Source: Promicromonospora sukumoe (lineage in GTDB: Bacteria; Actinomycetota; Actinomycetes; Actinomycetales; Cellulomonadaceae). Taken from it: a stretch of DNA of 64,000 nt. The stretch is taken from positions 806,001-870,000 of the forward strand of contig NZ_JACGWV010000001.1 in assembly GCF_014137995.1 (NCBI RefSeq), read 5' to 3'. A program made the position numbers and the translations under genes. Under the pieces are notes generated by a model. The model saw nothing but the letters and a program-made list of their open reading frames with translations, searched no databases and was not told the DNA's origin. Of the stretch, positions 1-64,000 are shown in pieces; within the stretch, counting starts at the first letter, position 1, and each line of letters starts with the position of its first letter.

Positions 1-907
1 CGACCAGACCGGTGTAGAGCCAGCGGCTCGGCATGCCGTCGCGGGTCAGCGAGGGCCAGCTCTTGAAGTCGTGGCAGAAGAACTCGTCGTAGACCGACAG
101 CAGGCGCGCTGTACCCGCTGGCGCCGGCTCAGGCAGGTCGCCGTCGGCCCAGAGGTCCAGCCCGGCCACCTCGTGGCGGGTGAGCCCGGCGTCGGCCACG
201 GCGGCGCGGGCCGCCGTCTTGGTCAGGGTTCCCCACCAGGCGACGTCCTCCGCACGGCAGGGTCCGTGCCCCCGTACGTAGGCGCGGGCCAGGTGCACGC
301 GGGCGGTGTCCTCGTCCCAGGCCTTCTGCTCCGGCAGCAGGCGGTAGGTGGCCTGCTTGCCCCGCATCGGGCCGCTCGCGACGATCAGGTCCAGCTCCGC
401 GTGCATCATGAGCTGACCCAGGTGCCAGGCGTCCAGCGGCGCGCCCTCGGCCTCGGCGATGGCGACGCCGATCTCCTTGCGCGTCAGCGGGCCGTCCGCC
501 AGCGCGTCCGCGACGACGCCCTGCCGGCGCGCGAGCACCGAGTGGTCGAAGCCGTAGGACCGCTCCGTCGACGCCATCGCCTTGCGGACCCGGGGCGCGG
601 TGGCCGTCATCAGCGGCGCCAGGTCGTCGGGGACCACGTAGTGCCAGGTGGGGCGCAGGACGTGCGTGCGCAGGATCGAACCGTCGGCCAGGGCGCCCTG
701 CACCTGTTCGAGCGTGGCCGGCGTCGCCAGGCGCTGCGCCACACCCCACGCGGACGAGTGCAGCTCCTGCGACTGGACGGCGCCGAGCCGGGCGACGACG
801 CCGGCCACCGTGTCGCCGTCGTCGTCCCCCGGCGCGCGCAGCGTGCCCAGGCCCACCGAGGTGAGCCGGGCCCGCTGGATCGCGACGACGTCAGACGTAG
901 TAGGCAT
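1..907 (-). CDS. AlkZ-like winged-helix DNA glycosylase, 3' end beyond window
   Basis: The frame is open from an ATG at 905-907 to the window edge, so about 302 residues are visible and the C-terminus is missing. The N-terminal part has Gln-Ser-Gln in the context AVQSQEL, near residue 45. This matches the QxQ catalytic motif of AlkZ, a winged-helix glycosylase that removes interstrand crosslinks and alkylated bases. Further on are WHYVV and a Trp-Trp segment (EDVAWWG) typical of the 'winged helix DNA-binding domain-containing' family in actinobacteria. The start overlaps the end of the upstream DUF4126 gene by 17 bp, so the two are probably co-transcribed. The glycosylase activity is inferred from the motif only. 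Confidence 0.75.
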   Translation of the reverse strand, partial: MPTTSDVVAIQRARLTSVGLGTLRAPGDDDGDTVAGVVARLGAVQSQELHSSAWGVAQRLATPATLEQVQGALADGSILRTHVLRPTWHYVVPDDLAPLMTATAPRVRKAMASTERSYGFDHSVLARRQGVVADALADGPLTRKEIGVAIAEAEGAPLDAWHLGQLMMHAELDLIVASGPMRGKQATYRLLPEQKAWDEDTARVHLARAYVRGHGPCRAEDVAWWGTLTKTAARAAVADAGLTRHEVAGLDLWADGDLPEPAPAGTARLLSVYDEFFCHDFKSWPSLTRDGMPSRWLYTGLV

Positions 908-1514
908 CTTCGCCGCCATGGCCCGCCGCCCGGGCGCGCCGGTGCTTGGCCAGGCTTCGGATCAGCAGGATCACCCCGACCACGAACAGGATCAGCACGG
1001 GGATGATCGCGAGCGGGGCCAGGACGGCCAGGAACGAGACACCGATGCTCGTGGCGTCCTCCGCGGCGCTGACCACGGGCGCCGCGGTGCCGCCCGAGAT
1101 CGTGTTGGCGACCACCCGTCCGCCCGCCTTGGCCGCGTGCGTGCCCAGTGCGAGCACCACGCCCGCGACGATCGGGATCCACTGGCCCGACTGCACGAAC
1201 GCCGCCGGGTCCGTGACCGTCGCCGTCTCCGACATCGAGCCCGCGCCGAAGGCGATACCGCCTGCCGTGGGGCGGATGACGGTCTGCACCACGTCGTTGA
1301 TCGAGTCCAGCACCGGGATCTTGTCCGCGGCGAACTCCAGCACCAGGAGCACGACCAGGATCGCCATCACCCAGCCGTTCTCCAGCCACGCCCACGTGCC
1401 CGGCAGCTCCACGAGGTCCGTGAAGCGCGAGAGCACGCCGAGGAAGATGAGCGGGATCCATGCGTTGAGGCCCGCTGACAAGGCGAGTCCGCTACCGGTG
1501 GCAATTTCGAGCAT
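891..1514 (-). CDS. DUF4126-family integral membrane protein
   Basis: 207 residues starting MLEIATGSGLALSAG. It has about four to five hydrophobic segments, with the repeated glycine/alanine-rich membrane pattern and the AGLNAWIPLIFLG opening seen in DUF4126 proteins. Longer in-frame starts exist up to 1910 but add an Arg/Ser-rich tail unlike membrane protein sequence, so I chose the ATG at 1512-1514. The function of the family is unknown. It overlaps the AlkZ-like gene by 17 bp and is divergent from the DUF1772 gene at 1696. Confidence 0.8.
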   Translation of the reverse strand: MLEIATGSGLALSAGLNAWIPLIFLGVLSRFTDLVELPGTWAWLENGWVMAILVVLLVLEFAADKIPVLDSINDVVQTVIRPTAGGIAFGAGSMSETATVTDPAAFVQSGQWIPIVAGVVLALGTHAAKAGGRVVANTISGGTAAPVVSAAEDATSIGVSFLAVLAPLAIIPVLILFVVGVILLIRSLAKHRRARAAGHGGEDAYYV

Positions 1515-1695
1515 GACTCGAAGTGTTCCACGGCACACCGACACTCCGTGGGCGAAACGTGTCCGGTGTGCCCGATCTGTTATCGGTCTGTCACAGGCGC
1601 CGTTTCTCCTGTGGGCGAAGGTCTGGAACCGGCGGACCCGTTCGTGGAAGAGTTGCCGGTACCCACCGCAACGCTGCGCTGACCTGGAGGCTCGG

Positions 1696-2151
1696 ATGGC
1701 CTGGACGATCTTCGCCGTCGTATCGGTGGTGCTGCTGGGCCTGTCGGCCGGCGTCTTCTTCGCGTTCTCCTCGTTCGTCATGAGCGGCCTCGCCCGCGCG
1801 TCCGACGACGCCGCCGGCCAGGCGATGACCGGCGTCAACGAGACCGCGGTGCTGCCCGCGTTCATGAGCGTCTTCTTCGGCGCGCTCCTCGTCCCGGCGG
1901 GCACCGGCATCTGGGGCCTCGTCGACGGGCGCGACGGCGGCGCCTGGATCCTCTGCGGCGCCGCCGTCTACCTGGTCGGCACCTTCGGCGTGACGATGGC
2001 GCTCAACGTGCCCCTGAACAACCGGCTCCTCGCGGCCCACGACAAGGCCGACGGCTGGCGCGACTACCGCCGGCCCTGGACCACCTGGAACCACGTGCGC
2101 ACGCTCGCCGCCGTCGCGGCGGCGGCGCTCGCGGCGGTCGGTCTGCTCTGA
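1696..2151 (+). CDS. DUF1772-family small membrane protein (anthrone oxygenase-like)
   Basis: 151 residues with four predicted membrane helices: residues 1-25, about 50-75, 80-102 and 132-151. The NVPLNNRL motif near residue 109 and the WxxWNHVRT segment near residue 132 are typical of DUF1772 proteins. Some fungal members of this fold are anthrone oxygenases, but bacterial members have no assigned role. The start is the ATG preceded by GGAGG at 1686-1690. The reading frame is open far upstream, but there is no coding signal there because it runs antisense to the DUF4126 gene. Confidence 0.8.
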   Translation: MAWTIFAVVSVVLLGLSAGVFFAFSSFVMSGLARASDDAAGQAMTGVNETAVLPAFMSVFFGALLVPAGTGIWGLVDGRDGGAWILCGAAVYLVGTFGVTMALNVPLNNRLLAAHDKADGWRDYRRPWTTWNHVRTLAAVAAAALAAVGLL

Positions 2152-2192
2152 CTGGTCGGCCCGCCGGGCGGGTGTCAGGGAGAATCGACGAC

Positions 2193-3263
2193 GTGCCCGC
2201 CATCGACTTCCACCGCACCCTGCCCGGATACGCGCCCACGCCGCTGCGCGACGTGCCGAGCCTCGCGGCGGAGCTGCGCGTCGGGCGCGTGCTGGTCAAG
2301 GAGGAGGCGAGCCGGCTCGGGCTGCCGGCCTTCAAGGTGCTCGGCGCGTCCTACGCGATCGCGCGCGCCCTGGGGGAGCGCTTCGGCCTGACGGCGCCCA
2401 CCCTGGACACCCTGCGCGACGCCGTGCGCGGCAGCGCCGTGCGTCTGTACGCCGCGACCGACGGCAACCACGGCCGCGCCGTCGCCCACGTCGCCGCGCT
2501 GATCGGCGCCGTCGCGACCGTCTACTACCCGCCGGACATCACCGAAGCAGCGAAGAAGGCCATCGCCGCCGAGGGCGCCGAGCCGGTCGAGGTCGACGGC
2601 GAGTACGACGACGTCGTGGCCCGCGCCGCCGCCGACGCCGCCGCAGACCCGTCCGCGGTTCTCGTGCAGGACACCTCTTGGCCCGGCTACACGGACATCC
2701 CGCAGTGGATCGTCGACGGCTACGCGACCCTGTGCGTCGAGGCCGACCAGCAGCTCGGCGCGCTGGGCCTCGGCGCGCCCGACCTGGTCGTGGTCCCGGT
2801 CGGCGTCGGCTCGTTCGCCCAGGCCGTGGTGAGCCACTACCGCGCCCTGGGCGCCGACGGCGAGAGGGCTGACGGCGGAACTCTGCTCGCCGTCGAGCCC
2901 GACCGCGCCGCGGGACTCGTCGCGTCCCTGCGCGCCGGCCGGCCCGTCACCGTGCCGACCGGCGAGACGATCATGACCGGGCTCCGCTGCGGCACCGTGT
3001 CCGCCCTGGCCTGGCCCGTGCTGCGCGACGGGCTGGACGGCGCGGTCACCGTCTCCGACGACCAAGCCGCCGCCGCCGTCGACGACCTGGCCCGGCACGG
3101 TGTGGACGCGGGGCCGTGCGGCGCCGCCACCCTCGCCGCCGCCCGCCTGGTGCTGGGGCAGCCCGGCTGGCGGGAGGCGATCGGGCTGCGGCCGGACGCC
3201 GTCGTGCTGCTCCTGTCGACCGAGGGCCGGGCTGCGAACCCGGTCCCGCAGGACCGCGTCTGA
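2193..3263 (+). CDS. PLP-dependent diaminopropionate ammonia-lyase-like enzyme
   Basis: 356 residues of fold type II PLP enzyme. The lysine expected to form the Schiff base is K48 in LPAFKVLGAS, and ATDGNHGRAVA is the asparagine/phosphate-side loop. The whole organisation resembles diaminopropionate ammonia-lyase (DpaL), which splits 2,3-diaminopropionate to pyruvate and ammonia; other amino-acid deaminases of the fold are possible. A GTG also exists at 2172. I prefer the GTG at 2193 because GGGAG (2178-2182) lies at ribosome-binding distance and AGAATC lies exactly 6 nt upstream, like the leaderless promoters elsewhere in this window. No pathway partner is adjacent. Confidence 0.75.
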   Translation: MPAIDFHRTLPGYAPTPLRDVPSLAAELRVGRVLVKEEASRLGLPAFKVLGASYAIARALGERFGLTAPTLDTLRDAVRGSAVRLYAATDGNHGRAVAHVAALIGAVATVYYPPDITEAAKKAIAAEGAEPVEVDGEYDDVVARAAADAAADPSAVLVQDTSWPGYTDIPQWIVDGYATLCVEADQQLGALGLGAPDLVVVPVGVGSFAQAVVSHYRALGADGERADGGTLLAVEPDRAAGLVASLRAGRPVTVPTGETIMTGLRCGTVSALAWPVLRDGLDGAVTVSDDQAAAAVDDLARHGVDAGPCGAATLAAARLVLGQPGWREAIGLRPDAVVLLLSTEGRAANPVPQDRV

Positions 3264-3300
3264 CCCGCCTACTCGACACACCACCGCCAGGAGCCAGCCC

Positions 3301-4167
3301 GTGCCCGTTGCCGTCCCGCCCGCCCTCGACCCGATCCTCCCGCTGCTGCGCTGCCCGTCGTGCGGCGCGGAGCTCGCGACGGCGCCGGGCGCCCTGCGCT
3401 GCCCGAACCGGCACAGCTTCGACGTCGCGCGCCACGGGTACGTCAGCCTGCTGACCGGCACGCGCGCCACCAGCGGGGACGACGGGCCGATGGCGCGGGC
3501 CCGCCGCGACTTCCTGGCCGCGGACCGGTACGCGGCGATCAGGGACACGGTCGCCGACCTGGCGGGTGAGTCCGGCGCCGGGCCGGGCGGAGGAGCGGGT
3601 CCGGCGACCGTCGTCGACGTCGGCTGCGGCACCGGCTACTACCTCGCGGGCGTGCTGGACGCGATGCCGGGCGCCGTCGGCCTGGGGCTGGACACCTCCG
3701 CGCACGCCCTGCGCACGGCGGCCAAGGCGCACGAGCGGGCCGCGGCCGCGACCTGGGACGTGTTCCGCCCGTTCCCGATCGCGTCGGAGCAGGTCGACGT
3801 GGTGCTGGACGTGTTCGCGCCGCGCAACCCGGCCGAGTTCCACCGGGTGCTGCGGCCGGGCGGGACGCTGGTCGTGGTGCGGCCGTTCGGCGGGCACCTG
3901 GTCGAGCTGCGCCGTCAGGTCGCCGGGATGGTGACCGTCGACCCGGACAAGGAGGAGCGCCTGCACCAGGCGCTGGACCCGTTCTTCGAGGAGACGCGCA
4001 CGGAGCGGGTCGAGTACACGGCGCCGCTGACCCGTCAGGAGGCGGTCGACCTGGTGCTGATGACGCCGAGCGCGCGCCACGTCACCGAGGCGGACCTTGA
4101 CGACGAGGACACCCTGCCGGCGGAGGTCACGGTCGCGGTGCTGGCCACGGCGTATCGACGGCGGTGA
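3301..4167 (+). CDS. RlmA-type 23S rRNA (guanine-N1) methyltransferase
   Basis: 288 residues. The N-terminal zinc site is CPSC (C18, C21) with C34 and H38 (CPNRH), followed by a SAM-binding Rossmann domain with motif I VDVGCGTGYY near residues 103-112. This is the layout of RlmA/RlmAII (TlrB-like) enzymes, which methylate G745 or G748 in helix 35 of 23S rRNA. Some family members give resistance to tylosin-type macrolides. Which guanine this one modifies cannot be told from sequence alone. The start is the GTG at 3301 with AGGAG at 3289-3293. It follows the ammonia-lyase by 37 bp. Confidence 0.85.
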   Translation: MPVAVPPALDPILPLLRCPSCGAELATAPGALRCPNRHSFDVARHGYVSLLTGTRATSGDDGPMARARRDFLAADRYAAIRDTVADLAGESGAGPGGGAGPATVVDVGCGTGYYLAGVLDAMPGAVGLGLDTSAHALRTAAKAHERAAAATWDVFRPFPIASEQVDVVLDVFAPRNPAEFHRVLRPGGTLVVVRPFGGHLVELRRQVAGMVTVDPDKEERLHQALDPFFEETRTERVEYTAPLTRQEAVDLVLMTPSARHVTEADLDDEDTLPAEVTVAVLATAYRRR

Positions 4168-4209
4168 GTGCGCTCGTGCCCGGGCAGGGGCGCGCGGGTC
4201 GGAGGTAGC

Positions 4210-4809
4210 TCAGCCCGCCGCCTTGGCCTTGGCCTCCGCCTTCTGGGCCTTCTTGAACGCGCGGACCTCCTGCAGCGTCTCCGCGCTGGTCACGTCCGCG
4301 ATGGAGCGGCGGGAGCCGTCCTCGCCGAACTCGCCCGCCGCCTCGCGCCAGCCCTCGGGCTGGACGCCGCGCTGCTTGCCGAGCAGAGCGAGGAAGATCT
4401 TGGCCTTGCGCTCCCCGTAGCCCGGCAGGGCATTGAGCCGCTTGAGCACCTCGCGGCCGGTCGGGTCGCCGCCGTCGGCCCCGGGCGCGGTCCAGATGCG
4501 GGCGGCGTCGCCGTCGTACTCGTCGACGACGGTGTGGGCGAGCTCCAGCACGCGGCCCGCCATCGACCGGCCGTAGCGGTGGATCGCCGGGGGAGTGGTC
4601 GCCATCGTCACGAACTCGTCCGGGTCGGCATCGGCGATGGCGCGGACGTCGAACGAGCCCATGCGGTCGCGGATCTTGCCGGGGCCGGCGAAGGCATGCT
4701 CCATCGGAAATTGTTGATCCAACAACATGCCGACAAGGAGGGCGAACGGGTCGTCGCTCAGCAGCCGGTCGGTGTCGGGGTCGCCGGTGATCCAGAGCTC
4801 GGTAGCCAT
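4210..4809 (-). CDS. HhH-GPD base-excision repair protein
   Basis: 199 residues. A helix-hairpin-helix/GPD-like core is visible: MLLDQQFPMEHAF near residue 28, and a hairpin LNALPGYGERKAKIFLALL near residue 124, where Gly-Tyr-Gly is the HhH turn. Family members are DNA glycosylases of the EndoIII/AlkA superfamily, but this short actinobacterial subfamily has no proven substrate. The C-terminus is Lys/Ala-rich. I chose the ATG start at 4807-4809; longer frames run into the divergent regulator gene. It shares the 99 bp region 4810-4908 with the divergent XRE regulator. Confidence 0.75.
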   Translation of the reverse strand: MATELWITGDPDTDRLLSDDPFALLVGMLLDQQFPMEHAFAGPGKIRDRMGSFDVRAIADADPDEFVTMATTPPAIHRYGRSMAGRVLELAHTVVDEYDGDAARIWTAPGADGGDPTGREVLKRLNALPGYGERKAKIFLALLGKQRGVQPEGWREAAGEFGEDGSRRSIADVTSAETLQEVRAFKKAQKAEAKAKAAG

Positions 4810-4908
4810 GCCTCCATAGTGCCCGATCCGTCCTCCGTCGTCCCGGGCGCCCGCTGCTCTCAGCAGAACACCCGGCCCCGTCGGCCGGGCCGCCCGACGC
4901 TCGAAGCC

Positions 4909-5310
4909 ATGGCCGAAACCGCCCCGCCTCCGCAGCCCGTGCACGACGACGTGCCTCCGGCCGCCGACGCCCCGCCGTCGTCGGCCCGGGCCAGCCTGCC
5001 GGACAAGACGACCTGGACCAGACGGGAGCCTTTGTGGCGCCACCTCGTCGGCGAACGCCTCAGGCAGCTCCGGCACCTGCGCGGCGAGACCCTCGACCAG
5101 ACCGCGCGCCGGGCTGGGATCTCGCCGCAGTACCTCTCCGAGATCGAGCGTGGCGTGAAGGAGCCCTCCAGCGAGATGATCGCGGCGATCACCGGCGCGC
5201 TGGACATCACGCTGGTCGACCTGGTCAGCGCCGTCGCCGATCGCCTGGTCACCGTGCGGGCCACCCTGGGCGGACCGACCTGCCGGGCGGCCTTCGCGCT
5301 GGCGGCGTAG
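4909..5310 (+). CDS. ClgR/PopR-like XRE-family activator of clp genes
   Basis: 133 residues. A Pro/Ala-rich N-terminus (1-40) precedes an HTH_3 domain (about 45-105) with GISPQYLSEIERGVKEPSSE, the recognition segment characteristic of ClgR and PopR. In Streptomyces these regulators activate clpP1P2 and clpP3P4 respectively, and they are themselves degraded by ClpP through a C-terminal Ala-Ala. This protein ends in ALAA, which is also the end of the SsrA tag. It lies convergent with, and 24 bp from, a clpP pair, as popR lies next to clpP3P4. The regulatory target is therefore an inference from family and position. Confidence 0.75.
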   Translation: MAETAPPPQPVHDDVPPAADAPPSSARASLPDKTTWTRREPLWRHLVGERLRQLRHLRGETLDQTARRAGISPQYLSEIERGVKEPSSEMIAAITGALDITLVDLVSAVADRLVTVRATLGGPTCRAAFALAA

Positions 5311-5334
5311 GTCGTCCGACAGGCCGGCCTGCCG

Positions 5335-5922
5335 TCAGCGCTGCTCGATCACGTGGTCCAGCAACCCGTACTCCCGCGCGGACGTGGCCGTGAAGATGCG
5401 GTCCCGGTCGGTGTCGGTACGCAGCGTGCCGACGCTCTGCCCGGTGTGCCGGGACAGCGCCGCCTCCATGTCCGCGCGGATCCGCACCACCTCGTCGGCC
5501 TGCAGGATCAGGTCCGGGATGGCCCCGCGACCCTGCGCCGCGGGCTGGTGCAGGATGACGCGCGCGTGCGGCAGCGCGGCCCGCTTGCCCTCGGCCCCTG
5601 CCGCGAGCAGCACGGCGCCGACGGCGACGGCCTGCCCCACGACCGTCGTCGACACCTGGGGCCGGATGTACCGCATGGTGTCGTAGATGGCCATGCCCGC
5701 GCTCGGGTCGCCGCCCTCGCAGTTGATGTAGAGCTGGATGTCGCTGTCCGGGCTGCTCGACTCCAGGTGGATGAGCTGGGCGATCAGCGCGTTGGCGACC
5801 CCGGCGTCGATCGCCGTGCCGAGGTAGATGATCCGCTCGCTCAGCAGCTGCGAGTAGACGTCCATGATGCGCTCGCCGCGCGGGTGCGCCGCGATGACGT
5901 TCGGGATGGTGTAGCTGCTCAT
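5335..5922 (-). CDS. ClpP-family subunit lacking the catalytic serine (ClpR-like)
   Basis: 195 residues with the full ClpP fold. The nucleophile motif that normally reads GQAASMGA is GQAVAVGA here, so residue 100 is Ala (codon GCC, complement of 5623-5625) where Ser is expected. The His (H125 in ILHQP) and Asp (D170 in TDTDRD) positions are kept. The oxyanion-hole loop, usually SPGGSV, reads CEGGDP. The subunit should be proteolytically inactive while still able to form rings, like ClpR of cyanobacteria and plastids. Its ATG overlaps the stop of the upstream active clpP (ATGA), so the two are translationally coupled and probably assemble together. Confidence 0.85.
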   Translation of the reverse strand: MSSYTIPNVIAAHPRGERIMDVYSQLLSERIIYLGTAIDAGVANALIAQLIHLESSSPDSDIQLYINCEGGDPSAGMAIYDTMRYIRPQVSTTVVGQAVAVGAVLLAAGAEGKRAALPHARVILHQPAAQGRGAIPDLILQADEVVRIRADMEAALSRHTGQSVGTLRTDTDRDRIFTATSAREYGLLDHVIEQR

Positions 5923-6560
5923 CGGGATTCCCCCTCGGTTGCAGTACCGGCCGTCGCGGCGAACCCGGTCCGCGCTCGTTCCCGCGGCCGGATGCCGTCG
6001 AAGCCGCCCACGATCGTGTCGATGAACCCGAACTCGCGCGCCTCCTCGGCCGTGTACCAGTGGTCGTGCAGCGAGTCGTCGAAGATCCGTTCGACCGGCT
6101 GCCCGGTGTCCTCCGAGATCAGCCGCAGAACCGTGTCGCGGGTGTGGCGCAGGTCGTCGGCCTGCAGCTCGATGTCGACGGCGGTGCCCGCGATCCCCGC
6201 GGACCCCTGGTGCATCAGGACCCGCGCGTTCGGCAGCGCGCGCCGCTTGCCGGGAGCACCCGCCGAGAGCAGGAACTGCCCCGCGCTGTAGGCGATGCCC
6301 AGCACGAGCGTGGAGACGTCGTTCGGGATGGTGCGCATGATGTCGCGGATGGCGAGCATCGCCGGCACGGAACCGCCTGGGGAGTGGATCCACAGGTCGA
6401 TGTCCGACGACGGGTCCTCCGTCGCCAGCGTGATGAGCTGCGTCATCAGGAGCGTGCCGTTGTCGTCGTCGAGGGGTCCGTCCAGGACCAGGACACGCCG
6501 CTCGAACAGGTCGCGCCGGGAGCGCTCGCCGAACTGCGGGGGCTGCGGTGATTCGGTCAT
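5919..6560 (-). CDS. clpP: ATP-dependent Clp protease proteolytic subunit (active)
   Basis: 213 residues with an intact catalytic triad: S92 (GIAYSAGQ), H117 (LMHQ) and Asp 161/162 (RIFDDSL). The GGSV-type loop is present as SPGGSVP. ClpP forms a double heptameric ring that degrades proteins fed by ClpX or ClpC. This is the upstream partner of the serine-less subunit (4 bp overlap). It carries a C-terminal tail rich in Gly/Arg/Ala after residue 190. The pair resembles Streptomyces clpP3P4 more than the usual clpP1P2, which sits beside tig and clpX; neither is seen here. Confidence 0.9.
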   Translation of the reverse strand: MTESPQPPQFGERSRRDLFERRVLVLDGPLDDDNGTLLMTQLITLATEDPSSDIDLWIHSPGGSVPAMLAIRDIMRTIPNDVSTLVLGIAYSAGQFLLSAGAPGKRRALPNARVLMHQGSAGIAGTAVDIELQADDLRHTRDTVLRLISEDTGQPVERIFDDSLHDHWYTAEEAREFGFIDTIVGGFDGIRPRERARTGFAATAGTATEGESR

Positions 6561-6572
6561 GACCTCACCGTG

Positions 6573-6597
6573 CCTCCCCGGGCCGGCCCCGGGGAGG
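6573..6597 (-). terminator. Strong GC hairpin upstream of clpP pair
   Basis: A perfect 10-bp stem, CCTCCCCGGG with CCCGGGGAGG, closes a 5-nt loop. It lies between the stop of the 6653-8251 gene and the clpP start, 12 bp before the clpP ATG. It has no T-tract, so it could be an actinobacterial-type terminator of the upstream gene or a leader hairpin that controls clpP. Confidence 0.5.
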
Positions 6598-6607
6598 CTG
6601 ATCTGCC

Positions 6608-6646
6608 GTGAGCAGCACTGCTCTGAGCAGCGAGAACGCTGAGCAG
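6608..6646. promoter_or_regulatory. Three TGAGCAG direct repeats, candidate clpP operator
   Basis: TGAGCAG occurs at 6609, 6624 and 6640, spaced 15 and 16 bp. The first copy is also half of a palindrome, GAGCAG-CA-CTGCTC (6610-6623). Position (about 50-90 bp upstream of the clpP ATG) and repetition suggest binding of a regulator, most simply the adjacent ClgR/PopR-like protein. The motif is not one I can match to a published box. Confidence 0.45.
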
Positions 6647-6652
6647 CAGGAA

Positions 6653-8251
6653 CTACTCGGCGCGCAGGGCGATCCCGAACCGGACCGGGCTGTCGGCGGG
6701 GACGTCGCGGGCCACGTAGCGCAGCCACCAGGTGTCGTCCGCCGGGTCGGGCTCGACGGCGACCAGCTCGGCGTCGGTGTCCAGCGTGACCTCCAGGCCG
6801 GGCAGCGCCCAGCGCTCGGTCGTGAGGTCGGCGAACGGGAGGTCGACGACGACGTCGCGCGCCGTCCGCCCGCCGTCCAGGCCGGCCTCCGGGACCCGGA
6901 CGTGGAACGCGAACGCCAGGTCCCCGCCGTCGTGCCGGGAGCAGGTCAGGGTCAGGGACGGGCCCTCGGCCCGCGCGTCGACGGTCAGGTCGCTGACCAG
7001 GCGGATCCAGCCGACGTCGGCACCGTCGCCTCCGAGGCCGCCCGCACCACTGCCAGAGGCCCCGGAAACCCCGTCCACCAGCCAGTGCACCGTCGCCGGG
7101 TGGAACTGGTCGGCCAGGTTCCCGCGCTCGCCCGCGACGTCCTCCGCGCCGACCAGCAGGCGCTCGCCGACCCACGACGAGGCGACCCGGCGCGGTTCGC
7201 GCACGATCACCTGGTCCACCTGCCGCTCGCCGCGGAACCCGCGCAGGTGCGCCAGGGCGTCGTCGGGCACCTCGGCACCCAGGACCGCGACCACGGGGCC
7301 GAGCGCCAGGTCCCAGGCGTGCCGGAACGGCCGATCGGTCTCGGGGAACGGCGCCAGGTCACGCCCGACGGCCGCCCAGACCCACAGCCCGATCCCCGAC
7401 GCGTAGTGCCGCAGGTCCATGCCGTAGCTGCGGTCGTACGGGCCCGCGAGGTTGCGCAGCCCCGCGTGGTACCGCCGCGCGGTGTCCCGCCAGAGGACCG
7501 ATTCCATCTCGGCGCCGCCGTCGCGCAGCAGGGGCCGGCGCGCGTACCGGCGCCACAGCGCCAGCGCGTACAGGTCGATGCCGTAGTAGGTCGGCGAGTT
7601 GTACTCGTCGAACGTCCCGTCCACCCGGAACCGGGCCAGCACCTGCTCGGCGAGCCGCAGCGCCGGGGCCTCCCAGGACGGCTCGCCCAGCCGGACGGCG
7701 GCGTCCTCCAGCAGGAACGCCGCCATCAGCGCGATGTTCGTGTAGTGCGCGCCGACGCCGCGCGCGAGCGACCCCTCGACGGCCAGCCGCAGCGCGGCCT
7801 CCACGCGCGGGCCCAGGTCACCCGCCAGGGCCTCGGGGAACTCGTTCGCGACGACCACCAGGGTCGTGCCGATGAACTCGCGCCAGTTCGGGTCGTAGTC
7901 GCGCCACTCGACCGACTCCGCCGTCGGGCGCGGCTCGTGCGGGCTGCGCAGCCACGTGCCGTGGAACCGCTCGCCCGGGGCGTCGAGCTGGTGGTCCAGC
8001 ACGCGGGTCAAGGCTCGCCGGGCGCGCTCCAGATCGGCCTCCGCGTCGTCCCGCGCGGGCAGGTTCCGCGCGAGCAGGCCGACGGCGTACCAGCCGGTCT
8101 CGCGGACCAGGTGCCCCGTCGGGGCGTTGCCGCCGCCGGGCTCCTCGGGCGCTCGCAGCAGGCCCACCTCGGGGTCCCACTGCTGGTCCATCCAGTCCAG
8201 GGAGCGTGTCGTCAGGTCACGGGCGTGGGGAGTGAGCCGTTCGGGTCGCAT
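6653..8251 (-). CDS. Uncharacterised protein, probable all-alpha barrel (glycan-acting?)
   Basis: 532 residues from the ATG at 8249-8251. The first two thirds are helical repeats rich in aromatic residues, with WMDQQWD at the start and FDEYNSPTYYGIDLYALALW near residue 215. The last third is beta-rich. This layout (helical barrel followed by a beta domain) resembles polysaccharide lyases and unsaturated-glycan hydrolases, and the EYNSPTY segment recalls heparinase-type proteins, but I cannot name a family with certainty. There is no signal peptide, so it should be cytoplasmic. An in-frame ATG at 8278 is possible but has no better ribosome-binding site. Confidence 0.5.
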   Translation of the reverse strand: MRPERLTPHARDLTTRSLDWMDQQWDPEVGLLRAPEEPGGGNAPTGHLVRETGWYAVGLLARNLPARDDAEADLERARRALTRVLDHQLDAPGERFHGTWLRSPHEPRPTAESVEWRDYDPNWREFIGTTLVVVANEFPEALAGDLGPRVEAALRLAVEGSLARGVGAHYTNIALMAAFLLEDAAVRLGEPSWEAPALRLAEQVLARFRVDGTFDEYNSPTYYGIDLYALALWRRYARRPLLRDGGAEMESVLWRDTARRYHAGLRNLAGPYDRSYGMDLRHYASGIGLWVWAAVGRDLAPFPETDRPFRHAWDLALGPVVAVLGAEVPDDALAHLRGFRGERQVDQVIVREPRRVASSWVGERLLVGAEDVAGERGNLADQFHPATVHWLVDGVSGASGSGAGGLGGDGADVGWIRLVSDLTVDARAEGPSLTLTCSRHDGGDLAFAFHVRVPEAGLDGGRTARDVVVDLPFADLTTERWALPGLEVTLDTDAELVAVEPDPADDTWWLRYVARDVPADSPVRFGIALRAE

Positions 8252-8322
8252 CGCCGCCAGTATGGCGTGGCGGCCCACCCGAGGCCGAGCGTCTCGCCGG
8301 GCGGGCCGACGTCGGCCCTGGC

Positions 8323-8328
8323 TACTGT
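8323..8328 (+). promoter_or_regulatory. -10-like hexamer, leaderless start
   Basis: TACTGT lies exactly 6 nt before the ATG at 8335, so transcription should begin at the start codon. There is no ribosome-binding site. Confidence 0.5.
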
Positions 8329-8334
8329 GGCGGC

Positions 8335-9132
8335 ATGCACCTGCACACCGCTGACGGCGTCCGGCTCGACCTCACCGAGCAGGGCCCCGCCGACGGCAGA
8401 CCGGTCGTGCTGCTCGCGGGGTTCAAGGCGGCGGCCACGTCCTGGCGCTTCCAGGTCCCCGCGCTCGCGGGAGCCGGCTACCGCGTGCTCGCCGTCGACC
8501 TGCCGGGACACGGCGCCACCGAGCCGATGGCGCCCGGCGCCACGATGCGGCGGCGGGCCCGCGACGTCGGCTCTGTGCTGGAGCAGCTCGACCTGCGCGA
8601 CGCGACCCTGGTGGGCGGGTCGATGGGCGGCAACACGGTGTGGGCGTACGTGGACGAGCACGGCACGGACCGCCTGCGCAGCGTCGTGATCGTGGACCAG
8701 ACGCCGAAGATGCTCAACACCGCCGACTGGCCGTACGGGTACTACGGCTACGACGAGTCCAACCACGACACCTACTTCGCCGAGGGTCCGCCGCCCACCG
8801 GGCACGGTCGCTCGGTGTGGCTCCGCGGGATGCGCACCGTCCGCCTGCTGCGGGCGATGAGCGGCGGTTCGCGCACCATCACCGACCCCGAGCTGGAGAT
8901 CCTGGCGGACCACGCCCAGGCCGACTGGCGGCCGGTGATCGCCCGGTGCGACGTGCCCGCCCTGTTCGTGGCGGGCGCCGAGAGCGAGCTCTGGCCCTCC
9001 GGCCACGCGGCCGCGGCGGCCCGGCTCGCGCCCCGCGGCACGGCGGCGGTCATCGCGAAGGACGGACATGCCGCCAACATCGAGCAGCCCGCGGCCTTCA
9101 ACAGGGGGTTGCTGGAGTTCCTGGCGGGGTAG
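8335..9132 (+). CDS. Alpha/beta-fold hydrolase
   Basis: 265 residues of canonical alpha/beta hydrolase. The nucleophile elbow is GGSMGG with S96, the DLPGHGATEP loop follows strand 4, and the catalytic His lies in KDGHAANIEQP near residue 244. There is a plausible acid in AGAESELW near residue 218, Glu where Asp is more common. There is no signal peptide. The substrate is unknown; sequences like this include esterases and haloalkane-dehalogenase-like enzymes. It is divergent from the 6653-8251 gene. Confidence 0.85.
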   Translation: MHLHTADGVRLDLTEQGPADGRPVVLLAGFKAAATSWRFQVPALAGAGYRVLAVDLPGHGATEPMAPGATMRRRARDVGSVLEQLDLRDATLVGGSMGGNTVWAYVDEHGTDRLRSVVIVDQTPKMLNTADWPYGYYGYDESNHDTYFAEGPPPTGHGRSVWLRGMRTVRLLRAMSGGSRTITDPELEILADHAQADWRPVIARCDVPALFVAGAESELWPSGHAAAAARLAPRGTAAVIAKDGHAANIEQPAAFNRGLLEFLAG

Positions 9133-9156
9133 GCGCCGGCCACCGGAACAGCCCGG

Positions 9157-9678
9157 TCAGGGGATCAGCCGGTCCGCGATCTCCAGGGTGTCCTCCATGA
9201 AGTGCCCGTCGTCGCGCACCACGAGCGTGCCGCCGAGCCGGTCGAACATCGCGCGGCCCTGCTCCGCGTCGCAGCCGAACTCGTCCGTCACCGAGTTGAC
9301 GAACACCAGGTCCCGGGCGTGCGCGCGGATCGCGTCCCAGTCGTAGGAGTCCTGCAGCACCGGCTCCGGGCCGGGGTTCGGGTTGGTCGAGTAGCCGCCC
9401 ACCAGCACGGCCTGCGCCACGGTGACGTCGAGGTGCTCCAGGAGCGCGAGCAGCAGGGCCGCCCCGCCGGAGTGCCCCACGAGCACGGTGTCCTCGTCGA
9501 ACGTGTGCGCGGCGAGCACCGTGGGCAGGAACGTCGCGACCGGCTCGACGTTGGTGCCGGGGTGGTGCGGCGTCTCGACGTCGTACCCGCGCTCCCGAAG
9601 CCGGCCCGCTAGCCACGGGTACCAGATCCACGCCGGCTCGGCGTTGGTCCCGTGGAAGATGATCGCCCTGCGCCCCAT
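9157..9678 (-). CDS. RBBP9/YdeN-family serine hydrolase
   Basis: 173 residues. The fold begins AIIFHGTNAEPAWIWYPWL, the nucleophile is in VGHSGGAALL (serine near residue 70), and the C-terminal His is in DDGHFMED near residue 159. This matches the small RBBP9/YdeN hydrolases, whose natural substrates are mostly unknown. It is convergent with the hydrolase ending at 9132. It lies 39 bp downstream of the GNAT gene on the same strand, so the two could be one transcript. Confidence 0.85.
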   Translation of the reverse strand: MGRRAIIFHGTNAEPAWIWYPWLAGRLRERGYDVETPHHPGTNVEPVATFLPTVLAAHTFDEDTVLVGHSGGAALLLALLEHLDVTVAQAVLVGGYSTNPNPGPEPVLQDSYDWDAIRAHARDLVFVNSVTDEFGCDAEQGRAMFDRLGGTLVVRDDGHFMEDTLEIADRLIP

Positions 9679-9717
9679 CAGTGCTCCTTCGTCGCGGGAA
9701 CGTCCGTCGCGCGAACG

Positions 9718-10674
9718 TTACGTTGCCGGAACGGACGGGGGTGTCCGTTCGGGCGACGTCGTCCGGTCGATCGCGAGGTTGACCTGGTCCAGCACCGGCT
9801 CGAAGCCGATCGCCGCGTACACCCGGTTCGACACCGGGTTGTCCTGGTCCGTGTAGAGGCAGACGCGGTGCCCGGCGTCGAGCACGCGCTGCGCGACGTC
9901 GGCCACCAGCGCCCGGGCGTAGCCGCGCCCGCGGTGCTGCGGCGGCGTGTAGACGGGCCCGATCCGCACCACCCCGAACGACGGCGGGCGCGCGCCGGTC
10001 AGCTGCACCACCTCGCCGCCGTCCTCCCAGAGCCACACGCCGCCCTCCTCGATCCAGCGCTGCGCGCCCGCGATCCGCAGCGGCTCCACGCCCTCCTCGG
10101 GCGTGCGGCCGGACTGGGCGTCGGCCTCCGTGTGGAACACGTCGAACCAAGCGCTCACGACCCGGAGGTCGGCGAGCGTGGCCTGCCGGGCCCTGCCCGA
10201 CGGCGGCGGGTCGGGCCGCACGATCCGCGTCGCCTCCCAGAGGCACTCGGGGCGGTCCTCGCGGACGGTCCCGCCGGTCGCGCGCAGCACCTCGTCGGTG
10301 AACGCCCGGACGGCGCCAAGGGGACCGTTCGCCGAGGTCAGCGGGGTGTCGCCCGACCGTGCGGTGCGGTCCAGGGCGGCGCGGGCGAGCAGCCGCGCGG
10401 CGTCCTCGGGCAGGTCGGGCACCCACACGGTGTGCGGCGGGTGCGGCATCGTCCGCATCGCGACGGCGACGACGACGCCGACCGGGTCCCGCACGACCGC
10501 CCACCACAGCGGGTGCTCGGGGCGCGGACCGCCCGGGGAGAACGACTTCGCGGTGTGGTGCGTCACCGACGCGACGACGCTCCAGACCACCGGCTCGGCG
10601 GCCAGCAGGTCGCCCGCGACGTCCAGGACGGCCGCCGGGTCATCGAACAGCTCGACGCTGTAGTCGCTGGTCAC
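9718..10674 (-). CDS. GNAT-family N-acetyltransferase (two-lobed)
   Basis: 318 residues. The C-terminal half carries the acetyl-CoA loop: IGPVYTPPQHRGRGYARALV, with R/Q-x-x-G-x-G/A as HRGRGYA, then SNRVYAAIGFEP near the end. The N-terminal half is a degenerate second GNAT lobe, as in predicted FR47-like acyltransferases. The start is taken at the GTG at 10672-10674; an ATG at 10713 would add 13 residues of poor quality. The substrate is unknown. Confidence 0.8.
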   Translation of the reverse strand: MTSDYSVELFDDPAAVLDVAGDLLAAEPVVWSVVASVTHHTAKSFSPGGPRPEHPLWWAVVRDPVGVVVAVAMRTMPHPPHTVWVPDLPEDAARLLARAALDRTARSGDTPLTSANGPLGAVRAFTDEVLRATGGTVREDRPECLWEATRIVRPDPPPSGRARQATLADLRVVSAWFDVFHTEADAQSGRTPEEGVEPLRIAGAQRWIEEGGVWLWEDGGEVVQLTGARPPSFGVVRIGPVYTPPQHRGRGYARALVADVAQRVLDAGHRVCLYTDQDNPVSNRVYAAIGFEPVLDQVNLAIDRTTSPERTPPSVPAT

Positions 10675-10745
10675 CAGGAGATCCTGGCACGCACCCCGCC
10701 CCGGATCGAGCACATAACGGCTGGGCGGGTGCGGAGCCGATCAGA

Positions 10746-10811
10746 GTGGTCGGCAGAAGGTCAGGTGGTCGGTAGTCCGAGGTGCCGACCACCTGACATT
10801 CTGCCGACCAC
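10746..10811. repeat. Long imperfect palindrome (29-bp arms, 8-nt loop)
   Basis: Arms 10746-10774 and 10783-10811 are inverted copies with two mismatches. The left arm opens GTGGTCGGCAGAA. It lies between two same-strand GNAT genes, 71 bp upstream of the start of one and downstream of the stop of the other. It has no T-tract. It may be a rho-independent terminator of the actinobacterial type or a dispersed palindromic element. Confidence 0.8.
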
Positions 10812-10852
10812 CCGAACTGCCGACCGCGCCGCCCCGCGCAGCCAGCCAGCAC

Positions 10853-11341
10853 TCACCGCACCAGCCGGACCTCCAGCAGGTCCGTGTCCGGGTCGGTCGC
10901 CGTGACGCCGTCGGGCAGGAAGCCGGCGCGCTGCAGGAACTTGCGCGCCCGCGGGTTGGACGCGAACGTCCACACCTGGGCCGACGTGCCGGGCGGCAGG
11001 ATGTTCTCGAGCAGCGCGTGCCCCACGTTGGTGCCGTGGAACTCCGGGTCGACGTACAGCTCGTGCAGCTCGATCGGCTTCGCGGGCGGTTGACCGAGGT
11101 GCGGACCGGACGGGTTCTTCATCGCGAAGCCGACGATCTTGTCGCCCACCTCGGCGACGAGCGCCTTGTTGCCGGCGGCGAGGATGCGCATCCAGCCCTC
11201 GGTACGGGTACCGAGGGTCTCGGTCTTCCAGTGCTCGGGCGGCAGCAGGTCCTCGAACATGGCGCGCCGGGTGGTCCAGTGCACGGCGGCGATGCCGACG
11301 GCGTCGTCGGGGGTCGAGGCGCGGACGTGGAAGTCAGACAT
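10853..11341 (-). CDS. GNAT-family N-acetyltransferase
   Basis: 162 residues of single-domain GNAT. Residues 1-40 form the substrate lobe (WTTRRAMFEDLLPPEHW). LHELYVDPEFHGTNVGHALL near residue 92 is the acetyl-CoA binding motif, in which Gly-x-x-x-Gly replaces the more usual RGxGxG. NPRARKFLQRAGF completes the fold. It is paralogous to the next gene upstream (11361-11855), with which it shares the LPPE.W, NPRAR and L.EVR.VR patterns, so a tandem duplication is likely. Confidence 0.85.
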   Translation of the reverse strand: MSDFHVRASTPDDAVGIAAVHWTTRRAMFEDLLPPEHWKTETLGTRTEGWMRILAAGNKALVAEVGDKIVGFAMKNPSGPHLGQPPAKPIELHELYVDPEFHGTNVGHALLENILPPGTSAQVWTFASNPRARKFLQRAGFLPDGVTATDPDTDLLEVRLVR

Positions 11342-11360
11342 GAGGGGAACGGTAACCCGA

Positions 11361-11855
11361 CTACCTGACCATCCTGACCTCTGCCAGGTCGGCGGTACTC
11401 GTGTCGACCACGCGCGCGCCCTCCATGACGAAGCCGTTGCGCTCGTAGAAGCGGCGCGCCCGCGGGTTGTCCTCCGCGACCCAGAGCTGGGCCGGGGTCC
11501 CGGGCGGCACCACGGCGTCCAGGAGCGCCTGGCCGACGCCGGCCCCGTGGTACGCCGCCAGGACGTACAGCAGGTAGAGCTGCCGGTCGCGGACGGGCAG
11601 CACGTCCTCCTGCTCGACGGCCTCGCCGGCCATCGCGATGCCGACCACCTCGCCGTCGGCGTCGGCGACGACGGGCGCCGCGCCGTTCGACAGCCACCGC
11701 TCCCACGTCGCGGTGCGGCGCTCGAGCGTGGCCGTGGCCCAGAACTCCGGCGGGAGGATGGCCCCGTAGGTCGAGACCCAGGTTGTGTGGTGCACCTGGG
11801 CGACCGCGGCGGCGTCGGACAGCGTGGCTGTGCGCAAGATCACGACGCGAAACAT
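11361..11855 (-). CDS. GNAT-family N-acetyltransferase (tandem paralogue)
   Basis: 164 residues. It has the same architecture and many of the same motifs as its neighbour at 10853-11341: ILPPEFW, LYLLYVLAAYHGAGVGQALL and NPRARRFYERNGF. HGAGVGQ is the acetyl-CoA pyrophosphate loop. The two genes are 19 bp apart and co-directional. The start is the ATG at 11853-11855. A GTG (VVILRT) two codons further in is an alternative. The acetylated substrate is unknown. Confidence 0.85.
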   Translation of the reverse strand: MFRVVILRTATLSDAAAVAQVHHTTWVSTYGAILPPEFWATATLERRTATWERWLSNGAAPVVADADGEVVGIAMAGEAVEQEDVLPVRDRQLYLLYVLAAYHGAGVGQALLDAVVPPGTPAQLWVAEDNPRARRFYERNGFVMEGARVVDTSTADLAEVRMVR

Positions 11856-11920
11856 ACTCCGGCGCCGGGGTGTCCGGATACACGCCCCCGTCCGGGGCAT
11901 CGGCCCTGGTCGGAGAGCGA

Positions 11921-12328
11921 TCAGCCCTGGTGCAGCGTCCCGACCAGGCACTCCTCGACGCCGGCGGCCGACAGCAGCCGCGATGGCACCGTCCCGAGCC
12001 AGCCGACGGCTTCGTACGCGGGCACGAGCCGCACGTCCTTGACCACGAACTCGGCGCCGCCGCGCGTCAGGCGAACGGTCCCGGCGCTCATCGTGTTGCG
12101 GGCCCAGTCGGTGCCCGAGCCCCACGGCAGCGGCAGCACCGCCAGGATGTCCTGCTCGGGCCGGGCCGCGAACGCGACCAGCGGGGTGCGGTACTCGACG
12201 CCGGACCGGCGCCCCACGTGGTGCAGCACCACCCACGGCGGCACGTACCCGGCGACCCGGACGACCCACGGGTTGAGGACCTTCGCTGCCTGGACGACGA
12301 ACTCTGGTGCGGCCATGGCTCCCATCAT
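11921..12328 (-). CDS. Deazaflavin (F420)-dependent nitroreductase family protein
   Basis: 135 residues, the usual size of the Ddn/FDOR-A group of split beta-barrel flavin/deazaflavin oxidoreductases. Diagnostic stretches are VLHHVGRRSGVEYRTPLV near residue 34 and the WxxN segment TDWARNTMSAG near residue 74. Family members use F420H2 to reduce quinones, nitroaromatics and similar compounds. It lies 62 bp from the end of an ABC importer proposed to carry F420-0, which supports an F420 role. ATGs at 12328, 12325 and 12316 are all possible starts. Confidence 0.85.
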   Translation of the reverse strand: MMGAMAAPEFVVQAAKVLNPWVVRVAGYVPPWVVLHHVGRRSGVEYRTPLVAFAARPEQDILAVLPLPWGSGTDWARNTMSAGTVRLTRGGAEFVVKDVRLVPAYEAVGWLGTVPSRLLSAAGVEECLVGTLHQG

Positions 12329-12390
12329 GGAACAGGTCGGCCCATCCGTCAGCCCAGGGCGGGCATCTTTTTCGAGCCGGCCCCAGGAGC

Positions 12391-13245
12391 TCAGCCGCGC
12401 TCGAAGGAGAGCACCGGCCGCCCCGTGCGGGGATGGCGCAGCACGTCGACGCGGACGCCGTAGACCGGCTCCAGCACGTCGGGGACGAGCACCTCGCCGA
12501 CGGTGCCCGCCGCGACCACCCGGCCGTGGTCGAGCAGCACCAGGTGGTCGCAGGTCGAGGCGGCCAGGTTCAGGTCGTGCAGGGCGGCGACGACGGTCAC
12601 GCCGTCCGCCGCGAGGTCCCGCAGCACCCGCATGGCGTGCAGCTGGGCGGCGATGTCCAGGTGGTTCGTCGGCTCGTCGAGAAGCAGCAGGCGGGGCTGC
12701 TGCGCCAGGGCCCGGGCCATGTGCACGCGCTGCCGCTCGCCGCCCGACAGGGTGCCGACCTCGCGGTCCGCGAGCTCCTTGGCGCCCGCCGCGTCGAGGG
12801 CCGCGTGCGCTGCCGCGCGGTCGGCGTCGGAGTCGCCGGCCAGCAGCGACCGGTGCGGGATGCGGCCGAGCAGCACGGCGTCCAGCACGGACAGGGGCAG
12901 GTCGGTCGTGGCGTCCTGCTCCACGAGCGCGAGCACGCGGGCGCGCTCGCGGCGGGGGAGCGCGGCAAGGTCGGCGCCGTCGAACGTCGTCGTCGGCGTG
13001 CCCGACGACGACGCCCGTCCTGCCTGCTGCACACCGGCCAGCACCCGCAGCAGGGTCGACTTGCCGGACCCGTTCGGCCCGAGCAGCCCGGTGACGGCGC
13101 CGGCCGGGGCGAGCACCCCGACGTCGTCGAGGATCGCCCGCGAGCCGATCTCCCAGAACACGCCCCGGGCGCCCAACCCCTCTCGCTGAGTGCTGGGTAT
13201 TCGCCCGTCCGGGGCGGTCTTTCGGGGCAGATGTCCAGCACTCAC
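12391..13245 (-). CDS. ABC transporter ATP-binding protein (proposed F420-0 importer)
   Basis: 284 residues. Walker A is GPNGSGKST near residue 55, the Q-loop is LVEQDATT, the signature is LSGGERQRVHMARAL near residue 155, and Walker B is LLLLDEPTNHLD. It is of the FecE/BtuD class. The GTG start overlaps the permease stop (GTGA), so the two are translationally coupled. With the permease and the lipoprotein it forms a three-gene cassette. Its binding protein resembles the actinobacterial family proposed to bind F420-0 (TIGR03868/TIGR03869/TIGR03873 set). Haem, B12 or siderophore are alternative cargoes. Confidence 0.85.
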   Translation of the reverse strand: MSAGHLPRKTAPDGRIPSTQREGLGARGVFWEIGSRAILDDVGVLAPAGAVTGLLGPNGSGKSTLLRVLAGVQQAGRASSSGTPTTTFDGADLAALPRRERARVLALVEQDATTDLPLSVLDAVLLGRIPHRSLLAGDSDADRAAAHAALDAAGAKELADREVGTLSGGERQRVHMARALAQQPRLLLLDEPTNHLDIAAQLHAMRVLRDLAADGVTVVAALHDLNLAASTCDHLVLLDHGRVVAAGTVGEVLVPDVLEPVYGVRVDVLRHPRTGRPVLSFERG

Positions 13246-14336
13246 CGGTGGTTTCCCTTCCAGAGGAGGAACGCGAACACCGGCGCGCCGATCGCCGCCG
13301 TCACGATGCCGACCGGCAGCTCGCGCGGCTCGAACACGGTGCGGGCCAGGGTGTCGGCCCAGACCAGGAACGACGCGCCGGCCAGCGCGGACAGCGGCAG
13401 CAGCAGCCGGTGCCGCGCACCCGTGAACAGCCGCACCGCGTGCGGCAGGATCAGCCCGACGAAGCCGATGGACCCGCTCTGCGACACGAGTGCCCCGGTC
13501 AGCAGGGCGACGCCGATCAGCAGGACCCACCGGGCCCGGTTGACGGGAACGCCCAGGGCGGCGGCCGCGGTGTCGCCGAACGTGAACGCGTCCAGCACGG
13601 ACCCGGTCAGCGCCAGCAGCGTGCCCAGCACGAGGACGGCGCCGCCCGTGATCGCCACGGAGGTCCACGTCGCCGACGCGACCGAGCCCATCAGCCACGA
13701 CAGCACCTCGCGGAACGCGTCGCCCTTCGCCGACCAGAAGATGACGAACGAGACCGCCGCCGCGCAGAGCTGGCTGATCGCGAGCCCGGCCAGGACCGTG
13801 CGGGTGGGCGTGATGGTGCCGAGCGCCCCGGCCAGGGTGAGCGCCAGGGCGAGCGCCCCGACCGCACCGGCGAACGCGGCGACCGGCAGCAGCAGCGGCA
13901 CGCCCGCGAGCAGCACCAGGACGGCGCCCAGCGACGCGCCCGACGACAGCCCGAGCAGGTACGGGTCGGCGAGCGGGTTGCGCGTGAGCGACTGCATCAC
14001 CGCCCCGCAGACCGCCAGGCCCGCGCCGACGGCCGCCGCCGTCAGGATGCGGGGCATCCGGAGCTGCCACACCATGCCGTCGCGCAGCGCGGACAGCGGC
14101 TCCAGGCCGAGCAGCCCCCCGAGACCGAGGTGGTTCGCCAGCGAGCGACCGACCTCGGACAGGGCCAGGTCCGCCGGCCCGATCGTCACCGCGACGCCGA
14201 CGCTCAGCACGAGGACCAGCGCCGCGGCGGGCAGGGCGAGGGCCGGTCTCGACAGGCTCGACCCGCGGGGTGTGCGGCTCGACCCGCGCGGTGTCCGGCT
14301 CGACCCGCGGACGGCGGTGCTCCGGGCCGTGCTCAC
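13242..14336 (-). CDS. FecCD-family ABC permease (proposed F420-0 importer)
   Basis: 364 residues with about nine to ten membrane helices. The BtuC/FecCD hallmarks are LTRNPLADPYLLGLSSGAS near residue 119 and GSIGFVGLILPHAVRLF near residue 279. The N-terminus, about residues 7-27, is made of a repeated Gly-Ser-Ser-Arg-Thr-Pro-Arg unit encoded by three 21-bp DNA repeats (14255-14317). This is an unusual cytosolic tail that a downstream start would remove. It overlaps the lipoprotein gene by 4 bp and the ATPase gene by 4 bp. Confidence 0.85.
   Translation of the reverse strand: MSTARSTAVRGSSRTPRGSSRTPRGSSLSRPALALPAAALVLVLSVGVAVTIGPADLALSEVGRSLANHLGLGGLLGLEPLSALRDGMVWQLRMPRILTAAAVGAGLAVCGAVMQSLTRNPLADPYLLGLSSGASLGAVLVLLAGVPLLLPVAAFAGAVGALALALTLAGALGTITPTRTVLAGLAISQLCAAAVSFVIFWSAKGDAFREVLSWLMGSVASATWTSVAITGGAVLVLGTLLALTGSVLDAFTFGDTAAAALGVPVNRARWVLLIGVALLTGALVSQSGSIGFVGLILPHAVRLFTGARHRLLLPLSALAGASFLVWADTLARTVFEPRELPVGIVTAAIGAPVFAFLLWKGNHR
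14255..14317. repeat. Three tandem 21-bp repeats inside permease gene
   Basis: The units begin at 14255, 14276 and 14297, each opening GGCTCGACCCGCG. They encode a seven-residue repeat in the permease N-terminus. The block abuts a dispersed GGTCTCGACAGGCTCGACC element at 14245-14263. Confidence 0.8.
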
Positions 14337-15373
14337 AGCCCGAGGTCGGCCAGCTGGTCCACCACCGAGGCCACGGCGTCGACGTTCCGCACGCCGGCCT
14401 CGGTCGCCGGGAAGGGCACGACGACGTAGCGCTCGTCCTTGACGGCGGACATCTCACGGGTGGCGGGGTTGGCGGCCAGGGCCTCGATCTTCGCGTCGGC
14501 GGGGTTCCACGCGGCGTCGACCAGCACGATCACGTCGGGGTCGGCCTCGACCACGTTCTCCCAGCCGAGCGACGTCCACGTGTCGTGCACGTCGGCCGCG
14601 ACGTTGGTCAGTCCGGCCGCGTCCATGATCATCTGGGGCGCGCCGATGCCCGCGCCGACGTACGGGGTGTCGTCGCCCGAGGACCACCACAGCGCCGTCA
14701 GGCCGCGGTCGTCCGGCTCGATCGCGGCCAGCGCCGCCTGCTGCTCCTCGACCAGCGTGGCCGCGGCGTCCTCGGCGCCGAACAGCGAGCCGACCTCCTC
14801 GATCTCGCCGAACACCGTGTCGAACGTCAGGGGGTCCGGCATGTAGCCGTCCTCCTTGCAGGCGGCGGGGGAGACGTACGTCGCGACGCCGAGCGTGGCG
14901 AGCGTCTCGCGGTCGCCCGCGGTCTCCGCCGTCAGGTTGGACTCCCAGCCCGCGTAGACCAGGTCGGGCTCGAGCTCCAGCGTCGCCTCGGAGCCGGGCG
15001 CCTCGTCGGCGAACGGCTCGTCGACGGCGGGCACGGACTCCAGCGCGTCCGGCACGGGGCCGTCGAGGAACGCCGAGCCGACGATCCTGTCGCCCAGGCC
15101 GAGCGCCAGCAGCATCTCCGTCGTCGACGACTTGATGGTCACCACCCGCTCGGGCGGCGCCGCGACCGTGGTCTCGAAGCCGCAGTTGTCGAGGGTGACG
15201 GGTGCGCCCGCCGACGCAGGGGCCGCGGCGTCGGCGTCGGACGCCCCGGCCGAGCAGGCGGCGAGGGCGAGGACCGCCGCGGCGGCGACGGTGGGCAGGA
15301 CGACGGCCCGTGCGGACATGCGGGACGGACGGGACACGCGGGGCGTGCTGGCAGGACGGACGCGGGGAATCAC
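14333..15373 (-). CDS. ABC substrate-binding lipoprotein (proposed F420-0 binding)
   Basis: 346 residues. There is an Arg-rich n-region, a hydrophobic core and a lipobox LAAC with C40 as lipidation site, followed by a class III (BtuF-like) binding fold. Motifs such as DNCGFETTV, PERVVTIKSSTTEMLLALG and DRIVGSAFLDGPVP resemble the actinobacterial family proposed to bind F420-0 (TIGR03868). That family is defined from a periplasmic protein, permease and ATPase cassette in actinobacteria rich in F420 enzymes. The start is the GTG at 15371-15373 with GGAG about 9 nt upstream. The substrate assignment is an inference, strengthened by the adjacent F420-dependent enzyme gene. Confidence 0.7.
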   Translation of the reverse strand: MIPRVRPASTPRVSRPSRMSARAVVLPTVAAAAVLALAACSAGASDADAAAPASAGAPVTLDNCGFETTVAAPPERVVTIKSSTTEMLLALGLGDRIVGSAFLDGPVPDALESVPAVDEPFADEAPGSEATLELEPDLVYAGWESNLTAETAGDRETLATLGVATYVSPAACKEDGYMPDPLTFDTVFGEIEEVGSLFGAEDAAATLVEEQQAALAAIEPDDRGLTALWWSSGDDTPYVGAGIGAPQMIMDAAGLTNVAADVHDTWTSLGWENVVEADPDVIVLVDAAWNPADAKIEALAANPATREMSAVKDERYVVVPFPATEAGVRNVDAVASVVDQLADLGL

Positions 15374-15677
15374 GCGGAGGCTCCAAGGGTCGACGAACAG
15401 CCCACGACATGAGTGCCATGGGTGAACAGCGACGCGCCATCTCGCGTCCGGGCGGGAAGCGGCTCACGATGAGAGCCGCATCGGCGGGCCAAAGCGTGGC
15501 CCGCGACCCGGCCGCCACATTACACCGGCCGATCTGCGCGTTCCGGGCGCTTTCGCTCTCGGCGTCGAACCGCCGTCGGCCGCCCCACCCGGCCCCTCAC
15601 CCGGCCCGACGGCGTCCTCACCGCGTCCGTACCGCGGACGGACCCGGACCACCCCGCGGCCGGGCCGCCGCCGAGGT
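15374..15677. other. Divergent intergenic region, no gene seen
   Basis: About 300 bp between the lipoprotein gene (minus) and the SDR gene (plus). I looked for a cobalamin riboswitch because of the BtuF-like transporter and found no B12 box. There is a GGGCCACGC-TTTGGCCC-type inverted repeat near 15490-15510. No ORF with coding character is present. Confidence 0.5.
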
Positions 15678-15683
15678 TAGGGT
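15678..15683 (+). promoter_or_regulatory. -10-like hexamer, leaderless start of SDR gene
   Basis: TAGGGT lies exactly 6 nt before the ATG at 15690, with no ribosome-binding site. Confidence 0.5.
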
Positions 15684-15689
15684 GCCGAC

Positions 15690-16493
15690 ATGAGCGACAG
15701 CACCGCCCCGCAGGCCGGCCCCGAGACCACCACGACCCGACGCGCCCTGGTGACCGGTGCGTCGTCGGGCATCGGCGCCGCGACCGCGCGCCGGCTGCGC
15801 GCCGACGGCTGGGACGTCGTCGCCGCCGCGCGCCGCGCCGACCGCCTGGAGGCGCTCGCGGCGGAGACCGGCTGCGAGGTCTACGCCGTCGACCTGACCG
15901 ACGACGCCGCCGTCGCGGGCCTCGCGGAGCACCTCGCCGCGACCGGTGGGCTCGACGCCGTGGTGAACAACGCGGGCGGCGCGCTCGGGCTGGACCGCGT
16001 GGAGTCCGCCGACATCGACGGCTGGCGCCAGATGTACGAGATCAACGTGCTCGGCACCCTGCGCGTGACCAAGGCCGTGCTGCCGCTGCTGCGCGCGGCG
16101 GGCGCCGCCAAGGGCGTGGCCGACGTCGTGAACGTGACCTCGACCGCCGCCCAGGGCGCGTACGAGGGCGGCGCCGGGTACACCGGCGCCAAGCACGCCG
16201 AGCACATGCTGTCGCAGACGCTGCGCTGGGAGATCGCGGGCGAGCCGGTGCGCGTCATCGAGGTGGCCCCCGGCGCCGTCGCGACCGAGGAGTTCTCGCT
16301 GGTCCGGTTCGGCGGCGACGCCGCGAAGGCCGCCGCGGTCTACGAGGGCTACACACCCCTGGTCGCCGACGACATCGCGGAGACCATCGCCTGGACCCTG
16401 TCCCGCCCCGACCACGTCAACATCGACCTCGTGACCGTGCGGCCGCGGGCGCAGGCGCACAACTCGAAGATCGTGCGCAACACCGGGATCTGA
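15690..16493 (+). CDS. Short-chain dehydrogenase/reductase, YdfG-like
   Basis: 267 residues of classical SDR. The cofactor motif is TGASSGIG at residues 22-29, NNAG is at 92-95, and the catalytic set is S150, Y163 and K167 (YTGAK). R48 in AAARRADR after strand 2 favours NADP. Length and the PGAVATEEFSLVRF segment match the YdfG group of serine/3-hydroxy acid dehydrogenases, but the substrate is uncertain. It is a stand-alone gene with a probable leaderless promoter. Confidence 0.88.
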   Translation: MSDSTAPQAGPETTTTRRALVTGASSGIGAATARRLRADGWDVVAAARRADRLEALAAETGCEVYAVDLTDDAAVAGLAEHLAATGGLDAVVNNAGGALGLDRVESADIDGWRQMYEINVLGTLRVTKAVLPLLRAAGAAKGVADVVNVTSTAAQGAYEGGAGYTGAKHAEHMLSQTLRWEIAGEPVRVIEVAPGAVATEEFSLVRFGGDAAKAAAVYEGYTPLVADDIAETIAWTLSRPDHVNIDLVTVRPRAQAHNSKIVRNTGI

Positions 16494-16592
16494 GCGCCGC
16501 GCCGCGCGCGGCGCAGCACCCGTCGCGGGCGGTCAGTTCTTACGAGATCGTCATGTTTCGCGCCACGGCTCGGTCACCACAGGAACCCGTGC

Positions 16593-16598
16593 CAGGCT
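16593..16598 (+). promoter_or_regulatory. -10-like hexamer, leaderless start
   Basis: CAGGCT lies exactly 6 nt before the ATG at 16605; compare TAGGCT in front of smc and ffh. Confidence 0.4.
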
Positions 16599-16604
16599 GG
16601 GCAC

Positions 16605-18191
16605 ATGACTGAGGCAACCGGGGGCCCGGAGGCCCCGCAGGCCGAGCGGTCTCGCGCCGACGCCGGCTGGGCCGCCCTGGCGGGCGTCCTCGCGGGCGGC
16701 GCGGGACTCGCCGTCGCGGAGCTCGTCGCCGCCGTCGTCGCACCCGGTTCGAGCACCCTGTTCGCGGGCGGCGCCGCCGTGATCGACGCCGTGCCGCCGG
16801 GGCTCAAGGACTTCGCCGTGCAGTGGTTCGGCACCAACGACAAGGCCGTCCTGCTCGGGTCGATGGGCGTCGTGCTCGCCGTGGGCGCGGCGTTCGCGGG
16901 CTGGCTCCAGCTCCGGCGGCCGCCCTACGGCGTGCTGCTGATGTCCGCGGTCGGCGTGGTCGGCGCCATGGTCGCGGTGCTCCGCCCGGACGCGACGCCG
17001 CTCTGGGCGCTGCCCAGCATCGTCGGCCTCGGCGTGGGTGTGCTCCTCCTGCGGGCGGCCGTGGCGCGGCTCCGGCCTGCGCCCGGGCGCGCGGCGTCGG
17101 GCGGGGGCGCGACGTCGGGCGGCGGCGTGGACCGCCGCGGCTTCCTCGCCGTCTCCGGCCTCGCCGCGGGCGCGGCCGTCCTGGCGCTGGCGGGCTCGCG
17201 CGTGCTGTCCGCGGGTTCGACGGCGGTGAGCGCCGTGCGGGAGAAGCTCCGCCTGCCCACCGCGCGCACGACGGCGCCCCCGGTGCCCGCCGGGGCCGAG
17301 CTGAAGGTCGACGGCATCACGCCGTACGTCACCCCGAACCCCGACTTCTACCGCATCGACACCGCGCTGATCGTGCCCCAGGTGAACCCACAGGACTGGT
17401 CGCTGCGGGTCGAGGGCCTGGTGGACGAGCCCTTCGAGATCACCTGGGACGAGCTCCTGGCGCTGCCGCTCGAGGAGCACTACGTGACGCTGGCCTGCGT
17501 GAGCAACACCGTGGGCGGCGACCTCATCGGCAATGCGCTGTGGCTCGGCTACCCGATCCGCGCGCTGCTGGAGCGCGCCAAGCCGCGCGCCGGCGCCGAC
17601 ATGGTGCTCTCCACGAGCGACGACGGCTTCACCGCGGGCACGCCCCTGGAGGTGCTGCAGGACCCGGACCGCGACAGCCTGCTCGCCATCGGCATGAACG
17701 GCCAGCCGCTGCCCGTCGAGCACGGTTTTCCCGCGCGTCTCGTGGTGCCCGGCCTGTACGGATACGTCTCGGCCACCAAGTGGGTCACCTCGCTGAAGGT
17801 CACCACCTTCGACGCCGACCAGGGCTACTGGACGCCGCGCGGCTGGTCCGCGCTCGGACCCATCAAGGTCGAGTCCCGCATCGACGTGCCACGTGGCTCC
17901 GTGAGCGCCGGCGCGGTGACCGTGGCGGGCGTCGCCTGGGCGCAGCACACCGGCATCGGCGAGGTGCAGGTCCGGGCCGACGACGGCGACTGGGTCACCG
18001 CCGAGCTCGCCGAGACGGTGGGGCCGGACACCTGGCGCCAGTGGCACACGTCGATCGACCTGACGGCGGGCGACCACACCCTCGCGGTGCGCGCCACCGA
18101 CGCCGACGGCCTTGTCCAGACCGAGGACGAGGCGCCGCCCGCCCCCGACGGCGCGACGGGCTGGCACACGGTGAACGTCTCGGTGAGCTGA
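16605..18191 (+). CDS. Membrane-anchored molybdopterin oxidoreductase, sulfite-oxidase fold
   Basis: 528 residues. There are four membrane helices (about 20-45, 82-102, 108-126, 136-155), then RRGF with a hydrophobic stretch (178-203) that looks like an internal Tat-type segment. Next comes the SUOX/YedY molybdopterin domain with the Mo-ligating cysteine C298 in LACVSNTVGG, and a C-terminal Mo-co dimerisation domain. Such proteins are oxidoreductases on the outer face of the membrane. The substrate is not known; no haem partner is adjacent. The stop codon runs into five copies of a 7-bp repeat. Confidence 0.85.
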   Translation: MTEATGGPEAPQAERSRADAGWAALAGVLAGGAGLAVAELVAAVVAPGSSTLFAGGAAVIDAVPPGLKDFAVQWFGTNDKAVLLGSMGVVLAVGAAFAGWLQLRRPPYGVLLMSAVGVVGAMVAVLRPDATPLWALPSIVGLGVGVLLLRAAVARLRPAPGRAASGGGATSGGGVDRRGFLAVSGLAAGAAVLALAGSRVLSAGSTAVSAVREKLRLPTARTTAPPVPAGAELKVDGITPYVTPNPDFYRIDTALIVPQVNPQDWSLRVEGLVDEPFEITWDELLALPLEEHYVTLACVSNTVGGDLIGNALWLGYPIRALLERAKPRAGADMVLSTSDDGFTAGTPLEVLQDPDRDSLLAIGMNGQPLPVEHGFPARLVVPGLYGYVSATKWVTSLKVTTFDADQGYWTPRGWSALGPIKVESRIDVPRGSVSAGAVTVAGVAWAQHTGIGEVQVRADDGDWVTAELAETVGPDTWRQWHTSIDLTAGDHTLAVRATDADGLVQTEDEAPPAPDGATGWHTVNVSVS

Positions 18192-18225
18192 GCCCGGAGC
18201 CCGGAGCCCGGAGCCCGGAGCCCGG
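18191..18225. repeat. Five tandem copies of AGCCCGG
   Basis: A 35-bp perfect 7-mer tandem repeat begins at the last base of the oxidoreductase stop codon and lies in the convergent gap before the MarR gene. Confidence 0.9.
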
Positions 18226-18251
18226 TTCGCGGGCCGGGCGCGCCGGCCCCC

Positions 18252-18704
18252 TCAGCAGAAGGGGGTGGACGCCGACGCCGTGGCCGCCACGAGCAGCTCG
18301 TGGAACTGGTCGCGCTGCTCCGGCGTCAGGGTCTCGAAGACCTCGTCCTCGACGGCGGTGAGCGCCGTCTCCGCCTGGCAGAGCAGCGCGACGCCGTCGC
18401 CGGTCAGCGAGACCACGTGCCGGCGTCGGTCCTGGGGCGAACGGCGTCGCTCCACCAGGTGCTTGCCCTCCAGCTCGTTGAGCAGCCCCACGATGTTGGT
18501 GCTGTCCAGCACGAGCGCGCTCGCCAGGTCCCGCTGCGTGACCTCGCCCCGGTCACGGAGCACCGTCAGGGCCACGAGGTGCCGGCTGCGCAGCCCGAGC
18601 GGGGCGAGCGCCGACTCACCGCGCCGGCGCAGGTGCCGGGCCAGGTAATCGACGAGCGCACCCGACCTCCGTACCGACTGGTCCAGGACCGGCGGCTCCT
18701 CCAC
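18252..18704 (-). CDS. MarR-family transcriptional regulator
   Basis: 150 residues. The winged-helix domain includes DRGEVTQRDLASALVLDSTN and the wing ERRRSPQDRRRHVVSLT with the usual Asp-Arg-Arg. MarR dimers often repress neighbouring redox or efflux genes and respond to phenolic or oxidising ligands. I chose the GTG start at 18702-18704 because AAGGAGA lies just upstream; a TTG at 18737 adds 11 residues. The co-directional azoreductase gene 85 bp upstream is a likely target. Confidence 0.85.
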   Translation of the reverse strand: MEEPPVLDQSVRRSGALVDYLARHLRRRGESALAPLGLRSRHLVALTVLRDRGEVTQRDLASALVLDSTNIVGLLNELEGKHLVERRRSPQDRRRHVVSLTGDGVALLCQAETALTAVEDEVFETLTPEQRDQFHELLVAATASASTPFC

Positions 18705-18789
18705 GGCATCTCCTTCGTCGTCGCGACCCCGCTGCAACCCTACGGGAGCGCGGGGCCGCGACGTGGGGAATTACGCCTCCGGCAGCAGG

Positions 18790-19437
18790 TCAGGCGCTCG
18801 CGACCACGGGCGCCCACAGGCCGTCGATCTCGGCCTCGGCCTGACGGCGGCTCTCCTCGGCCAGCGGCACCAGCCCGGCCATCGCGGGGTTGGTCCCCGC
18901 GAGCGTCAGCTCGGTCGTGATGAAGCGCGGCTCCAGCCCCACCATCGCCACACCGTGCGGCAGCCACGCCGTCGCGTGGTCCCAGCCCTGCCGCGGCGCG
19001 CCCTCGCCGTACCCGCCGCCGCGCGAGACCACCACGACGAAGTCGCGGCCGCCCAGCAGGCCCTTGCCGGTCTCCGGGTCGATGGACAGGCCGGGCGCCA
19101 TCAGGTGGTCCACCCAGGACTTCACGGTGCTCGGCGCCCCGTAGTTGTAGATCGGCAGGCCGAGCAGCACCGTGTCGGCCGCGGCGACCTCGCCGACCAG
19201 CTCCGAGATCCGGGCCCACGACTCGGCCTGGGCCGGCGTGTGCTGGTCGGCCGGCAGACCGCGGCTCAGGTTCGCGGCGGTGTCGAAGTGTGGCACCGGC
19301 TCGGCGCCGAGGTCGCGGTAGGTCACCGTGCCGCCCGGGTGCGCGGCGTGCCAGGCGCTCGCGGCCCGCGCGGTGAGCTGCCTGCTGACCGAGCTGTCGC
19401 CCTGGATGCTCGCGTCGATGTGCAGCAGTGTTGCCAT
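18790..19437 (-). CDS. FMN-dependent NADH-azoreductase
   Basis: 215 residues of flavodoxin-like AzoR family. The FMN phosphate loop is in DASIQGDSSVSRQL (residues 8-21), and LPIYNYGAPSTVKSWVDHL near residue 95 is the AzoR flavin-binding signature. These enzymes use NADH to reduce azo dyes and quinones and help against electrophile stress. The start is the ATG at 19435-19437 with GGAGGA upstream. Pairing with a MarR regulator suggests induction by quinones or similar compounds. Confidence 0.9.
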   Translation of the reverse strand: MATLLHIDASIQGDSSVSRQLTARAASAWHAAHPGGTVTYRDLGAEPVPHFDTAANLSRGLPADQHTPAQAESWARISELVGEVAAADTVLLGLPIYNYGAPSTVKSWVDHLMAPGLSIDPETGKGLLGGRDFVVVVSRGGGYGEGAPRQGWDHATAWLPHGVAMVGLEPRFITTELTLAGTNPAMAGLVPLAEESRRQAEAEIDGLWAPVVASA

Positions 19438-19520
19438 GGTCGGGTCCTCCTGGAGGTGTCGTGTCCGGCCGGTGCGGCCTCCATCGTCAATCGTTTGTGA
19501 TCCACATAGTATTTCCGAAG

Positions 19521-19547
19521 GGTGTGTGATCTGGATCACCACACACC
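19521..19547. promoter_or_regulatory. Imperfect inverted repeat upstream of azoreductase, candidate operator
   Basis: GGTGTGTGAT-CTGG-ATCACCACACACC lies 84-110 bp upstream of the azoreductase ATG and 118-144 bp upstream of the MFS ATG. It could be a MarR-type site; the arms are not of equal length. Confidence 0.35.
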
Positions 19548-19626
19548 GCAGGTGCGAGCCGGCGGCCGATGAGTTCCGGTGGGCGCCGTCGTCGAACAGG
19601 GGAACGATGAGGTACGAGCGAAGGCC

Positions 19627-19654
19627 TTGACCTCAACCAACGTTGAGGTAATGG
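19627..19654 (+). promoter_or_regulatory. MerR-type promoter-operator of MFS gene
   Basis: TTGACC (-35, 19627-19632) is overlapped by a perfect inverted repeat ACCTCAAC-CAAC-GTTGAGGT (19630-19649) that fills the spacer, with TAATGG (19649-19654) as -10. A dyad inside the -35/-10 spacer is the hallmark of MerR-family activation. No merR gene is visible in this window. Confidence 0.6.
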
Positions 19655-19664
19655 AGTTGCCCCC

Positions 19665-21122
19665 ATGAGCCACGATCCGCAGCCCGCCGACGCCGCCCAA
19701 GGGCCCGACGCCGCCCCGGGGCCTGCCGCCGCCCCGCGGCTGCACCTGTCCGACCCGACCGTGCGGACCTTCGTCCAGCTGCTCACGAACGTGCTGTTCG
19801 TGGGCGTCATCAACTACACGGTCTGGTTCGCCGTGACGTTCTTCGTGTTCCTGCAGACCCGCTCGGTCTTCGCGACGGGCGTCATCGCCGGGCTGTTCCT
19901 GGTCGCGATGGTCGGCACGGGCGTGTGGTTCGGCAGCCTGGTGGACCACCACCGCAAGAAGACCGTGATGCAGGTGTCCGCGCTGGTGTCGCTCGCGTTC
20001 TACGGCGTCTGCCTGGCCCTGTACCTGCTCACCCCGGCGCAGGAGTGGACGGACGCGGGCAGCGTGCGGCTCTGGGTGCTGATCGTGCTGCTGATGTGCG
20101 GCGTGATCGCGGGCAACCTGCGCTCCATCGCGCTCCCGACGGTCGTCACGGCGCTCTTCGACGACACCCTGCGGGACCGCGCGAACGGCCTGGTCGGCAC
20201 CGTGCTGGGCATCTCGTTCCTCGTGACGTCGGTGATCAGCGGCCTGCTGGTGGCCTTCGACGGGATGCGGACGTGCCTGGTCCTGGCCCTCGGCGTGCTC
20301 GCCGCCGCGCTGGTGCACCTGCACTTCGTCAAGGTCCCCGAGTCGCTGTCGCACGCCGCGGCCGAGGGCGAGCCGCGCCGGGTCGACCTGCGCGGCACCA
20401 TGCGCGTCGTCGGCCGCATTCCCGGGATGTGGGCGCTCATCGCGTTCACCGCGATGAACAACCTGCTGGGCGGCGCGTTCATGGCGCTGATGGACCCGTA
20501 CGGGCTGTCGATGATGTCCGTGCAGGCGTGGGGCCTGGTCTGGGGCGGGCTCAGTGCCCTGATGATCGTGGCCGGGCTGCTCATCGCCCGCACCGGCCTG
20601 GGGTCCAACCCGGTGCGCACCATCCTGCTGGTCAACCTGGGCCTGTGGGCCGTCACCATCGTCTTCCCGATGCAGGCCTCGGTGGTCTGGCTCGTGGCCG
20701 GCCTCGCCGTCTACATGCTGGCCATGCCGTACGTCGAGGCCTCCGAGCAGACGGTCCTGCAGAAGGTGGTGCCCTACGAGCGGCAGGGCCGGGTGTTCGG
20801 GTTCGCGCAGTCGGTGGAGCAGGCCGCCTCGCCGCTCACGGCGTTCCTGATCAGCCCGCTCACCCAGTTCTTCTTCATCCCGTTCATGCGCGACGGCGGC
20901 ACCGGCGCCCGCTGGATCGGCGGCTGGTTCGGCACGGGCGACGCCCGGGGGATCGCGCTGGTGTTCGTGCTGGTCGCGGTGCTGGGCCTGGCGCTGACGG
21001 CCTACGCGCTGTCGAGCAGGTACTACCGCCTCCTGAGCCGCCGCTACCGCGAGGCCCCGGACCCTGCGGCCGCCGACGCCGCCCCGCCGTCGAATGCCGC
21101 CGAGGCGGCCGACCTCCGGTGA
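19665..21122 (+). CDS. MFS drug/metal efflux transporter
   Basis: 485 residues with 12 hydrophobic segments. The loop between helices 2 and 3 reads FGSLVDHHRKKTVMQ, which fits the MFS motif A (GxxxDxxxRK). It resembles macrolide/multidrug exporters of the MefA/NreB kind. Its spacer-dyad promoter implies induction by a MerR-like activator. The predicted transcript start (about 19661) is only a few bases before the ATG. The stop codon is inside the left arm of a long palindrome. Confidence 0.85.
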   Translation: MSHDPQPADAAQGPDAAPGPAAAPRLHLSDPTVRTFVQLLTNVLFVGVINYTVWFAVTFFVFLQTRSVFATGVIAGLFLVAMVGTGVWFGSLVDHHRKKTVMQVSALVSLAFYGVCLALYLLTPAQEWTDAGSVRLWVLIVLLMCGVIAGNLRSIALPTVVTALFDDTLRDRANGLVGTVLGISFLVTSVISGLLVAFDGMRTCLVLALGVLAAALVHLHFVKVPESLSHAAAEGEPRRVDLRGTMRVVGRIPGMWALIAFTAMNNLLGGAFMALMDPYGLSMMSVQAWGLVWGGLSALMIVAGLLIARTGLGSNPVRTILLVNLGLWAVTIVFPMQASVVWLVAGLAVYMLAMPYVEASEQTVLQKVVPYERQGRVFGFAQSVEQAASPLTAFLISPLTQFFFIPFMRDGGTGARWIGGWFGTGDARGIALVFVLVAVLGLALTAYALSSRYYRLLSRRYREAPDPAAADAAPPSNAAEAADLR

Positions 21123-21174
21123 CCATGCATCTGCTGCCAGATCGGCGCGAGTTCTGGCAGCAGATGCATGGTCA
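21120..21174. repeat. Palindrome A: perfect 22-bp arms, 11-nt loop
   Basis: Arms are 21120-21141 and 21153-21174, perfectly complementary. They share the core GACCATGCATCTGCTGCCA with palindrome B at 22230-22290 (GACCATGCACTTGCTGCCA). It starts inside the MFS stop codon and lies just past the end of the frameshifted gene, so it sits between convergent genes where it could terminate both. Confidence 0.9.
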
Positions 21175-21195
21175 CCGCTCACGTTCTGTGGCGGT

Positions 21196-22174
21196 CTACG
21201 GGTGGCTGGGTGGCAGCTCGCGGCCGGGCATCCAGCCCTCCCGCCGGAGGATCTGGGCGACCTCACCGACGAGGTGGCCGCCGGTGACCTGGCCGGGAAA
21301 GAACCGCATGACGATGTTCTGACCCTCCCCGACGAGCCCGTTCTGCCGGTTCGCGTCCTGCCGTACCTGGCGCTCGGCGCCGTGGAACTCCTGCGAGTCG
21401 ACCTCGACGATCAGCCAGCGCCCGCCACCCAGGTGCCAGGCGAGATCGGCGCGACCCAGGAAGCGGCCCCGCTCGTCGAAGAAGTCCCGCTGCAGGTCGT
21501 CCGGTGCGATCCCGGCGTCGTGGCAGCGGAGCCGTGCGTGGCTCTCGGGCGGGGACTCGGCTCGCCCGTCGGCCAGCGATAGCCAGGGGATCGCGTGGCG
21601 GCCCCCCTTTGCGGCTCTGCAGTCTGCGCCGGATCTCGGCCACGTGATCCGTTCGGATCAGGCCCTGGTGCAGGGCGCTGTCCAGGCAGGCGACGGCCTG
21701 GTCGCGTGTCAGGGTCGGCAGGGTCTGGACCAGCGCCTGCCCGACGGCGACCACGTCCCGCCCGCCGATCTCGACCGTCCCCATGCCGGTCACGTACTGG
21801 CGGAACACGATCCCGTCCCGCGACTTGCGCGCGGCTCCTCCGGCGAAGGTTGCTTCCGGCACGATCCTGCGGGGCAGTCCCTGGACGCCGTGCAGCACCA
21901 GTGCGCAGGCGCCGACGGCGACGGCCAGCGGGTTGGCCAGCAGCGCCGTCCACGCCGAGCGCAGCCGGTCGACGTCGTAGGGGTGCAGGCCACTCGGTGT
22001 CTCGCCGGTGTCGTAGACGCCTCTCGTGACGCGCCGCCACCCACCGCGCAAGACGAGGTTGCGCCGCCTCGACGGCCCGACGCCGGCGGCGTCGCACTGC
22101 CCCGCGGACACCAGCCCGGCCTGCCGGCGCGCCAGGTCCAGCAGCGACCTGGGCACGGGCGGCTTCTGTGGCAC
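21196..22174 (-). pseudogene. AbiEi-like/DUF559 endonuclease-fold protein, frameshifted
   Basis: Two frames join into one protein of about 325 residues. The N-terminal part (22174 to about 21608) has a wHTH like type IV toxin-antitoxin AbiEi proteins (LDLARRQAGLVSAGQC, WRRVTRGVYDTG). The C-terminal part (21600-21196) is a DUF559/Vsr-like nuclease fold with ESHARLRCHDAGI, GRFLGRADLAW and LIVEVDSQEFHG. The frames meet at a run of six G on the coding strand (21602-21607); one G fewer restores a single frame ending at TAG (21196-21198). It may be a sequencing or assembly error, a real inactivation, or slippage control. Related palindromes bracket it. Confidence 0.75.
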
Positions 22175-22229
22175 GGGTCAATTACATCTGATGGCGCTGA
22201 TTGACCAATGTTGTTGTCCACAGGCGCGA

Positions 22230-22290
22230 TAACGACCATGCACTTGCTGCCAGGCTGGGGCCGGGTTTGGCAGCAAGTGCATGGTCGTTA
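22230..22290. repeat. Palindrome B: perfect 23-bp arms, 15-nt loop
   Basis: Arms are 22230-22252 and 22268-22290, perfectly complementary, with a core nearly identical to palindrome A. It lies between the start of the frameshifted AbiEi-like gene and the stop of the sigma-partner gene. Confidence 0.9.
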
Positions 22291-22305
22291 ATTTGGCACC
22301 TGCGG

Positions 22306-23094
22306 TCAGTCGAGGGAGAGGGTTGCCTTGAAGGTCGCCACGAAGTCCGCGGCCGACTCGTGGGGGAGGTTCAGGTTGATCATGTAGGCGCCCTCGCCGC
22401 TGGCCGGCTCGAGGACCAGCATCGTCGGGCCCTTCTGGTCGTCGGGGACCTCGGTACCGGGGGGCAGCCCGTAGACCTCGGCGGCCACGTCGAACACCTC
22501 GGCGCGCTCGGCCCCGGGCAGGTCGAACGGCTCGCCGTCGACCTGGTAGACGATGCCCGGCAAGTCCTCGGGGCCTTCCTCGTGGTAGGCCATCCGGAGG
22601 AACGGCGGGGAGTCGGGGTCCACGCTGCTGTGCCACATGTCGGAGATCACGCCGGGCTCGTCCTGGACCGGGCCGCTGGTCACGATCTCGGGCGGCAGGG
22701 AGTAGGTCAGGCCGGCCAGCTCGTGCGTGTGCCAGCCGTCGGGCACCTCCCCGGCGGCCAGTTCGGTGGCCGGGTCCGGGTCCGCAGCAGAAGAAGCAGT
22801 CGCCGACGGGTCCGGCGAAGCCGACGCCGAGACCGACGCCGACCCACCCGGCAGCAGCACCCCCGCCGTCGTCGGGCCGCCCAGCGCGAAGGCAGCACCG
22901 GCGAAGGCCGCCACCGCCGTCAGCCCGGCCCCGGACGCGAGGAACGCGCGACGCGTCCGCGTGCGGCGGACGGCGACGCGGGCCAGGTCGTGCGGGTCGG
23001 CGGGGGTAGGCGGTACGACGCCGCCGCCGACCTCCCGCAGGTGGGTCAGCCAGCCGTCGTCGGCGGGCTCCGGGGTGTGGTCGTACCTGGTCAT
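22306..23094 (-). CDS. Membrane protein coupled to sigma factor (possible anti-sigma)
   Basis: 262 residues. There is a cytoplasmic N-terminus of about 55 residues, one membrane helix (about 60-82), a Ser/Ala/Pro-rich linker, then an extracellular domain of unknown type (VPDGWHTHELAGLTYSLPPE onward). Its ATG overlaps the sigma gene stop (ATGA). This arrangement, a short inner tail and an outer sensor coupled to a sigma factor, is that of a regulatory partner of SigE-family sigma factors, but I see no zinc-binding anti-sigma HxxxCxxC motif. The role is therefore inferred from context only. Confidence 0.6.
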   Translation of the reverse strand: MTRYDHTPEPADDGWLTHLREVGGGVVPPTPADPHDLARVAVRRTRTRRAFLASGAGLTAVAAFAGAAFALGGPTTAGVLLPGGSASVSASASPDPSATASSAADPDPATELAAGEVPDGWHTHELAGLTYSLPPEIVTSGPVQDEPGVISDMWHSSVDPDSPPFLRMAYHEEGPEDLPGIVYQVDGEPFDLPGAERAEVFDVAAEVYGLPPGTEVPDDQKGPTMLVLEPASGEGAYMINLNLPHESAADFVATFKATLSLD

Positions 23095-23711
23095 GCGTCC
23101 TGTCCTTCCGAGAGCAGAGTGCGCAGGCGGGCGAGGCCGCGTGCGCCTTGGGACTTCACGGTGCCGACGCTGACGCCGAGCTCCTCGGCGACGTCGGCCT
23201 CCGAGCGGTCGAGCAGGTGCCGCAGCACCACCACGCGACGCTGGCTCGGCCCGAGCTGCCGCAGCGCGCGCACGAGTCGCTCGCGCTCCGCGACCCGGCC
23301 GGCGCCGTCGTCGGGGGCAGCGAAGGCGGCGGAACCGAGCGCCGCCTCCTGCCGGACGGCCACGGTCTCCGGGGCCTGCAGCACCTCGCGGCGGGTGCGC
23401 CGCCACCCGTCGATGCGGGCGGTCGCGAGCACCCGGCGGGCGTACGCGAACGGGTTGCCGTCCTTGACCCGTGACCAGTGCCGGTAGGCGCGCTCCAGCG
23501 CGACCTGCGTCAGGTCGTGGGCGCGGTGGTCGTCGCCGCAGAGCAGGTACGCGATGCGGTGCAGCGCCGCGGCGGAGTCGACGGCGAACTGCCGGAACTG
23601 CTCCTCCGCGGACGTCCCGGTGCGGACCACCGAGAACTCGGGCTCCGGCGCTGTTCGGGCGACGGCACCCGCGGAGGCGGGCGGGCCGATCGCCTGGCTG
23701 ATTGCGTTCAT
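23091..23711 (-). CDS. SigE-family extracytoplasmic-function sigma factor
   Basis: 206 residues. Region 2 runs from FRQFAVDSAAALHRIAYLLCGDDHRAHDL, including the Asp-Asp core contact, to AYARRVLATARIDGWRR. Region 4 is RQLGPSQRRVVVLRHLLDRSEADVAEELGVSVGTVKSQGARGL. The actinobacterial SigE family drives small regulons linked to the envelope or stress. The start is the ATG at 23709-23711 with AGGGGGC upstream. It is divergent from ileS, with the T-box leader between them. Confidence 0.88.
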   Translation of the reverse strand: MNAISQAIGPPASAGAVARTAPEPEFSVVRTGTSAEEQFRQFAVDSAAALHRIAYLLCGDDHRAHDLTQVALERAYRHWSRVKDGNPFAYARRVLATARIDGWRRTRREVLQAPETVAVRQEAALGSAAFAAPDDGAGRVAERERLVRALRQLGPSQRRVVVLRHLLDRSEADVAEELGVSVGTVKSQGARGLARLRTLLSEGQDA

Positions 23712-23777
23712 GCCCCCTGGACGCACGCCGGAGGCGAACAGGTTGCACGCGGGATCTTTCCGGTTGCCGAGGTTCGG

Positions 23778-24038
23778 TACGATTGCCCCACAGGCATCGA
23801 CCCGGCCATCACCGGCGAGCCTCCGGAAGAACAGGTCACCCCACCGCCGTCGGGCAGCGGGGGAGCCCCAGTAGAACCGGACGGGTAGGCCCGTCACAGC
23901 CGTCAACGAGCGGCCGCGCGCGGGAGCGAACGGCAAGCGGGGTGGTACCGCGGCGCACCCAGGTGCGGCGTCCTCGCAGCAGAGCACGACCGAAGTCCAC
24001 CTGCTGCCGAACCGCTGAACCCGCCAGGAGCCAGAAGA
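23778..24038 (+). promoter_or_regulatory. T-box leader of ileS
   Basis: A -10-like TACGAT (23778-23783) is followed by a structured leader. The stem I region holds CCATCACCGG with the isoleucine specifier ATC at 23808-23810, then GGAAGAAC. The universal T-box, GGGGTGGTACCGCGG, is at 23939-23953, where TGGT (23943-23946) pairs with the tRNA acceptor end. There is no terminator before the AGGAG ribosome-binding site (24026-24030). This fits the actinobacterial type, which controls translation start and opens when uncharged tRNA-Ile binds. Confidence 0.9.
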
Positions 24039-24041
24039 ACC

Positions 24042-27000
24042 ATGGCCTATCCGCTGCACCGTCCCAGCGACGCCGAGGGCGCCGTCCCCGCGTCACCCAG
24101 CCTGCCCGACCTCGAGCGCGACGTCCTCGCCTACTGGGAGAAGGACGACACGTTCCGCGCGTCGGTCGACGCCCGTCCGGCCGGCGAGAACGGCAGCAAC
24201 GAGTTCGTCTTCTACGACGGCCCGCCCTTCGCCAACGGCCTGCCGCACTACGGCCACCTGCTGACCGGGTACGCCAAGGACGTCGTGCCGCGCTACCGGA
24301 CCATGAAGGGGCAGCGCGTCGAGCGCCGCTTCGGCTGGGACACGCACGGCCTGCCGGCGGAGCTGGAGGCCATGAGCCAGCTCGGCATCAAGACCAAGGA
24401 CGAGATCGTCGAGCTGGGCATCGACAAGTTCAACGAGGCCTGCCGCTCCAGCGTGCTCAAGTACACCGACGAGTGGCGCACGTACGTGACGCGCCAGGCC
24501 CGCTGGGTGGACTTCGAGGGCGACTACAAGACCCTCGACCCGACGTTCATGGAGAGCGTCGTCTGGGCCTTCAAGTCGCTGTTCGACAAGGGCCTCATCT
24601 ACGAGGGCTTCCGCGTGCTGCCCTACTGCTGGAACGACCAGACGCCGCTGAGCAACCACGAGCTGCGCATGGACGACGACGTCTACCAGCAGCGGCAGGA
24701 CCCGGCCGTCACGGTCGGCTTCCGCGTGACCGAGGTGCCCGACGGCGCGGACACGCTGCGCGCCGACGACCACCTGCTCATCTGGACCACGACGCCCTGG
24801 ACCCTGCCGTCCAACCTGCTGGTCATGGTGGGTCCGGACGTCGACTACGCGATCGTCGAGTCGTCCTTCACCGGCACCCCGCAGCGGTACGTGCTGGCCG
24901 AGGCCCGCGTCGCGGCGTACGCCCGCGAGCTCACGGACGAGGGCAACGACGAGCCCACCGTCGTCGGGCACCTGAAGGGGCGCGACCTGCTGGGCGCGGC
25001 CTACGAGCCGCCGTTCGCCTACTACGAGGGCCACCCGGGCGCGCACCGCGTGGTCGAGGCCGACTTCGTCACCACGACGGACGGCACCGGCCTGGTGCAC
25101 AACGCCGGCGCCTTCGGCGAGGAGGACAAGCAGGTCAGCGACCGCGAGGGCGTGGACCCCGTCATCCCCGTGGGCGCCGACGGCGCGTTCACCTTCCCGG
25201 TCGAGGAGTACGCGGGCCTGCAGGTCTTCGCGGCGAACGCCCCGATCATCGACCACCTCAAGGCCCGCACGCGCGGCGCCGGCGACGACGAGGCCGGGCG
25301 GACGACGCCGGGGACCGTGCTGCTGCGCCGCGAGCAGTACGCGCACTCCTACCCGCACTGCTGGCGCTGCCGCAACCCGCTGATCTACATGGGCGTGTCC
25401 TCGTGGTTCGTCGAGGTGACGAAGTTCAAGGACCGCATGGGCGAGCTCAACCAGGAGATCACCTGGGTGCCCGAGCACATCAAGGACGGCCAGTTCGGCA
25501 AGTGGCTGGAGAACGCGCGCGACTGGTCGATCACGCGCAACCGGTTCTGGGGCTCGCCCGTGCCGGTCTGGAAGAGCGACAACCCGGCCTACCCGCGGAT
25601 CGACGTCTACGGCTCGTTCGCGGAGCTGGAGCGCGACTTCGGTCGCCTGCCCCTGGACCAGGACGGCAAGCCGAACCTGCACCGCCCGTTCGTGGACGAC
25701 CTGACCCGGCCGAACCCGGACGACCCGACGGGGCAGTCCACGATGCGCCGCGTCGAGGACGTGCTGGACGTCTGGTTCGACTCCGGCTCGATGCCGTACG
25801 GCCAGGTGCACTACCCGTTCGAGAACTCGGACTGGTTCGAGCACCACTTCCCGGGCGACTTCATCGTGGAGTACATCGGCCAGACGCGCGGCTGGTTCTA
25901 CATGATGCATGTGCTGTCCACGGCGCTGTTCGACCGGCCCGCGTTCAAGACGGCGGTCTCGCACGGCATCGTGCTGGGCTCCGACGGCCGCAAGATGAGC
26001 AAGTCGCTGAAGAACTACCCGGACGTCAACGAGGTCTTCGACCGCGACGGCTCCGACGCGATGCGCTGGTTCCTCATGGCCTCGCCCATCCTCCGGGGCG
26101 GCAACCTCGTGGTCACCGAGGAGGGCATCCGCGACGCCGTCCGCCAGGTGCTGCTGCCGCTGTGGAGCACGTACTACTTCTTCACCCTGTACGCGAACGC
26201 CGGGAACGACGGCGCGGGGTACGCGGCCCAGCCGCTGACGCCGGAGCGCGTGGCCGGGCTGCCCGTCATGGACCGGTACCTGCTGGCGCGCACGCGCGGC
26301 CTGCTCGCCGACGTGACCGAGCAGCTCGACACGTACGACATCGCGGGTGCCTGCGACTCGGTGCGCCAGTACCTGGACGCCCTGACCAACTGGTACGTGC
26401 GCACCCAGCGCGACCGGTTCTGGGCCGAGGACGCGGACGCGTTCGACACCCTGTCGACGGCGCTCGAGGTGCTGTGCCGCGTCATGGCGCCGCTTGCGCC
26501 GCTGCTCACGGAGGAGGTCTGGCGCGGCCTGACCGGCGAGCGCTCCGTGCACCTGACGGACTGGCCGTCGCTCGCGCCCGGCTCGCGCGAGGGCGAGGTC
26601 CTGGTGGCCGACGACGCGCTCGTGGCCGCCGTCGAGTCCGCGCGGGCCGTCGTGTCGCAGACGCTGGCGCTGCGCAAGGCCAACAAGCTGCGCGTGCGGC
26701 AGCCGCTGCGCTCGCTCGTCGTGGCCGTCGCGGACCCGGACGGCGTCGCGCCGTTCACGGGCCTGCTGGAGACGGAGCTGAACGTCAAGGAGGTGCGCCT
26801 GGTCGCCTTCTCGCCCGAGGTCGCCGCCTCGTTCGGCGTCACGGAGCGGCTCGCGGTCAACGCCCGTGCCGCCGGCCCGCGCCTGGGCCGTGGCGTCCAG
26901 GCCGTGATCAAGGCGGCCAAGTCCGGCGCCTGGTCCAAGAGCCCCGCCGGTGCGGTCGTCGTCGCGACGGCCGACGGCGACGTCGAGCTGCTGGAGGCCG

Positions 27001-27356
27001 AGTACGAGCTGACGACGGTCGTGGCCGGTGGCGACACCCCCGCCGACGCGGAGCCCACGACGGCGGCGAGCGTGCTGACCGGCGGCGGCTTCGTGGTGCT
27101 CGACCTCGAGCTCGACGACGCGCTGCGCGCCGAGGGCTACGCCCGCGACGTGGTGCGCGACGTGCAGGACGCGCGCAAGGCCGCGGGCCTGCAGGTCGCC
27201 GACCGGATCGCGCTGGACCTGACGGTCCCGGCCGAGTGGGTCGCCGCCGTCGAGGGGTACCGCGAGCTGGTCACCCGCGAGACGCTGGCGACGTCGTTCA
27301 CGGTGACCGCCGGCGGCGCCGGTGCCGAGCGTTCGGTGGCGGTCGCGAAGGCGTGA
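24042..27356 (+). CDS. ileS: Isoleucyl-tRNA synthetase
   Basis: 1104 residues, class I synthetase. The HIGH-type motif is HYGH at residues 69-72 and KMSKS is at 651-655. Between them is the CP1 editing domain that hydrolyses Val-tRNA-Ile. The length, the N-terminus ([24 protein letters not shown]) and the long C-terminal domain place it in the eukaryote-like IleS group typical of actinobacteria, many of which are naturally less sensitive to mupirocin. It is controlled by the T-box in front of it and ends at a strong bidirectional hairpin. Confidence 0.97.
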
Positions 27357-27377
27357 CCTGACGGGCCGGTGACGGCG

Positions 27378-27410
27378 AAGGGGGCCGGAGCGTGATGCTC
27401 CGGCCCCCTT
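27378..27410. terminator. Bidirectional terminator between ileS and protease gene
   Basis: AAGGGGGCCGGAGC and GCTCCGGCCCCCTT form a perfect 14-bp stem with a 5-nt loop (GTGAT). It sits between the convergent stops of ileS and the S1 protease. Confidence 0.85.
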
Positions 27411-27427
27411 TCTGGTCGCGGTGGTGC

Positions 27428-28690
27428 TCAGCTGTCGATGCGAGCGTCCCAGTGGCTCAGGATGTCGACCATCGGGATGCCGTAGACGTACGAGAAGCAC
27501 TGCGTGGACACCGAGGTGCTGCCGCAGCTGCGCCGGTTGGAGCCGCCGTCGATCATGCCGCGGGCGTACGCCTTGCCGTCGATGACCACGTACATCGGCC
27601 CGCCGCTGTCGCCGCCGCCCACGACGACACCGCCGTCCTCCCGGCTCGCCCGGAAGCCGTGGCAGGTCCTCTTGCCGCACGTCCACGCGACGTCGATCGC
27701 ACGGACCTTGGCACCGCAGTGCTCGCCCGTGACCGCCCCGGAGGAGCAGATGTTCTGCCCGACGGCGGGCTGCTGCACCCCGCCGATCGGGAACCGGTAG
27801 CGGGCGTCGGACCGGGAGGCGTTCCACGGGCCGCCGTACACGCTGCGCGCCGTGGTGCCGTCCGGCTTGATGAGCTCGGCGTCGAGCCCGACCGCGCGGC
27901 TGGAGACGACGCCCATGCGCTGGCCCGCGCCGTCGCGCACCACGGAGCCGAACCCCTCGTTGCAGTGCGCGGCGGTGACGATCCGCCGGTCGCCCCCGGC
28001 GGTGATGATCGAGAAGCCGGTCGTGCAGTAGTCGGTGCCGTCCTTCGAGGCGATGGCGCCGCCGGCGTGCCACGGCGAGCCGTCGTTGCGGCGGCTGACG
28101 GAGGTGGACATGACGCCGTCGTCGACGAGCTCGACCGTGACCGGCACTCCCGCGGCCTCCGCGAGGGCCTGGTCCAGCCCGGCCGAGCGGGCGGCGGCGG
28201 AGTCCCGGCCGACCTCGGCGACCAGGCCGGTGTGGCCGTCGGTCGCGTAGGCGGCGACCACGGCGCCCGGGCCGTGCGCCGCACGCTGGCTGTCCAGCAG
28301 CCGCGTGCTCGCTGCACGCAGGTCGGCCTCGCTCAGGGCGGCCCGCTCGACGTCGACGGTCACGCCCTCGGCCGTCGCGGCCAGCTCGTTCACCGCGGCC
28401 GGGGCCTTGCCCTTCCAGGACACGGTTACGCGCGCGGCGTCGTAGTCGACGGCGACCCCGGCATAGCCCGGTGCGCCGGAGAGCGCGGTGGCGGCGTGTG
28501 CGGTGTGGTCGACGGCGGCCTCGACGGCCGCTCTGGTCGCGGCCTGGTCGGTCTGTTCGGCCTGCGTGGCGTGTTCGGCCTGGACCTGCCCGCCGGCCGC
28601 TGGCGGTACCAACGCCGCCGCGGATACGGCGAGCGCCGCGACGGCGACCCCCACGACGACCGCGCGCTGCACCGTGCTCTTTCGTCCCAT
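27428..28690 (-). CDS. Secreted S1-family serine protease (streptogrisin/alpha-lytic type)
   Basis: 420 residues: a signal peptide (about 1-33), a long pro-region that would act as folding chaperone, and a chymotrypsin-like domain from about residue 200. The catalytic triad is H242 (TAAHC), D270 (LDAELI) and S362 (GGGDSGGPMY). Six to eight cysteines (222, 243, 315, 325, 338, 343 and two near 385-395) can form disulfides, as in streptogrisin-like enzymes. It is exported and probably degrades extracellular protein. It is inserted between ileS and folC, which are close neighbours in many actinobacteria. Confidence 0.9.
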   Translation of the reverse strand: MGRKSTVQRAVVVGVAVAALAVSAAALVPPAAGGQVQAEHATQAEQTDQAATRAAVEAAVDHTAHAATALSGAPGYAGVAVDYDAARVTVSWKGKAPAAVNELAATAEGVTVDVERAALSEADLRAASTRLLDSQRAAHGPGAVVAAYATDGHTGLVAEVGRDSAAARSAGLDQALAEAAGVPVTVELVDDGVMSTSVSRRNDGSPWHAGGAIASKDGTDYCTTGFSIITAGGDRRIVTAAHCNEGFGSVVRDGAGQRMGVVSSRAVGLDAELIKPDGTTARSVYGGPWNASRSDARYRFPIGGVQQPAVGQNICSSGAVTGEHCGAKVRAIDVAWTCGKRTCHGFRASREDGGVVVGGGDSGGPMYVVIDGKAYARGMIDGGSNRRSCGSTSVSTQCFSYVYGIPMVDILSHWDARIDS

Positions 28691-28937
28691 GCTGTCGGTT
28701 CCCCCTCGACGAGCCCCCTGCGCCTCCGTCCGACGCCGCCATGACATCGTTCTCGACGGGGTGAAAAGCCGCAACACAGGCTTGTGGTGCGCCGCTGCAG
28801 GTCGGGGAACTGACTGGGATTCAGCAGGCGGCATACGACCGTCTGGGGCAGCGATGTGGTCGTCAGGAGCCTGGTGAGTCCTGCTCAGTAGGGGATCTGG
28901 ACCGGGCACCGTTTCGGCCCTGCCCCTCGGCGGAACC
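28691..28937. other. Divergent intergenic region, no gene seen
   Basis: About 250 bp between the protease and folC, with lower GC than the genes. It holds the folC promoter at its right end. I see no ORF or clear operator. Confidence 0.4.
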
Positions 28938-28943
28938 TATCCT
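28938..28943 (+). promoter_or_regulatory. -10 hexamer of folC, leaderless
   Basis: TATCCT lies exactly 6 nt before the GTG start at 28950. The same hexamer and spacing precede DUF4233 (35482). Confidence 0.6.
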
Positions 28944-28949
28944 CTGAGG

Positions 28950-30368
28950 GTGGACGACTCCCAGAAGAACATGCGCAAGTACAGGCGTGGCACCAGCCGC
29001 GGCGCCGAGAACGTGGACCCCGCGATCCAGCAGGCACTGGACGCGGTCTACAAGGAGATCCTGTCCCGCGCCCCCGAGCACGACATCGACCCCACCATGG
29101 CCCGCGTCGAGCGTGTCCTCGAGCTCCTCGGCGACCCGCACCGCGCCTACCGGACCGTCCACATCACCGGGACCAACGGCAAGTCCTCGACGGCCCGCAT
29201 GACCGAGCGCCTCGTGCGCGAGCACGGCCTGCGCACCGGCCGGTTCACCTCCCCGCACCTGACCAGCGTCACCGAGCGCATCGCGATCGACGGCGAGCCC
29301 CTGACCCCTGAGCGCTTCGTCGAGGTGTTCGAGGACGTCGCGCCCTACATCGGCGTCGCCGACCGCGAGTCCGAGGAGCAGGGCGGCCCCCGCCTCAGCT
29401 TCTTCGAGGTGCTCACCGTCATGGCCTTCGCCGCGTTCGCCGACGCCCCCGTCGACGTCGCGATCATCGAGGTCGGCATGGGCGGCACCTGGGACTCCAC
29501 GAACGTGGTCGACGGCGAGGTCGCCGTCATCACGCCCGTCGCCATGGACCACGAGCGCTGGCTCGGCTCAACGATCGAGGAGATCGCCACCGAGAAGTCC
29601 GGCATCATCAAGAAGGGCGCCGTCGCCGTCATCGCCGAGCAGGCCGACGCCGCGCTCGAACCGATCCTCGCCCGCGCACAGTCCGTCAACGCCCACCTGA
29701 TCCGCGAGGGCATCGACCTGGACGTCGCCGACCGGCGCATCGCCGTCGGCGGCCAGCTCCTCGACCTGCGCACCCCCGCGGGCGTCTACACCGAGATCTT
29801 CCTGCCCCTGCACGGGGCGCACCAGGCGCACAACGCGCTCCTGGCGCTCGCGGCCACGGAGGCCCTGCTCAGCGGCGGCCGCGCGCTCGGTGCGGAGATC
29901 GTGGAGGCGGCCTTCGCCGACGTCGACGCGCCGGGCCGCCTCGAGGTGGTGCGCTCCAGCCCCACGGTGCTGGTCGACGTCGCGCACAACCCGGCCGGCG
30001 CCGAGGCGATGGTGGACGCGCTCGGGGAGTCGTTCAACCTGGAGCGGGTCGTGGCCGTCGTCGCCGTGATGGCGGACAAGGACTCCGAGGGCTTCCTCTC
30101 CGTCCTGGAGCCCGTGATCGCGGAGATCGTGGTCACCCGTAACTCCTCCGACCGGTCCGCGGACCCGGAGGACCTCGCCGAGGTGGCGCGCGAGGTCTTC
30201 GGGGAGGACCGCGTGCACGTGGCCGGCCGTCTCGACGAGGCGCTGCAGATCGCGGCGGACCTGGCCGAGGCCGACGAGCTGGCGGGAGCCGCCGCCGGGA
30301 CGGGCGTGCTGGTCACGGGCTCGGTGGTGACCGTGGCGGACGCGCGCGCCCTGGTCGGCCGCGCCTGA
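28950..30368 (+). CDS. folC: Bifunctional folylpolyglutamate/dihydrofolate synthase
   Basis: 472 residues of Mur-ligase fold. The P-loop is HITGTNGKSS (residues 71-80), the folate-binding loop is GRFTSPHL, and the C-terminal domain has DVAHNPAGA. The enzyme adds glutamate to dihydropteroate or tetrahydrofolate. Conserved actinobacterial order is folC-DUF4233-ndk; here a 5-kb cassette separates folC from DUF4233. The GTG at 28950 is supported by the 6-nt spacing from TATCCT. A large palindrome follows the stop. Confidence 0.95.
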   Translation: MDDSQKNMRKYRRGTSRGAENVDPAIQQALDAVYKEILSRAPEHDIDPTMARVERVLELLGDPHRAYRTVHITGTNGKSSTARMTERLVREHGLRTGRFTSPHLTSVTERIAIDGEPLTPERFVEVFEDVAPYIGVADRESEEQGGPRLSFFEVLTVMAFAAFADAPVDVAIIEVGMGGTWDSTNVVDGEVAVITPVAMDHERWLGSTIEEIATEKSGIIKKGAVAVIAEQADAALEPILARAQSVNAHLIREGIDLDVADRRIAVGGQLLDLRTPAGVYTEIFLPLHGAHQAHNALLALAATEALLSGGRALGAEIVEAAFADVDAPGRLEVVRSSPTVLVDVAHNPAGAEAMVDALGESFNLERVVAVVAVMADKDSEGFLSVLEPVIAEIVVTRNSSDRSADPEDLAEVAREVFGEDRVHVAGRLDEALQIAADLAEADELAGAAAGTGVLVTGSVVTVADARALVGRA

Positions 30369-30422
30369 GGCCGCGCCCGAGCACGAGACCCGGCCGCGCC
30401 CGAGGCCCGCGGGACCCCGCGC

Positions 30423-30462
30423 GCCGGGGGCACACGTCACCCGGGTGACGTGTGCCCCCGGC
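30423..30462. repeat. Loopless perfect 40-nt palindrome after folC
   Basis: 20-bp arms (30423-30442 and 30443-30462) with no loop. The centre reads GTCACCCGGGTGAC. It could be a terminator of folC, but a zero-loop dyad fits a DNA-binding dimer or a cruciform equally well. A second large palindrome with a GGTCACC/GGTGACC centre follows DUF4233 at 35943. Confidence 0.9.
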
Positions 30463-30572
30463 CCCGGGGTTTCTGTACGACCCGGGCCGACGTGGTGTTA
30501 CATGAACCCCAGGGGACGTGTTCGCGGGCCCGGCGCCGGCGCCGGGCCGCACAGTCCCGCGAGGAGGTCGCC

Positions 30573-31568
30573 GTGAAGAAGCTGCTGAACGATCCCGCAG
30601 ACGCCGTCGCCGACTCCCTGGCCGGCTTCGCGCTCGCGCACGCCGAGCTGGTCCAGGTCAGTACGTCGCCCGTCTTCGTCAGCCGCGCCGGGGGCGGGGT
30701 CACCGGAAAGGTAGGCCTGGTCAGCGGTGGCGGCTCGGGCCACGAGCCGCTGCACGCGGGCTTCGTCGGGGACGGCATGCTCGACGCCGCCGTCCCGGGT
30801 GCCGTGTTCACCTCGCCGACGCCGGACCAGATCCAGCCCGCGATCCAGGCGGCCGACGGCGGAGCCGGGGTGCTCACGATCGTCAAGAACTACACCGGCG
30901 ACGTGCTCAACTTCGAGACCGCCGTGGAGCTCGCCGAGGCCGAGGGCGTCGAGGTCGCCTCGGTCCTCGTGAACGACGACGTCGCCGTCGAGGACTCGCT
31001 CTACACCGCCGGCCGGCGGGGTGTGGCGGGCACGGTGGCCGTCGAGAAGATCGCGGGCGCCGCAGCGGCGCGGGGTGCCGACCTCGCGACGGTCAAGGCC
31101 GTGGCCGAGCGGGTCATCGCGAACGTCCGGACCATGGGCGTGGCGCTGGCCGCGCCGACCGTCCCGCACGTGGGCCGGCCCAGCTTCGACCTGGGCGAGG
31201 ACGAGATCGAGGTGGGCATCGGCATCCACGGCGAGCCCGGTCGCCACCGGGTCCAGGCCGTCGGCGCCGACCAGGTCACGGAGATGCTCCTGACCCCCGT
31301 GGCCGACGACCTCGCGCTGGACGGCGGCGACCGAGTGTTGCTGTTCGTCAACGGTATGGGCGGGACCCCGCTCTCCGAGCTCTACGTGGTCTATGGTCGA
31401 GCGCGGCGCCTTCTCGAGGAGCGCGGTGTCACGGTCTCCCGCTCGCTGGTGGGCAACTACGTGACGTCCCTCGAGATGCAGGGGGCATCGGTCACCGTCC
31501 TCCGTCTGGACGACGAGCTGGAGGCCCTCTGGGACGCGCCGGTGGACACTGCAGCACTCCGGTGGTGA
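30573..31568 (+). CDS. dhaK: PTS-dependent dihydroxyacetone kinase, DhaK subunit
   Basis: 331 residues. DhaK binds dihydroxyacetone covalently as a hemiaminal on a His, here H219 in GIGIHGEPG. SGGGSGHEPLH (residues 51-61) is the substrate-side glycine loop. It works with DhaL (ADP cofactor) and DhaM (phosphate from HPr/EI) to make dihydroxyacetone phosphate. The start is a GTG with GAGGAGGT at 30561-30568. It is the first gene of dhaKLM, and a long spacer with the folC palindrome lies upstream. Confidence 0.95.
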   Translation: MKKLLNDPADAVADSLAGFALAHAELVQVSTSPVFVSRAGGGVTGKVGLVSGGGSGHEPLHAGFVGDGMLDAAVPGAVFTSPTPDQIQPAIQAADGGAGVLTIVKNYTGDVLNFETAVELAEAEGVEVASVLVNDDVAVEDSLYTAGRRGVAGTVAVEKIAGAAAARGADLATVKAVAERVIANVRTMGVALAAPTVPHVGRPSFDLGEDEIEVGIGIHGEPGRHRVQAVGADQVTEMLLTPVADDLALDGGDRVLLFVNGMGGTPLSELYVVYGRARRLLEERGVTVSRSLVGNYVTSLEMQGASVTVLRLDDELEALWDAPVDTAALRW

Positions 31569-31588
31569 GACAGGAAGGGTTCCGAGAC

Positions 31589-32272
31589 ATGGCGCTGGAC
31601 GCGGACTGGGCTGAGCGATGGGTGCGCCGCACGGCGGACGCGATCGCGGACGCGAAGGGCGAGCTCACCGAGCTCGACCGGCAGATCGGCGACGGTGACC
31701 ACGGCGAGAACATGGACCGCGGCTTCCGCGCCGTGGTGGCGCGGCTCGACGACCCGGCGGCGCAGCCCGGCGCCGGGGACGAGCGGACCGTCGGCGACGT
31801 GCTCAAGCTCGTGGCGACGACCCTGATGTCCACGGTGGGCGGCGCGTCCGGCCCGCTGTACGGCACGGCGTACCTGCGCGCGGCCAAGGTGTCGGGCCGC
31901 CCGCAGATCGACCCGCCCGCCGTCGTCGCCGTGCTGGAGGCCGCCCTCGAGGGCGTGTCCTCGCGCGGCAAGGCGACCGTGGGGGAGAAGACGATGGTCG
32001 ACGCGTGGCAGGCGGCGGTCGACGCGGCCGAGGCCGCGGCGCGCGACGGCGGCTCCGAGGTGGACGTGCTGCGCGTGGCGGCCGAGGCGGCCGACAAGGC
32101 GTCGACGGCCACCATCCCGATGGTCGCGACCAAGGGCCGGGCCTCCTACCTCGGTGAGCGCAGCGCGGGTCACGAGGACCCGGGCGCGCGCTCCACCGCA
32201 CTCGTCCTGGGCGCGGCGCTGGCCGCCGCCCTGGCCGGACCGACGTCCGCCGACCCCCACGGCGCGGCATGA
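31589..32272 (+). CDS. dhaL: Dihydroxyacetone kinase, DhaL subunit
   Basis: 227 residues. The ADP/Mg site is formed by the Asp residues of DRQIGDGDHGENM (residues 28-40), the known DhaL signature, with GGASGPLYGTAY near residue 85. DhaL keeps tightly bound ADP, which DhaM rephosphorylates, and passes the phosphate to dihydroxyacetone on DhaK. It starts 20 bp after dhaK, and its stop overlaps dhaM by 4 bp. Confidence 0.95.
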   Translation: MALDADWAERWVRRTADAIADAKGELTELDRQIGDGDHGENMDRGFRAVVARLDDPAAQPGAGDERTVGDVLKLVATTLMSTVGGASGPLYGTAYLRAAKVSGRPQIDPPAVVAVLEAALEGVSSRGKATVGEKTMVDAWQAAVDAAEAAARDGGSEVDVLRVAAEAADKASTATIPMVATKGRASYLGERSAGHEDPGARSTALVLGAALAAALAGPTSADPHGAA

Positions 32273-32994
32273 CGGCGCGGGTCGCGCTGGTCCTGGTCTC
32301 GCACTCCGCGGACCTGGCCCGCGGGGCGGCGGAGCTCGCCGGACAGATGGCGCCCGACGTGCTGGTGCGCGGCGTGGGAGGCGGGCCCGACGGCGGGCTC
32401 GGCACCTCGCTCGACGCGATCCAGAAGACCCTGGAGGAGGTCCTCGCGGTCCTGTCCGACGCCGGTGCCGCCGGAGGCGGCGTCGTCGTGCTCGGGGACC
32501 TGGGTTCCTCGGTGCTGACCGTCGAGGCGGCGCTGGAGCTGGACGACGCCCTGGCCGAGCACGTGGTCCTGGCCCGCGCGCCGTTCGTCGAGGGCGCGGT
32601 CGCCGCGGCCGTGACGGCGCACGGCGGGGCCGACCGGGACGCGGTGCTGGCGTCGGCGACGGCGTCGGCGGGGATGTTCGCCGCGATCGAGGCCGCGCAG
32701 GCGTCCGGGGCGGGCGAGACGGCTCCGGCCGAGGCGGCCGAGGGCTCGCGCACCGTGACCGTCCGCAACCCGCTGGGCCTGCACGCCCGCCCGGCGGCGC
32801 TGGTCTCGCGCAAGGTCGCCGAGCTCGGCGCGTCCGTGACGATCGACGGCGTGGACGCCTCCAGCGTGCTCCAGCTCATGGCGCTGGGCGCCACGCAGGG
32901 GCGTGAGCTGCGGGTGGAGGCCACCGGTGACGGCGCGGCGGAGGCCGTGACGACCGTCGTGGAGATGATCGAGGCGGGCTTCGGCGAGGTGTGA
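32269..32994 (+). CDS. dhaM: DhaM phosphotransferase subunit: EIIA-DhaM fused to HPr
   Basis: 241 residues in two domains. Residues 1-140 are a mannose-type EIIA fold with phospho-His H12 (LVSHSADLA). After an Ala/Glu linker, residues 160-241 are HPr with H172 in NPLGLHARPAA. E. coli DhaM has a third, EI-like domain that is absent here, so phosphate must come from general enzyme I. HPr-like Ser46 regulation cannot be judged. Confidence 0.9.
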   Translation: MTARVALVLVSHSADLARGAAELAGQMAPDVLVRGVGGGPDGGLGTSLDAIQKTLEEVLAVLSDAGAAGGGVVVLGDLGSSVLTVEAALELDDALAEHVVLARAPFVEGAVAAAVTAHGGADRDAVLASATASAGMFAAIEAAQASGAGETAPAEAAEGSRTVTVRNPLGLHARPAALVSRKVAELGASVTIDGVDASSVLQLMALGATQGRELRVEATGDGAAEAVTTVVEMIEAGFGEV

Positions 32995-33022
32995 TCGCGG
33001 TCTCAGCTTTTTGCAGTTGATG

Positions 33023-33047
33023 AATTTTTGCGCGGGGTGCAAGAATT
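33023..33047. promoter_or_regulatory. Inverted repeat over the tetR promoter, probable autoregulatory operator
   Basis: AATTTTTGC and GCAAGAATT (8 of 9 positions matched) flank a 7-bp centre. The right arm contains the probable -10 (AAGAAT, 33041-33046), 7 nt before the TetR ATG. A second TTTTTGC lies upstream at about 33008. This AT-rich block stands out from the surroundings. Confidence 0.6.
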
Positions 33048-33053
33048 GGGGCC

Positions 33054-33761
33054 ATGGCCCCTACCTCGTCGCGCGAGAGCGCCGCGCCCGCCGCACACAC
33101 TGAGCCCGCACCCGGCCCGGACCTGCGCGAGCTCGTCTCCGCGCTGGAGGGCTCGCCCGCGGAGCAGGGCCTGCGGGAGCGCAAGAAGGCAGCCCGCCGC
33201 GCGGCCCTGATCGACGCGGCGCAGAACCTGGTCGCCGAGCACGGCCTGGACGCCGTGACCGTCGAGATGATCAGCGCCGAGGCGAACGTCTCGCCCCGCA
33301 CGTTCTTCAACTACTTCGAGTCCAAGGACGACGCCGTGCTCGGCGCGGAGGACACGGGCCTGCCCGAGGACGTCATCCGCACCTTCGTCGAGGGCGGCCC
33401 GACGGGCCGGCTGCTGTCCGACCTCCAGGTCGTGGTCGCCGCCCTGCTCGCGCCGGCCGGCGAGGCCCACGACCGGGTCATGCGGGCCATGGACCTCATG
33501 CAGCAGGAGCCCGCCCTGCTGCGCCGCCACGTGGTCTGGATGGACCGGCACAAGAGCAGGCTCGGCGAGCTCTTCGAGGCCCGCCGCGCCACCGTCCCGT
33601 TCACCACGGACTCCGAGCTGCTCACGATGCTCGTCCTGCTCATGCTGCGCACCGCGCTCGTCGCCTGGGAGCACGCCGGCTACACCGGCAACCCGGCCGA
33701 CCACCTGCCCGCCGCCGTCGCGCAGCTCGTCGACCTCGTCGCGGCCGACCTCGACTCCTGA
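33054..33761 (+). CDS. TetR/AcrR-family regulator of the adjacent exporter
   Basis: 235 residues. The N-terminal HTH (about 45-95) includes AARRAALIDAAQNLVAEHGL, VEMISAEANVSPRTFFNYFESKDD, the TetR recognition helix signature. The C-terminal ligand domain is unassigned. The start ATG has no ribosome-binding site but has AAGAAT 7 nt upstream inside an inverted repeat. It lies 38 bp before a DHA2-type MFS gene, so it probably represses itself and the exporter. Confidence 0.92.
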   Translation: MAPTSSRESAAPAAHTEPAPGPDLRELVSALEGSPAEQGLRERKKAARRAALIDAAQNLVAEHGLDAVTVEMISAEANVSPRTFFNYFESKDDAVLGAEDTGLPEDVIRTFVEGGPTGRLLSDLQVVVAALLAPAGEAHDRVMRAMDLMQQEPALLRRHVVWMDRHKSRLGELFEARRATVPFTTDSELLTMLVLLMLRTALVAWEHAGYTGNPADHLPAAVAQLVDLVAADLDS

Positions 33762-33778
33762 TTCTCCCCACGACCTGA

Positions 33779-35934
<2,156 letters not shown>

Positions 35935-35942
35935 ATCAACCT

Positions 35943-35982
35943 GTCAGACGCTCAGGTCACCCCGGTGACCTGAGCGTCTGAC
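35943..35982. repeat. Perfect 19-bp-arm palindrome after DUF4233
   Basis: GTCAGACGCTCAGGTCACC (35943-35961) and its complement (35964-35982) flank a 2-nt loop. Its centre AGGTCACC-CC-GGTGACCT resembles the centre of the palindrome after folC. It lies 27 bp before the ndk -10 and could terminate the upstream transcript. Confidence 0.9.
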
Positions 35983-36009
35983 GCGTTCGGGGAGGGCCCG
36001 CGGCCCCGA

Positions 36010-36015
36010 TATGGT
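36010..36015 (+). promoter_or_regulatory. -10 hexamer of ndk, leaderless
   Basis: TATGGT lies exactly 6 nt before the ATG at 36022, with no ribosome-binding site. Confidence 0.6.
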
Positions 36016-36021
36016 TGCCCC

Positions 36022-36495
36022 ATGACCGACGTCGCAGAGAAGACCCTGCCCACGGAGGCCTCGACGCAGCCCGTGGCCGAGCGCACCCTCGTCCTCGTCA
36101 AGCCGGACGGCGTCCGCCGCGGCCTGTCGGGCGAGGTCCTGCGCCGCATCGAGACCAAGGGCTACACGCTCCGTGCCGTGGAGCTCAAGCACGCCACGAC
36201 CGAGCTGCTGGCCGCGCACTACGCCGAGCACGAGGGCAAGCCGTTCTACGCCTCCCTGGTCGAGTTCATGATGTCGGGCCCGGTCCTGGCCGTCGTGGCC
36301 GAGGGCGAGGGCGTCATCCCCGGCTTCCGCTCCCTGGCCGGCGCGACCAACCCGACCGACGCCGCCCCCGGCACCATCCGTGGCGACCTGGGCCGTGACT
36401 GGGGCACCAAGGTGCAGCAGAACCTCGTGCACGGCTCGGACTCCCCGGAGTCCGCGGCGCGCGAGATCTCGCTCTGGTTCCCCGAGCTGGGCTGA
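36022..36495 (+). CDS. ndk: Nucleoside diphosphate kinase
   Basis: 157 residues. The active-site His is in NLVHGSDS near residue 137, and RTLVLVKPDGVRRGL (residues 21-35) is the conserved first strand. The enzyme exchanges gamma-phosphates among nucleotides through phospho-His. There is an N-terminal extension of about 20 residues (MTDVAEKTLPTEASTQPVAE) compared with the usual 136-140 residue proteins. The leaderless promoter spacing supports this start. Confidence 0.97.
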   Translation: MTDVAEKTLPTEASTQPVAERTLVLVKPDGVRRGLSGEVLRRIETKGYTLRAVELKHATTELLAAHYAEHEGKPFYASLVEFMMSGPVLAVVAEGEGVIPGFRSLAGATNPTDAAPGTIRGDLGRDWGTKVQQNLVHGSDSPESAAREISLWFPELG

Positions 36496-36514
36496 CCCGC
36501 CCCGCACTTCCCGC

Positions 36515-36550
36515 CGAAGCGGCACCCTGCTGAGTCCGGGTGCCGCTTCG
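36515..36550 (+). terminator. ndk terminator hairpin
   Basis: CGAAGCGGCACCC and GGGTGCCGCTTCG form a 13-bp stem with a 10-nt loop, 20 bp after the ndk stop. Confidence 0.8.
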
Positions 36551-36593
36551 CCGTATCCCTGTGTACGTCCGACGTTCAGCACCTCTTCACCGT

Positions 36594-36599
36594 TAGGCT
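36594..36599 (+). promoter_or_regulatory. -10 hexamer of smc, leaderless
   Basis: TAGGCT lies exactly 6 nt before the GTG at 36606. The 7-mer TTAGGCT and the spacing are identical to those of ffh. Confidence 0.6.
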
Positions 36600-36605
36600 C
36601 TCCGC

Positions 36606-39600
36606 GTGCACCTCAAGACGCTCACGCTCCGGGGCTTCAAGTCCTTCGCGTCGGCGACCACCCTCGAGCTCGAGCCGGGCATCACCTGCGTGGTGGGCCC
36701 GAACGGCTCCGGCAAGTCCAACGTGGTCGACGCGCTCTCCTGGGTCATGGGCGAACAGGGTGCCAAGTCGCTCCGCGGCGGCAAGATGGACGACGTCATC
36801 TTCGCCGGCACGTCCGGCCGCGCGCCCCTGGGCCGCGCCGAGGTCGCGCTGACGATCGACAACACCGACGGCGCACTGCCGATCGACTACACCGAGGTCA
36901 CGATCTCCCGCACGCTGTTCCGCAGCGGTGGTTCCGAGTACGCGATCAACGGCAACAGCTGCCGCCTGCTGGACATCCAGGAGCTCCTGAGCGACTCCGG
37001 CATCGGCCGCGAGATGCACGTCGTGGTGGGGCAGGGCCAGCTCGACGCCGTCCTGCGCGCGACGCCGGAGGAGCGGCGCGGCTTCATCGAGGAGGCCGCG
37101 GGCGTCCTCAAGCACCGCAAGCGCAAGGAGAAGGCGCTCCGCAAGCTCGACGCGATGCAGGGCAACCTGGCGCGCCTGGGCGACCTGACCGCCGAGCTGC
37201 GGCGCCAGCTCGGGCCGCTCGGCCGGCAGGCCGAGGCGGCCCGCAAGGCGCAGACCGTGCAGCGCGACCTGCGGGACGCGAAGTCCCGCCTGCTCGCCGA
37301 CGACCTGGCCCAGCTCACCGCGCAGCTCGAGCAGGAGAGCGCGGACGAGCGGTCGCTCAAGCAGCGGCAGGCCGAGACCGAGGCGGCGCTGACCGAGGCG
37401 CGCGGCATGCTGGCCCGGCTCGAGGCCGCGACGTCGGCCGAGTCGCAGCAGGTCAGCCAGGCGGGCGACACCGTCTTCGCGCTGTCCCAGACCCGGGAGC
37501 GGCTGCGCAGCCTCCAGTCCCTGGCGGGGGAGCGCGCCCGCCTGCTCGGCACGTCGGAGCCCGCCCACCAGGGCCAGGACCCCGACGACCTCGAGGCGCA
37601 GGCCGCCCGCTCCCGCGCGAGCGAGGAGGAGCTGGCCACCGAGGTCGCCATCGCGCGCGAGACGGTCGAGTCCGCCGTCGACGTCCGGGCCGAGGCCGAG
37701 GCGGCCGCCCAGGCCGCCGAGCGGACGCACGCCGCGCTGCTGCGCGCCGCCGCCGACCGCCGTGAGGGCCTGGCGCGCCTGGCCGGCCAGGTCGCCGCCC
37801 GCCGCAGCCGCGTCGAGGCCGCGCAGTCCGAGCTGGACCGTCTGCGCGACGCCCTGCTGGAGGCCGAGCAGCGCGTCGAGGAGTCCTCGCGCGACCTGTC
37901 GGCGCTGGAGACCGAGGTCGGCGGGGTCGAGGGCGGCGAGGAGGGGCTCGACGTCGCCCACGAGGCGGCCGCCGAGGTGCTCGAGCTGGCCAAGGCCGAG
38001 GTGCGGCACCTCCAGGAGCAGGTCACCACCGCGCAGCGCGAGCGCAGCGCCGCGGCCGCGAAGGTCGAGGCGCTGGAGCTGAGCCTGGACCGCAAGGACG
38101 GCGCGGGCACGCTGCTCGCCGCCCACCAGCCGGGCGTGCTGGGCTCGGTGGCGGCGCTGCTGGGCATCGAGGCCGGCTTCGAGGACGCCGTCGCCGCCGC
38201 GCTCGGTCCCGTGGCCGACGCCGTGGCCGTGGCCGGCGTCGACGAGGCCGTGGACGCGCTGCGCCTGCTGCGCGACGAGGACGCCGGACGCGCCAGCCTG
38301 GTCGTGGGCTCGGAGCGCCCGGCCGACGCCGGCGCCGCACGCCCGGACGTGAACCTGCCCGCGGGCGCCCGCTGGGCCACCGACGTGGTCCAGGTGGTGG
38401 GCCCCGCCTCGGCGGCGCTGCTGACGATCCTGCGCGACGTCGTCGTCGTGGACGACCTGGCCCGCGCCCGCGCGCTGGTCCGTGACCAGCCCGTGGTGGC
38501 CGTGACGCGCGCCGGTGACCTGCTGGGGGCCACGCGCGCCTGGGGCGGGTCGGCGGCCGCGCCCAGCGTGCTGCACCTCCAGTCCGCGCTGGACGAGGCG
38601 AAGGCCGCCCGCGACGACGCCGCCGCGCGCGAGACGGACGGGTCCGCGCACCTGGAGCGGGCCCGCACCGAACGGGCGACCGCCCAGGAGCGCTACGACG
38701 AGACGCTCGCCCGCCTCGGCGAGGCCGACGCCGCGCGTGCCGCCGCGGCCGAGCAGCTCGGGTCGCTCGGCGCCGCCGCGCGTGCCGCCCGGGCCGAGGC
38801 CGACCGGCACCGCGCCGCGCTGGACCAGGCGCAGTCGCGCCGGGCCGAGGACGAGATGGAGCTCGAGGCGCTCGTCGAGCGCATGACCATCGCCGAGGAG
38901 GAGCCCGCGGACGACGAGGGCTCCGTCGACGACGTGCAGGCCGCGCGGGACGAGGCCGCAGCGGCCGCGTCGGCTGCCCGGGCCCGGGAGACCGAGGCCC
39001 GGCTGGCACTGCGCACCGCCGAGGAGCGCGCCCGCGCCGTGTCGGGCCGTGCGCAGGCGCTGGCCGCCGCCGCCGAGCAGGAGCGCGAGGCCCGGGCCCG
39101 CGCCGCCGAGCGCGAGGAGCTGCGCCGCCAGGACGCGGCGCGCGCCGTGCTGGTGCAGCAGGCCGTCGCGGTCGCGCTGGAGTCCATCGCCCGCTCGCTG
39201 GACCGGGCCGCCGCCGACAAGGCCGCCGCCGAGGAGGCCCGCGCGGCCGGGTCGGAGCAGCTCGTCGCCGTGCGCGGGAGCGTGGAGTCGCTGACGGCCG
39301 AGCTGCGGGAGCTGACCGACGTCGCGCACCGCGACGAGGTCGCCCGCGCCCAGCAGCTGCTGCGCCTGGAGCAGCTCCAGACGCGCGCCACCGAGGAGCT
39401 GGGCACGGACCCCGAGGTGCTCGTCGAGGAGTTCGGCCCGCACCAGCCCGTCCCGGTCTACGACGGCGACGTGACGGTGCGCGGGCGCAAGCGCCGGGCC
39501 GTCGTCGAGCGCGACGAGGAGGGCAACCCGATCCGGTACGAGGGCGATCCCAACCTGCCCCGGGGCGCCGCCGCGCGCGAGGACGCCCTGATCGCCCGGA

Positions 39601-40445
39601 CGCGGGCCCTGCACGAGGCCGGCATCCGGCCCGACGACCCCGCGGCCACCGCGGTGGTCGTCGCGGCCGCCGGCGCCGAGCCCGAGGAGGCCCCGGCCGA
39701 GGACGAGCCCGCGGAGGAGGTCCCGGCCGAGGACGTCTCCGGGGCGCCGAAGCCGGACCGGATGGTCCCGTACGTGCGCGAGGAGCAGGAGGCCCGGCTG
39801 GCGAAGGCCGAGCGCGCCCTGTCGCGGATCGGCGCGGTGAACCCCCTGGCGCTGGAGGAGTTCGCGGCCCTGGAGGAGCGGCACCAGTTCCTCGTTGACC
39901 AGCTCGCGGACCTGAAGAAGTCCCGTGAGGACCTGCTCCAGATCGTCGACGACATCGACGAGCGCGTGCAGCAGGTGTTCGCCGAGGCGTTCCAGGACAC
40001 GGCGGCGAAGTTCCTCGAGATCTTCCCGCGGCTGTTCCCCGGCGGCGAGGGCAAGCTCACGCTCACCGAGCCGGACAACCTGCTCGCGACCGGCATCGAG
40101 GTCGAGGCCCGCCCGGCGGGCAAGAAGGTCAAGCGGCTCTCGCTGCTCTCCGGCGGCGAGCGGTCGCTGGCGGCCGTGGCGTTCCTCGTGTCGATCTTCA
40201 AGGCGCGGCCCAGCCCGTTCTACATCATGGACGAGGTCGAGGCGGCGCTCGACGACGTGAACCTCGGCCGCCTGATCGAGATCTTCAAGGAGCTGCAGAA
40301 GGACAGCCAGCTCATCGTGATCACGCACCAGAAGCGCACGATGGAGGTGGCCGACGCCCTCTACGGCGTCACCATGCGCGGCGACGGCGTGACGACGCTG
40401 ATCAGCCAGCGGATGGGCGACCGCGAGGCCGTGACCGCTTCATAG
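36606..40445 (+). CDS. smc: Chromosome segregation protein SMC
   Basis: 1279 residues. Walker A is GPNGSGKS (31-38). Long coiled coils flank a hinge (about 500-640, QPGVLGSVAALLGIEAGFED). The ABC signature is LLSGGERSL near residue 1180, with Walker B FYIMDEVEAALDD. SMC with ScpAB organises and separates chromosomes. Before the C-terminal head there is an acidic, Pro-rich stretch (about 1010-1060, EPEEAPAEDEPAEEVPAED) within an insertion typical of actinobacterial SMC. The GTG start is supported by the TAGGCT spacing. Confidence 0.97.
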   Translation: MHLKTLTLRGFKSFASATTLELEPGITCVVGPNGSGKSNVVDALSWVMGEQGAKSLRGGKMDDVIFAGTSGRAPLGRAEVALTIDNTDGALPIDYTEVTISRTLFRSGGSEYAINGNSCRLLDIQELLSDSGIGREMHVVVGQGQLDAVLRATPEERRGFIEEAAGVLKHRKRKEKALRKLDAMQGNLARLGDLTAELRRQLGPLGRQAEAARKAQTVQRDLRDAKSRLLADDLAQLTAQLEQESADERSLKQRQAETEAALTEARGMLARLEAATSAESQQVSQAGDTVFALSQTRERLRSLQSLAGERARLLGTSEPAHQGQDPDDLEAQAARSRASEEELATEVAIARETVESAVDVRAEAEAAAQAAERTHAALLRAAADRREGLARLAGQVAARRSRVEAAQSELDRLRDALLEAEQRVEESSRDLSALETEVGGVEGGEEGLDVAHEAAAEVLELAKAEVRHLQEQVTTAQRERSAAAAKVEALELSLDRKDGAGTLLAAHQPGVLGSVAALLGIEAGFEDAVAAALGPVADAVAVAGVDEAVDALRLLRDEDAGRASLVVGSERPADAGAARPDVNLPAGARWATDVVQVVGPASAALLTILRDVVVVDDLARARALVRDQPVVAVTRAGDLLGATRAWGGSAAAPSVLHLQSALDEAKAARDDAAARETDGSAHLERARTERATAQERYDETLARLGEADAARAAAAEQLGSLGAAARAARAEADRHRAALDQAQSRRAEDEMELEALVERMTIAEEEPADDEGSVDDVQAARDEAAAAASAARARETEARLALRTAEERARAVSGRAQALAAAAEQEREARARAAEREELRRQDAARAVLVQQAVAVALESIARSLDRAAADKAAAEEARAAGSEQLVAVRGSVESLTAELRELTDVAHRDEVARAQQLLRLEQLQTRATEELGTDPEVLVEEFGPHQPVPVYDGDVTVRGRKRRAVVERDEEGNPIRYEGDPNLPRGAAAREDALIARTRALHEAGIRPDDPAATAVVVAAAGAEPEEAPAEDEPAEEVPAEDVSGAPKPDRMVPYVREEQEARLAKAERALSRIGAVNPLALEEFAALEERHQFLVDQLADLKKSREDLLQIVDDIDERVQQVFAEAFQDTAAKFLEIFPRLFPGGEGKLTLTEPDNLLATGIEVEARPAGKKVKRLSLLSGGERSLAAVAFLVSIFKARPSPFYIMDEVEAALDDVNLGRLIEIFKELQKDSQLIVITHQKRTMEVADALYGVTMRGDGVTTLISQRMGDREAVTAS

Positions 40446-40448
40446 CGG

Positions 40449-40475
40449 TCACCGCCCTCATAGAGGGTGATTTTT
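40449..40475 (+). terminator. smc terminator with T-tract
   Basis: CCCTC-ATA-GAGGG with an outer TCA/TGA pairing is followed by five T (40471-40475). It is the only clear hairpin plus T-run terminator I see in the window. Confidence 0.7.
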
Positions 40476-40585
40476 CGCACCTCGTCGTCGGAAACCTCCA
40501 GGTGTGAGGGATTTCTCCTGACGAAACGGCGTGTGTCACACGGCGTGTCGCGCCCTTCTGCGGGGCGCGAACGGACAAGACACGA

Positions 40586-40591
40586 CACAAT
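40586..40591 (+). promoter_or_regulatory. -10-like hexamer of the small membrane gene
   Basis: CACAAT lies exactly 6 nt before the ATG at 40598. Confidence 0.45.
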
Positions 40592-40597
40592 AGAGCC

Positions 40598-41164
40598 ATG
40601 TGGTGGTCGGTCATTCTGCTCGTGGTGTGCTTGGTGTTGGCCGTGGGAGTCTTCGTCGTCGCCAGTCAGATGGACGCTCCCGCGAGCAGCAACACCGAGC
40701 AGTTCTCGTTCCTGCAGTGGTTCAGGTCGGGGCTCGCTCGTCTGCGCGGTGACGCCGAGCGGACCCGCGAGGGCCGCCGCCGTGGCGCGTCCGCCGTCGC
40801 GACCCATGCCGTGGGCGCGCCGTCCGTGTGGGTGGGCAAGCCGCGCGTGGTCCGGCCGGACACCTCTCCCGTCGACATGGGCATGTCGGAGTTCTTCGCG
40901 GCGACGGTCGAGTCCAAGCCGGGCTACGTCGACGCCGAGGAGCTGACCGACGTGCTGGGCCGCGCGCGGGACCAGGCCCAGAAGACGCTGCACGTGCCGC
41001 TGGGCACGGTGCCGCTCAAGCCCGCCAACCTCGTGCCGGGCCAGCTCCGTGCGGTGCGGCCGGTGCGGTCCGCGCAGAAGGTCACGCAGCAGAAGGTCGC
41101 ACAGCAGAAGGTCACGCAGGAGCCGCCCGCCGCCGACGAGGGCCCGGCCCAGGCCGCGAGCTAG
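40598..41164 (+). CDS. Small single-pass membrane protein of unknown function
   Basis: 188 residues. There is one N-terminal helix (2-24, WWSVILLVVCLVLAVGVFVV), then a basic cytoplasmic region and a conserved-looking central part (VDMGMSEFFAATVESKPGYVDAEEL). Near the C-terminus a 5-residue unit, QKVTQ/QKVAQ/QKVTQ, is repeated three times, matching three 15-bp DNA repeats at 41075-41119. I do not recognise a family. It lies after smc, and in this block ftsY would be the expected next gene. Confidence 0.7.
   Translation: MWWSVILLVVCLVLAVGVFVVASQMDAPASSNTEQFSFLQWFRSGLARLRGDAERTREGRRRGASAVATHAVGAPSVWVGKPRVVRPDTSPVDMGMSEFFAATVESKPGYVDAEELTDVLGRARDQAQKTLHVPLGTVPLKPANLVPGQLRAVRPVRSAQKVTQQKVAQQKVTQEPPAADEGPAQAAS
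41075..41119. repeat. Three tandem 15-bp repeats in coding sequence
   Basis: Units CAGAAGGTCACGCAG, CAGAAGGTCGCACAG and CAGAAGGTCACGCAG encode a QKVxQ repeat in the small membrane protein. Confidence 0.85.
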
Positions 41165-41180
41165 GCGCTCGCCCCGGCCC

Positions 41181-41990
41181 TCAGTCCTGCACGGTGTGGT
41201 GCGGGACGATCACGGGCGTACCCGTGCGCGGGTCCGTCAGGACCGACGCCTCGACCGAGAACACCTCGCGCAGCAGCTCAGGCGTCACCACCTCGCCGGG
41301 CGCCCCCTCCGCGACGATCTCGCCGTCGCGCATCGCCACGATGTGGTGCGCGTACCGGCAGGCGAGGTTGAGGTCGTGCAGCACCATGACCACGGTCCGG
41401 CCGTGGTCCCGGTTGAGCGTGGCGACCAGCTCCAGGACGTCGAGCTGGTGGGCCATGTCGAGGTACGTGGTGGGCTCGTCCAGCAGGAGCAGGTTGGTCT
41501 CCTGGGCCACGGCCATCGCGATCCACGCGCGCTGCCGCTGCCCGCCGGACAGCTCGTCGACGTCGCGCGCCGCGAGCTCCGCGGTGCGGGTGGCGCGCAG
41601 CGCGCCCTCGACGGCCTCGGTGTCGCCCTCGCCCCACTGGTGCCACCAGCTCTGGTGCGGGTGGCGCCCGCGGGAGACGAGGTCGCGCACGGTGATGCCC
41701 TCGGGTGGCACGGGGGACTGGGGCAGCATGCCCAGGACGCGCGCCACCTCGCGGGTGGGCTGCTCCGCGATCGCCCTGCCGTCCAGCAGCACGGTGCCGC
41801 CCGCGGGCGCCATCAGGCGGGCGAGGCCGCGCAGCAGCGTGGACTTGCCGCACGCGTTGGGCCCCACGATGACGGTGACCTGCTGGTCCGGGACGTCGAG
41901 CGACAGCTCGCGCACGACGGTCCGGTCGCCGTAGCCCAGCGTGACGGCGTCCGCCCGGAGGCGGGCCGCGGACGTGGCGGTGGTGGACAT
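41181..41990 (-). CDS. Ferric-siderophore ABC transporter ATP-binding protein
   Basis: 269 residues. Walker A is GPNACGKST near residue 43, the signature is LSGGQRQRAWIAMAVAQ near residue 147, and Walker B is LLLLDEPTTYLD. RHPHQSWWHQW is typical of FepC/FhuC-like ATPases. It is the last gene of a four-gene importer (lipoprotein, two permeases, ATPase), all coupled by 1-4 bp overlaps. The start is the ATG at 41988-41990, overlapping the permease stop by one base. Confidence 0.92.
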   Translation of the reverse strand: MSTTATSAARLRADAVTLGYGDRTVVRELSLDVPDQQVTVIVGPNACGKSTLLRGLARLMAPAGGTVLLDGRAIAEQPTREVARVLGMLPQSPVPPEGITVRDLVSRGRHPHQSWWHQWGEGDTEAVEGALRATRTAELAARDVDELSGGQRQRAWIAMAVAQETNLLLLDEPTTYLDMAHQLDVLELVATLNRDHGRTVVMVLHDLNLACRYAHHIVAMRDGEIVAEGAPGEVVTPELLREVFSVEASVLTDPRTGTPVIVPHHTVQD

Positions 41991-43024
41991 CAGGGGGTCC
42001 CTCTCGTCGAGCGGCGGCGCTGGAGCAGGTAGAGCAGGTAGGGCGCGCCGACCAGACCGGTCAGGACGCCGACAGGGAGCTGGGCGGGCAGCGCCGTGCG
42101 CGCCACGGTGTCCGCGACCAGCACGAGCAGCGCGCCGGCGGCCCCCGCCAGGACGGGCGGGATGTCGGGGACGCCTGCGACCCGGCGGGCCGCCTGCCCG
42201 GCCACCAGGGCGACGAACGCGACGGGGCCGGCGGCCGACGTGGCGAGCGCCGCGAGGCACACCGCGATCACCAGCAGGGCGCCGCGGGCGCGACCCGGGC
42301 GCACGCCCCAGCCGGCCACCACCTCGTCCTCGAACAGCAGGGCGCGGTTGGTCCGGGCCAGCACGAGCGCGGCGGGCAGGAGCACGGCCAGGCCGACCAG
42401 GACGGGCGTCGCCTCGCCCCAGCCGCGCGCGTTGAGGCTGCCCGTGAGCCAGGCCGCCGAACGCTGCGCGTCGTAGACGTCGATGCGCGTCAGCAGGAAC
42501 TGCGTCAGGGCCGTGAGCGCCGCGGACAGAGCGATGCCGACCAGGAGGATGCGGCGGCCCCGCAGGGCGCCGTCGCGGCCGAGCAGGGCGATCAGTCCCG
42601 CCGCGGCGAGGCCGCCCGCGAGGGCGGCGACCGGGATCGGCACGATGCCCACCGGGCCGCCCAGGGAGCCGACGGCGATGACGGCCACCACCGCGACCGA
42701 GGCCCCCGCGCTGATGCCCAGGACGTCGGGGCTGGCCAGCGGGTTGCGCAGCACGCTCTGGCTCAGCCCGCCGGCCACGCCGAACGCGGTGCCGACGGCC
42801 AAGGCGAGGACCACGCGGGGCAGCCGGACCTCGTGCACGGCGTAGACCGTGTTCTCCGGCCCGAGGCCCAGGAGCGCCTGCCACAGGGCGGCGGGCGCCG
42901 TGGCCTGGTCGCCCAGGCTCAGGGCGAGCGCGGACACGAGGGCCACGAGCACGAGGGCCCCGAGCACGGCGGCGACCACCCGGCCGCGGGGCCGGGGGCG
43001 GGGGAGCAGCCGGGCGGCGGTCAT
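41990..43024 (-). CDS. Ferric-siderophore ABC permease (FecCD/FepG-like)
   Basis: 344 residues with about nine to ten helices. The motifs LRNPLASPDVLGISAGAS near residue 97 and the conserved C-terminal LPVGVLTGLVGAPYLLYLL are those of FecCD permeases. It probably pairs with the next permease as a heterodimer. Its stop overlaps the ATPase start, and its start overlaps the end of the next permease by 4 bp. Confidence 0.92.
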   Translation of the reverse strand: MTAARLLPRPRPRGRVVAAVLGALVLVALVSALALSLGDQATAPAALWQALLGLGPENTVYAVHEVRLPRVVLALAVGTAFGVAGGLSQSVLRNPLASPDVLGISAGASVAVVAVIAVGSLGGPVGIVPIPVAALAGGLAAAGLIALLGRDGALRGRRILLVGIALSAALTALTQFLLTRIDVYDAQRSAAWLTGSLNARGWGEATPVLVGLAVLLPAALVLARTNRALLFEDEVVAGWGVRPGRARGALLVIAVCLAALATSAAGPVAFVALVAGQAARRVAGVPDIPPVLAGAAGALLVLVADTVARTALPAQLPVGVLTGLVGAPYLLYLLQRRRSTRGTP

Positions 43025-44040
43025 CGGCCCCGCTCCTTCGCGCGTCGCGTCAGCCAGATGAAGAAGGGCGTGCCGAGCAGCGCCGTGACCACGCCCACCT
43101 GGACCTCGGCCGGGCGGGCGACGAGCCGGCCGACGACGTCGGCGGTGACGAGCAGCAGCGGCCCCAGCACCGCCGAGAGCGCGAGCACGCGGCGCACGTC
43201 GGTGCCGACCAGGGCCCGCGCGACGTGCGGGATGACGAGGCCGACGAAGGCGATCGGCCCGGCCAGCGCCACCGCGGTGCCCGACAGCAGCACCACGGCC
43301 ACCCCCGCCAGCAGGCGGGTACGGACGACGGGGACGCCGAGCGCCGCGGCGGTGTCGTCGCCGAGGGCGAGCGCGTTGAGCGACCCGGAGACGACCACCG
43401 CCAGGACACCGCCGACCACGGCCGGCACGAGGGCCGGCAGCAGGACGGCGGTGTCCGGCAAGTTCAGCGCGCCCACGACCCAGAACCGGTACTGGTCCAT
43501 CGTCGAGGCGCTGAGCAGCACCGTCGCCGAGACTCCTGCGCCGAGGAAGGCCGTCATGGCCATCCCGGCCAGGGTCATGTTCACGGGCGTGAGCCCCTCG
43601 GGCGACCGGCTCGCGAACAGGTACACGGCGGCGGTCGCCAGCGCCGCGCCCGCCAGGGCGAGCAGCACGCGGGGCGTGCCCGCGCCGAGGCCGAGGAACA
43701 CGCTGCCGGCGACCACCGCGACGGCGCCGCCGGCGGAGATCCCGAGCAGCCCGGGGTCGGCCAGCGGGTTGCGGGTGACCGCCTGCGCGAGCACCCCTGC
43801 CACGCCGAGGGCCACGCCCACGAGCAGGCCGAGCAGGGTCCGGGGCAGCCGCAGCTCCCAGATGACGGTCGCGGCGACGCCGTCGTGGCCCAGCAGCCCC
43901 GCGACGGTCTCGGCGGGCGACAGGACCCGGGCACCGACCGTGATACCGGCCAGCGCCGCTACGACGAGCAGCACGAGCGCGGTCAGCAGGACCGCGGTGA
44001 CCGCGGTCCTGCTGCGCGCCGTGGTCCGGGACGTGATCAC
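43021..44040 (-). CDS. Ferric-siderophore ABC permease (FecCD/FepD-like)
   Basis: 339 residues. Hallmarks are VTRNPLADPGLLGISAGGA near residue 85 and GPIAFVGLVIPHVARALVG near residue 258, followed by QVGVVTALLGTPFFIWL. The GTG start (44038-44040) overlaps the lipoprotein stop as GTGA, so longer in-frame starts inside that gene are unlikely. Confidence 0.92.
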   Translation of the reverse strand: MITSRTTARSRTAVTAVLLTALVLLVVAALAGITVGARVLSPAETVAGLLGHDGVAATVIWELRLPRTLLGLLVGVALGVAGVLAQAVTRNPLADPGLLGISAGGAVAVVAGSVFLGLGAGTPRVLLALAGAALATAAVYLFASRSPEGLTPVNMTLAGMAMTAFLGAGVSATVLLSASTMDQYRFWVVGALNLPDTAVLLPALVPAVVGGVLAVVVSGSLNALALGDDTAAALGVPVVRTRLLAGVAVVLLSGTAVALAGPIAFVGLVIPHVARALVGTDVRRVLALSAVLGPLLLVTADVVGRLVARPAEVQVGVVTALLGTPFFIWLTRRAKERGR

Positions 44041-45086
44041 CGCTGGTCGGCGGCGATGGTCTCCAGGTCGTCGAGCACGAGCTCGGCCCCCGTCACGCCC
44101 AGACCCAGGTACCACGTGTCGTCCGGCACCTCGCGGACGACGCCGCCGTCCGCGACCGCGGGCACCTGGTCCCACAGCGGGCCGTCGACGACGGCCGCCT
44201 GCTCCGTGGCGTCGGGCTGACCGTAGGTGCCCCAGAGCAGCCAGTCGCCCTCGGCCAGCGTGATCTCCTCCGCGGAGATCTCGACGGCGAGGTCGGCGAT
44301 GTCCTCGGTCTCGGGCCGGGGCAGACCGGCGTCGGCCAGGATGATGCCGACGAACGAGTCGTTGGCGTACAGGCGGATCTGCCCGGCCATGAACCGCAGC
44401 ATGGAGACGGTCGGGGCCGCGCCGCCGTTCGCCTCCACCACCTCGGCGCCGACCTCGCCGGCCCGCTCCTCGTAGGCGTCCAGCAGCTCCTGGGCGCGGT
44501 CCTCCTCGCCCACCGCCGCGGCGTTGAGCAGGAAGTTCTCCTTCCACAGCACGCCGGGGCGCGGCGACAGCACGGTCGGCGCGATGTCCTGGAGCTTGGC
44601 CTTGAGGCCGTCGTCGTCGATCCGCAGCGACGTGCCGAGGATCAGGTCGGGCTCGAGGTTCTTGATCTGCTCCAGGTCCAGGGCGTCGTAGGCACCGAGG
44701 TCGACGGCGTCCCCGACGTCCAGGTAGTCGGGCGCCATCTCGGCGTCCGCGGGGTGGGCGATGCCGACCGGCTCGATGCCCAGGGAGACCATGTTGTCGA
44801 GCTCGCCGGTGTCGAGCACGATCACGCGCTCCGGCTTGGCCGGGATCTCGGTCTCGCCCACCTCCTCGTTGGCCACGAGGTTGCGCACGGTGCGCGGGAA
44901 CTCGCCCGGCGCCGCGTCGGTGCCGAGCTGGGCCGCGAGCTCGCGGACGTCGTCGAACCCCTCCTGGCCGGTGGCGACGTTGGACTTGTTGTCGCCGGTG
45001 CCGGCGTCGGCGGTGCCGCCGCAGCCGGTGAGCAGGGCGGCGCCCACCACGAGGGCGGCGAGGGAGGCGGAGACTGCGCGGGGCAT
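44037..45086 (-). CDS. Iron-siderophore-binding lipoprotein
   Basis: 349 residues. The signal peptide has a lipobox LTGC with C22, followed by a class III binding fold: PERVIVLDTGELDNMVSLGIEPVGIAH, then NLEPDLILGTSLR near residue 143. It resembles siderophore-binding proteins (FepB/FecB class). The specific siderophore is unknown. The promoter region upstream (45170-45215) contains an AT-richer TAAGGGGACCCTAA stretch that might be an iron-regulator site. The transporter separates ftsY from its usual upstream neighbourhood. Confidence 0.9.
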   Translation of the reverse strand: MPRAVSASLAALVVGAALLTGCGGTADAGTGDNKSNVATGQEGFDDVRELAAQLGTDAAPGEFPRTVRNLVANEEVGETEIPAKPERVIVLDTGELDNMVSLGIEPVGIAHPADAEMAPDYLDVGDAVDLGAYDALDLEQIKNLEPDLILGTSLRIDDDGLKAKLQDIAPTVLSPRPGVLWKENFLLNAAAVGEEDRAQELLDAYEERAGEVGAEVVEANGGAAPTVSMLRFMAGQIRLYANDSFVGIILADAGLPRPETEDIADLAVEISAEEITLAEGDWLLWGTYGQPDATEQAAVVDGPLWDQVPAVADGGVVREVPDDTWYLGLGVTGAELVLDDLETIAADQR

Positions 45087-45276
45087 GGGTGTTCCTCAGG
45101 GTTCTCGGACGAAGGATGCTGCACGGCCGCGGGTCGCAGGCGGCGCGGTCGTCGCGCTCGGGCTCTCGGCGAGGTCACACTACACGCGGAGATAAGGGGA
45201 CCCTAACTCCGTCTGCTGGCAAGGCCGGCCGCCCGGGCTCCCGCAGGGGCCTCCGTGAGATGAAAGAATCTGGGGC

Positions 45277-46461
45277 GTGAACGAGCTTCCCTGGATCGAG
45301 ATCATCTCCGCCGTCGTCGTCCTCGCGGGTGGTGGCGGCCTCGCCGGCGTCCTCGTGGCCCGCCGGCGGAGGCGCACCGAGGACCAGGGCGACGCTTCGT
45401 CGGCGGCCGGGACGACGACGGCGTCGTCCGCCACGGCAGAACCGGACACGGCCGAGCCGGCCACCGTCGAGCCCGCCACGGCCGAGCCGGCGGCGCCCGC
45501 CGCGCCCGTGCTGGAGCGGCCCGCCCCCACGGCCGGCCGCCTGGTCCGGCTGCGCGACCGCCTCGCCCGCTCGGGCTCGCCGCTGGGCGCCCGCCTGCTG
45601 TCCGTCCTGTCGCGCGACTCCCTCACGGAGGACGACTGGGACGAGATCGAGGAGGAGCTGCTCCTCGCCGACGTCGGCGCCGGCCCCACCACCGAGCTGC
45701 TCGACGCCCTGCGCACCAAGGTCCGCGTGCTCGGCGTCCGCGAGCCCGCCGCGGTACGCGACCTGCTGCGCGCCGAGCTCGTGACGCTGCTCCAGCCCGA
45801 GCTGGACCGCACCCTTCGCACCGAGCCGCGCACCGCCGAGGACGGAACGCACCTGCCCGCCGTGACCCTCGTGGTCGGCGTGAACGGCACGGGCAAGACG
45901 ACGACGGTCGGCAAGCTGGCCCGCGTGCTGGTGGCGGACGGTCGCAGCGTCGTGCTGGGCGCCGCGGACACGTTCCGCGCCGCGGCGGCGGACCAGCTCA
46001 CCACCTGGGGCAACCGCGTGGGCGTCGAGACGGTGCGCTCGGACCGCGAGGGCGCCGACCCGGCGTCGGTCGCGTTCGAGGCGGTCGCGCGCGGGCGCGA
46101 CGAGAAGACGGACGTCGTGCTCGTCGACACCGCCGGGCGCCTGCAGAACAAGGCCGGCCTGATGGACGAGCTCGGCAAGATCGTGCGGGTGTCCAGCAAG
46201 GTCGCCGCACCGAGCGAGGTGCTGCTGGTGCTGGACGCGACCACCGGGCAGAACGGGCTCTCGCAGGCCCGCGTCTTCGCGGAGGTCGCCGGCGTGACCG
46301 GCATCGTCCTGACCAAGCTCGACGGGACCGCCAAGGGCGGCATCGTGGTGCAGGTGCAGCGGGAGCTCGGCGTGCCGGTCAAGCTCATCGGCCTGGGCGA
46401 GGGCCCGGACGACCTGGCGCCGTTCGACGTCGAGGAGTTCGTGGACGGCATCCTCGGCTGA
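45277..46461 (+). CDS. ftsY: Signal recognition particle receptor FtsY
   Basis: 394 residues. There is an N-terminal membrane helix (about 5-28) ending in RRRRR, an Ala/Glu/Pro linker, then the NG domain with P-loop GVNGTGKTT (about 201-209), AADTFRAAAADQL, VDTAGRLQNK and TKLDGTAKGG. FtsY docks ribosome-SRP complexes at the membrane with Ffh (50384). The GTG start has AAGAAT 7 nt upstream and no ribosome-binding site. Confidence 0.96.
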   Translation: MNELPWIEIISAVVVLAGGGGLAGVLVARRRRRTEDQGDASSAAGTTTASSATAEPDTAEPATVEPATAEPAAPAAPVLERPAPTAGRLVRLRDRLARSGSPLGARLLSVLSRDSLTEDDWDEIEEELLLADVGAGPTTELLDALRTKVRVLGVREPAAVRDLLRAELVTLLQPELDRTLRTEPRTAEDGTHLPAVTLVVGVNGTGKTTTVGKLARVLVADGRSVVLGAADTFRAAAADQLTTWGNRVGVETVRSDREGADPASVAFEAVARGRDEKTDVVLVDTAGRLQNKAGLMDELGKIVRVSSKVAAPSEVLLVLDATTGQNGLSQARVFAEVAGVTGIVLTKLDGTAKGGIVVQVQRELGVPVKLIGLGEGPDDLAPFDVEEFVDGILG

Positions 46462-46575
46462 GGTGACCCCTTCCGCGGGGCCGACGCCGGGCCGAATACC
46501 GCTCAAAGGGCGGACATGTAATGGTCACCGAGTTGCCATTCGTCCACGATGTGAGAAAGCGCCGGAACGCACTGA

Positions 46576-46613
46576 GTCACGGAATGGTGCCGGTGAAATC
46601 ACGATCGGATCAC
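46576..46613. promoter_or_regulatory. Candidate GlnR box 1
   Basis: Pentamers GTCAC (46576), GTGCC (46587), ATCAC (46598) and ATCAC (46609) are each separated by 6 bp. This is the GTNAC-n6 periodicity of GlnR binding sites in actinobacteria, with two degenerate half sites. Confidence 0.5.
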
Positions 46614-46677
46614 GGTTGGACAGGATATTTCGCCCAATTGGGATCTGAAATAAGACGTTTACATGCTCCCCGCCTGC

Positions 46678-46715
46678 GTCACGCATCCGTAACCTCGATG
46701 CGGGCCGCGCGTAAC
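46678..46715. promoter_or_regulatory. Candidate GlnR box 2
   Basis: GTCAC (46678), GTAAC (46689) and GTAAC (46711) sit at offsets 0, 11 and 33; the position at offset 22 is degenerate (GCGGG). This is the spacing of GlnR a- and b-sites. It lies 72-109 bp before the amtB start. Confidence 0.6.
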
Positions 46716-46786
46716 GGCGCCCCGCGACGGTAGTCGCGGTGGGCCGAGTCACCAGGACCGGTCCGGGGAGAGAGGCATTTTCCGCG

Positions 46787-48085
46787 ATGGAATTCGAGCT
46801 CGATACGGGCAACACCGCCTGGCTGATCACCGCCTCCTCGCTCGTGCTGCTGATGACGCCTGGTCTGGCGTTCTTCTACGGCGGCATGGTGCGGGGCAAG
46901 AGTGTCCTCAACATGATGATGATGAGCTTCGCCTCGATCGGCGTCGCCGGGCTCATCTGGGTCGTCTACGGCTACGGTCTGGCCTTCGGCCCCGACCTGG
47001 GCGGCTTCATCGGCAACCCGGTCTCGCTGATCGGCCTCACGATCGACAACGCCGCGAGCCCCGTGACCGGCGTCGGCATCCCCGGCCTCGTGTTCGCCGG
47101 GTTCCAGGCCACGTTCGCCATCATCACGGTGGCCCTCATCTCCGGCGCGATCGCCGACCGCGTCAAGTTCGGCACCTGGATCGTCTTCAGCGCCATCTGG
47201 GTCACCGTCGTCTACGCGCCGCTGGCCCACTGGGTCTGGGGTGGCGGCATGTTCGGCGCCGACGGCTGGCTCGCCTCGGCCCTCTCGCTGCCGATCGACT
47301 TCGCCGGTGGCACCGTCGTCCACATCAACGCGGGTGCCGCGGCCCTGGCCCTGGCCCTCGTGATCGGCAAGCGCAAGGGCTTCGGCACCGAGGCCATGCG
47401 TCCGCACAACCTGCCGTTCGTCATGCTGGGCGCCGCCCTCCTGTGGTTCGGCTGGTTCGGCTTCAACGCGGGCTCCGAGCTCGCCGCCGACGGCACCGCC
47501 GGCCGCGCCTGGGTCAACACCCTGGTCACCACCGGTGTCGCGATGCTCGCCTGGATGGTCACCGAGAAGTTCCGTGACGGCGCCGCCACCTCGCTGGGTG
47601 CCGCCTCCGGTGTCGTCGCCGGTCTGGTCGCGATCACCCCGGCCGCCGGCACGGTGGACACGTGGGGCGCCATCGTCATCGGCCTCGTCGCCGGTGTCCT
47701 GTGCTCGCTGGCCGTGGGCCTCAAGTACAAGTTCGGCTACGACGACTCGCTCGACGTGGTCGGCGTGCACCTCGTCGGTGGCCTCGTCGGCACCATCCTG
47801 ATCGGGTTCTTCGCCACGAACGGTCGCTACGACTCGTTCTACTTCGAGGGCTCGCTGAACGGCCTCTTCTACGGTGGCGGCGTCACGCAGCTGCTCACGC
47901 AGATCGTCGCCGCGCTGGTGGCCGTCGTCTACAGCTTCGTGCTCACCTACATCATCGGGCTGGCGCTCAAGGCGACCATGGGCTGGCGCGTCTCCGAGGA
48001 GGCCGAGGTCAGCGGTATCGACCTGGCCGTCCACGGCGAGACGGCGTACGAGAACTCCGGCTCCACCATCACCGAGGTGCGCTGA
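46787..48085 (+). CDS. amtB: Ammonium transporter
   Basis: 432 residues with 11 predicted helices. It contains FFYGGMVRGKSVLNMMMMS near residue 25 and the family signature DFAGGTVVHINAGAAALALAL near residue 168, which holds the first pore His. GVHLVGGLVGT near residue 326 holds the second. The channel takes up ammonium under nitrogen limitation. The ATG at 46787 follows GGGGAGAGAGG and gives the normal Amt N-terminus; the frame opens 48 bp earlier. It is the first gene of amtB-glnK-glnD. Confidence 0.96.
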   Translation: MEFELDTGNTAWLITASSLVLLMTPGLAFFYGGMVRGKSVLNMMMMSFASIGVAGLIWVVYGYGLAFGPDLGGFIGNPVSLIGLTIDNAASPVTGVGIPGLVFAGFQATFAIITVALISGAIADRVKFGTWIVFSAIWVTVVYAPLAHWVWGGGMFGADGWLASALSLPIDFAGGTVVHINAGAAALALALVIGKRKGFGTEAMRPHNLPFVMLGAALLWFGWFGFNAGSELAADGTAGRAWVNTLVTTGVAMLAWMVTEKFRDGAATSLGAASGVVAGLVAITPAAGTVDTWGAIVIGLVAGVLCSLAVGLKYKFGYDDSLDVVGVHLVGGLVGTILIGFFATNGRYDSFYFEGSLNGLFYGGGVTQLLTQIVAALVAVVYSFVLTYIIGLALKATMGWRVSEEAEVSGIDLAVHGETAYENSGSTITEVR

Positions 48086-48466
<381 letters not shown>

Positions 48467-48487
48467 TCCGGGAGCACACGACGACGC

Positions 48488-50293
48488 ATGACAAGTGACC
48501 CGGTGCCCGAGGGCGCCCGGGAGCACGCGGAGGCCCCGCACCCCCCGGTCGGGGTGCGGGGCCTCCGTGACGAGCTCCTCTCCATCGCCGCGGACCTCAC
48601 GGGTCCGGGCCGCTCGGGCCTGGCCCGGCGGTCCGCCGTCGGGCAGCGGGTCACCGAACGCCTCGGCGCGCTGTTCGCCGAGGCGACCCAGGACGTCGAC
48701 CCGTCGGGCATCGCCCTGGCGGCCGTCGGCAGCCTGGGCCGGGGCGAGCTCGGCCCGCTGAGCGACCTCGACCTCGTGCTCGTGCACGACGGCCGCACCC
48801 ACCACGCCGACGAGCTCCAGCGGGTGGCCGAGAGGCTCTGGTACCCGCTGTGGGACTCGGGCGTGGACATCGACCACGCGGTGCGCTCCCTGAGCCAGTC
48901 CCGGCAGGTCGCGGCGAGCGACCTCCCGGCGGTGATCGGCTGGCTGAGCGTGCGCGCGGTCGCCGGCGACGCCGTCGTCGTGCACCGGGCGGCCTCCGCC
49001 GTGCTGACCGACTGGCGCGCCGCGGCCCGCCGTCGGCTGCCCGAGCTGATCACCTCCACCCGCGACCGCGCGCAGCGCGCGGGAGAGCTCGCCTACCTCA
49101 TCGAGCCGGACCTCAAGGAGGCCCGCGGCGGCATGCGGGACGCGGTCCTGCTCTCCGCGCTGGCCGCCACCTGGCTCACCGACCGCCCGCACGGCGCGGT
49201 CGACACCGCCTACACGCACCTGCTCGACGTGCGCGACACGCTCCAGGTGGTCACCAAGCGGCGCAGCAGCCGCCTGTTGCTCGCCGACCTGGAGGACGTG
49301 GCCGAGCGCACCGGGTACGACGACGGCGACGAGCTGCTGGCCAGCCTCGCCGAGTCGGGCCGCGTGATCTCCTACGCGCTGGACACCACCGTCCGGCACG
49401 CCCGGCAGGCCCTGTCGCGCCCGGTGGGCGTGGGCAAGCCGATCATGGTCCGCGGACGGCGCACACCGCCGCGCCTGCGTTCCGTCGGCGACGGGCTGGT
49501 CGAGCACGACGGCGAGCTCGTGCTCGGCGTCGGCACCCGTCCGGCGTCGGACCCCCTGCTGCCGCTGCGCGCCGCCGCGACGGCCGCGCGGACCGGGCTC
49601 GTCCTGTCGCCCGTGACCATCCGGAGCCTGGAGAAGTCGCCGCCGCTGCCCGAGCCCTGGCCCCCGGCCGCGCGCGAGAGCCTGCTCGCGCTGCTGGGCG
49701 CCGGGCAGGCCCAGGTGCCGGTCTGGGAGGCGCTCGACCTGGCCGGCGTCGTCACGTCCTGGATCCCCGAGTGGTCCGACGTGCGCAACCGGCCCCAGCG
49801 CGCCGCCATCCACCGGCACACCGTGGACCGGCACCTCGTCGAGACGGCCGCCGTCGCGTCCCGGCTGCGCCGGAAGCTGCCCGACACCCCGAACGGCGCC
49901 GGGCAGCGCTCCGGCGACCTGCTGCTGCTCGCCGCGCTCCTGCACGACATCGGCAAGGTGCGCGGCGCGGCCGACCACTCCGTCGAGGGCGCCCGGCTCG
50001 TCCCGGGCATCCTGACCCGCGCGGGCTTCGCGCCCGACGTGGTCGACGACGTCACGCGCCTGGTGCGCCACCACCTCACGCTCGCCGACCTGGCCACCCG
50101 CGCCGACCCCGACGACCCGGCCACCCTGACCACCCTGCTGGAGGCCGTGGACCACCGCCGCGACCTGCTCGACGTGCTGCGCTCCCTGACCGAGGCGGAC
50201 ACCACGTCCCTGGGGCCGAAGGCGTGGACGGGCTGGCGTTCCCAGCTCGTGGACGGGCTGACGGAGCGGGCGCGGGCCCTGCTGCCGGGGTGA
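48488..50293 (+). CDS. glnD: [Protein-PII] nucleotidyltransferase GlnD, without ACT domains
   Basis: 601 residues. The nucleotidyltransferase motif is [18 protein letters not shown] (G81-S82, D93, D95). The GlnE/GlnD helical part follows, then an HD domain ([31 protein letters not shown]). The protein ends shortly after the HD domain. GlnD proteins usually run to 800-900 residues with two C-terminal ACT domains that sense glutamine; none is found here. It modifies and demodifies GlnK. Loss of the ACT domains would remove direct glutamine sensing. Confidence 0.92.
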
Positions 50294-50371
50294 ACCCCGG
50301 ACGAACCGTCAGGGAAGCGGGGACGAACCGCTCAGGGCTCCCCGGATGAACCCGTGACGGCCCGACTCTAT

Positions 50372-50377
50372 TAGGCT
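50372..50377 (+). promoter_or_regulatory. -10 hexamer of ffh, leaderless
   Basis: TAGGCT lies exactly 6 nt before the GTG at 50384, the same arrangement as smc. It overlaps the possible earlier GTG region at 50378, arguing for the later start. Confidence 0.6.
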
Positions 50378-50383
50378 GTGTCC

Positions 50384-52024
50384 GTGTTCAACTCCCTGTC
50401 CGACCGGCTTACCTCGACGTTCAAGAACCTGCGCACGCGGGGCCGTCTCTCCGAGGCGGACATCGACGCGACCGTGCGGGAGATCCGCCGCGCCCTTCTC
50501 GACGCCGACGTCGCGGTCCCCGTGGTGCGCGAGTTCACCGGCGCGGTGCGCGAGCGCGCGCTGTCGTCCGAGGTCTCCGGCGCGCTGAACCCTGCCCAGC
50601 AGGTCGTCAAGATCGTCAACGAGGAGCTCGTCGCCATCCTCGGCGGGGCCACGCGCCCGCTGACCCTGGCCAAGACCCCGCCGACGGTCATTATGCTCGC
50701 GGGTCTGCAGGGTGCCGGTAAGACGACTCTGGCCGGCAAGCTGGCGCACGCGCTGAAGGGCCAGGGCCACACGCCCCTGCTGGTCGCCGCCGACCTGCAG
50801 CGCCCCAACGCCGTGACCCAGCTCTCCGTGGTGGCCGAGCGCGCCGGCGTGCCGGTGTTCGCGCCGCACCCGGGCAACACCTCCGCGGCCGACGACCCCG
50901 CGGCCGACGCGCCGCTGATCGGCGACCCGGTCGGCGTCGCGCGCGACGGTGTCGCGTTCGCCAAGGAGCGACAGCACGACGTCGTGATCGTGGACACCGC
51001 CGGCCGCCTCGGCATCGACGAGGTGCTGATGCAGCAGGCCGCGGACATCCGCGCCGCGGTCAACCCCGACGAGGTCCTGTTCGTCATCGACGCGATGATC
51101 GGCCAGGACGCCGTCAACACCGCCAAGGCCTTCGCCGACGGCGTCGACTTCACCGGCGTGGTGCTCTCCAAGCTCGACGGCGACGCGCGCGGTGGCGCCG
51201 CCCTCTCGGTCGCCAAGGTGACCGGCCGGCCCATCATGTTCGCGTCCACGGGCGAGAAGCTCACGGACTTCGAGGTCTTCCACCCCGACCGCATGGCCAG
51301 CCGCATCCTCGACATGGGTGACGTGCTCACCCTGATCGAGCAGGCCGAGAAGGCGTTCGACGCCGGCGAGGCCGAGAAGATGGCGGGCAAGCTCGCCAGC
51401 GGCCAGGACTTCACGCTCGCGGACTTCCTGGTGCAGATGCAGCAGCTGAAGAACATGGGCTCGATGAAGAAGATGCTCGGCATGCTGCCGGGCATGGCCC
51501 AGATGCGCGACCAGCTCGACCAGTTCGACGAGCGCGAGGTGGGCCGCATCGAGGCGATCATCCACTCGATGACGCCTGCCGAGCGCGACAACCCGAAGAT
51601 CATCAACGGCTCGCGCCGCGCCCGTATCGCCAAGGGTGCCGGCACCACGACCACGGCCATCAACCAGCTCCTGGAGCGGTTCGACAACGCCCAGAAGATG
51701 ATGAAGCAGATGGCCAAGGGCGGCGGCATGGGCCCGGGCGGCATGCCCGCCATGCCCGGTGGCCCCGGCATGGGCATGGGCAAGAAGTCGCGCGGCAAGA
51801 CGCCGCCGCCCAAGAAGGGCAAGAAGGGCAAGTCCGGGAACCCGGCCAAGCGCGCCCAGCAGGAGAAGGAAGCCATGCAGCGCGCCCTGGGCGGCGGCCC
51901 CGCCGCCGCGCCGGCCGCGCCCGCCGGCTCCGCGTTCGGGGTGGGCCCGAAGCAGAACGACGAGGCGCCCGACCTGAACAGCATCGAGCTGCCGCCGGGC
52001 CTGGAGAAGTTCCTGGGTCGATGA
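50384..52024 (+). CDS. ffh: Signal recognition particle protein Ffh
   Basis: 546 residues. The N domain starts FNSLSDRLTSTFKNL. The G domain has P-loop GLQGAGKTT (about 107-115), DTAGRLGIDE, SKLDGDARGG. The Met-rich M domain (about 325-450) binds 4.5S RNA and signal peptides. There is a C-terminal Gly/Met/Lys/Pro tail. It acts with FtsY in co-translational targeting. I prefer the GTG at 50384 over the one at 50378, because Ffh proteins typically begin Met-Phe-x-Ser-Leu-Ser and the -10 spacing fits. Confidence 0.95.
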   Translation: MFNSLSDRLTSTFKNLRTRGRLSEADIDATVREIRRALLDADVAVPVVREFTGAVRERALSSEVSGALNPAQQVVKIVNEELVAILGGATRPLTLAKTPPTVIMLAGLQGAGKTTLAGKLAHALKGQGHTPLLVAADLQRPNAVTQLSVVAERAGVPVFAPHPGNTSAADDPAADAPLIGDPVGVARDGVAFAKERQHDVVIVDTAGRLGIDEVLMQQAADIRAAVNPDEVLFVIDAMIGQDAVNTAKAFADGVDFTGVVLSKLDGDARGGAALSVAKVTGRPIMFASTGEKLTDFEVFHPDRMASRILDMGDVLTLIEQAEKAFDAGEAEKMAGKLASGQDFTLADFLVQMQQLKNMGSMKKMLGMLPGMAQMRDQLDQFDEREVGRIEAIIHSMTPAERDNPKIINGSRRARIAKGAGTTTTAINQLLERFDNAQKMMKQMAKGGGMGPGGMPAMPGGPGMGMGKKSRGKTPPPKKGKKGKSGNPAKRAQQEKEAMQRALGGGPAAAPAAPAGSAFGVGPKQNDEAPDLNSIELPPGLEKFLGR

Positions 52025-52039
52025 GGTGGGTGGGTCCGG

Positions 52040-52072
52040 CCGGTGGCCGTGCCCGCCGTGCGGGGCCACCGG
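52040..52072 (+). terminator. ffh terminator hairpin
   Basis: CCGGTGGCC (52040-52048) pairs perfectly with GGCCACCGG (52064-52072), 16 bp after the ffh stop. No T-tract. Confidence 0.55.
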
Positions 52073-52113
52073 TGGTGGCAGGGGGCAGGCCGGCGACGAC
52101 GCCGGGGGCGCGC

Positions 52114-52137
52114 GGGTGCGTGGGTGCGTGGGTGCGT
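52114..52137. repeat. Three tandem copies of GGGTGCGT
   Basis: A perfect 8-mer tandem repeat in the 178-bp gap between ffh and the amidohydrolase gene. Confidence 0.85.
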
Positions 52138-52202
52138 GGCGGGCAGGGTCTGAGGCACGGCAGGGGACAGGTCCACAGGGTGACGGGGAGCGAAGGAGCC
52201 GC

Positions 52203-53324
52203 ATGTCTGCGCTGGAAGGTCCGACCGCGGCGATCCGCGGGCGCATCCTGCTCGGTGACGACCGTGAGGCCGAGGAGCTCTGGGTCCGCGGCGGCCGCGT
52301 CAGCCTGACCCGCCCGTCGGCGCAGGGCACCAACATGCGGGTGCTGGAGGGCTGGGCGCTGCCCGGCCTGGTCGACGTGCACTGCCACGTGGGGCTCGCG
52401 GCCGAGGGCGCGGTCTCCCCGGAGGAGGCCGAGAAGCAGGCGGTCGCGGACCGCGACTCCGGCGTGCTGCTGATCCGCGACGCCGGCTCGCCCCTGGACA
52501 CCGCGTGGGTGCACCAGCGCCACGACCTGCCCCACCTGCTGCGCGCGGGCATGCACCTGGCGCGGCCCAAGCGCTACCTGCGCGACTACGGGCTGGAGCT
52601 CGAGTCCCCGGAGCAGCTCCCCGACGTCGTGCGCGCGCAGGCCCGGCGCGGCGACGGCTGGGTCAAGCTCGTGGGCGACTGGATCGACCGCACGCTCGGC
52701 GCCGACGGCGACCTGCGACCCCTGTGGTCCGACGACGTGCTGCGCCAGGCCGTCGCCGTCGCCCACGCCGAGGCGGCCCGGGTGACCGTGCACGCCTTCG
52801 GCGAGGAGACGATCGACGGGCTGTTCGCGGCCGACGTCGACTGCATCGAGCACGGCACCGGCATGACGGCGGAGCACATGGCGGAGGCCGCCCGGCGCGG
52901 CGTCGCCGTCACGCCCACCCTGCTGCAGGTGGGGCAGTTCGAGGCCATCGCCGCGCAGGCCGACGGCAAGTATCCGGTGTACGCGGCGCGGATGCGCGCC
53001 ATGTACGAGCGCCGGTACGAGCAGGTCCGGGACCTGTACGAGGCCGGGGTCCGGCTCCTGGTCGGCACCGACGCCGGCGGCACCATCTCGCACGGCCGCA
53101 TCGCCGACGAGTGCGCCGAGCTGGTCGCGGCCGGCATCCCGCCGGCCGAGGTGGTGGCGATGGCGTCCTGGCGCGCCCGTGACTACCTGGGCTTCGGGGC
53201 CGTGGTGGAGGGTTCCAGCGCGGACCTCGTGGTCTACCCGGCGGACCCGCGCGAGGACATCGAGGTGCTGCGCCACCCCACCGCCGTCGTGCTGCGGGGG
53301 ACGGTCTACCCGACGCCCCGCTGA
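52203..53324 (+). CDS. Amidohydrolase-family metal-dependent hydrolase
   Basis: 373 residues of TIM-barrel amidohydrolase. The metal motif HxH is in [10 protein letters not shown] near residue 61, further metal ligands are in [12 protein letters not shown] and CIEHGTGM, and the catalytic Asp is in [12 protein letters not shown] near residue 287. N- and C-terminal strands form the accessory beta sandwich. Related enzymes include imidazolonepropionase-like and prolidase-like hydrolases; the substrate is not evident. The start is an ATG with AAGGAG. It sits between ffh and rpsP, two core genes. Confidence 0.88.
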
Positions 53325-53373
53325 CCGCGTCCGTGTGACGCAGACGCGGTTGGTGGGGCCCCGCGCCGTCTGG

Positions 53374-53379
53374 CACAAT
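53374..53379 (+). promoter_or_regulatory. -10-like element of rpsP operon
   Basis: TGGCACAAT (hexamer CACAAT) lies about 125 bp before rpsP. A nearly identical TGGCAGAAT precedes rplS (55749-55757), suggesting a shared r-protein promoter type. Confidence 0.4.
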
Positions 53380-53502
53380 ATCCAGGTACTCGGCATGCCC
53401 GGACCCCTCTCACCCGGTCAGGTCGTGTCCCGGTCCCACACACTGCTTCACCCCACGTCGCGGTGCTCGGACCATCCCATCAGAACCAGGAGAGACCACT
53501 TC

Positions 53503-53928
53503 GTGGCTGTCAAGATTCGTCTCAAGCGCCTCGGCAAGATCCGGGCCCCGTACTACCGTGTCGTCGTCGCCGACTCGCGCACCAAGCGCGACGGTCGTGT
53601 GATCGAGGAGATCGGCAAGTACCACCCGACCGAGGAGCCGTCGCTCATCGACATCAAGTCGGAGCGCGCGCAGTACTGGCTCGGCGTCGGCGCGCAGCCG
53701 ACCGAGCAGGTCGCCGCTCTGCTCAAGGTGACCGGTGACTGGCAGAAGTTCAAGGGTCTGCCGGGCGCCGAGGGCACCCTGCGTGTCAAGGGCGAGAAGG
53801 CCGACGCCACGTCTGCCATCGAGGCCGTGAACGCGGACGCCGAGAAGGCCAAGGCCAAGGCCGCCGAGAAGGCTGCTGCTGCCGCCGCCGAGGCTCCGGC
53901 TGCGCCGGCCGAGGGCGACGAGGCCTGA
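53503..53928 (+). CDS. rpsP: 30S ribosomal protein S16
   Basis: 141 residues. The S16 core is residues 1-85 ([20 protein letters not shown]). The rest is an Ala/Lys/Glu-rich tail ([19 protein letters not shown]) found in many actinobacterial S16 proteins. The start is the GTG with AGGAGAG upstream. It is the first gene of rpsP-KH-(rimM-trmD-rplS); its stop overlaps the KH gene by one base. Confidence 0.97.
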
Positions 53929-54167
53929 TGCTCTCGGAGGCCCTCGAGCACCTCGTGCGCGGCATCGTGGACAACCCGGACGACGTCCGCGTGTCCGCGA
54001 AGACGCTCCGCCGTGGTGACCTGCTCGAGGTGCGTGTGCACCCTGACGACCTCGGCCGAGTCATCGGTCGCGGCGGTCGCACGGCGCGCGCTCTGCGCAC
54101 CGTGATCGGTGCGCTCGCCACCGAGGGCCCGGTGCGGGTCGACGTCGTGGACGTCGACCGGCGCTGA
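53928..54167 (+). CDS. khpA: KH-domain RNA-binding protein KhpA
   Basis: 79 residues, a single KH domain with the GxxG loop in LGRVIGRGGRTARAL (Gly-Arg-Gly-Gly). KhpA pairs with KhpB/EloR in Gram-positives to bind RNA and affect cell elongation; here its position after rpsP is the standard one. It overlaps the rpsP stop (TGATG), so translation is coupled. Confidence 0.92.
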   Translation: MLSEALEHLVRGIVDNPDDVRVSAKTLRRGDLLEVRVHPDDLGRVIGRGGRTARALRTVIGALATEGPVRVDVVDVDRR

Positions 54168-54192
54168 ACCTTCAGCACCCAGCACGACGACG

Positions 54193-54220
54193 AGGCCCGG
54201 TCCGAACGCGGACCGGGCCT
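54193..54220 (+). terminator. Terminator between khpA and rimM
   Basis: AGGCCCGGTCC (54193-54203) and GGACCGGGCCT (54210-54220) form a perfect 11-bp stem with a 6-nt loop. It would separate rpsP-khpA from rimM-trmD. Confidence 0.75.
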
Positions 54221-54301
54221 TGGTCGTTCCGCACCCGCTGGTCGAGCTCCCTCCGCTGGTCGAGCTTGTCGGGACCCCCATCTTCATCTTCGAGGAGTGA
54301 C

Positions 54302-54904
54302 ATGCAGCTGACCGTGGCTCGCGTCGGCAAGGCGCACGGGCTCAAGGGCGAGGTCGCCCTCGACCTGCGCACGGACGACCCGGAGACCCGGCTCGCGATC
54401 GGCGAGCGGCTCGAGACCGTGCCCGCCGCCGCCGGGCCCCTGACGGTCACGCGGGCGCGCGAGCACCAGGGGCGGTGGCTCGTGACGTTCGCCGAGGTCG
54501 CCGACCGGAACACGGCCGAGGAGCTGCGCGGCACCGAGCTCGTCGTCGAGGCGGACGTCTCCGACGAGGAGGACGCGTGGTACCCGCACGAGCTCGCGGG
54601 GCTGCGGGCCGAGCTCGCCGACGGCACCGTGGTGGGCACCGTGATCACGCTGGAGTACCAGCCCGCCCATGAGGCGCTGCTCATCGAGGAGACCCTGCCC
54701 GACGGCGGGAAGGCCCGCACGCTGGTGCCGTTCGTCATGGCCATCGTGCCCGTGGTCGACGTCCCGGGCGGCCGCGTGGTGCTCACCCCGCCCGGCGGGC
54801 TGCTGGCCCGCGACGCGGACGCCGCGATCGTCGCCCGTGCGGACGACGCCGACGCCGACGCCGACGCCGTCGACGGTGCCGACGTCGACCGTGAGGACGG
54901 CTGA
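54302..54904 (+). CDS. rimM: 16S rRNA-processing protein RimM
   Basis: 200 residues. The N-terminal domain begins [19 protein letters not shown]. The C-terminal PRC-barrel includes [12 protein letters not shown] and the [19 protein letters not shown] end typical of RimM. It helps 30S maturation and binds S19. An acidic Asp/Ala tail (about 180-200) is added. The start is the ATG at 54302 with GAGGAG. It is 1 bp from trmD. Confidence 0.95.
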
Positions 54905-54905
54905 C

Positions 54906-55694
54906 GTGCGCGTCGACGTCGTCTCGATCTTCCCGGACTACCTGTCCGTGCTCGACCTGTCGCTCGTGGGCAAGGCGCGGCAGCGCGGCCTGCTCGACCT
55001 GCGCGTGCACGACCTGCGCGACTGGACCACCGACCGGCACCGCACCGTGGACGACACCCCGTTCGGCGGGGGAGCGGGCATGGTCATGCGCCCCGACGTG
55101 TGGGGCGTGGCGATCGACGAGGTGCTGGGCGGCGGTGCGGAGGGCGCGCACCTGATCGTGCCCACTCCGTCGGGCGAGGTGTTCACCCAGCGGCACGCCG
55201 AGGCCCTGGCCTCGGCGGAGCAGCTCGTGTTCGCCTGCGGACGCTACGAGGGCATCGACGCGCGGGTCGCCGAGCACTACCGCGACGCCGGCGTCACCGT
55301 GCACGAGCTTTCGATCGGCGACTACGTCCTGAACGGCGGCGAGGTCGCCTCGCTCGTCATGATCGAGGCCGTCGCCCGGCTGATCCCCGGCATGGTCGGC
55401 AACCCGGAGTCCCTGGTCGAGGAGTCGCACGGCGCGGCCGGTCTGCTGGAGTACCCCGTGTACACGAAGCCGCCGTCGTGGGCGGACCTCGAGATCCCCG
55501 AGGTGCTGCTCTCGGGGCACCACGCCAAGATCGAGCGCTGGCGCCGGGACCGGGCGCTGGAGCGGACGGCGGCGCGGCGCCCGGACATGATCGCGGCCCT
55601 GGACGTGGCCGGCCTGGACAAGCACGACCTGGCGCTGCTCGCGGAGCTGGGCTGGGTGCCGGGGCCGGACGGCGCCGGGCTGACGCGGGCCTGA
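54906..55694 (+). CDS. trmD: tRNA (guanine-37-N1) methyltransferase TrmD
   Basis: 262 residues of SPOUT fold with the trefoil knot. [10 protein letters not shown] near residue 99 and the SAM loop [13 protein letters not shown] near residue 132 are diagnostic. [13 protein letters not shown] near residue 177 binds tRNA. It makes m1G37, which prevents frameshifting. The start is a GTG one base after the rimM stop, so the pair is coupled. Confidence 0.97.
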
Positions 55695-55751
55695 TCGTCC
55701 CGCCGCCACGGGTCACACCTGCTCGGGCCGCGGTTCCGCGCGTTCGTGTGG

Positions 55752-55935
55752 CAGAATGAGCCGTTGGTGCGTCGCCGGTCAGGTCTCTGCCACAGGGGAC
55801 GACCGGGGCGGGCAACCGCCCCCGACCGGGTCAAGCCGCACCGCCATCCACACCCTTTCGGGACCCTGACGGCCGCACGGCCGGGGCAGGGCCCACGAGA
55901 TTCGCGCCTGACCTGTGGCAGGCCCGGAGAGAACG
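55752..55935 (+). promoter_or_regulatory. rplS promoter and structured leader
   Basis: TGGCAGAAT ends in the -10-like CAGAAT (55752-55757), followed by about 170 nt of leader. A long-range stem, CTGCCACAGG (55787-55796) with CCTGTGGCAG (55912-55921), closes just before the GGAGAG ribosome-binding site. GC-rich hairpins lie inside, such as GGGGGCGG-type at 55805-55825. The layout suggests an autoregulatory r-protein leader; the fold is my own reading and not matched to a known family. Confidence 0.45.
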
Positions 55936-56283
55936 ATGCAGAAGCTCGACATCATCGACGCAGCGCAGCTGCGGTCCGACATCCCGGACTTCCGTGCCGG
56001 TGACACCGTCAAGGTCAACGTCAAGGTCGTCGAGGGCAACCGCTCCCGCGTCCAGGCGTTCCAGGGCGTCGTCATCTCCCGCCACGGCGGCGGCATCGGC
56101 GAGACCTTCGCGGTCCGCAAGGTCAGCTTCGGTGTGGGCGTGGAGCGCAAGTTCCCGCTGCACGCGCCGACCATCGAGTCGGTCGAGGTCGTCACCCGCG
56201 GTGACGTCCGCCGCGCGAAGCTGTACTACCTGCGCGAGCTGCGCGGCAAGAAGGCGAAGATCCGCGAGAAGCGCGAGAACTGA
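55936..56283 (+). CDS. rplS: 50S ribosomal protein L19
   Basis: 115 residues, normal length for L19. [20 protein letters not shown] near residue 46 and [19 protein letters not shown] at the end are the L19 signature regions. The start is an ATG with GGAGAG. Last ribosomal gene of the rpsP-rplS cluster, with its own promoter and leader, followed by a strong terminator. Confidence 0.97.
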
Positions 56284-56311
56284 GCTCTCAGCGCCCCGGT
56301 GCGCCTCTGAT

Positions 56312-56350
56312 ACCGGCCGTCGTCCTTCGTCGTGGAGGACGGCGGCCGGT
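56312..56350 (+). terminator. rplS terminator
   Basis: ACCGGCCGTCGTCCT (56312-56326) and AGGACGGCGGCCGGT (56336-56350) form a 15-bp stem with one G-T pair and a 9-nt loop. Confidence 0.8.
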
Positions 56351-56448
56351 GTCGTACCCGGCCCGGTTCGTGAGGATGTCCGGCAGGCTCGATGTTCGTC
56401 CCGCCGACCATTTCGCCGGGGGCGGTCCGAGGTGACAGAGTTAGGCAC

Positions 56449-57267
56449 GTGACGAGTTTCGACCGGGTGGCACCGCCCACCCCTATCGATGGGACGCCGT
56501 TGAGCGCAGAGGATCCGTGGGGAAACAGCGGGGCGCATCGTCAGGGTGGCGCGGCCCACGGTCGTGAGCCGCGCCGACAGCAGTCCGGCGTGCTCGCGAT
56601 GCTCCGAGAGGTCGGGATCATCGTCGTCAGCGCGCTCGTGCTGTCGTGGCTGATCAAGACGCTGCTGGTGCAGCCGTTCTACATCCCGAGCGCGTCCATG
56701 GAGGACACGCTGACCGAGGGCGACCGCGTCATGGCGTCGCGGCTGACGCCCGGGCCGTTCGACCTGGAGCGCGGGGACATCGTCGTCTTCGTGGACCCGG
56801 GCGACTGGCTGCCCCCGTACCCCGTCCCGGACCGGGGGGTGGTGGGCAACGCCGCCGTCTCGTTCCTGACGACCGTGGGCCTGCTGCCGCAGGACACCGG
56901 CGACCACCTCATCAAGCGCCTGATCGGCCTGCCCGGCGACACGGTCGTCTGCTGCGACGCCGAGGGCCGGGTCTCCGTGAACGGCACGCCGATCGACGAG
57001 ACGTACATCAAGCCCGGATCGGTCCCCAGCCAGGACCCGTTCGAGGTCACGGTGCCCGCCGACATGCTCTGGGTGATGGGCGACAACCGCCAGAACTCCC
57101 AGGACTCGCGGTACAACCGCGGCAAGCCGGGCGGCGGGTTCGTGCCGGTCGACAACGTCGTCGGTACGGCGTTCGCGACCGTGTGGCCGCTGGACCGGCT
57201 GAACTGGCACAGCAACCCGGGCGACGTCTTCAGCGGCGTCCCGGACGCGCCTCCCGCGGAGAAGTAG
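56449..57267 (+). CDS. lepB: Signal peptidase I
   Basis: 272 residues. A disordered N-terminus (1-48) is followed by one membrane helix (about 54-75). The catalytic Ser S83 is in YIPSASMEDTL, and the general-base Lys is K156 in HLIKRLIGLPGD. VMGDNRQNSQDSR near residue 206 is box E. It cleaves signal peptides on the outer face of the membrane. I chose the GTG at 56449; an upstream in-frame ATG at 56392 lies in the rplS-lepB gap with no support. Confidence 0.93.
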   Translation: MTSFDRVAPPTPIDGTPLSAEDPWGNSGAHRQGGAAHGREPRRQQSGVLAMLREVGIIVVSALVLSWLIKTLLVQPFYIPSASMEDTLTEGDRVMASRLTPGPFDLERGDIVVFVDPGDWLPPYPVPDRGVVGNAAVSFLTTVGLLPQDTGDHLIKRLIGLPGDTVVCCDAEGRVSVNGTPIDETYIKPGSVPSQDPFEVTVPADMLWVMGDNRQNSQDSRYNRGKPGGGFVPVDNVVGTAFATVWPLDRLNWHSNPGDVFSGVPDAPPAEK

Positions 57268-57270
57268 GCG

Positions 57271-57960
57271 GTGCGCAAGGTGCCCACGCTGCGGCAGGAG
57301 AGGGCGCTCCTCGCCTCGGGCGCCCGCCTCGTGGCGGGCATGGACGAGGTGGGGCGCGGTGCCCTGGCCGGGCCCGTCAGCGTAGGCGTCGTGGTGGTCG
57401 ACGCCACGACGCGCACCGGGCCCAAGGGCGTCGCCGACTCGAAGCTGCTCACGCCCGGCGCGCGCGAGGCGATCGCGCCCGCCGTGCGGCGCTGGGCGGT
57501 CGCGTGGGGAGTGGGGCACGCGGGTCCCGCCGAGATCGACGAGCTCGGCATCATCGCCGCGCTCCGGACGGCCGGGCGCCGGGCGCTCGCCCAGGTGCGG
57601 CAGGTGTGCGGCGACGTCGACGTCGTCGTGCTGGACGGCAAGCACAACTGGCTCTCCACGCCCGCGCTGGACCTGTTCGCCGCGGCGGACGCTCCTGAGG
57701 ACGACGTGCCGGAGCCCGCCGTGCGGACGCTGATCAAGGCCGACATGACCTGCACGTCCGTGGCGGCCGCCAGCGTGCTGGCCAAGGTGGAGCGGGACGC
57801 GATCCTCGTCGAGCTCGCGCAGCGGCACCCCCAGTACGCCTGGGACCAGAACAAGGGCTACAGCGCGAAGGCGCACATGGACGCCCTCGGCCTGCACGGG
57901 CCGACACCACAGCACCGCCGGTCCTGGAACCTGCCCGGAACTGCGGCGTCGGTGGGATGA
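57271..57960 (+). CDS. rnhB: Ribonuclease HII
   Basis: 229 residues. The catalytic carboxylates begin with D25-E26 in [14 protein letters not shown], with a further Asp in VVLDGKHN and one in [22 protein letters not shown]. The enzyme removes ribonucleotides misincorporated in DNA and RNA primers. The GTG start is 3 bp after lepB, so they are one transcript. Confidence 0.95.
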
Positions 57961-57967
57961 TGTCGCT

Positions 57968-58267
57968 GTGAGCGCTGAAGACCTCGAGAACTACGAGACG
58001 GAGATGGAGCTAGCGCTCTATCGCGAGTACCGCGACGTCGTGGGCCTGTTCGCCTATGTGGTCGAGACCGAACGCCGGTTCTACCTGGCCAACCAGGTCG
58101 ACCTGCAGGTCCGGTCCGCGGCGGGTGAGGTGTACTTCGAGCTGCGGCTCGCCGATGCCTGGGTGTGGGACGTCTACCGCTCCGCGCGGTTCGTGAAGTC
58201 GGTGCGCGTGGTGACGTTCAAGGACGTGAACGTCGAGGAGCTGGCCAAGGCCGAGCTCGCTCTCTGA
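57968..58267 (+). CDS. DUF2469 conserved protein
   Basis: 99 residues, acidic N-terminus (SAEDLENYETEMELALYREYRDVVGLF). DUF2469 proteins are nearly universal in actinobacteria and always near rnhB and yraN; their function is unknown. The GTG start has GATGAT exactly 6 nt upstream and no clear ribosome-binding site, so it may also be transcribed alone. It lies 7 bp after rnhB. Confidence 0.93.
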   Translation: MSAEDLENYETEMELALYREYRDVVGLFAYVVETERRFYLANQVDLQVRSAAGEVYFELRLADAWVWDVYRSARFVKSVRVVTFKDVNVEELAKAELAL

Positions 58268-58452
58268 GCGTTCGCTGCTCTGTTCGCTCCTCTCGCTGAG
58301 ATTGCCCGTACTCCCGGACAGACCCTCCTGACGAGACCCCAGGGTTCGAGCGCGACGCCGACCCTGTGGATCATCGATCCGTGCACAGGTGACCCCGCCG
58401 GCGCCGTCGGACGACCCCTTCGTGACCAAGGCTGGTCACGGAGGTGGACGCG
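58268..58452. other. Gap between DUF2469 and yraN
   Basis: 185 bp without a gene. It contains the small dyad GGATC-ATC-GATCC (58368-58380) and, at its end, CGTGACC-AAGGCT-GGTCACG (58421-58440), a hairpin whose right arm runs into the yraN ribosome-binding site (GGAGG, 58440-58444). Confidence 0.6.
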
Positions 58453-58935
58453 ATGGCGAAGAAGGACGGTGTGGGCCGGTACGGCGAGCGGGTCGCCCTG
58501 CGGCACGTGGAGGCACGTGGCTGGCAGGTGCTCGACACCAACTGGCGTGGCACGGAGGGCGAGCTCGACATCGTCGCGCTCGACGGCGACGTGCTCGTGG
58601 TGGTCGAGGTCAAGACCCGGTCGGGCCTGGGGTACGGGCATCCGGCGGAGGCGGTGACGCCGCGCAAGCTGACGCGGATCAAACGGCTGACGGGGCAGTG
58701 GCTCACGGTCTTCCGGGAACGGCTTGCCGCCGACCGCCTCGCGGCGGCCGGGCTGCCTGAGGCCGGGTGGTTGCCGGAGGCGGCCCGGCTGCCGGGGGAG
58801 GCAGGGCCGGCGAGCGCGGTGCCGGTGCTGCCGGACGTGCGCACCTGGTTCGGCGCCATCCGCGTCGACGTGGTGGCGGTGACCCTGCAGCGGCAGGGGC
58901 CCGCCGTCGTCGAGCACCTCGAGTCGGTGTCCTGA
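58453..58935 (+). CDS. YraN-family (UPF0102) endonuclease-fold protein
   Basis: 160 residues. It has the YraN core: GRYGERVALRHVEARGWQVLDTNWRG, then GELDIVALDGDVLVVVEVKTR, where Glu and Glu-x-Lys are the restriction-like metal site. A Leu/Pro/Ala-rich insert (about 95-122, with LPEAGW/LPEAAR repeats) is longer than in most members. The role is unknown; its genomic link with comM and dprA suggests DNA processing in uptake. I chose the ATG at 58453 because the GGAGG at 58440-58444 is well spaced. Confidence 0.9.
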   Translation: MAKKDGVGRYGERVALRHVEARGWQVLDTNWRGTEGELDIVALDGDVLVVVEVKTRSGLGYGHPAEAVTPRKLTRIKRLTGQWLTVFRERLAADRLAAAGLPEAGWLPEAARLPGEAGPASAVPVLPDVRTWFGAIRVDVVAVTLQRQGPAVVEHLESVS

Positions 58936-60482
58936 TGGGGATCGCGACGACCCGGGCGATGTCGCTCGTCGGCATGCAGGGGCACGTGGTGGAGGTCCAG
59001 GCGCACCTCGCGGCGTCGGTCCCGGGGTTCACGCTCGTGGGGCTGCCCGACGCGGCGCTGAGCGAGTCCCGTGACCGGGTGCGCGCCGCGGTCTCCTCGA
59101 CGGGCCTGCCGTGGCCGGTCAAGAAGATCACCGTGAACCTGTCGCCTGCCTCCTTGCGCAAGCAGGGCAGCGCCTACGACCTGGCGATCGCGGTGGCGAT
59201 CCTCGCCGGCACCGACGGGCCGACGTCCCCGGGGATGCGCACCACGGGCCTGGACCAGGTGGTGCACCTGGGCGAGCTCGGTCTCGACGGGCGCATCCAG
59301 CCGGTCCGTGGCGTGCTGCCCATCGTCGCGGCGGCCGTGGACGCGGGGTTCCCGGACGTCGTGGTGGCGGCGGGCGACGCCGACGAGGCACGTCTGGTGC
59401 CGGGCGCCCGGGTCGTGGGCGCCGCGAGCCTGGCCGAGGTGGTCGCGCTGCACGGCGGCCCGCCCGACCTGGTCCGGGAGGTGGTGGCGGTGCGGCCCGC
59501 CCGCTCCGCCCTGGCCGCGCGGCTGCCGGGCGACCTGGCCGACGTCGTCGGGCAGGAGCGGCCGCGCGCGGCCCTGGAGGTCGCGGCCGCCGGGGGACAC
59601 CACCTGCTGCTCGTCGGGCCGCCGGGTGCGGGCAAGACGATGCTGGCCTCCCGGCTGCCCGGCATCCTGCCCGACCTCACCGACCGCGAGGCCGTCGAGG
59701 TCACGGCCGTGCACTCCGTGGCCGGCACGTTCGACCCGGGCGGGGGACTGATCCGCCGTCCGCCGTACGAGGACCCGCACCACACGGCGACCCAGGCCGC
59801 CGTGGTGGGCGGCGGCTCCGGCATCCCGCGCCCGGGCGCGGTGTCGCGGGCGCACCGCGGTATTCTCTTCCTGGACGAGGCCCCGGAGTTCGGCGCCCGG
59901 GTGCTGGAGACGCTGCGGCAGCCGCTGGAGCAGGGCGAGCTGGTGATCCACCGGTCGGGCGGCGCGGCGCGCTACCCGGCCAGGTTCCAGCTCGTCATGG
60001 CGGCCAACCCGTGCCCCTGCGGGCTCGCGATCGGCAAGGGGCTGGAGTGCTCGTGCTCGCCCACGCTGCGGCGCCGGTACTTCGCGCGGCTCTCCGGGCC
60101 TCTGCTGGACCGGGTGGACGTGCAGGTGGAGGTCCAGCCGGTCGGCCGGGTCGAGCGCATGGAGGGCACGTCGGAGCCGACGTCGGCCGTGGCGGCGCGC
60201 GTCCTCGCCGCCCGGCAGGCCGCTCGCGCGCGGCTCGTGGACACGCCCTGGTCCACCAACGCGGAGATGCCGGGGCGGTTCCTGCGGGACCTGCTGCGGC
60301 CGCATCCTGGCCTGCTCGCGCCGATCGAGCGGGCGATGACCGACGGGAAGCTCAGCCTGCGAGGCGTGGACCGGGTGCTGCGGATCGCCTGGACCATCGC
60401 GGACCTCGCCGGACGCGCCGCGCCCACGGTGACCGACGTCGGGAACGCGCTGCTGCTGCGCACGGGAGGCGACCATGGCTGA
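58935..60482 (+). CDS. comM: ComM/YifB-family Mg-chelatase-like AAA+ helicase
   Basis: 515 residues. An N-terminal Lon-like fold (SLVGMQGHVVEVQAHLAASVPGFTLVGLP) is followed by an AAA+ domain with Walker A GPPGAGKT (about 228-235), Walker B ILFLDEAPEF, and a C-terminal Mg-chelatase domain with a CPCG...CSC cysteine set near residue 360. ComM drives branch migration during natural transformation in other bacteria. It overlaps the yraN stop by 1 bp and dprA by 8 bp. Confidence 0.93.
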   Translation: MGIATTRAMSLVGMQGHVVEVQAHLAASVPGFTLVGLPDAALSESRDRVRAAVSSTGLPWPVKKITVNLSPASLRKQGSAYDLAIAVAILAGTDGPTSPGMRTTGLDQVVHLGELGLDGRIQPVRGVLPIVAAAVDAGFPDVVVAAGDADEARLVPGARVVGAASLAEVVALHGGPPDLVREVVAVRPARSALAARLPGDLADVVGQERPRAALEVAAAGGHHLLLVGPPGAGKTMLASRLPGILPDLTDREAVEVTAVHSVAGTFDPGGGLIRRPPYEDPHHTATQAAVVGGGSGIPRPGAVSRAHRGILFLDEAPEFGARVLETLRQPLEQGELVIHRSGGAARYPARFQLVMAANPCPCGLAIGKGLECSCSPTLRRRYFARLSGPLLDRVDVQVEVQPVGRVERMEGTSEPTSAVAARVLAARQAARARLVDTPWSTNAEMPGRFLRDLLRPHPGLLAPIERAMTDGKLSLRGVDRVLRIAWTIADLAGRAAPTVTDVGNALLLRTGGDHG

Positions 60483-61761
60483 GCCGCTCTTCGAGCTGCC
60501 CCGTGCGCGGCTCCGGTTCGACCGGGAAGACCCCGTGCTGGCACGGGCCGCGTGGAGCCGGATCGCCGAGCCCGGGGACCCGGTGGCCGGAGCGCTGGTC
60601 GAGCACCTCGGTCCTGTCGACGCGCTCGACTGGCTGCTCGACGCCGCCCGCGCGCCCGACCGGGCCGGTGCCGTGCTGCAGCGCATCGGCGGGCTGCCGG
60701 CGCTCGTCCAGAGTGCGGCCGGTCACGCCGAGGCCCCGGGGCGTGTGCGCGGGGCGGCCGCCGAGGGGCCGTCGGCGTCCGGTTCGCGGGCCGCGGAGCT
60801 GGTCGTCGCCGCGGTGGGGCGCTGGGCGCCCCGGCTCGAAAGGCTGGACCCCGAGGGCGAGCTCGCCGTGCTCGGCCGGTACGGCGGCACCTTCCTGACC
60901 CCCGACCACCCCGGCTGGCCGACGACGTTCGCCGGGCTCGGCGCCACCGCACCCCTGTCGCTGTGGGTGCGGGGCGACCCGGACCTGGCCCGGCTGGCGG
61001 CCCGCTCCGTCTCGCTGGTGGGCTCGCGCGCCTGCACCGGCTACGGCGTCCGCGTGACGCGGGACCTGGCGTGCGGCCTGGCCGACCGGGGGTTCACGGT
61101 GGTCTCCGGCGGCGCGGCCGGGATCGACGCGGAGGCGCACCGGGGAGCACTCGTCTCCGGGGTGTCGACCGTGGCCTTCCTGGCCGGTGGCGTCGACCGG
61201 CTCTATCCCGCGAGCAGCACCGAGCTGCTGCTGCGCACTGTCTCGCAGGGCGCCGTGGTCAGCGAGGTACCACCGGGTTCGGTGCCCGGCAAGCAGCGGT
61301 TCCTCAAGCGCAACCGGCTGATCGCCGCGTTCACGGCGGGCACCGTGGTGGTCGAGGCGGCGCTCCGCTCCGGGGCGCTGTCCACGGCCAACCACGCGAC
61401 CTCTCTGCTGCGTCCGCTGGGGGCGGTGCCGGGTCCGGTCACGTCGATGGCGTCCAGCGGCTGCCACGAGCTCCTGCGGCGAGGCGCCGCGGTCTGCGTC
61501 ACGGACGCCGCCGAGGCCGCCGAGCTGGTCGGCGACCTCGGCGAGACAGCGCCCGCGCGGCAGGGCGAGACGCGGCCCGGCGACGACCTCGACCCGACCG
61601 GGAAGGCGGTGCTCGACGCCCTGCCCGTGCGCAAGCCGGCACACGAACGCTCGGTCGCGCGCACCGCCGGGCTGGCGCTCGCCGACACGACGGGTGCGCT
61701 CGGGCTGCTGGAGCTCATGGGGCTGGCCGAGCAGAAGGACGGGGGCTGGCGGAGGCGGTGA
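60475..61761 (+). CDS. dprA: DNA-processing protein DprA
   Basis: 428 residues. The Rossmann-like DprA domain has VGSRACTGYG near residue 181, SGGAAGIDAEAH near residue 213 and FLAGGVDRLYP. A C-terminal winged helix (about 375-428) follows. DprA loads RecA on incoming single strands in transformation. The N-terminus (1-130) is longer and Ala/Arg-rich. It overlaps comM by 8 bp. The usual next gene, xerC, is displaced by an oppositely oriented quinone oxidoreductase. Confidence 0.95.
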   Translation: MAEPLFELPRARLRFDREDPVLARAAWSRIAEPGDPVAGALVEHLGPVDALDWLLDAARAPDRAGAVLQRIGGLPALVQSAAGHAEAPGRVRGAAAEGPSASGSRAAELVVAAVGRWAPRLERLDPEGELAVLGRYGGTFLTPDHPGWPTTFAGLGATAPLSLWVRGDPDLARLAARSVSLVGSRACTGYGVRVTRDLACGLADRGFTVVSGGAAGIDAEAHRGALVSGVSTVAFLAGGVDRLYPASSTELLLRTVSQGAVVSEVPPGSVPGKQRFLKRNRLIAAFTAGTVVVEAALRSGALSTANHATSLLRPLGAVPGPVTSMASSGCHELLRRGAAVCVTDAAEAAELVGDLGETAPARQGETRPGDDLDPTGKAVLDALPVRKPAHERSVARTAGLALADTTGALGLLELMGLAEQKDGGWRRR

Positions 61762-61854
61762 GGGGAGATCGGGGCCGACTGCCGGGCCCTGCTCGGTCGT
61801 CCGGACCACCGGGCTGGAGCGGGACTGTCGGCCCGGTCCGGTCCGGTAGCCGCC

Positions 61855-61877
61855 GGGGCCGGGGCCGGGGCCGGGCC
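61855..61877. repeat. GGGGCC tandem repeat, G-quadruplex candidate
   Basis: Three GGGGCC units followed by GGGCC give four G-runs of three or more with 2-nt loops, in the convergent gap between dprA and the quinone oxidoreductase. Confidence 0.7.
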
Positions 61878-61915
61878 TGGGCACCGTCGCGCCCGGCCCG
61901 GCTCCCGGTCGCCCG

Positions 61916-62872
61916 TCAGGCGGTCGGGTCGAGCAGGAGCTTGCCGACCGTGCCGCGCGAGCGCAGGGCCTCGTGCGCCCCGCGAGCATCGGACAGCGGG
62001 TACTCGCCACCGGCGACGACGCGGATCGCGCCGCTCCGGGCGAGGTCGAACAGGTCGGTCAGCGCCCTGGCGTAGAGGTTGCCGGGCAGCCGGAACACGT
62101 GCGGCAGCCACATGCCGGCGACCGTGCTGCTGTGGCCGAGCAGGTTGCGCAGCTCGACCGGCTTGGGCTGTTCCCGCCCCGCCATGCCGTAGAAGACGAG
62201 CCGGCCGAAGGGCGCGAGCGCGGCGACGCTCTGGTCGGTCGTGGTGCCGCCGACCATGTCGAGCACGATGTCGACGCGGCCGCCGTTGGCCTCGATCAGG
62301 GTCGCCGTCATGTCGTCCGCGCGAGAGTCCACGGCGACGTCCGCGCCGAGGTCGAGGGCCAGCTCGCGCTTCTCGGGGGTGCTCGCCGTCGCGACGACCC
62401 GGCCGGCGCCCCAGGCCTTGGCGAGCTGCACCGCGATGGTGCCGACGCCGCCCGCGGCCGCGTGCACGACCACGGACTCACCCGGTTCGAGGTGCGCGTT
62501 CTTGCGCAGCAGCACCCACGCCGTCGTGCCCTGCACCAGCATCGACAGCGCGGTGAGGTCGTCGATGTCGTCGGGGACGGGGAAGGTCATCGCGGCGTCT
62601 GCGACCGCGCGCTCGGCGTACCCGCCCCCGCCGGTCAGCGCGGCGACCCGGCGTCCGTCCGGCGTGCGCCCGACCACCTCGCTGCCCGGGACGAACGGCA
62701 GCGTGGTCGGCGTCTGGTAGGAGTTCTCGATCTGGTGCGTGTCGGCGTAGTTCACGCCGATGCGCGACACATCGATCAGCACCTGCCCCGGTCCCGGCGT
62801 CGGCTCCGGCACCTCGACGGGCCTGAGCATCTCCGGTCCACCGAACTCGGTCACCTGTACGGCACGCATCAT
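61916..62872 (-). CDS. Quinone oxidoreductase-like zinc-free MDR protein
   Basis: 318 residues of medium-chain reductase fold. The N-terminal GroES-like domain has IGVNYADTHQIENSY near residue 38. The NADPH motif is VHAAAGGVGTIAVQLAK near residue 137 (AxxGGxG). The zinc-ligand cysteines of alcohol dehydrogenases are absent, as in QOR/zeta-crystallin. It reduces quinones or enones with NADPH. The start is the ATG at 62870-62872 with AGGAGG upstream. It is inserted between dprA and xerC on the opposite strand. Confidence 0.9.
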   Translation of the reverse strand: MMRAVQVTEFGGPEMLRPVEVPEPTPGPGQVLIDVSRIGVNYADTHQIENSYQTPTTLPFVPGSEVVGRTPDGRRVAALTGGGGYAERAVADAAMTFPVPDDIDDLTALSMLVQGTTAWVLLRKNAHLEPGESVVVHAAAGGVGTIAVQLAKAWGAGRVVATASTPEKRELALDLGADVAVDSRADDMTATLIEANGGRVDIVLDMVGGTTTDQSVAALAPFGRLVFYGMAGREQPKPVELRNLLGHSSTVAGMWLPHVFRLPGNLYARALTDLFDLARSGAIRVVAGGEYPLSDARGAHEALRSRGTVGKLLLDPTA

Positions 62873-63034
62873 CGCGGTCCTCCTGCACTCGTCCGACTGC
62901 ACTGTCCGACCGGCCAGTCTGGCAGAGCCGGCCACGGGGCGGCGGGGCACCGGGCGCCGGAGGGAGGGCAGCGAGCCGCGCAACGGCGGCGCGCCTTCTT
63001 CACCCCGTGCCGGTCCGACGGCACACTGGCAAAC

Positions 63035-63988
63035 GTGGACCTTACCGACCTGTCCGGCTTGCCTCGGCTGCCCGAGCAGTTGTCCGACGCCGTGTCCCGC
63101 TTCGCCAGCTATCTCCACGCGCAGCGCGGGCACTCCGCCCACACGCGGCGTGCCTACGTGGCGGACGTGACCGACCTGCTGCGGTACGCGATGCGGCACG
63201 GGAGCACGAGCCTCGACGAGATCGACCTGACGCTGCTGCGCGGGTGGCTCGCGTCCCAGTCCGACCGCGGGCTCGCGCGCTCCACGCTCGCCCGCCGCGG
63301 CGCCTCGGCCCGGGCCTTCCTGCGCTGGGCGCACCGCACCGGTCTGGTCCCCGTGGACCCCTCGGCACGCCTCGCGAGCCCGAAGGTGCCGCGCACCCTG
63401 CCCACGGTGCTCGACGTCGACGCCGCCAGCCGGCTGCTCGACGGCGCCCGGGCCGCCGCGGACGAGGTGGACGAGGCCGCCCGTCCGGCGGCCCTGCGGT
63501 CCTGGGTCGCCGCGGAGCTGCTGTACGGCGCGGGCATCCGCGTGGGCGAGCTGGTGTCGGTCGACGTGGGGCACGTGGACGCGCGGGACCGGCTCGTCCG
63601 GGTGCTCGGCAAGGGCGGCAAGGAGCGGGTCGTCCCGTTCGGCATCCCGGCCGCACGGGCGGTCGACGCCTGGCTGGCCGACGGCCGCCCCGCGTTCATG
63701 ACCGCCGCCACCGGCGACGCCTTCCTCGTGGGGGAGCGCGGCGGCCGCTGGGGCCAGCGCCAGGTGCGCGAGGCCGTGCACCGGCTCGCCGCCCAGGCCG
63801 GCGTCGACGACGTCGCACCCCACGCGCTGCGCCACTCGGCCGCGACGCACCTGCTCCAGGGCGGCTCCGACCTGCGCGCCGTGCAGGAGGTGCTCGGCCA
63901 CGCCAACCTCGCGACCACCCAGCGCTACACCCACGTGGACGCCGAGCGGCTGCGCAGCGTCTACGCCCAGGCCTTCCCGCGCGCCTGA
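63035..63988 (+). CDS. xerC: Tyrosine recombinase XerC
   Basis: 317 residues. The SAM-like N-terminal domain (about 15-105) includes YLHAQRGHSAHTRRAYVADV. The catalytic set is R169 (GAGIRVGEL), K193 (GKGGKER), H263 and R266 (HALRHSAAT), H289 (LGHANL) and nucleophile Y298 (TQRYTHV). XerC/D resolve chromosome dimers at dif at the septum. Length and neighbourhood identify the housekeeping enzyme rather than a phage integrase. The GTG start has CACACT 7 nt upstream. Confidence 0.95.
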   Translation: MDLTDLSGLPRLPEQLSDAVSRFASYLHAQRGHSAHTRRAYVADVTDLLRYAMRHGSTSLDEIDLTLLRGWLASQSDRGLARSTLARRGASARAFLRWAHRTGLVPVDPSARLASPKVPRTLPTVLDVDAASRLLDGARAAADEVDEAARPAALRSWVAAELLYGAGIRVGELVSVDVGHVDARDRLVRVLGKGGKERVVPFGIPAARAVDAWLADGRPAFMTAATGDAFLVGERGGRWGQRQVREAVHRLAAQAGVDDVAPHALRHSAATHLLQGGSDLRAVQEVLGHANLATTQRYTHVDAERLRSVYAQAFPRA

Positions 63989-64000
63989 CCGCGGGCGGCC

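Follow-up and report, generated by a model that had tools for sequence, protein, structure and literature searches.

The closest described counterparts of the locus presented here come from Streptomyces. According to the parts of the published reports used in this study, S. lividans is viable only if it has ClpP1P2 or ClpP3P4 (PMC9765437), and the latter does not respond to ADEP antibiotics (PMC12607617). Both belong to a circuit in which ClpP1P2 removes PopR and PopR turns on the backup core (PMC12607617, PMC9765437); the PopR sequence is quoted as TCTGCC-N3-GGC, and two C-terminal alanines, tested on ClgR and Lon, were described as a degradation signal of ClpP1/ClpP2 substrates (PMC9775585). 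For ClpP1P2 of Streptomyces, ClpP2 and not ClpP1 is the subunit on which the ATPases dock, ClpP1 cuts, mutations of the ClpP2 pocket abolish degradation, and a Ser-to-Ala ClpP2 keeps full activity in a ClpC1-casein assay (PMC9765437). The excerpted work on M. tuberculosis places chaperone binding on the ClpP2 side only and reports that inactivating either ClpP subunit slowed in vitro degradation little (PMC4416901), and both ClpP triads contribute in Chlamydia (PMC8182300), indicating that a division of labour between ClpPs is not universal. A triad-less ClpP paralogue beside an active one is found in the cyanobacterial ClpP3/ClpR and plastid ClpP/ClpR proteases; Synechococcus ClpR is mixed with ClpP3 and is inactive (PMC4673316).

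The literature searched gave no account of how a ClpP3P4 core is built and no statement of an inactive ClpP4; the founding papers on the locus, or supplements, may contain an earlier mention.

The clpP3-clpP4 locus and its regulator

The window (the whole stretch of 64,000 nucleotides that was analysed) contains a locus that matches the clpP3-clpP4-popR backup type known from Streptomyces (Table 1). The clpP4 gene lies directly downstream of clpP3, and a popR-like gene adjoins on the opposite strand, facing both. The locus shares with the S. lividans type this gene order, the PopR-type palindromes, the -AA end of the regulator and membership of one ClpP4 group; it differs in that its ClpP4 has lost the catalytic Ser and has an altered loop, compared to the loss of His in the Streptomyces-type ClpP4. 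Public sources label the ClpP3 and ClpP4 proteins as Clp protease subunits. A preliminary description of this DNA had reported the 4-bp overlap of the two genes, which was found again, and an intact upstream ClpP; its S92 and H117 were correctly placed, but D161/162 was ruled out by alignment as the catalytic Asp, which is D166.

Table 1. Positions of the features discussed, in window coordinates unless a contig is named
Feature	Position	Strand	Basis
palindrome CTGCT-CTC-AGCAG, likely PopR box before popR	4854..4866	.	one of two window matches
popR-like XRE regulator, C-terminus ...AFALAA	4909..5310	plus	NCBIfam ClgR, HTH_3
clpP4, 195-aa ClpP-fold subunit without catalytic Ser	5335..5922	minus	PF00574 219 bits; A100/H125/D174
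Asp174 (DTDRD), equivalent of E. coli D171, retained	5401..5403	minus	alignment
His125, retained	5548..5550	minus	alignment
codon 100, GCC (Ala) replacing the nucleophile Ser	5623..5625	minus	motif GQAVAVGA
CEGGDP loop, residues 68-73, compared to SPGGSx	5704..5721	minus	alignment
clpP3, partner ClpP, triad S92/H117/D166 intact, 4-bp overlap with clpP4	5919..6560	minus	PF00574 179 bits; alignment
palindrome CTGCT-CTG-AGCAG, likely PopR box before clpP3	6618..6630	.	one of two window matches
ClpP1P2	contig 1, 771856-773143

The best NCBIfam model for the popR-like protein was ClgR (62.4 bits, under the model cut-off of 170), and HTH_3 scored 44.6 bits. An opposite-strand popR-like gene was present in 192 of 212 clpP3-clpP4 loci (sample described below), and its product ended in -AA in 180 of these 192. 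The palindrome CTGCTNNNAGCAG had two matches in the window, compared to 0.04 expected, and six sites in the 6.5-Mb genome; the two window sites lie 42 bases upstream of popR and 57 bases upstream of clpP3. The half-site in the window has diverged from that of PopR (CTGCT vs. CTGCC). With one mismatch allowed, an identical half-site of an N3-palindrome was found upstream of both genes in 24 of 195 loci, compared to 3.6 in composition shuffles, and the other 171 loci did not pass; the 24 comprised eight loci of the genus (GCTGCT), 15 with TCTGCC or TCTGCT and one unlike these. Since the palindromes and the -AA end are present, putative elements of the published PopR circuit can be recognised here, and they fit that circuit. 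Neither these elements nor the loss of the ClpP3 pocket described below had been noticed in the preliminary description. A scan for promoters and terminators found none. Beside the locus, a 531-aa open frame (6653-8248, minus strand) had no Pfam or NCBIfam match.

Five ClpPs are encoded in the genome: ClpP1P2, ClpP3P4 and an orphan. The orphan fifth ClpP (L004, contig 2, 741404-741922) has Gly for Ser in the motif GFVGGTAQ, and across 13 genomes of the genus this position is Gly in four and Ser in nine; apparently, the nucleophile of another ClpP in this genome, too, has been lost, and within the genus.

Catalytic residues and history of ClpP4

In the profile search, PF00574 (CLP_protease, S14) covered residues 15-194 of the window ClpP4, corresponding at the sequence level to a full-length ClpP fold, and residues 6-194 gave an equal-length alignment with residues 3-191 of E. 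coli ClpP (1tyf row). The Ser-His-Asp triad is incomplete. The replacement of Ser by Ala100, the retention of His125 and the altered oxyanion loop were all as previously described; the loop, N-CEGGDP, has Glu for Pro66 and Cys for Ser65 (E. coli numbering), and both glycines are kept. Asp170, earlier named as the catalytic Asp, was ruled out: because the alignment is of equal length, the catalytic Asp of E. coli ClpP, which we take to be D171, corresponds to D174. The window ClpP4 is a member of the ClpP family by homology and, judging by its residues, would not be an active peptidase.

Ala100 was present in all 12 clpP4 loci of the genus (codon GCC or GCG) and in 108 of 120 database homologues among the matches listed (including the window protein itself), the closest named proteins being from Promicromonospora and Myceligenerans. 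A sequencing error that hides a Ser codon, the doubt raised in the preliminary description, is therefore rejected. The other 12 of the 120 have Ser and keep a CEGG or CDGG loop, so that small residues may interchange here by drift. Conservation of Ala100 holds within the genus; across the 212 loci the residue varies and Ser is kept in many.

These 212 loci derive from 299 collected loci. Seventy-six were dropped, leaving 223: duplicates and other ClpPs of the window genome (L001-L005, L234), duplicate loci (L065, L253) and 68 matches (L014-L033, L035-L038, L040-L045, L047-L064, L066-L085) titled as other phyla or, in the case of L014 and L048, as deep Actinomycetota MAGs. Eleven more (L212, L213, L215-L223) turned out to resemble ClpP1P2 and were removed, with 64-71% identity to ClpP2 controls compared to at most 60% for the rest; all of them carried Ser and His, and their removal raises the dead fraction (ClpP4 without Ser and/or His) from 118/223 to 118/212. 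As the loci were collected with an Ala-type ClpP4 as the similarity query, the figures are counts, not prevalence.

ClpP4 lacked Ser and/or His in 118 of the 212 loci and kept both in 94. Any triad residue was lost in 127 and the full Ser-His-Asp was present in 85. Ser was lost in 108 (Ala 69, Gly 23, Glu 9, Trp 4, Phe 2, Thr 1), His in 18 (Gly 8, Arg 4, Ser 2, and Asn, Gln, Asp and Thr once each) and both in eight. By contrast, ClpP3 had Ser and His in 212/212 and Asp in 211/212, with one Asp unmapped (L012). Dead ClpP4s also made up 57 of 101 loci from a class-wide draw, these being part of the matches of that draw. Among the best 120 of 3603 proteins nearest to a His-less Streptomyces-type ClpP4, the His position was Gly in 118, Ala in one and His in one, and the organism names shown were Streptomyces; no statement of this His-to-Gly change was found in the literature searched. 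Of the best 120 matches to a ClpP4 of the Glu type, 113 kept Ser and His, with Asp mostly replaced by Asn, His or Ser, and in the rest Ser was replaced by Glu (five) or Gly (one), or His was lost (one). In the housekeeping controls from 21 genomes, ClpP1 and ClpP2 triads were intact in 41 of 42 proteins, including 21/21 ClpP2s. Thus, the preliminary description erred in calling the arrangement unusual for an actinobacterium, as dead ClpP4s recur through the sampled loci, Streptomyces included. The single control exception was a ClpP1 with His replaced by Leu (L303, genome G074); the ClpP4 of the same genome (L224) lacks Ser and His.

The history of these losses was followed on a tree from which the active-site columns had been excluded. 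Its 187 rows comprised eight ClpP2s, 12 database proteins with Ser and 167 sequences from the loci, the latter after thinning of those that were more than 93% identical and had the same state. The tree requires 16 or more changes between the active and the dead state of ClpP4, or 28 losses under irreversible loss, compared to a mean of 60 and a minimum of 51 switches in 200 label shuffles; the precise figure is approximate, as the tree is a quick one and support is weak at several nodes. That six different residues replaced Ser and seven replaced His also speaks for repeated loss. The 171 ClpP4 rows of this tree, which held no ClpR rows, were monophyletic with respect to the ClpP2-type rows, and the window ClpP4 lies inside the group, sharing descent with the Streptomyces-type ClpP4 apart from ClpP2. 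The comparison with ClpP/ClpR made in the preliminary description is apt for how such a core might work; in descent, the window protein belongs to a ClpP4 group of actinobacteria in which catalysis was lost repeatedly through different residues. In the clade with CEGG loops, to which the window protein belongs, Ser is found again here and there in proteins with a CEGG or CDGG loop, through either a one-base reversion or parallel loss.

Across 66 pairs from the 12 loci of the genus, median dN/dS was 0.10 for ClpP4 and 0.17 for ClpP3 (mean dS of 0.39 and 0.38 respectively). The dead subunit is under purifying selection and is more constrained than its partner, in line with the earlier suggestion, based on the intact frame and conserved fold, of selection rather than decay. 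The ClpP4 state was associated in the raw counts with the ClpP3 residue that follows Ser (100 Ala and 18 Met beside dead ClpP4; 22 Ala, 81 Met and one Ser beside live ClpP4; 222 loci), but a phylogeny-aware test had six independent pairs (p = 1) and no power, and the association is for this reason not claimed. A test of ClpP4 state against the ClpP3 pocket, likewise without power, gave no phylogeny-aware association.

The ATPase pocket and the N-terminal segment

The pocket positions mutated in Streptomyces ClpP1 and ClpP2, which the excerpted report gives as E. coli Tyr74, Tyr76 and Phe96 in its own numbering (PMC9765437), were converted here to Tyr60, Tyr62 and Phe82. Tyr62 was present in 211/212 ClpP4s compared to 60/212 ClpP3s, and Phe, Tyr, Trp or His at position 82 in 212/212 compared to 23/212. 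The pair of Tyr62 and Phe, Tyr or Trp82 was found in 184/212 ClpP4s, in 1/212 ClpP3s and in all 42 controls (21/21 ClpP1 and 21/21 ClpP2); in 27 of the dead ClpP4s, position 82 is His. The Tyr60 position was variable in all groups, and in the window ClpP4 it is occupied by Gln63. As Streptomyces ClpP1 carries the pocket pair and yet does not dock the ATPases, the pair in ClpP4 permits docking without proving it, and only its loss from ClpP3 speaks.

With the window ClpP4 itself as the query and an alignment score of at least 45, a threshold of our own, a segment resembling its N-terminus was recognised in 212/212 ClpP4s and 0/212 ClpP3s; ClpP3 scores equalled those of shuffled sequences. These scores supersede a pattern test (170/223 ClpP4 and 0/222 ClpP3). 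Median scores of the controls were 17 for ClpP1 and 24 for ClpP2, and given the low ClpP2 score we make no claim that ClpP2 shares the segment.

A probable mixed backup core and alternative readings

We consider it likely that the locus encodes a mixed backup Clp core under PopR-type control. ClpP3 and ClpP4 would form a mixed tetradecamer in which ClpP3 carries out cleavage, and ClpP4, presumably inactive, completes the barrel and offers its retained pocket and N-terminal segment as the docking face for a Clp ATPase. Housekeeping ClpP1P2 would remove the PopR-like regulator through its -AA end; on failure of ClpP1P2 the regulator would build up and turn on clpP3-clpP4 from the palindromic sites. 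This reading draws on the recurrent ClpP4 losses under purifying selection, the intact Ser and His of ClpP3, the ClpP3 pocket loss, the operator-like sites and the -AA end, and it agrees with the preliminary description, in which a nucleophile-less ClpP coupled to an intact one was proposed to be organised like a mixed active/inactive core. The Ser and His kept by ClpP4 in 94 of 212 loci count against it.

The repeated and varied losses in relatives suggest a backup Clp protease built of one cutting and one non-cutting part. By analogy, ClpP3P4 looks like the ClpP1P2 arrangement carried further, with a cutting ClpP3 and a docking or structural ClpP4 that often lacks catalysis. Like ClpP1P2 of Streptomyces and Mycobacterium, it has two non-identical ClpPs, one of which would dock the ATPase, and the Ser of Streptomyces ClpP2 is dispensable; ClpP1P2 differs in keeping, with one exception among the controls, its triads, and in keeping its pocket pair, whereas in ClpP3 and ClpP4 either the pocket pair or the triad is often missing. 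A stronger version, in which the protease became split by reciprocal degeneration, catalysis being given up by ClpP4, and ATPase docking together with the canonical N-terminal segment by ClpP3, so that neither ring works alone, is put forward tentatively, at somewhat less than an even chance. If true, actinobacteria have switched the ClpP4 half of a split protease at least 16 times, with the sampled Streptomyces also carrying a dead ClpP4. The sequences predict that the two subunits clearly divide the work and that ClpP4 is defective in catalysis, both of which are testable in laboratory Streptomyces, and the replicate losses provide material for studying the retention of non-cutting subunits in protease rings.

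Alternatively, ClpP4 might be regulatory, capping or poisoning rings or joining ClpP1 or ClpP2, thereby throttling or retargeting proteolysis. A precedent exists in ClpP-ADEP of Streptomyces hawaiiensis, an extra ClpP homologue acting by joining other ClpPs, which in the excerpts available disrupts ClpP1 complexes and partners with ClpP2 (PMC12607617), and the five ClpPs of this genome might mix. ClpP-ADEP differs from the present case in forming an active complex with ClpP2 and in lying near the ADEP gene cluster and not in a popR locus. The ClpP4 match begins at most 50 bp after the ClpP3 match in 187/212 loci, which favours joint production, and the loss of the pocket from ClpP3 and of catalysis from ClpP4 fits cooperation better; we regard a regulatory role as unlikely.

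A neutral ratchet would share the mechanism of the mixed core and differ in why the loss was fixed: if the sites of one subunit suffice, ClpP4 catalysis could drift off without advantage, dead and live forms being alike. Ser, Ala and Gly alternate inside the CEGG clade, a restored site in Synechococcus ClpR gave no faster core (PMC4673316, in part), and the Ser of Streptomyces ClpP2 is dispensable (PMC9765437, in part). However, ClpP2, whose Ser proved dispensable when assayed in the published work, kept its triad in every control, and the changes of Ser to Glu, Trp and Phe are not drift among small residues. This explanation appears quite improbable to us; judged by sequence, the loss may be adaptive or neutral.

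It is very improbable that ClpP4 has kept peptidase activity by means of a different nucleophile, such as Cys68 of the CEGGDP loop acting with His125. Cys68 was indeed present in 55 of the 118 ClpP4s without Ser and/or His, compared to one of the 94 with both, but 63 of the 118 have no Cys68, some relatives have SEGG with Gly100, His itself is gone in 18/212 loci, and Cys68 presumably lies outside the nucleophile elbow.

That ClpP4 is a decaying pseudogene is scarcely credible, as its frame is open and its dN/dS lies below that of ClpP3, in spite of an in-frame TGA in the clpP4 counterpart of one order-level relative (G544, contig 1, 3605065-3605646) and of one genome among the 13 of the genus (G005) without a clpP4-level match. 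The G544 gene itself may be a true pseudogene. In G005, the only one of the 13 without such a match, the best E-value was 1e-49, and the orphan ClpP5 is present.
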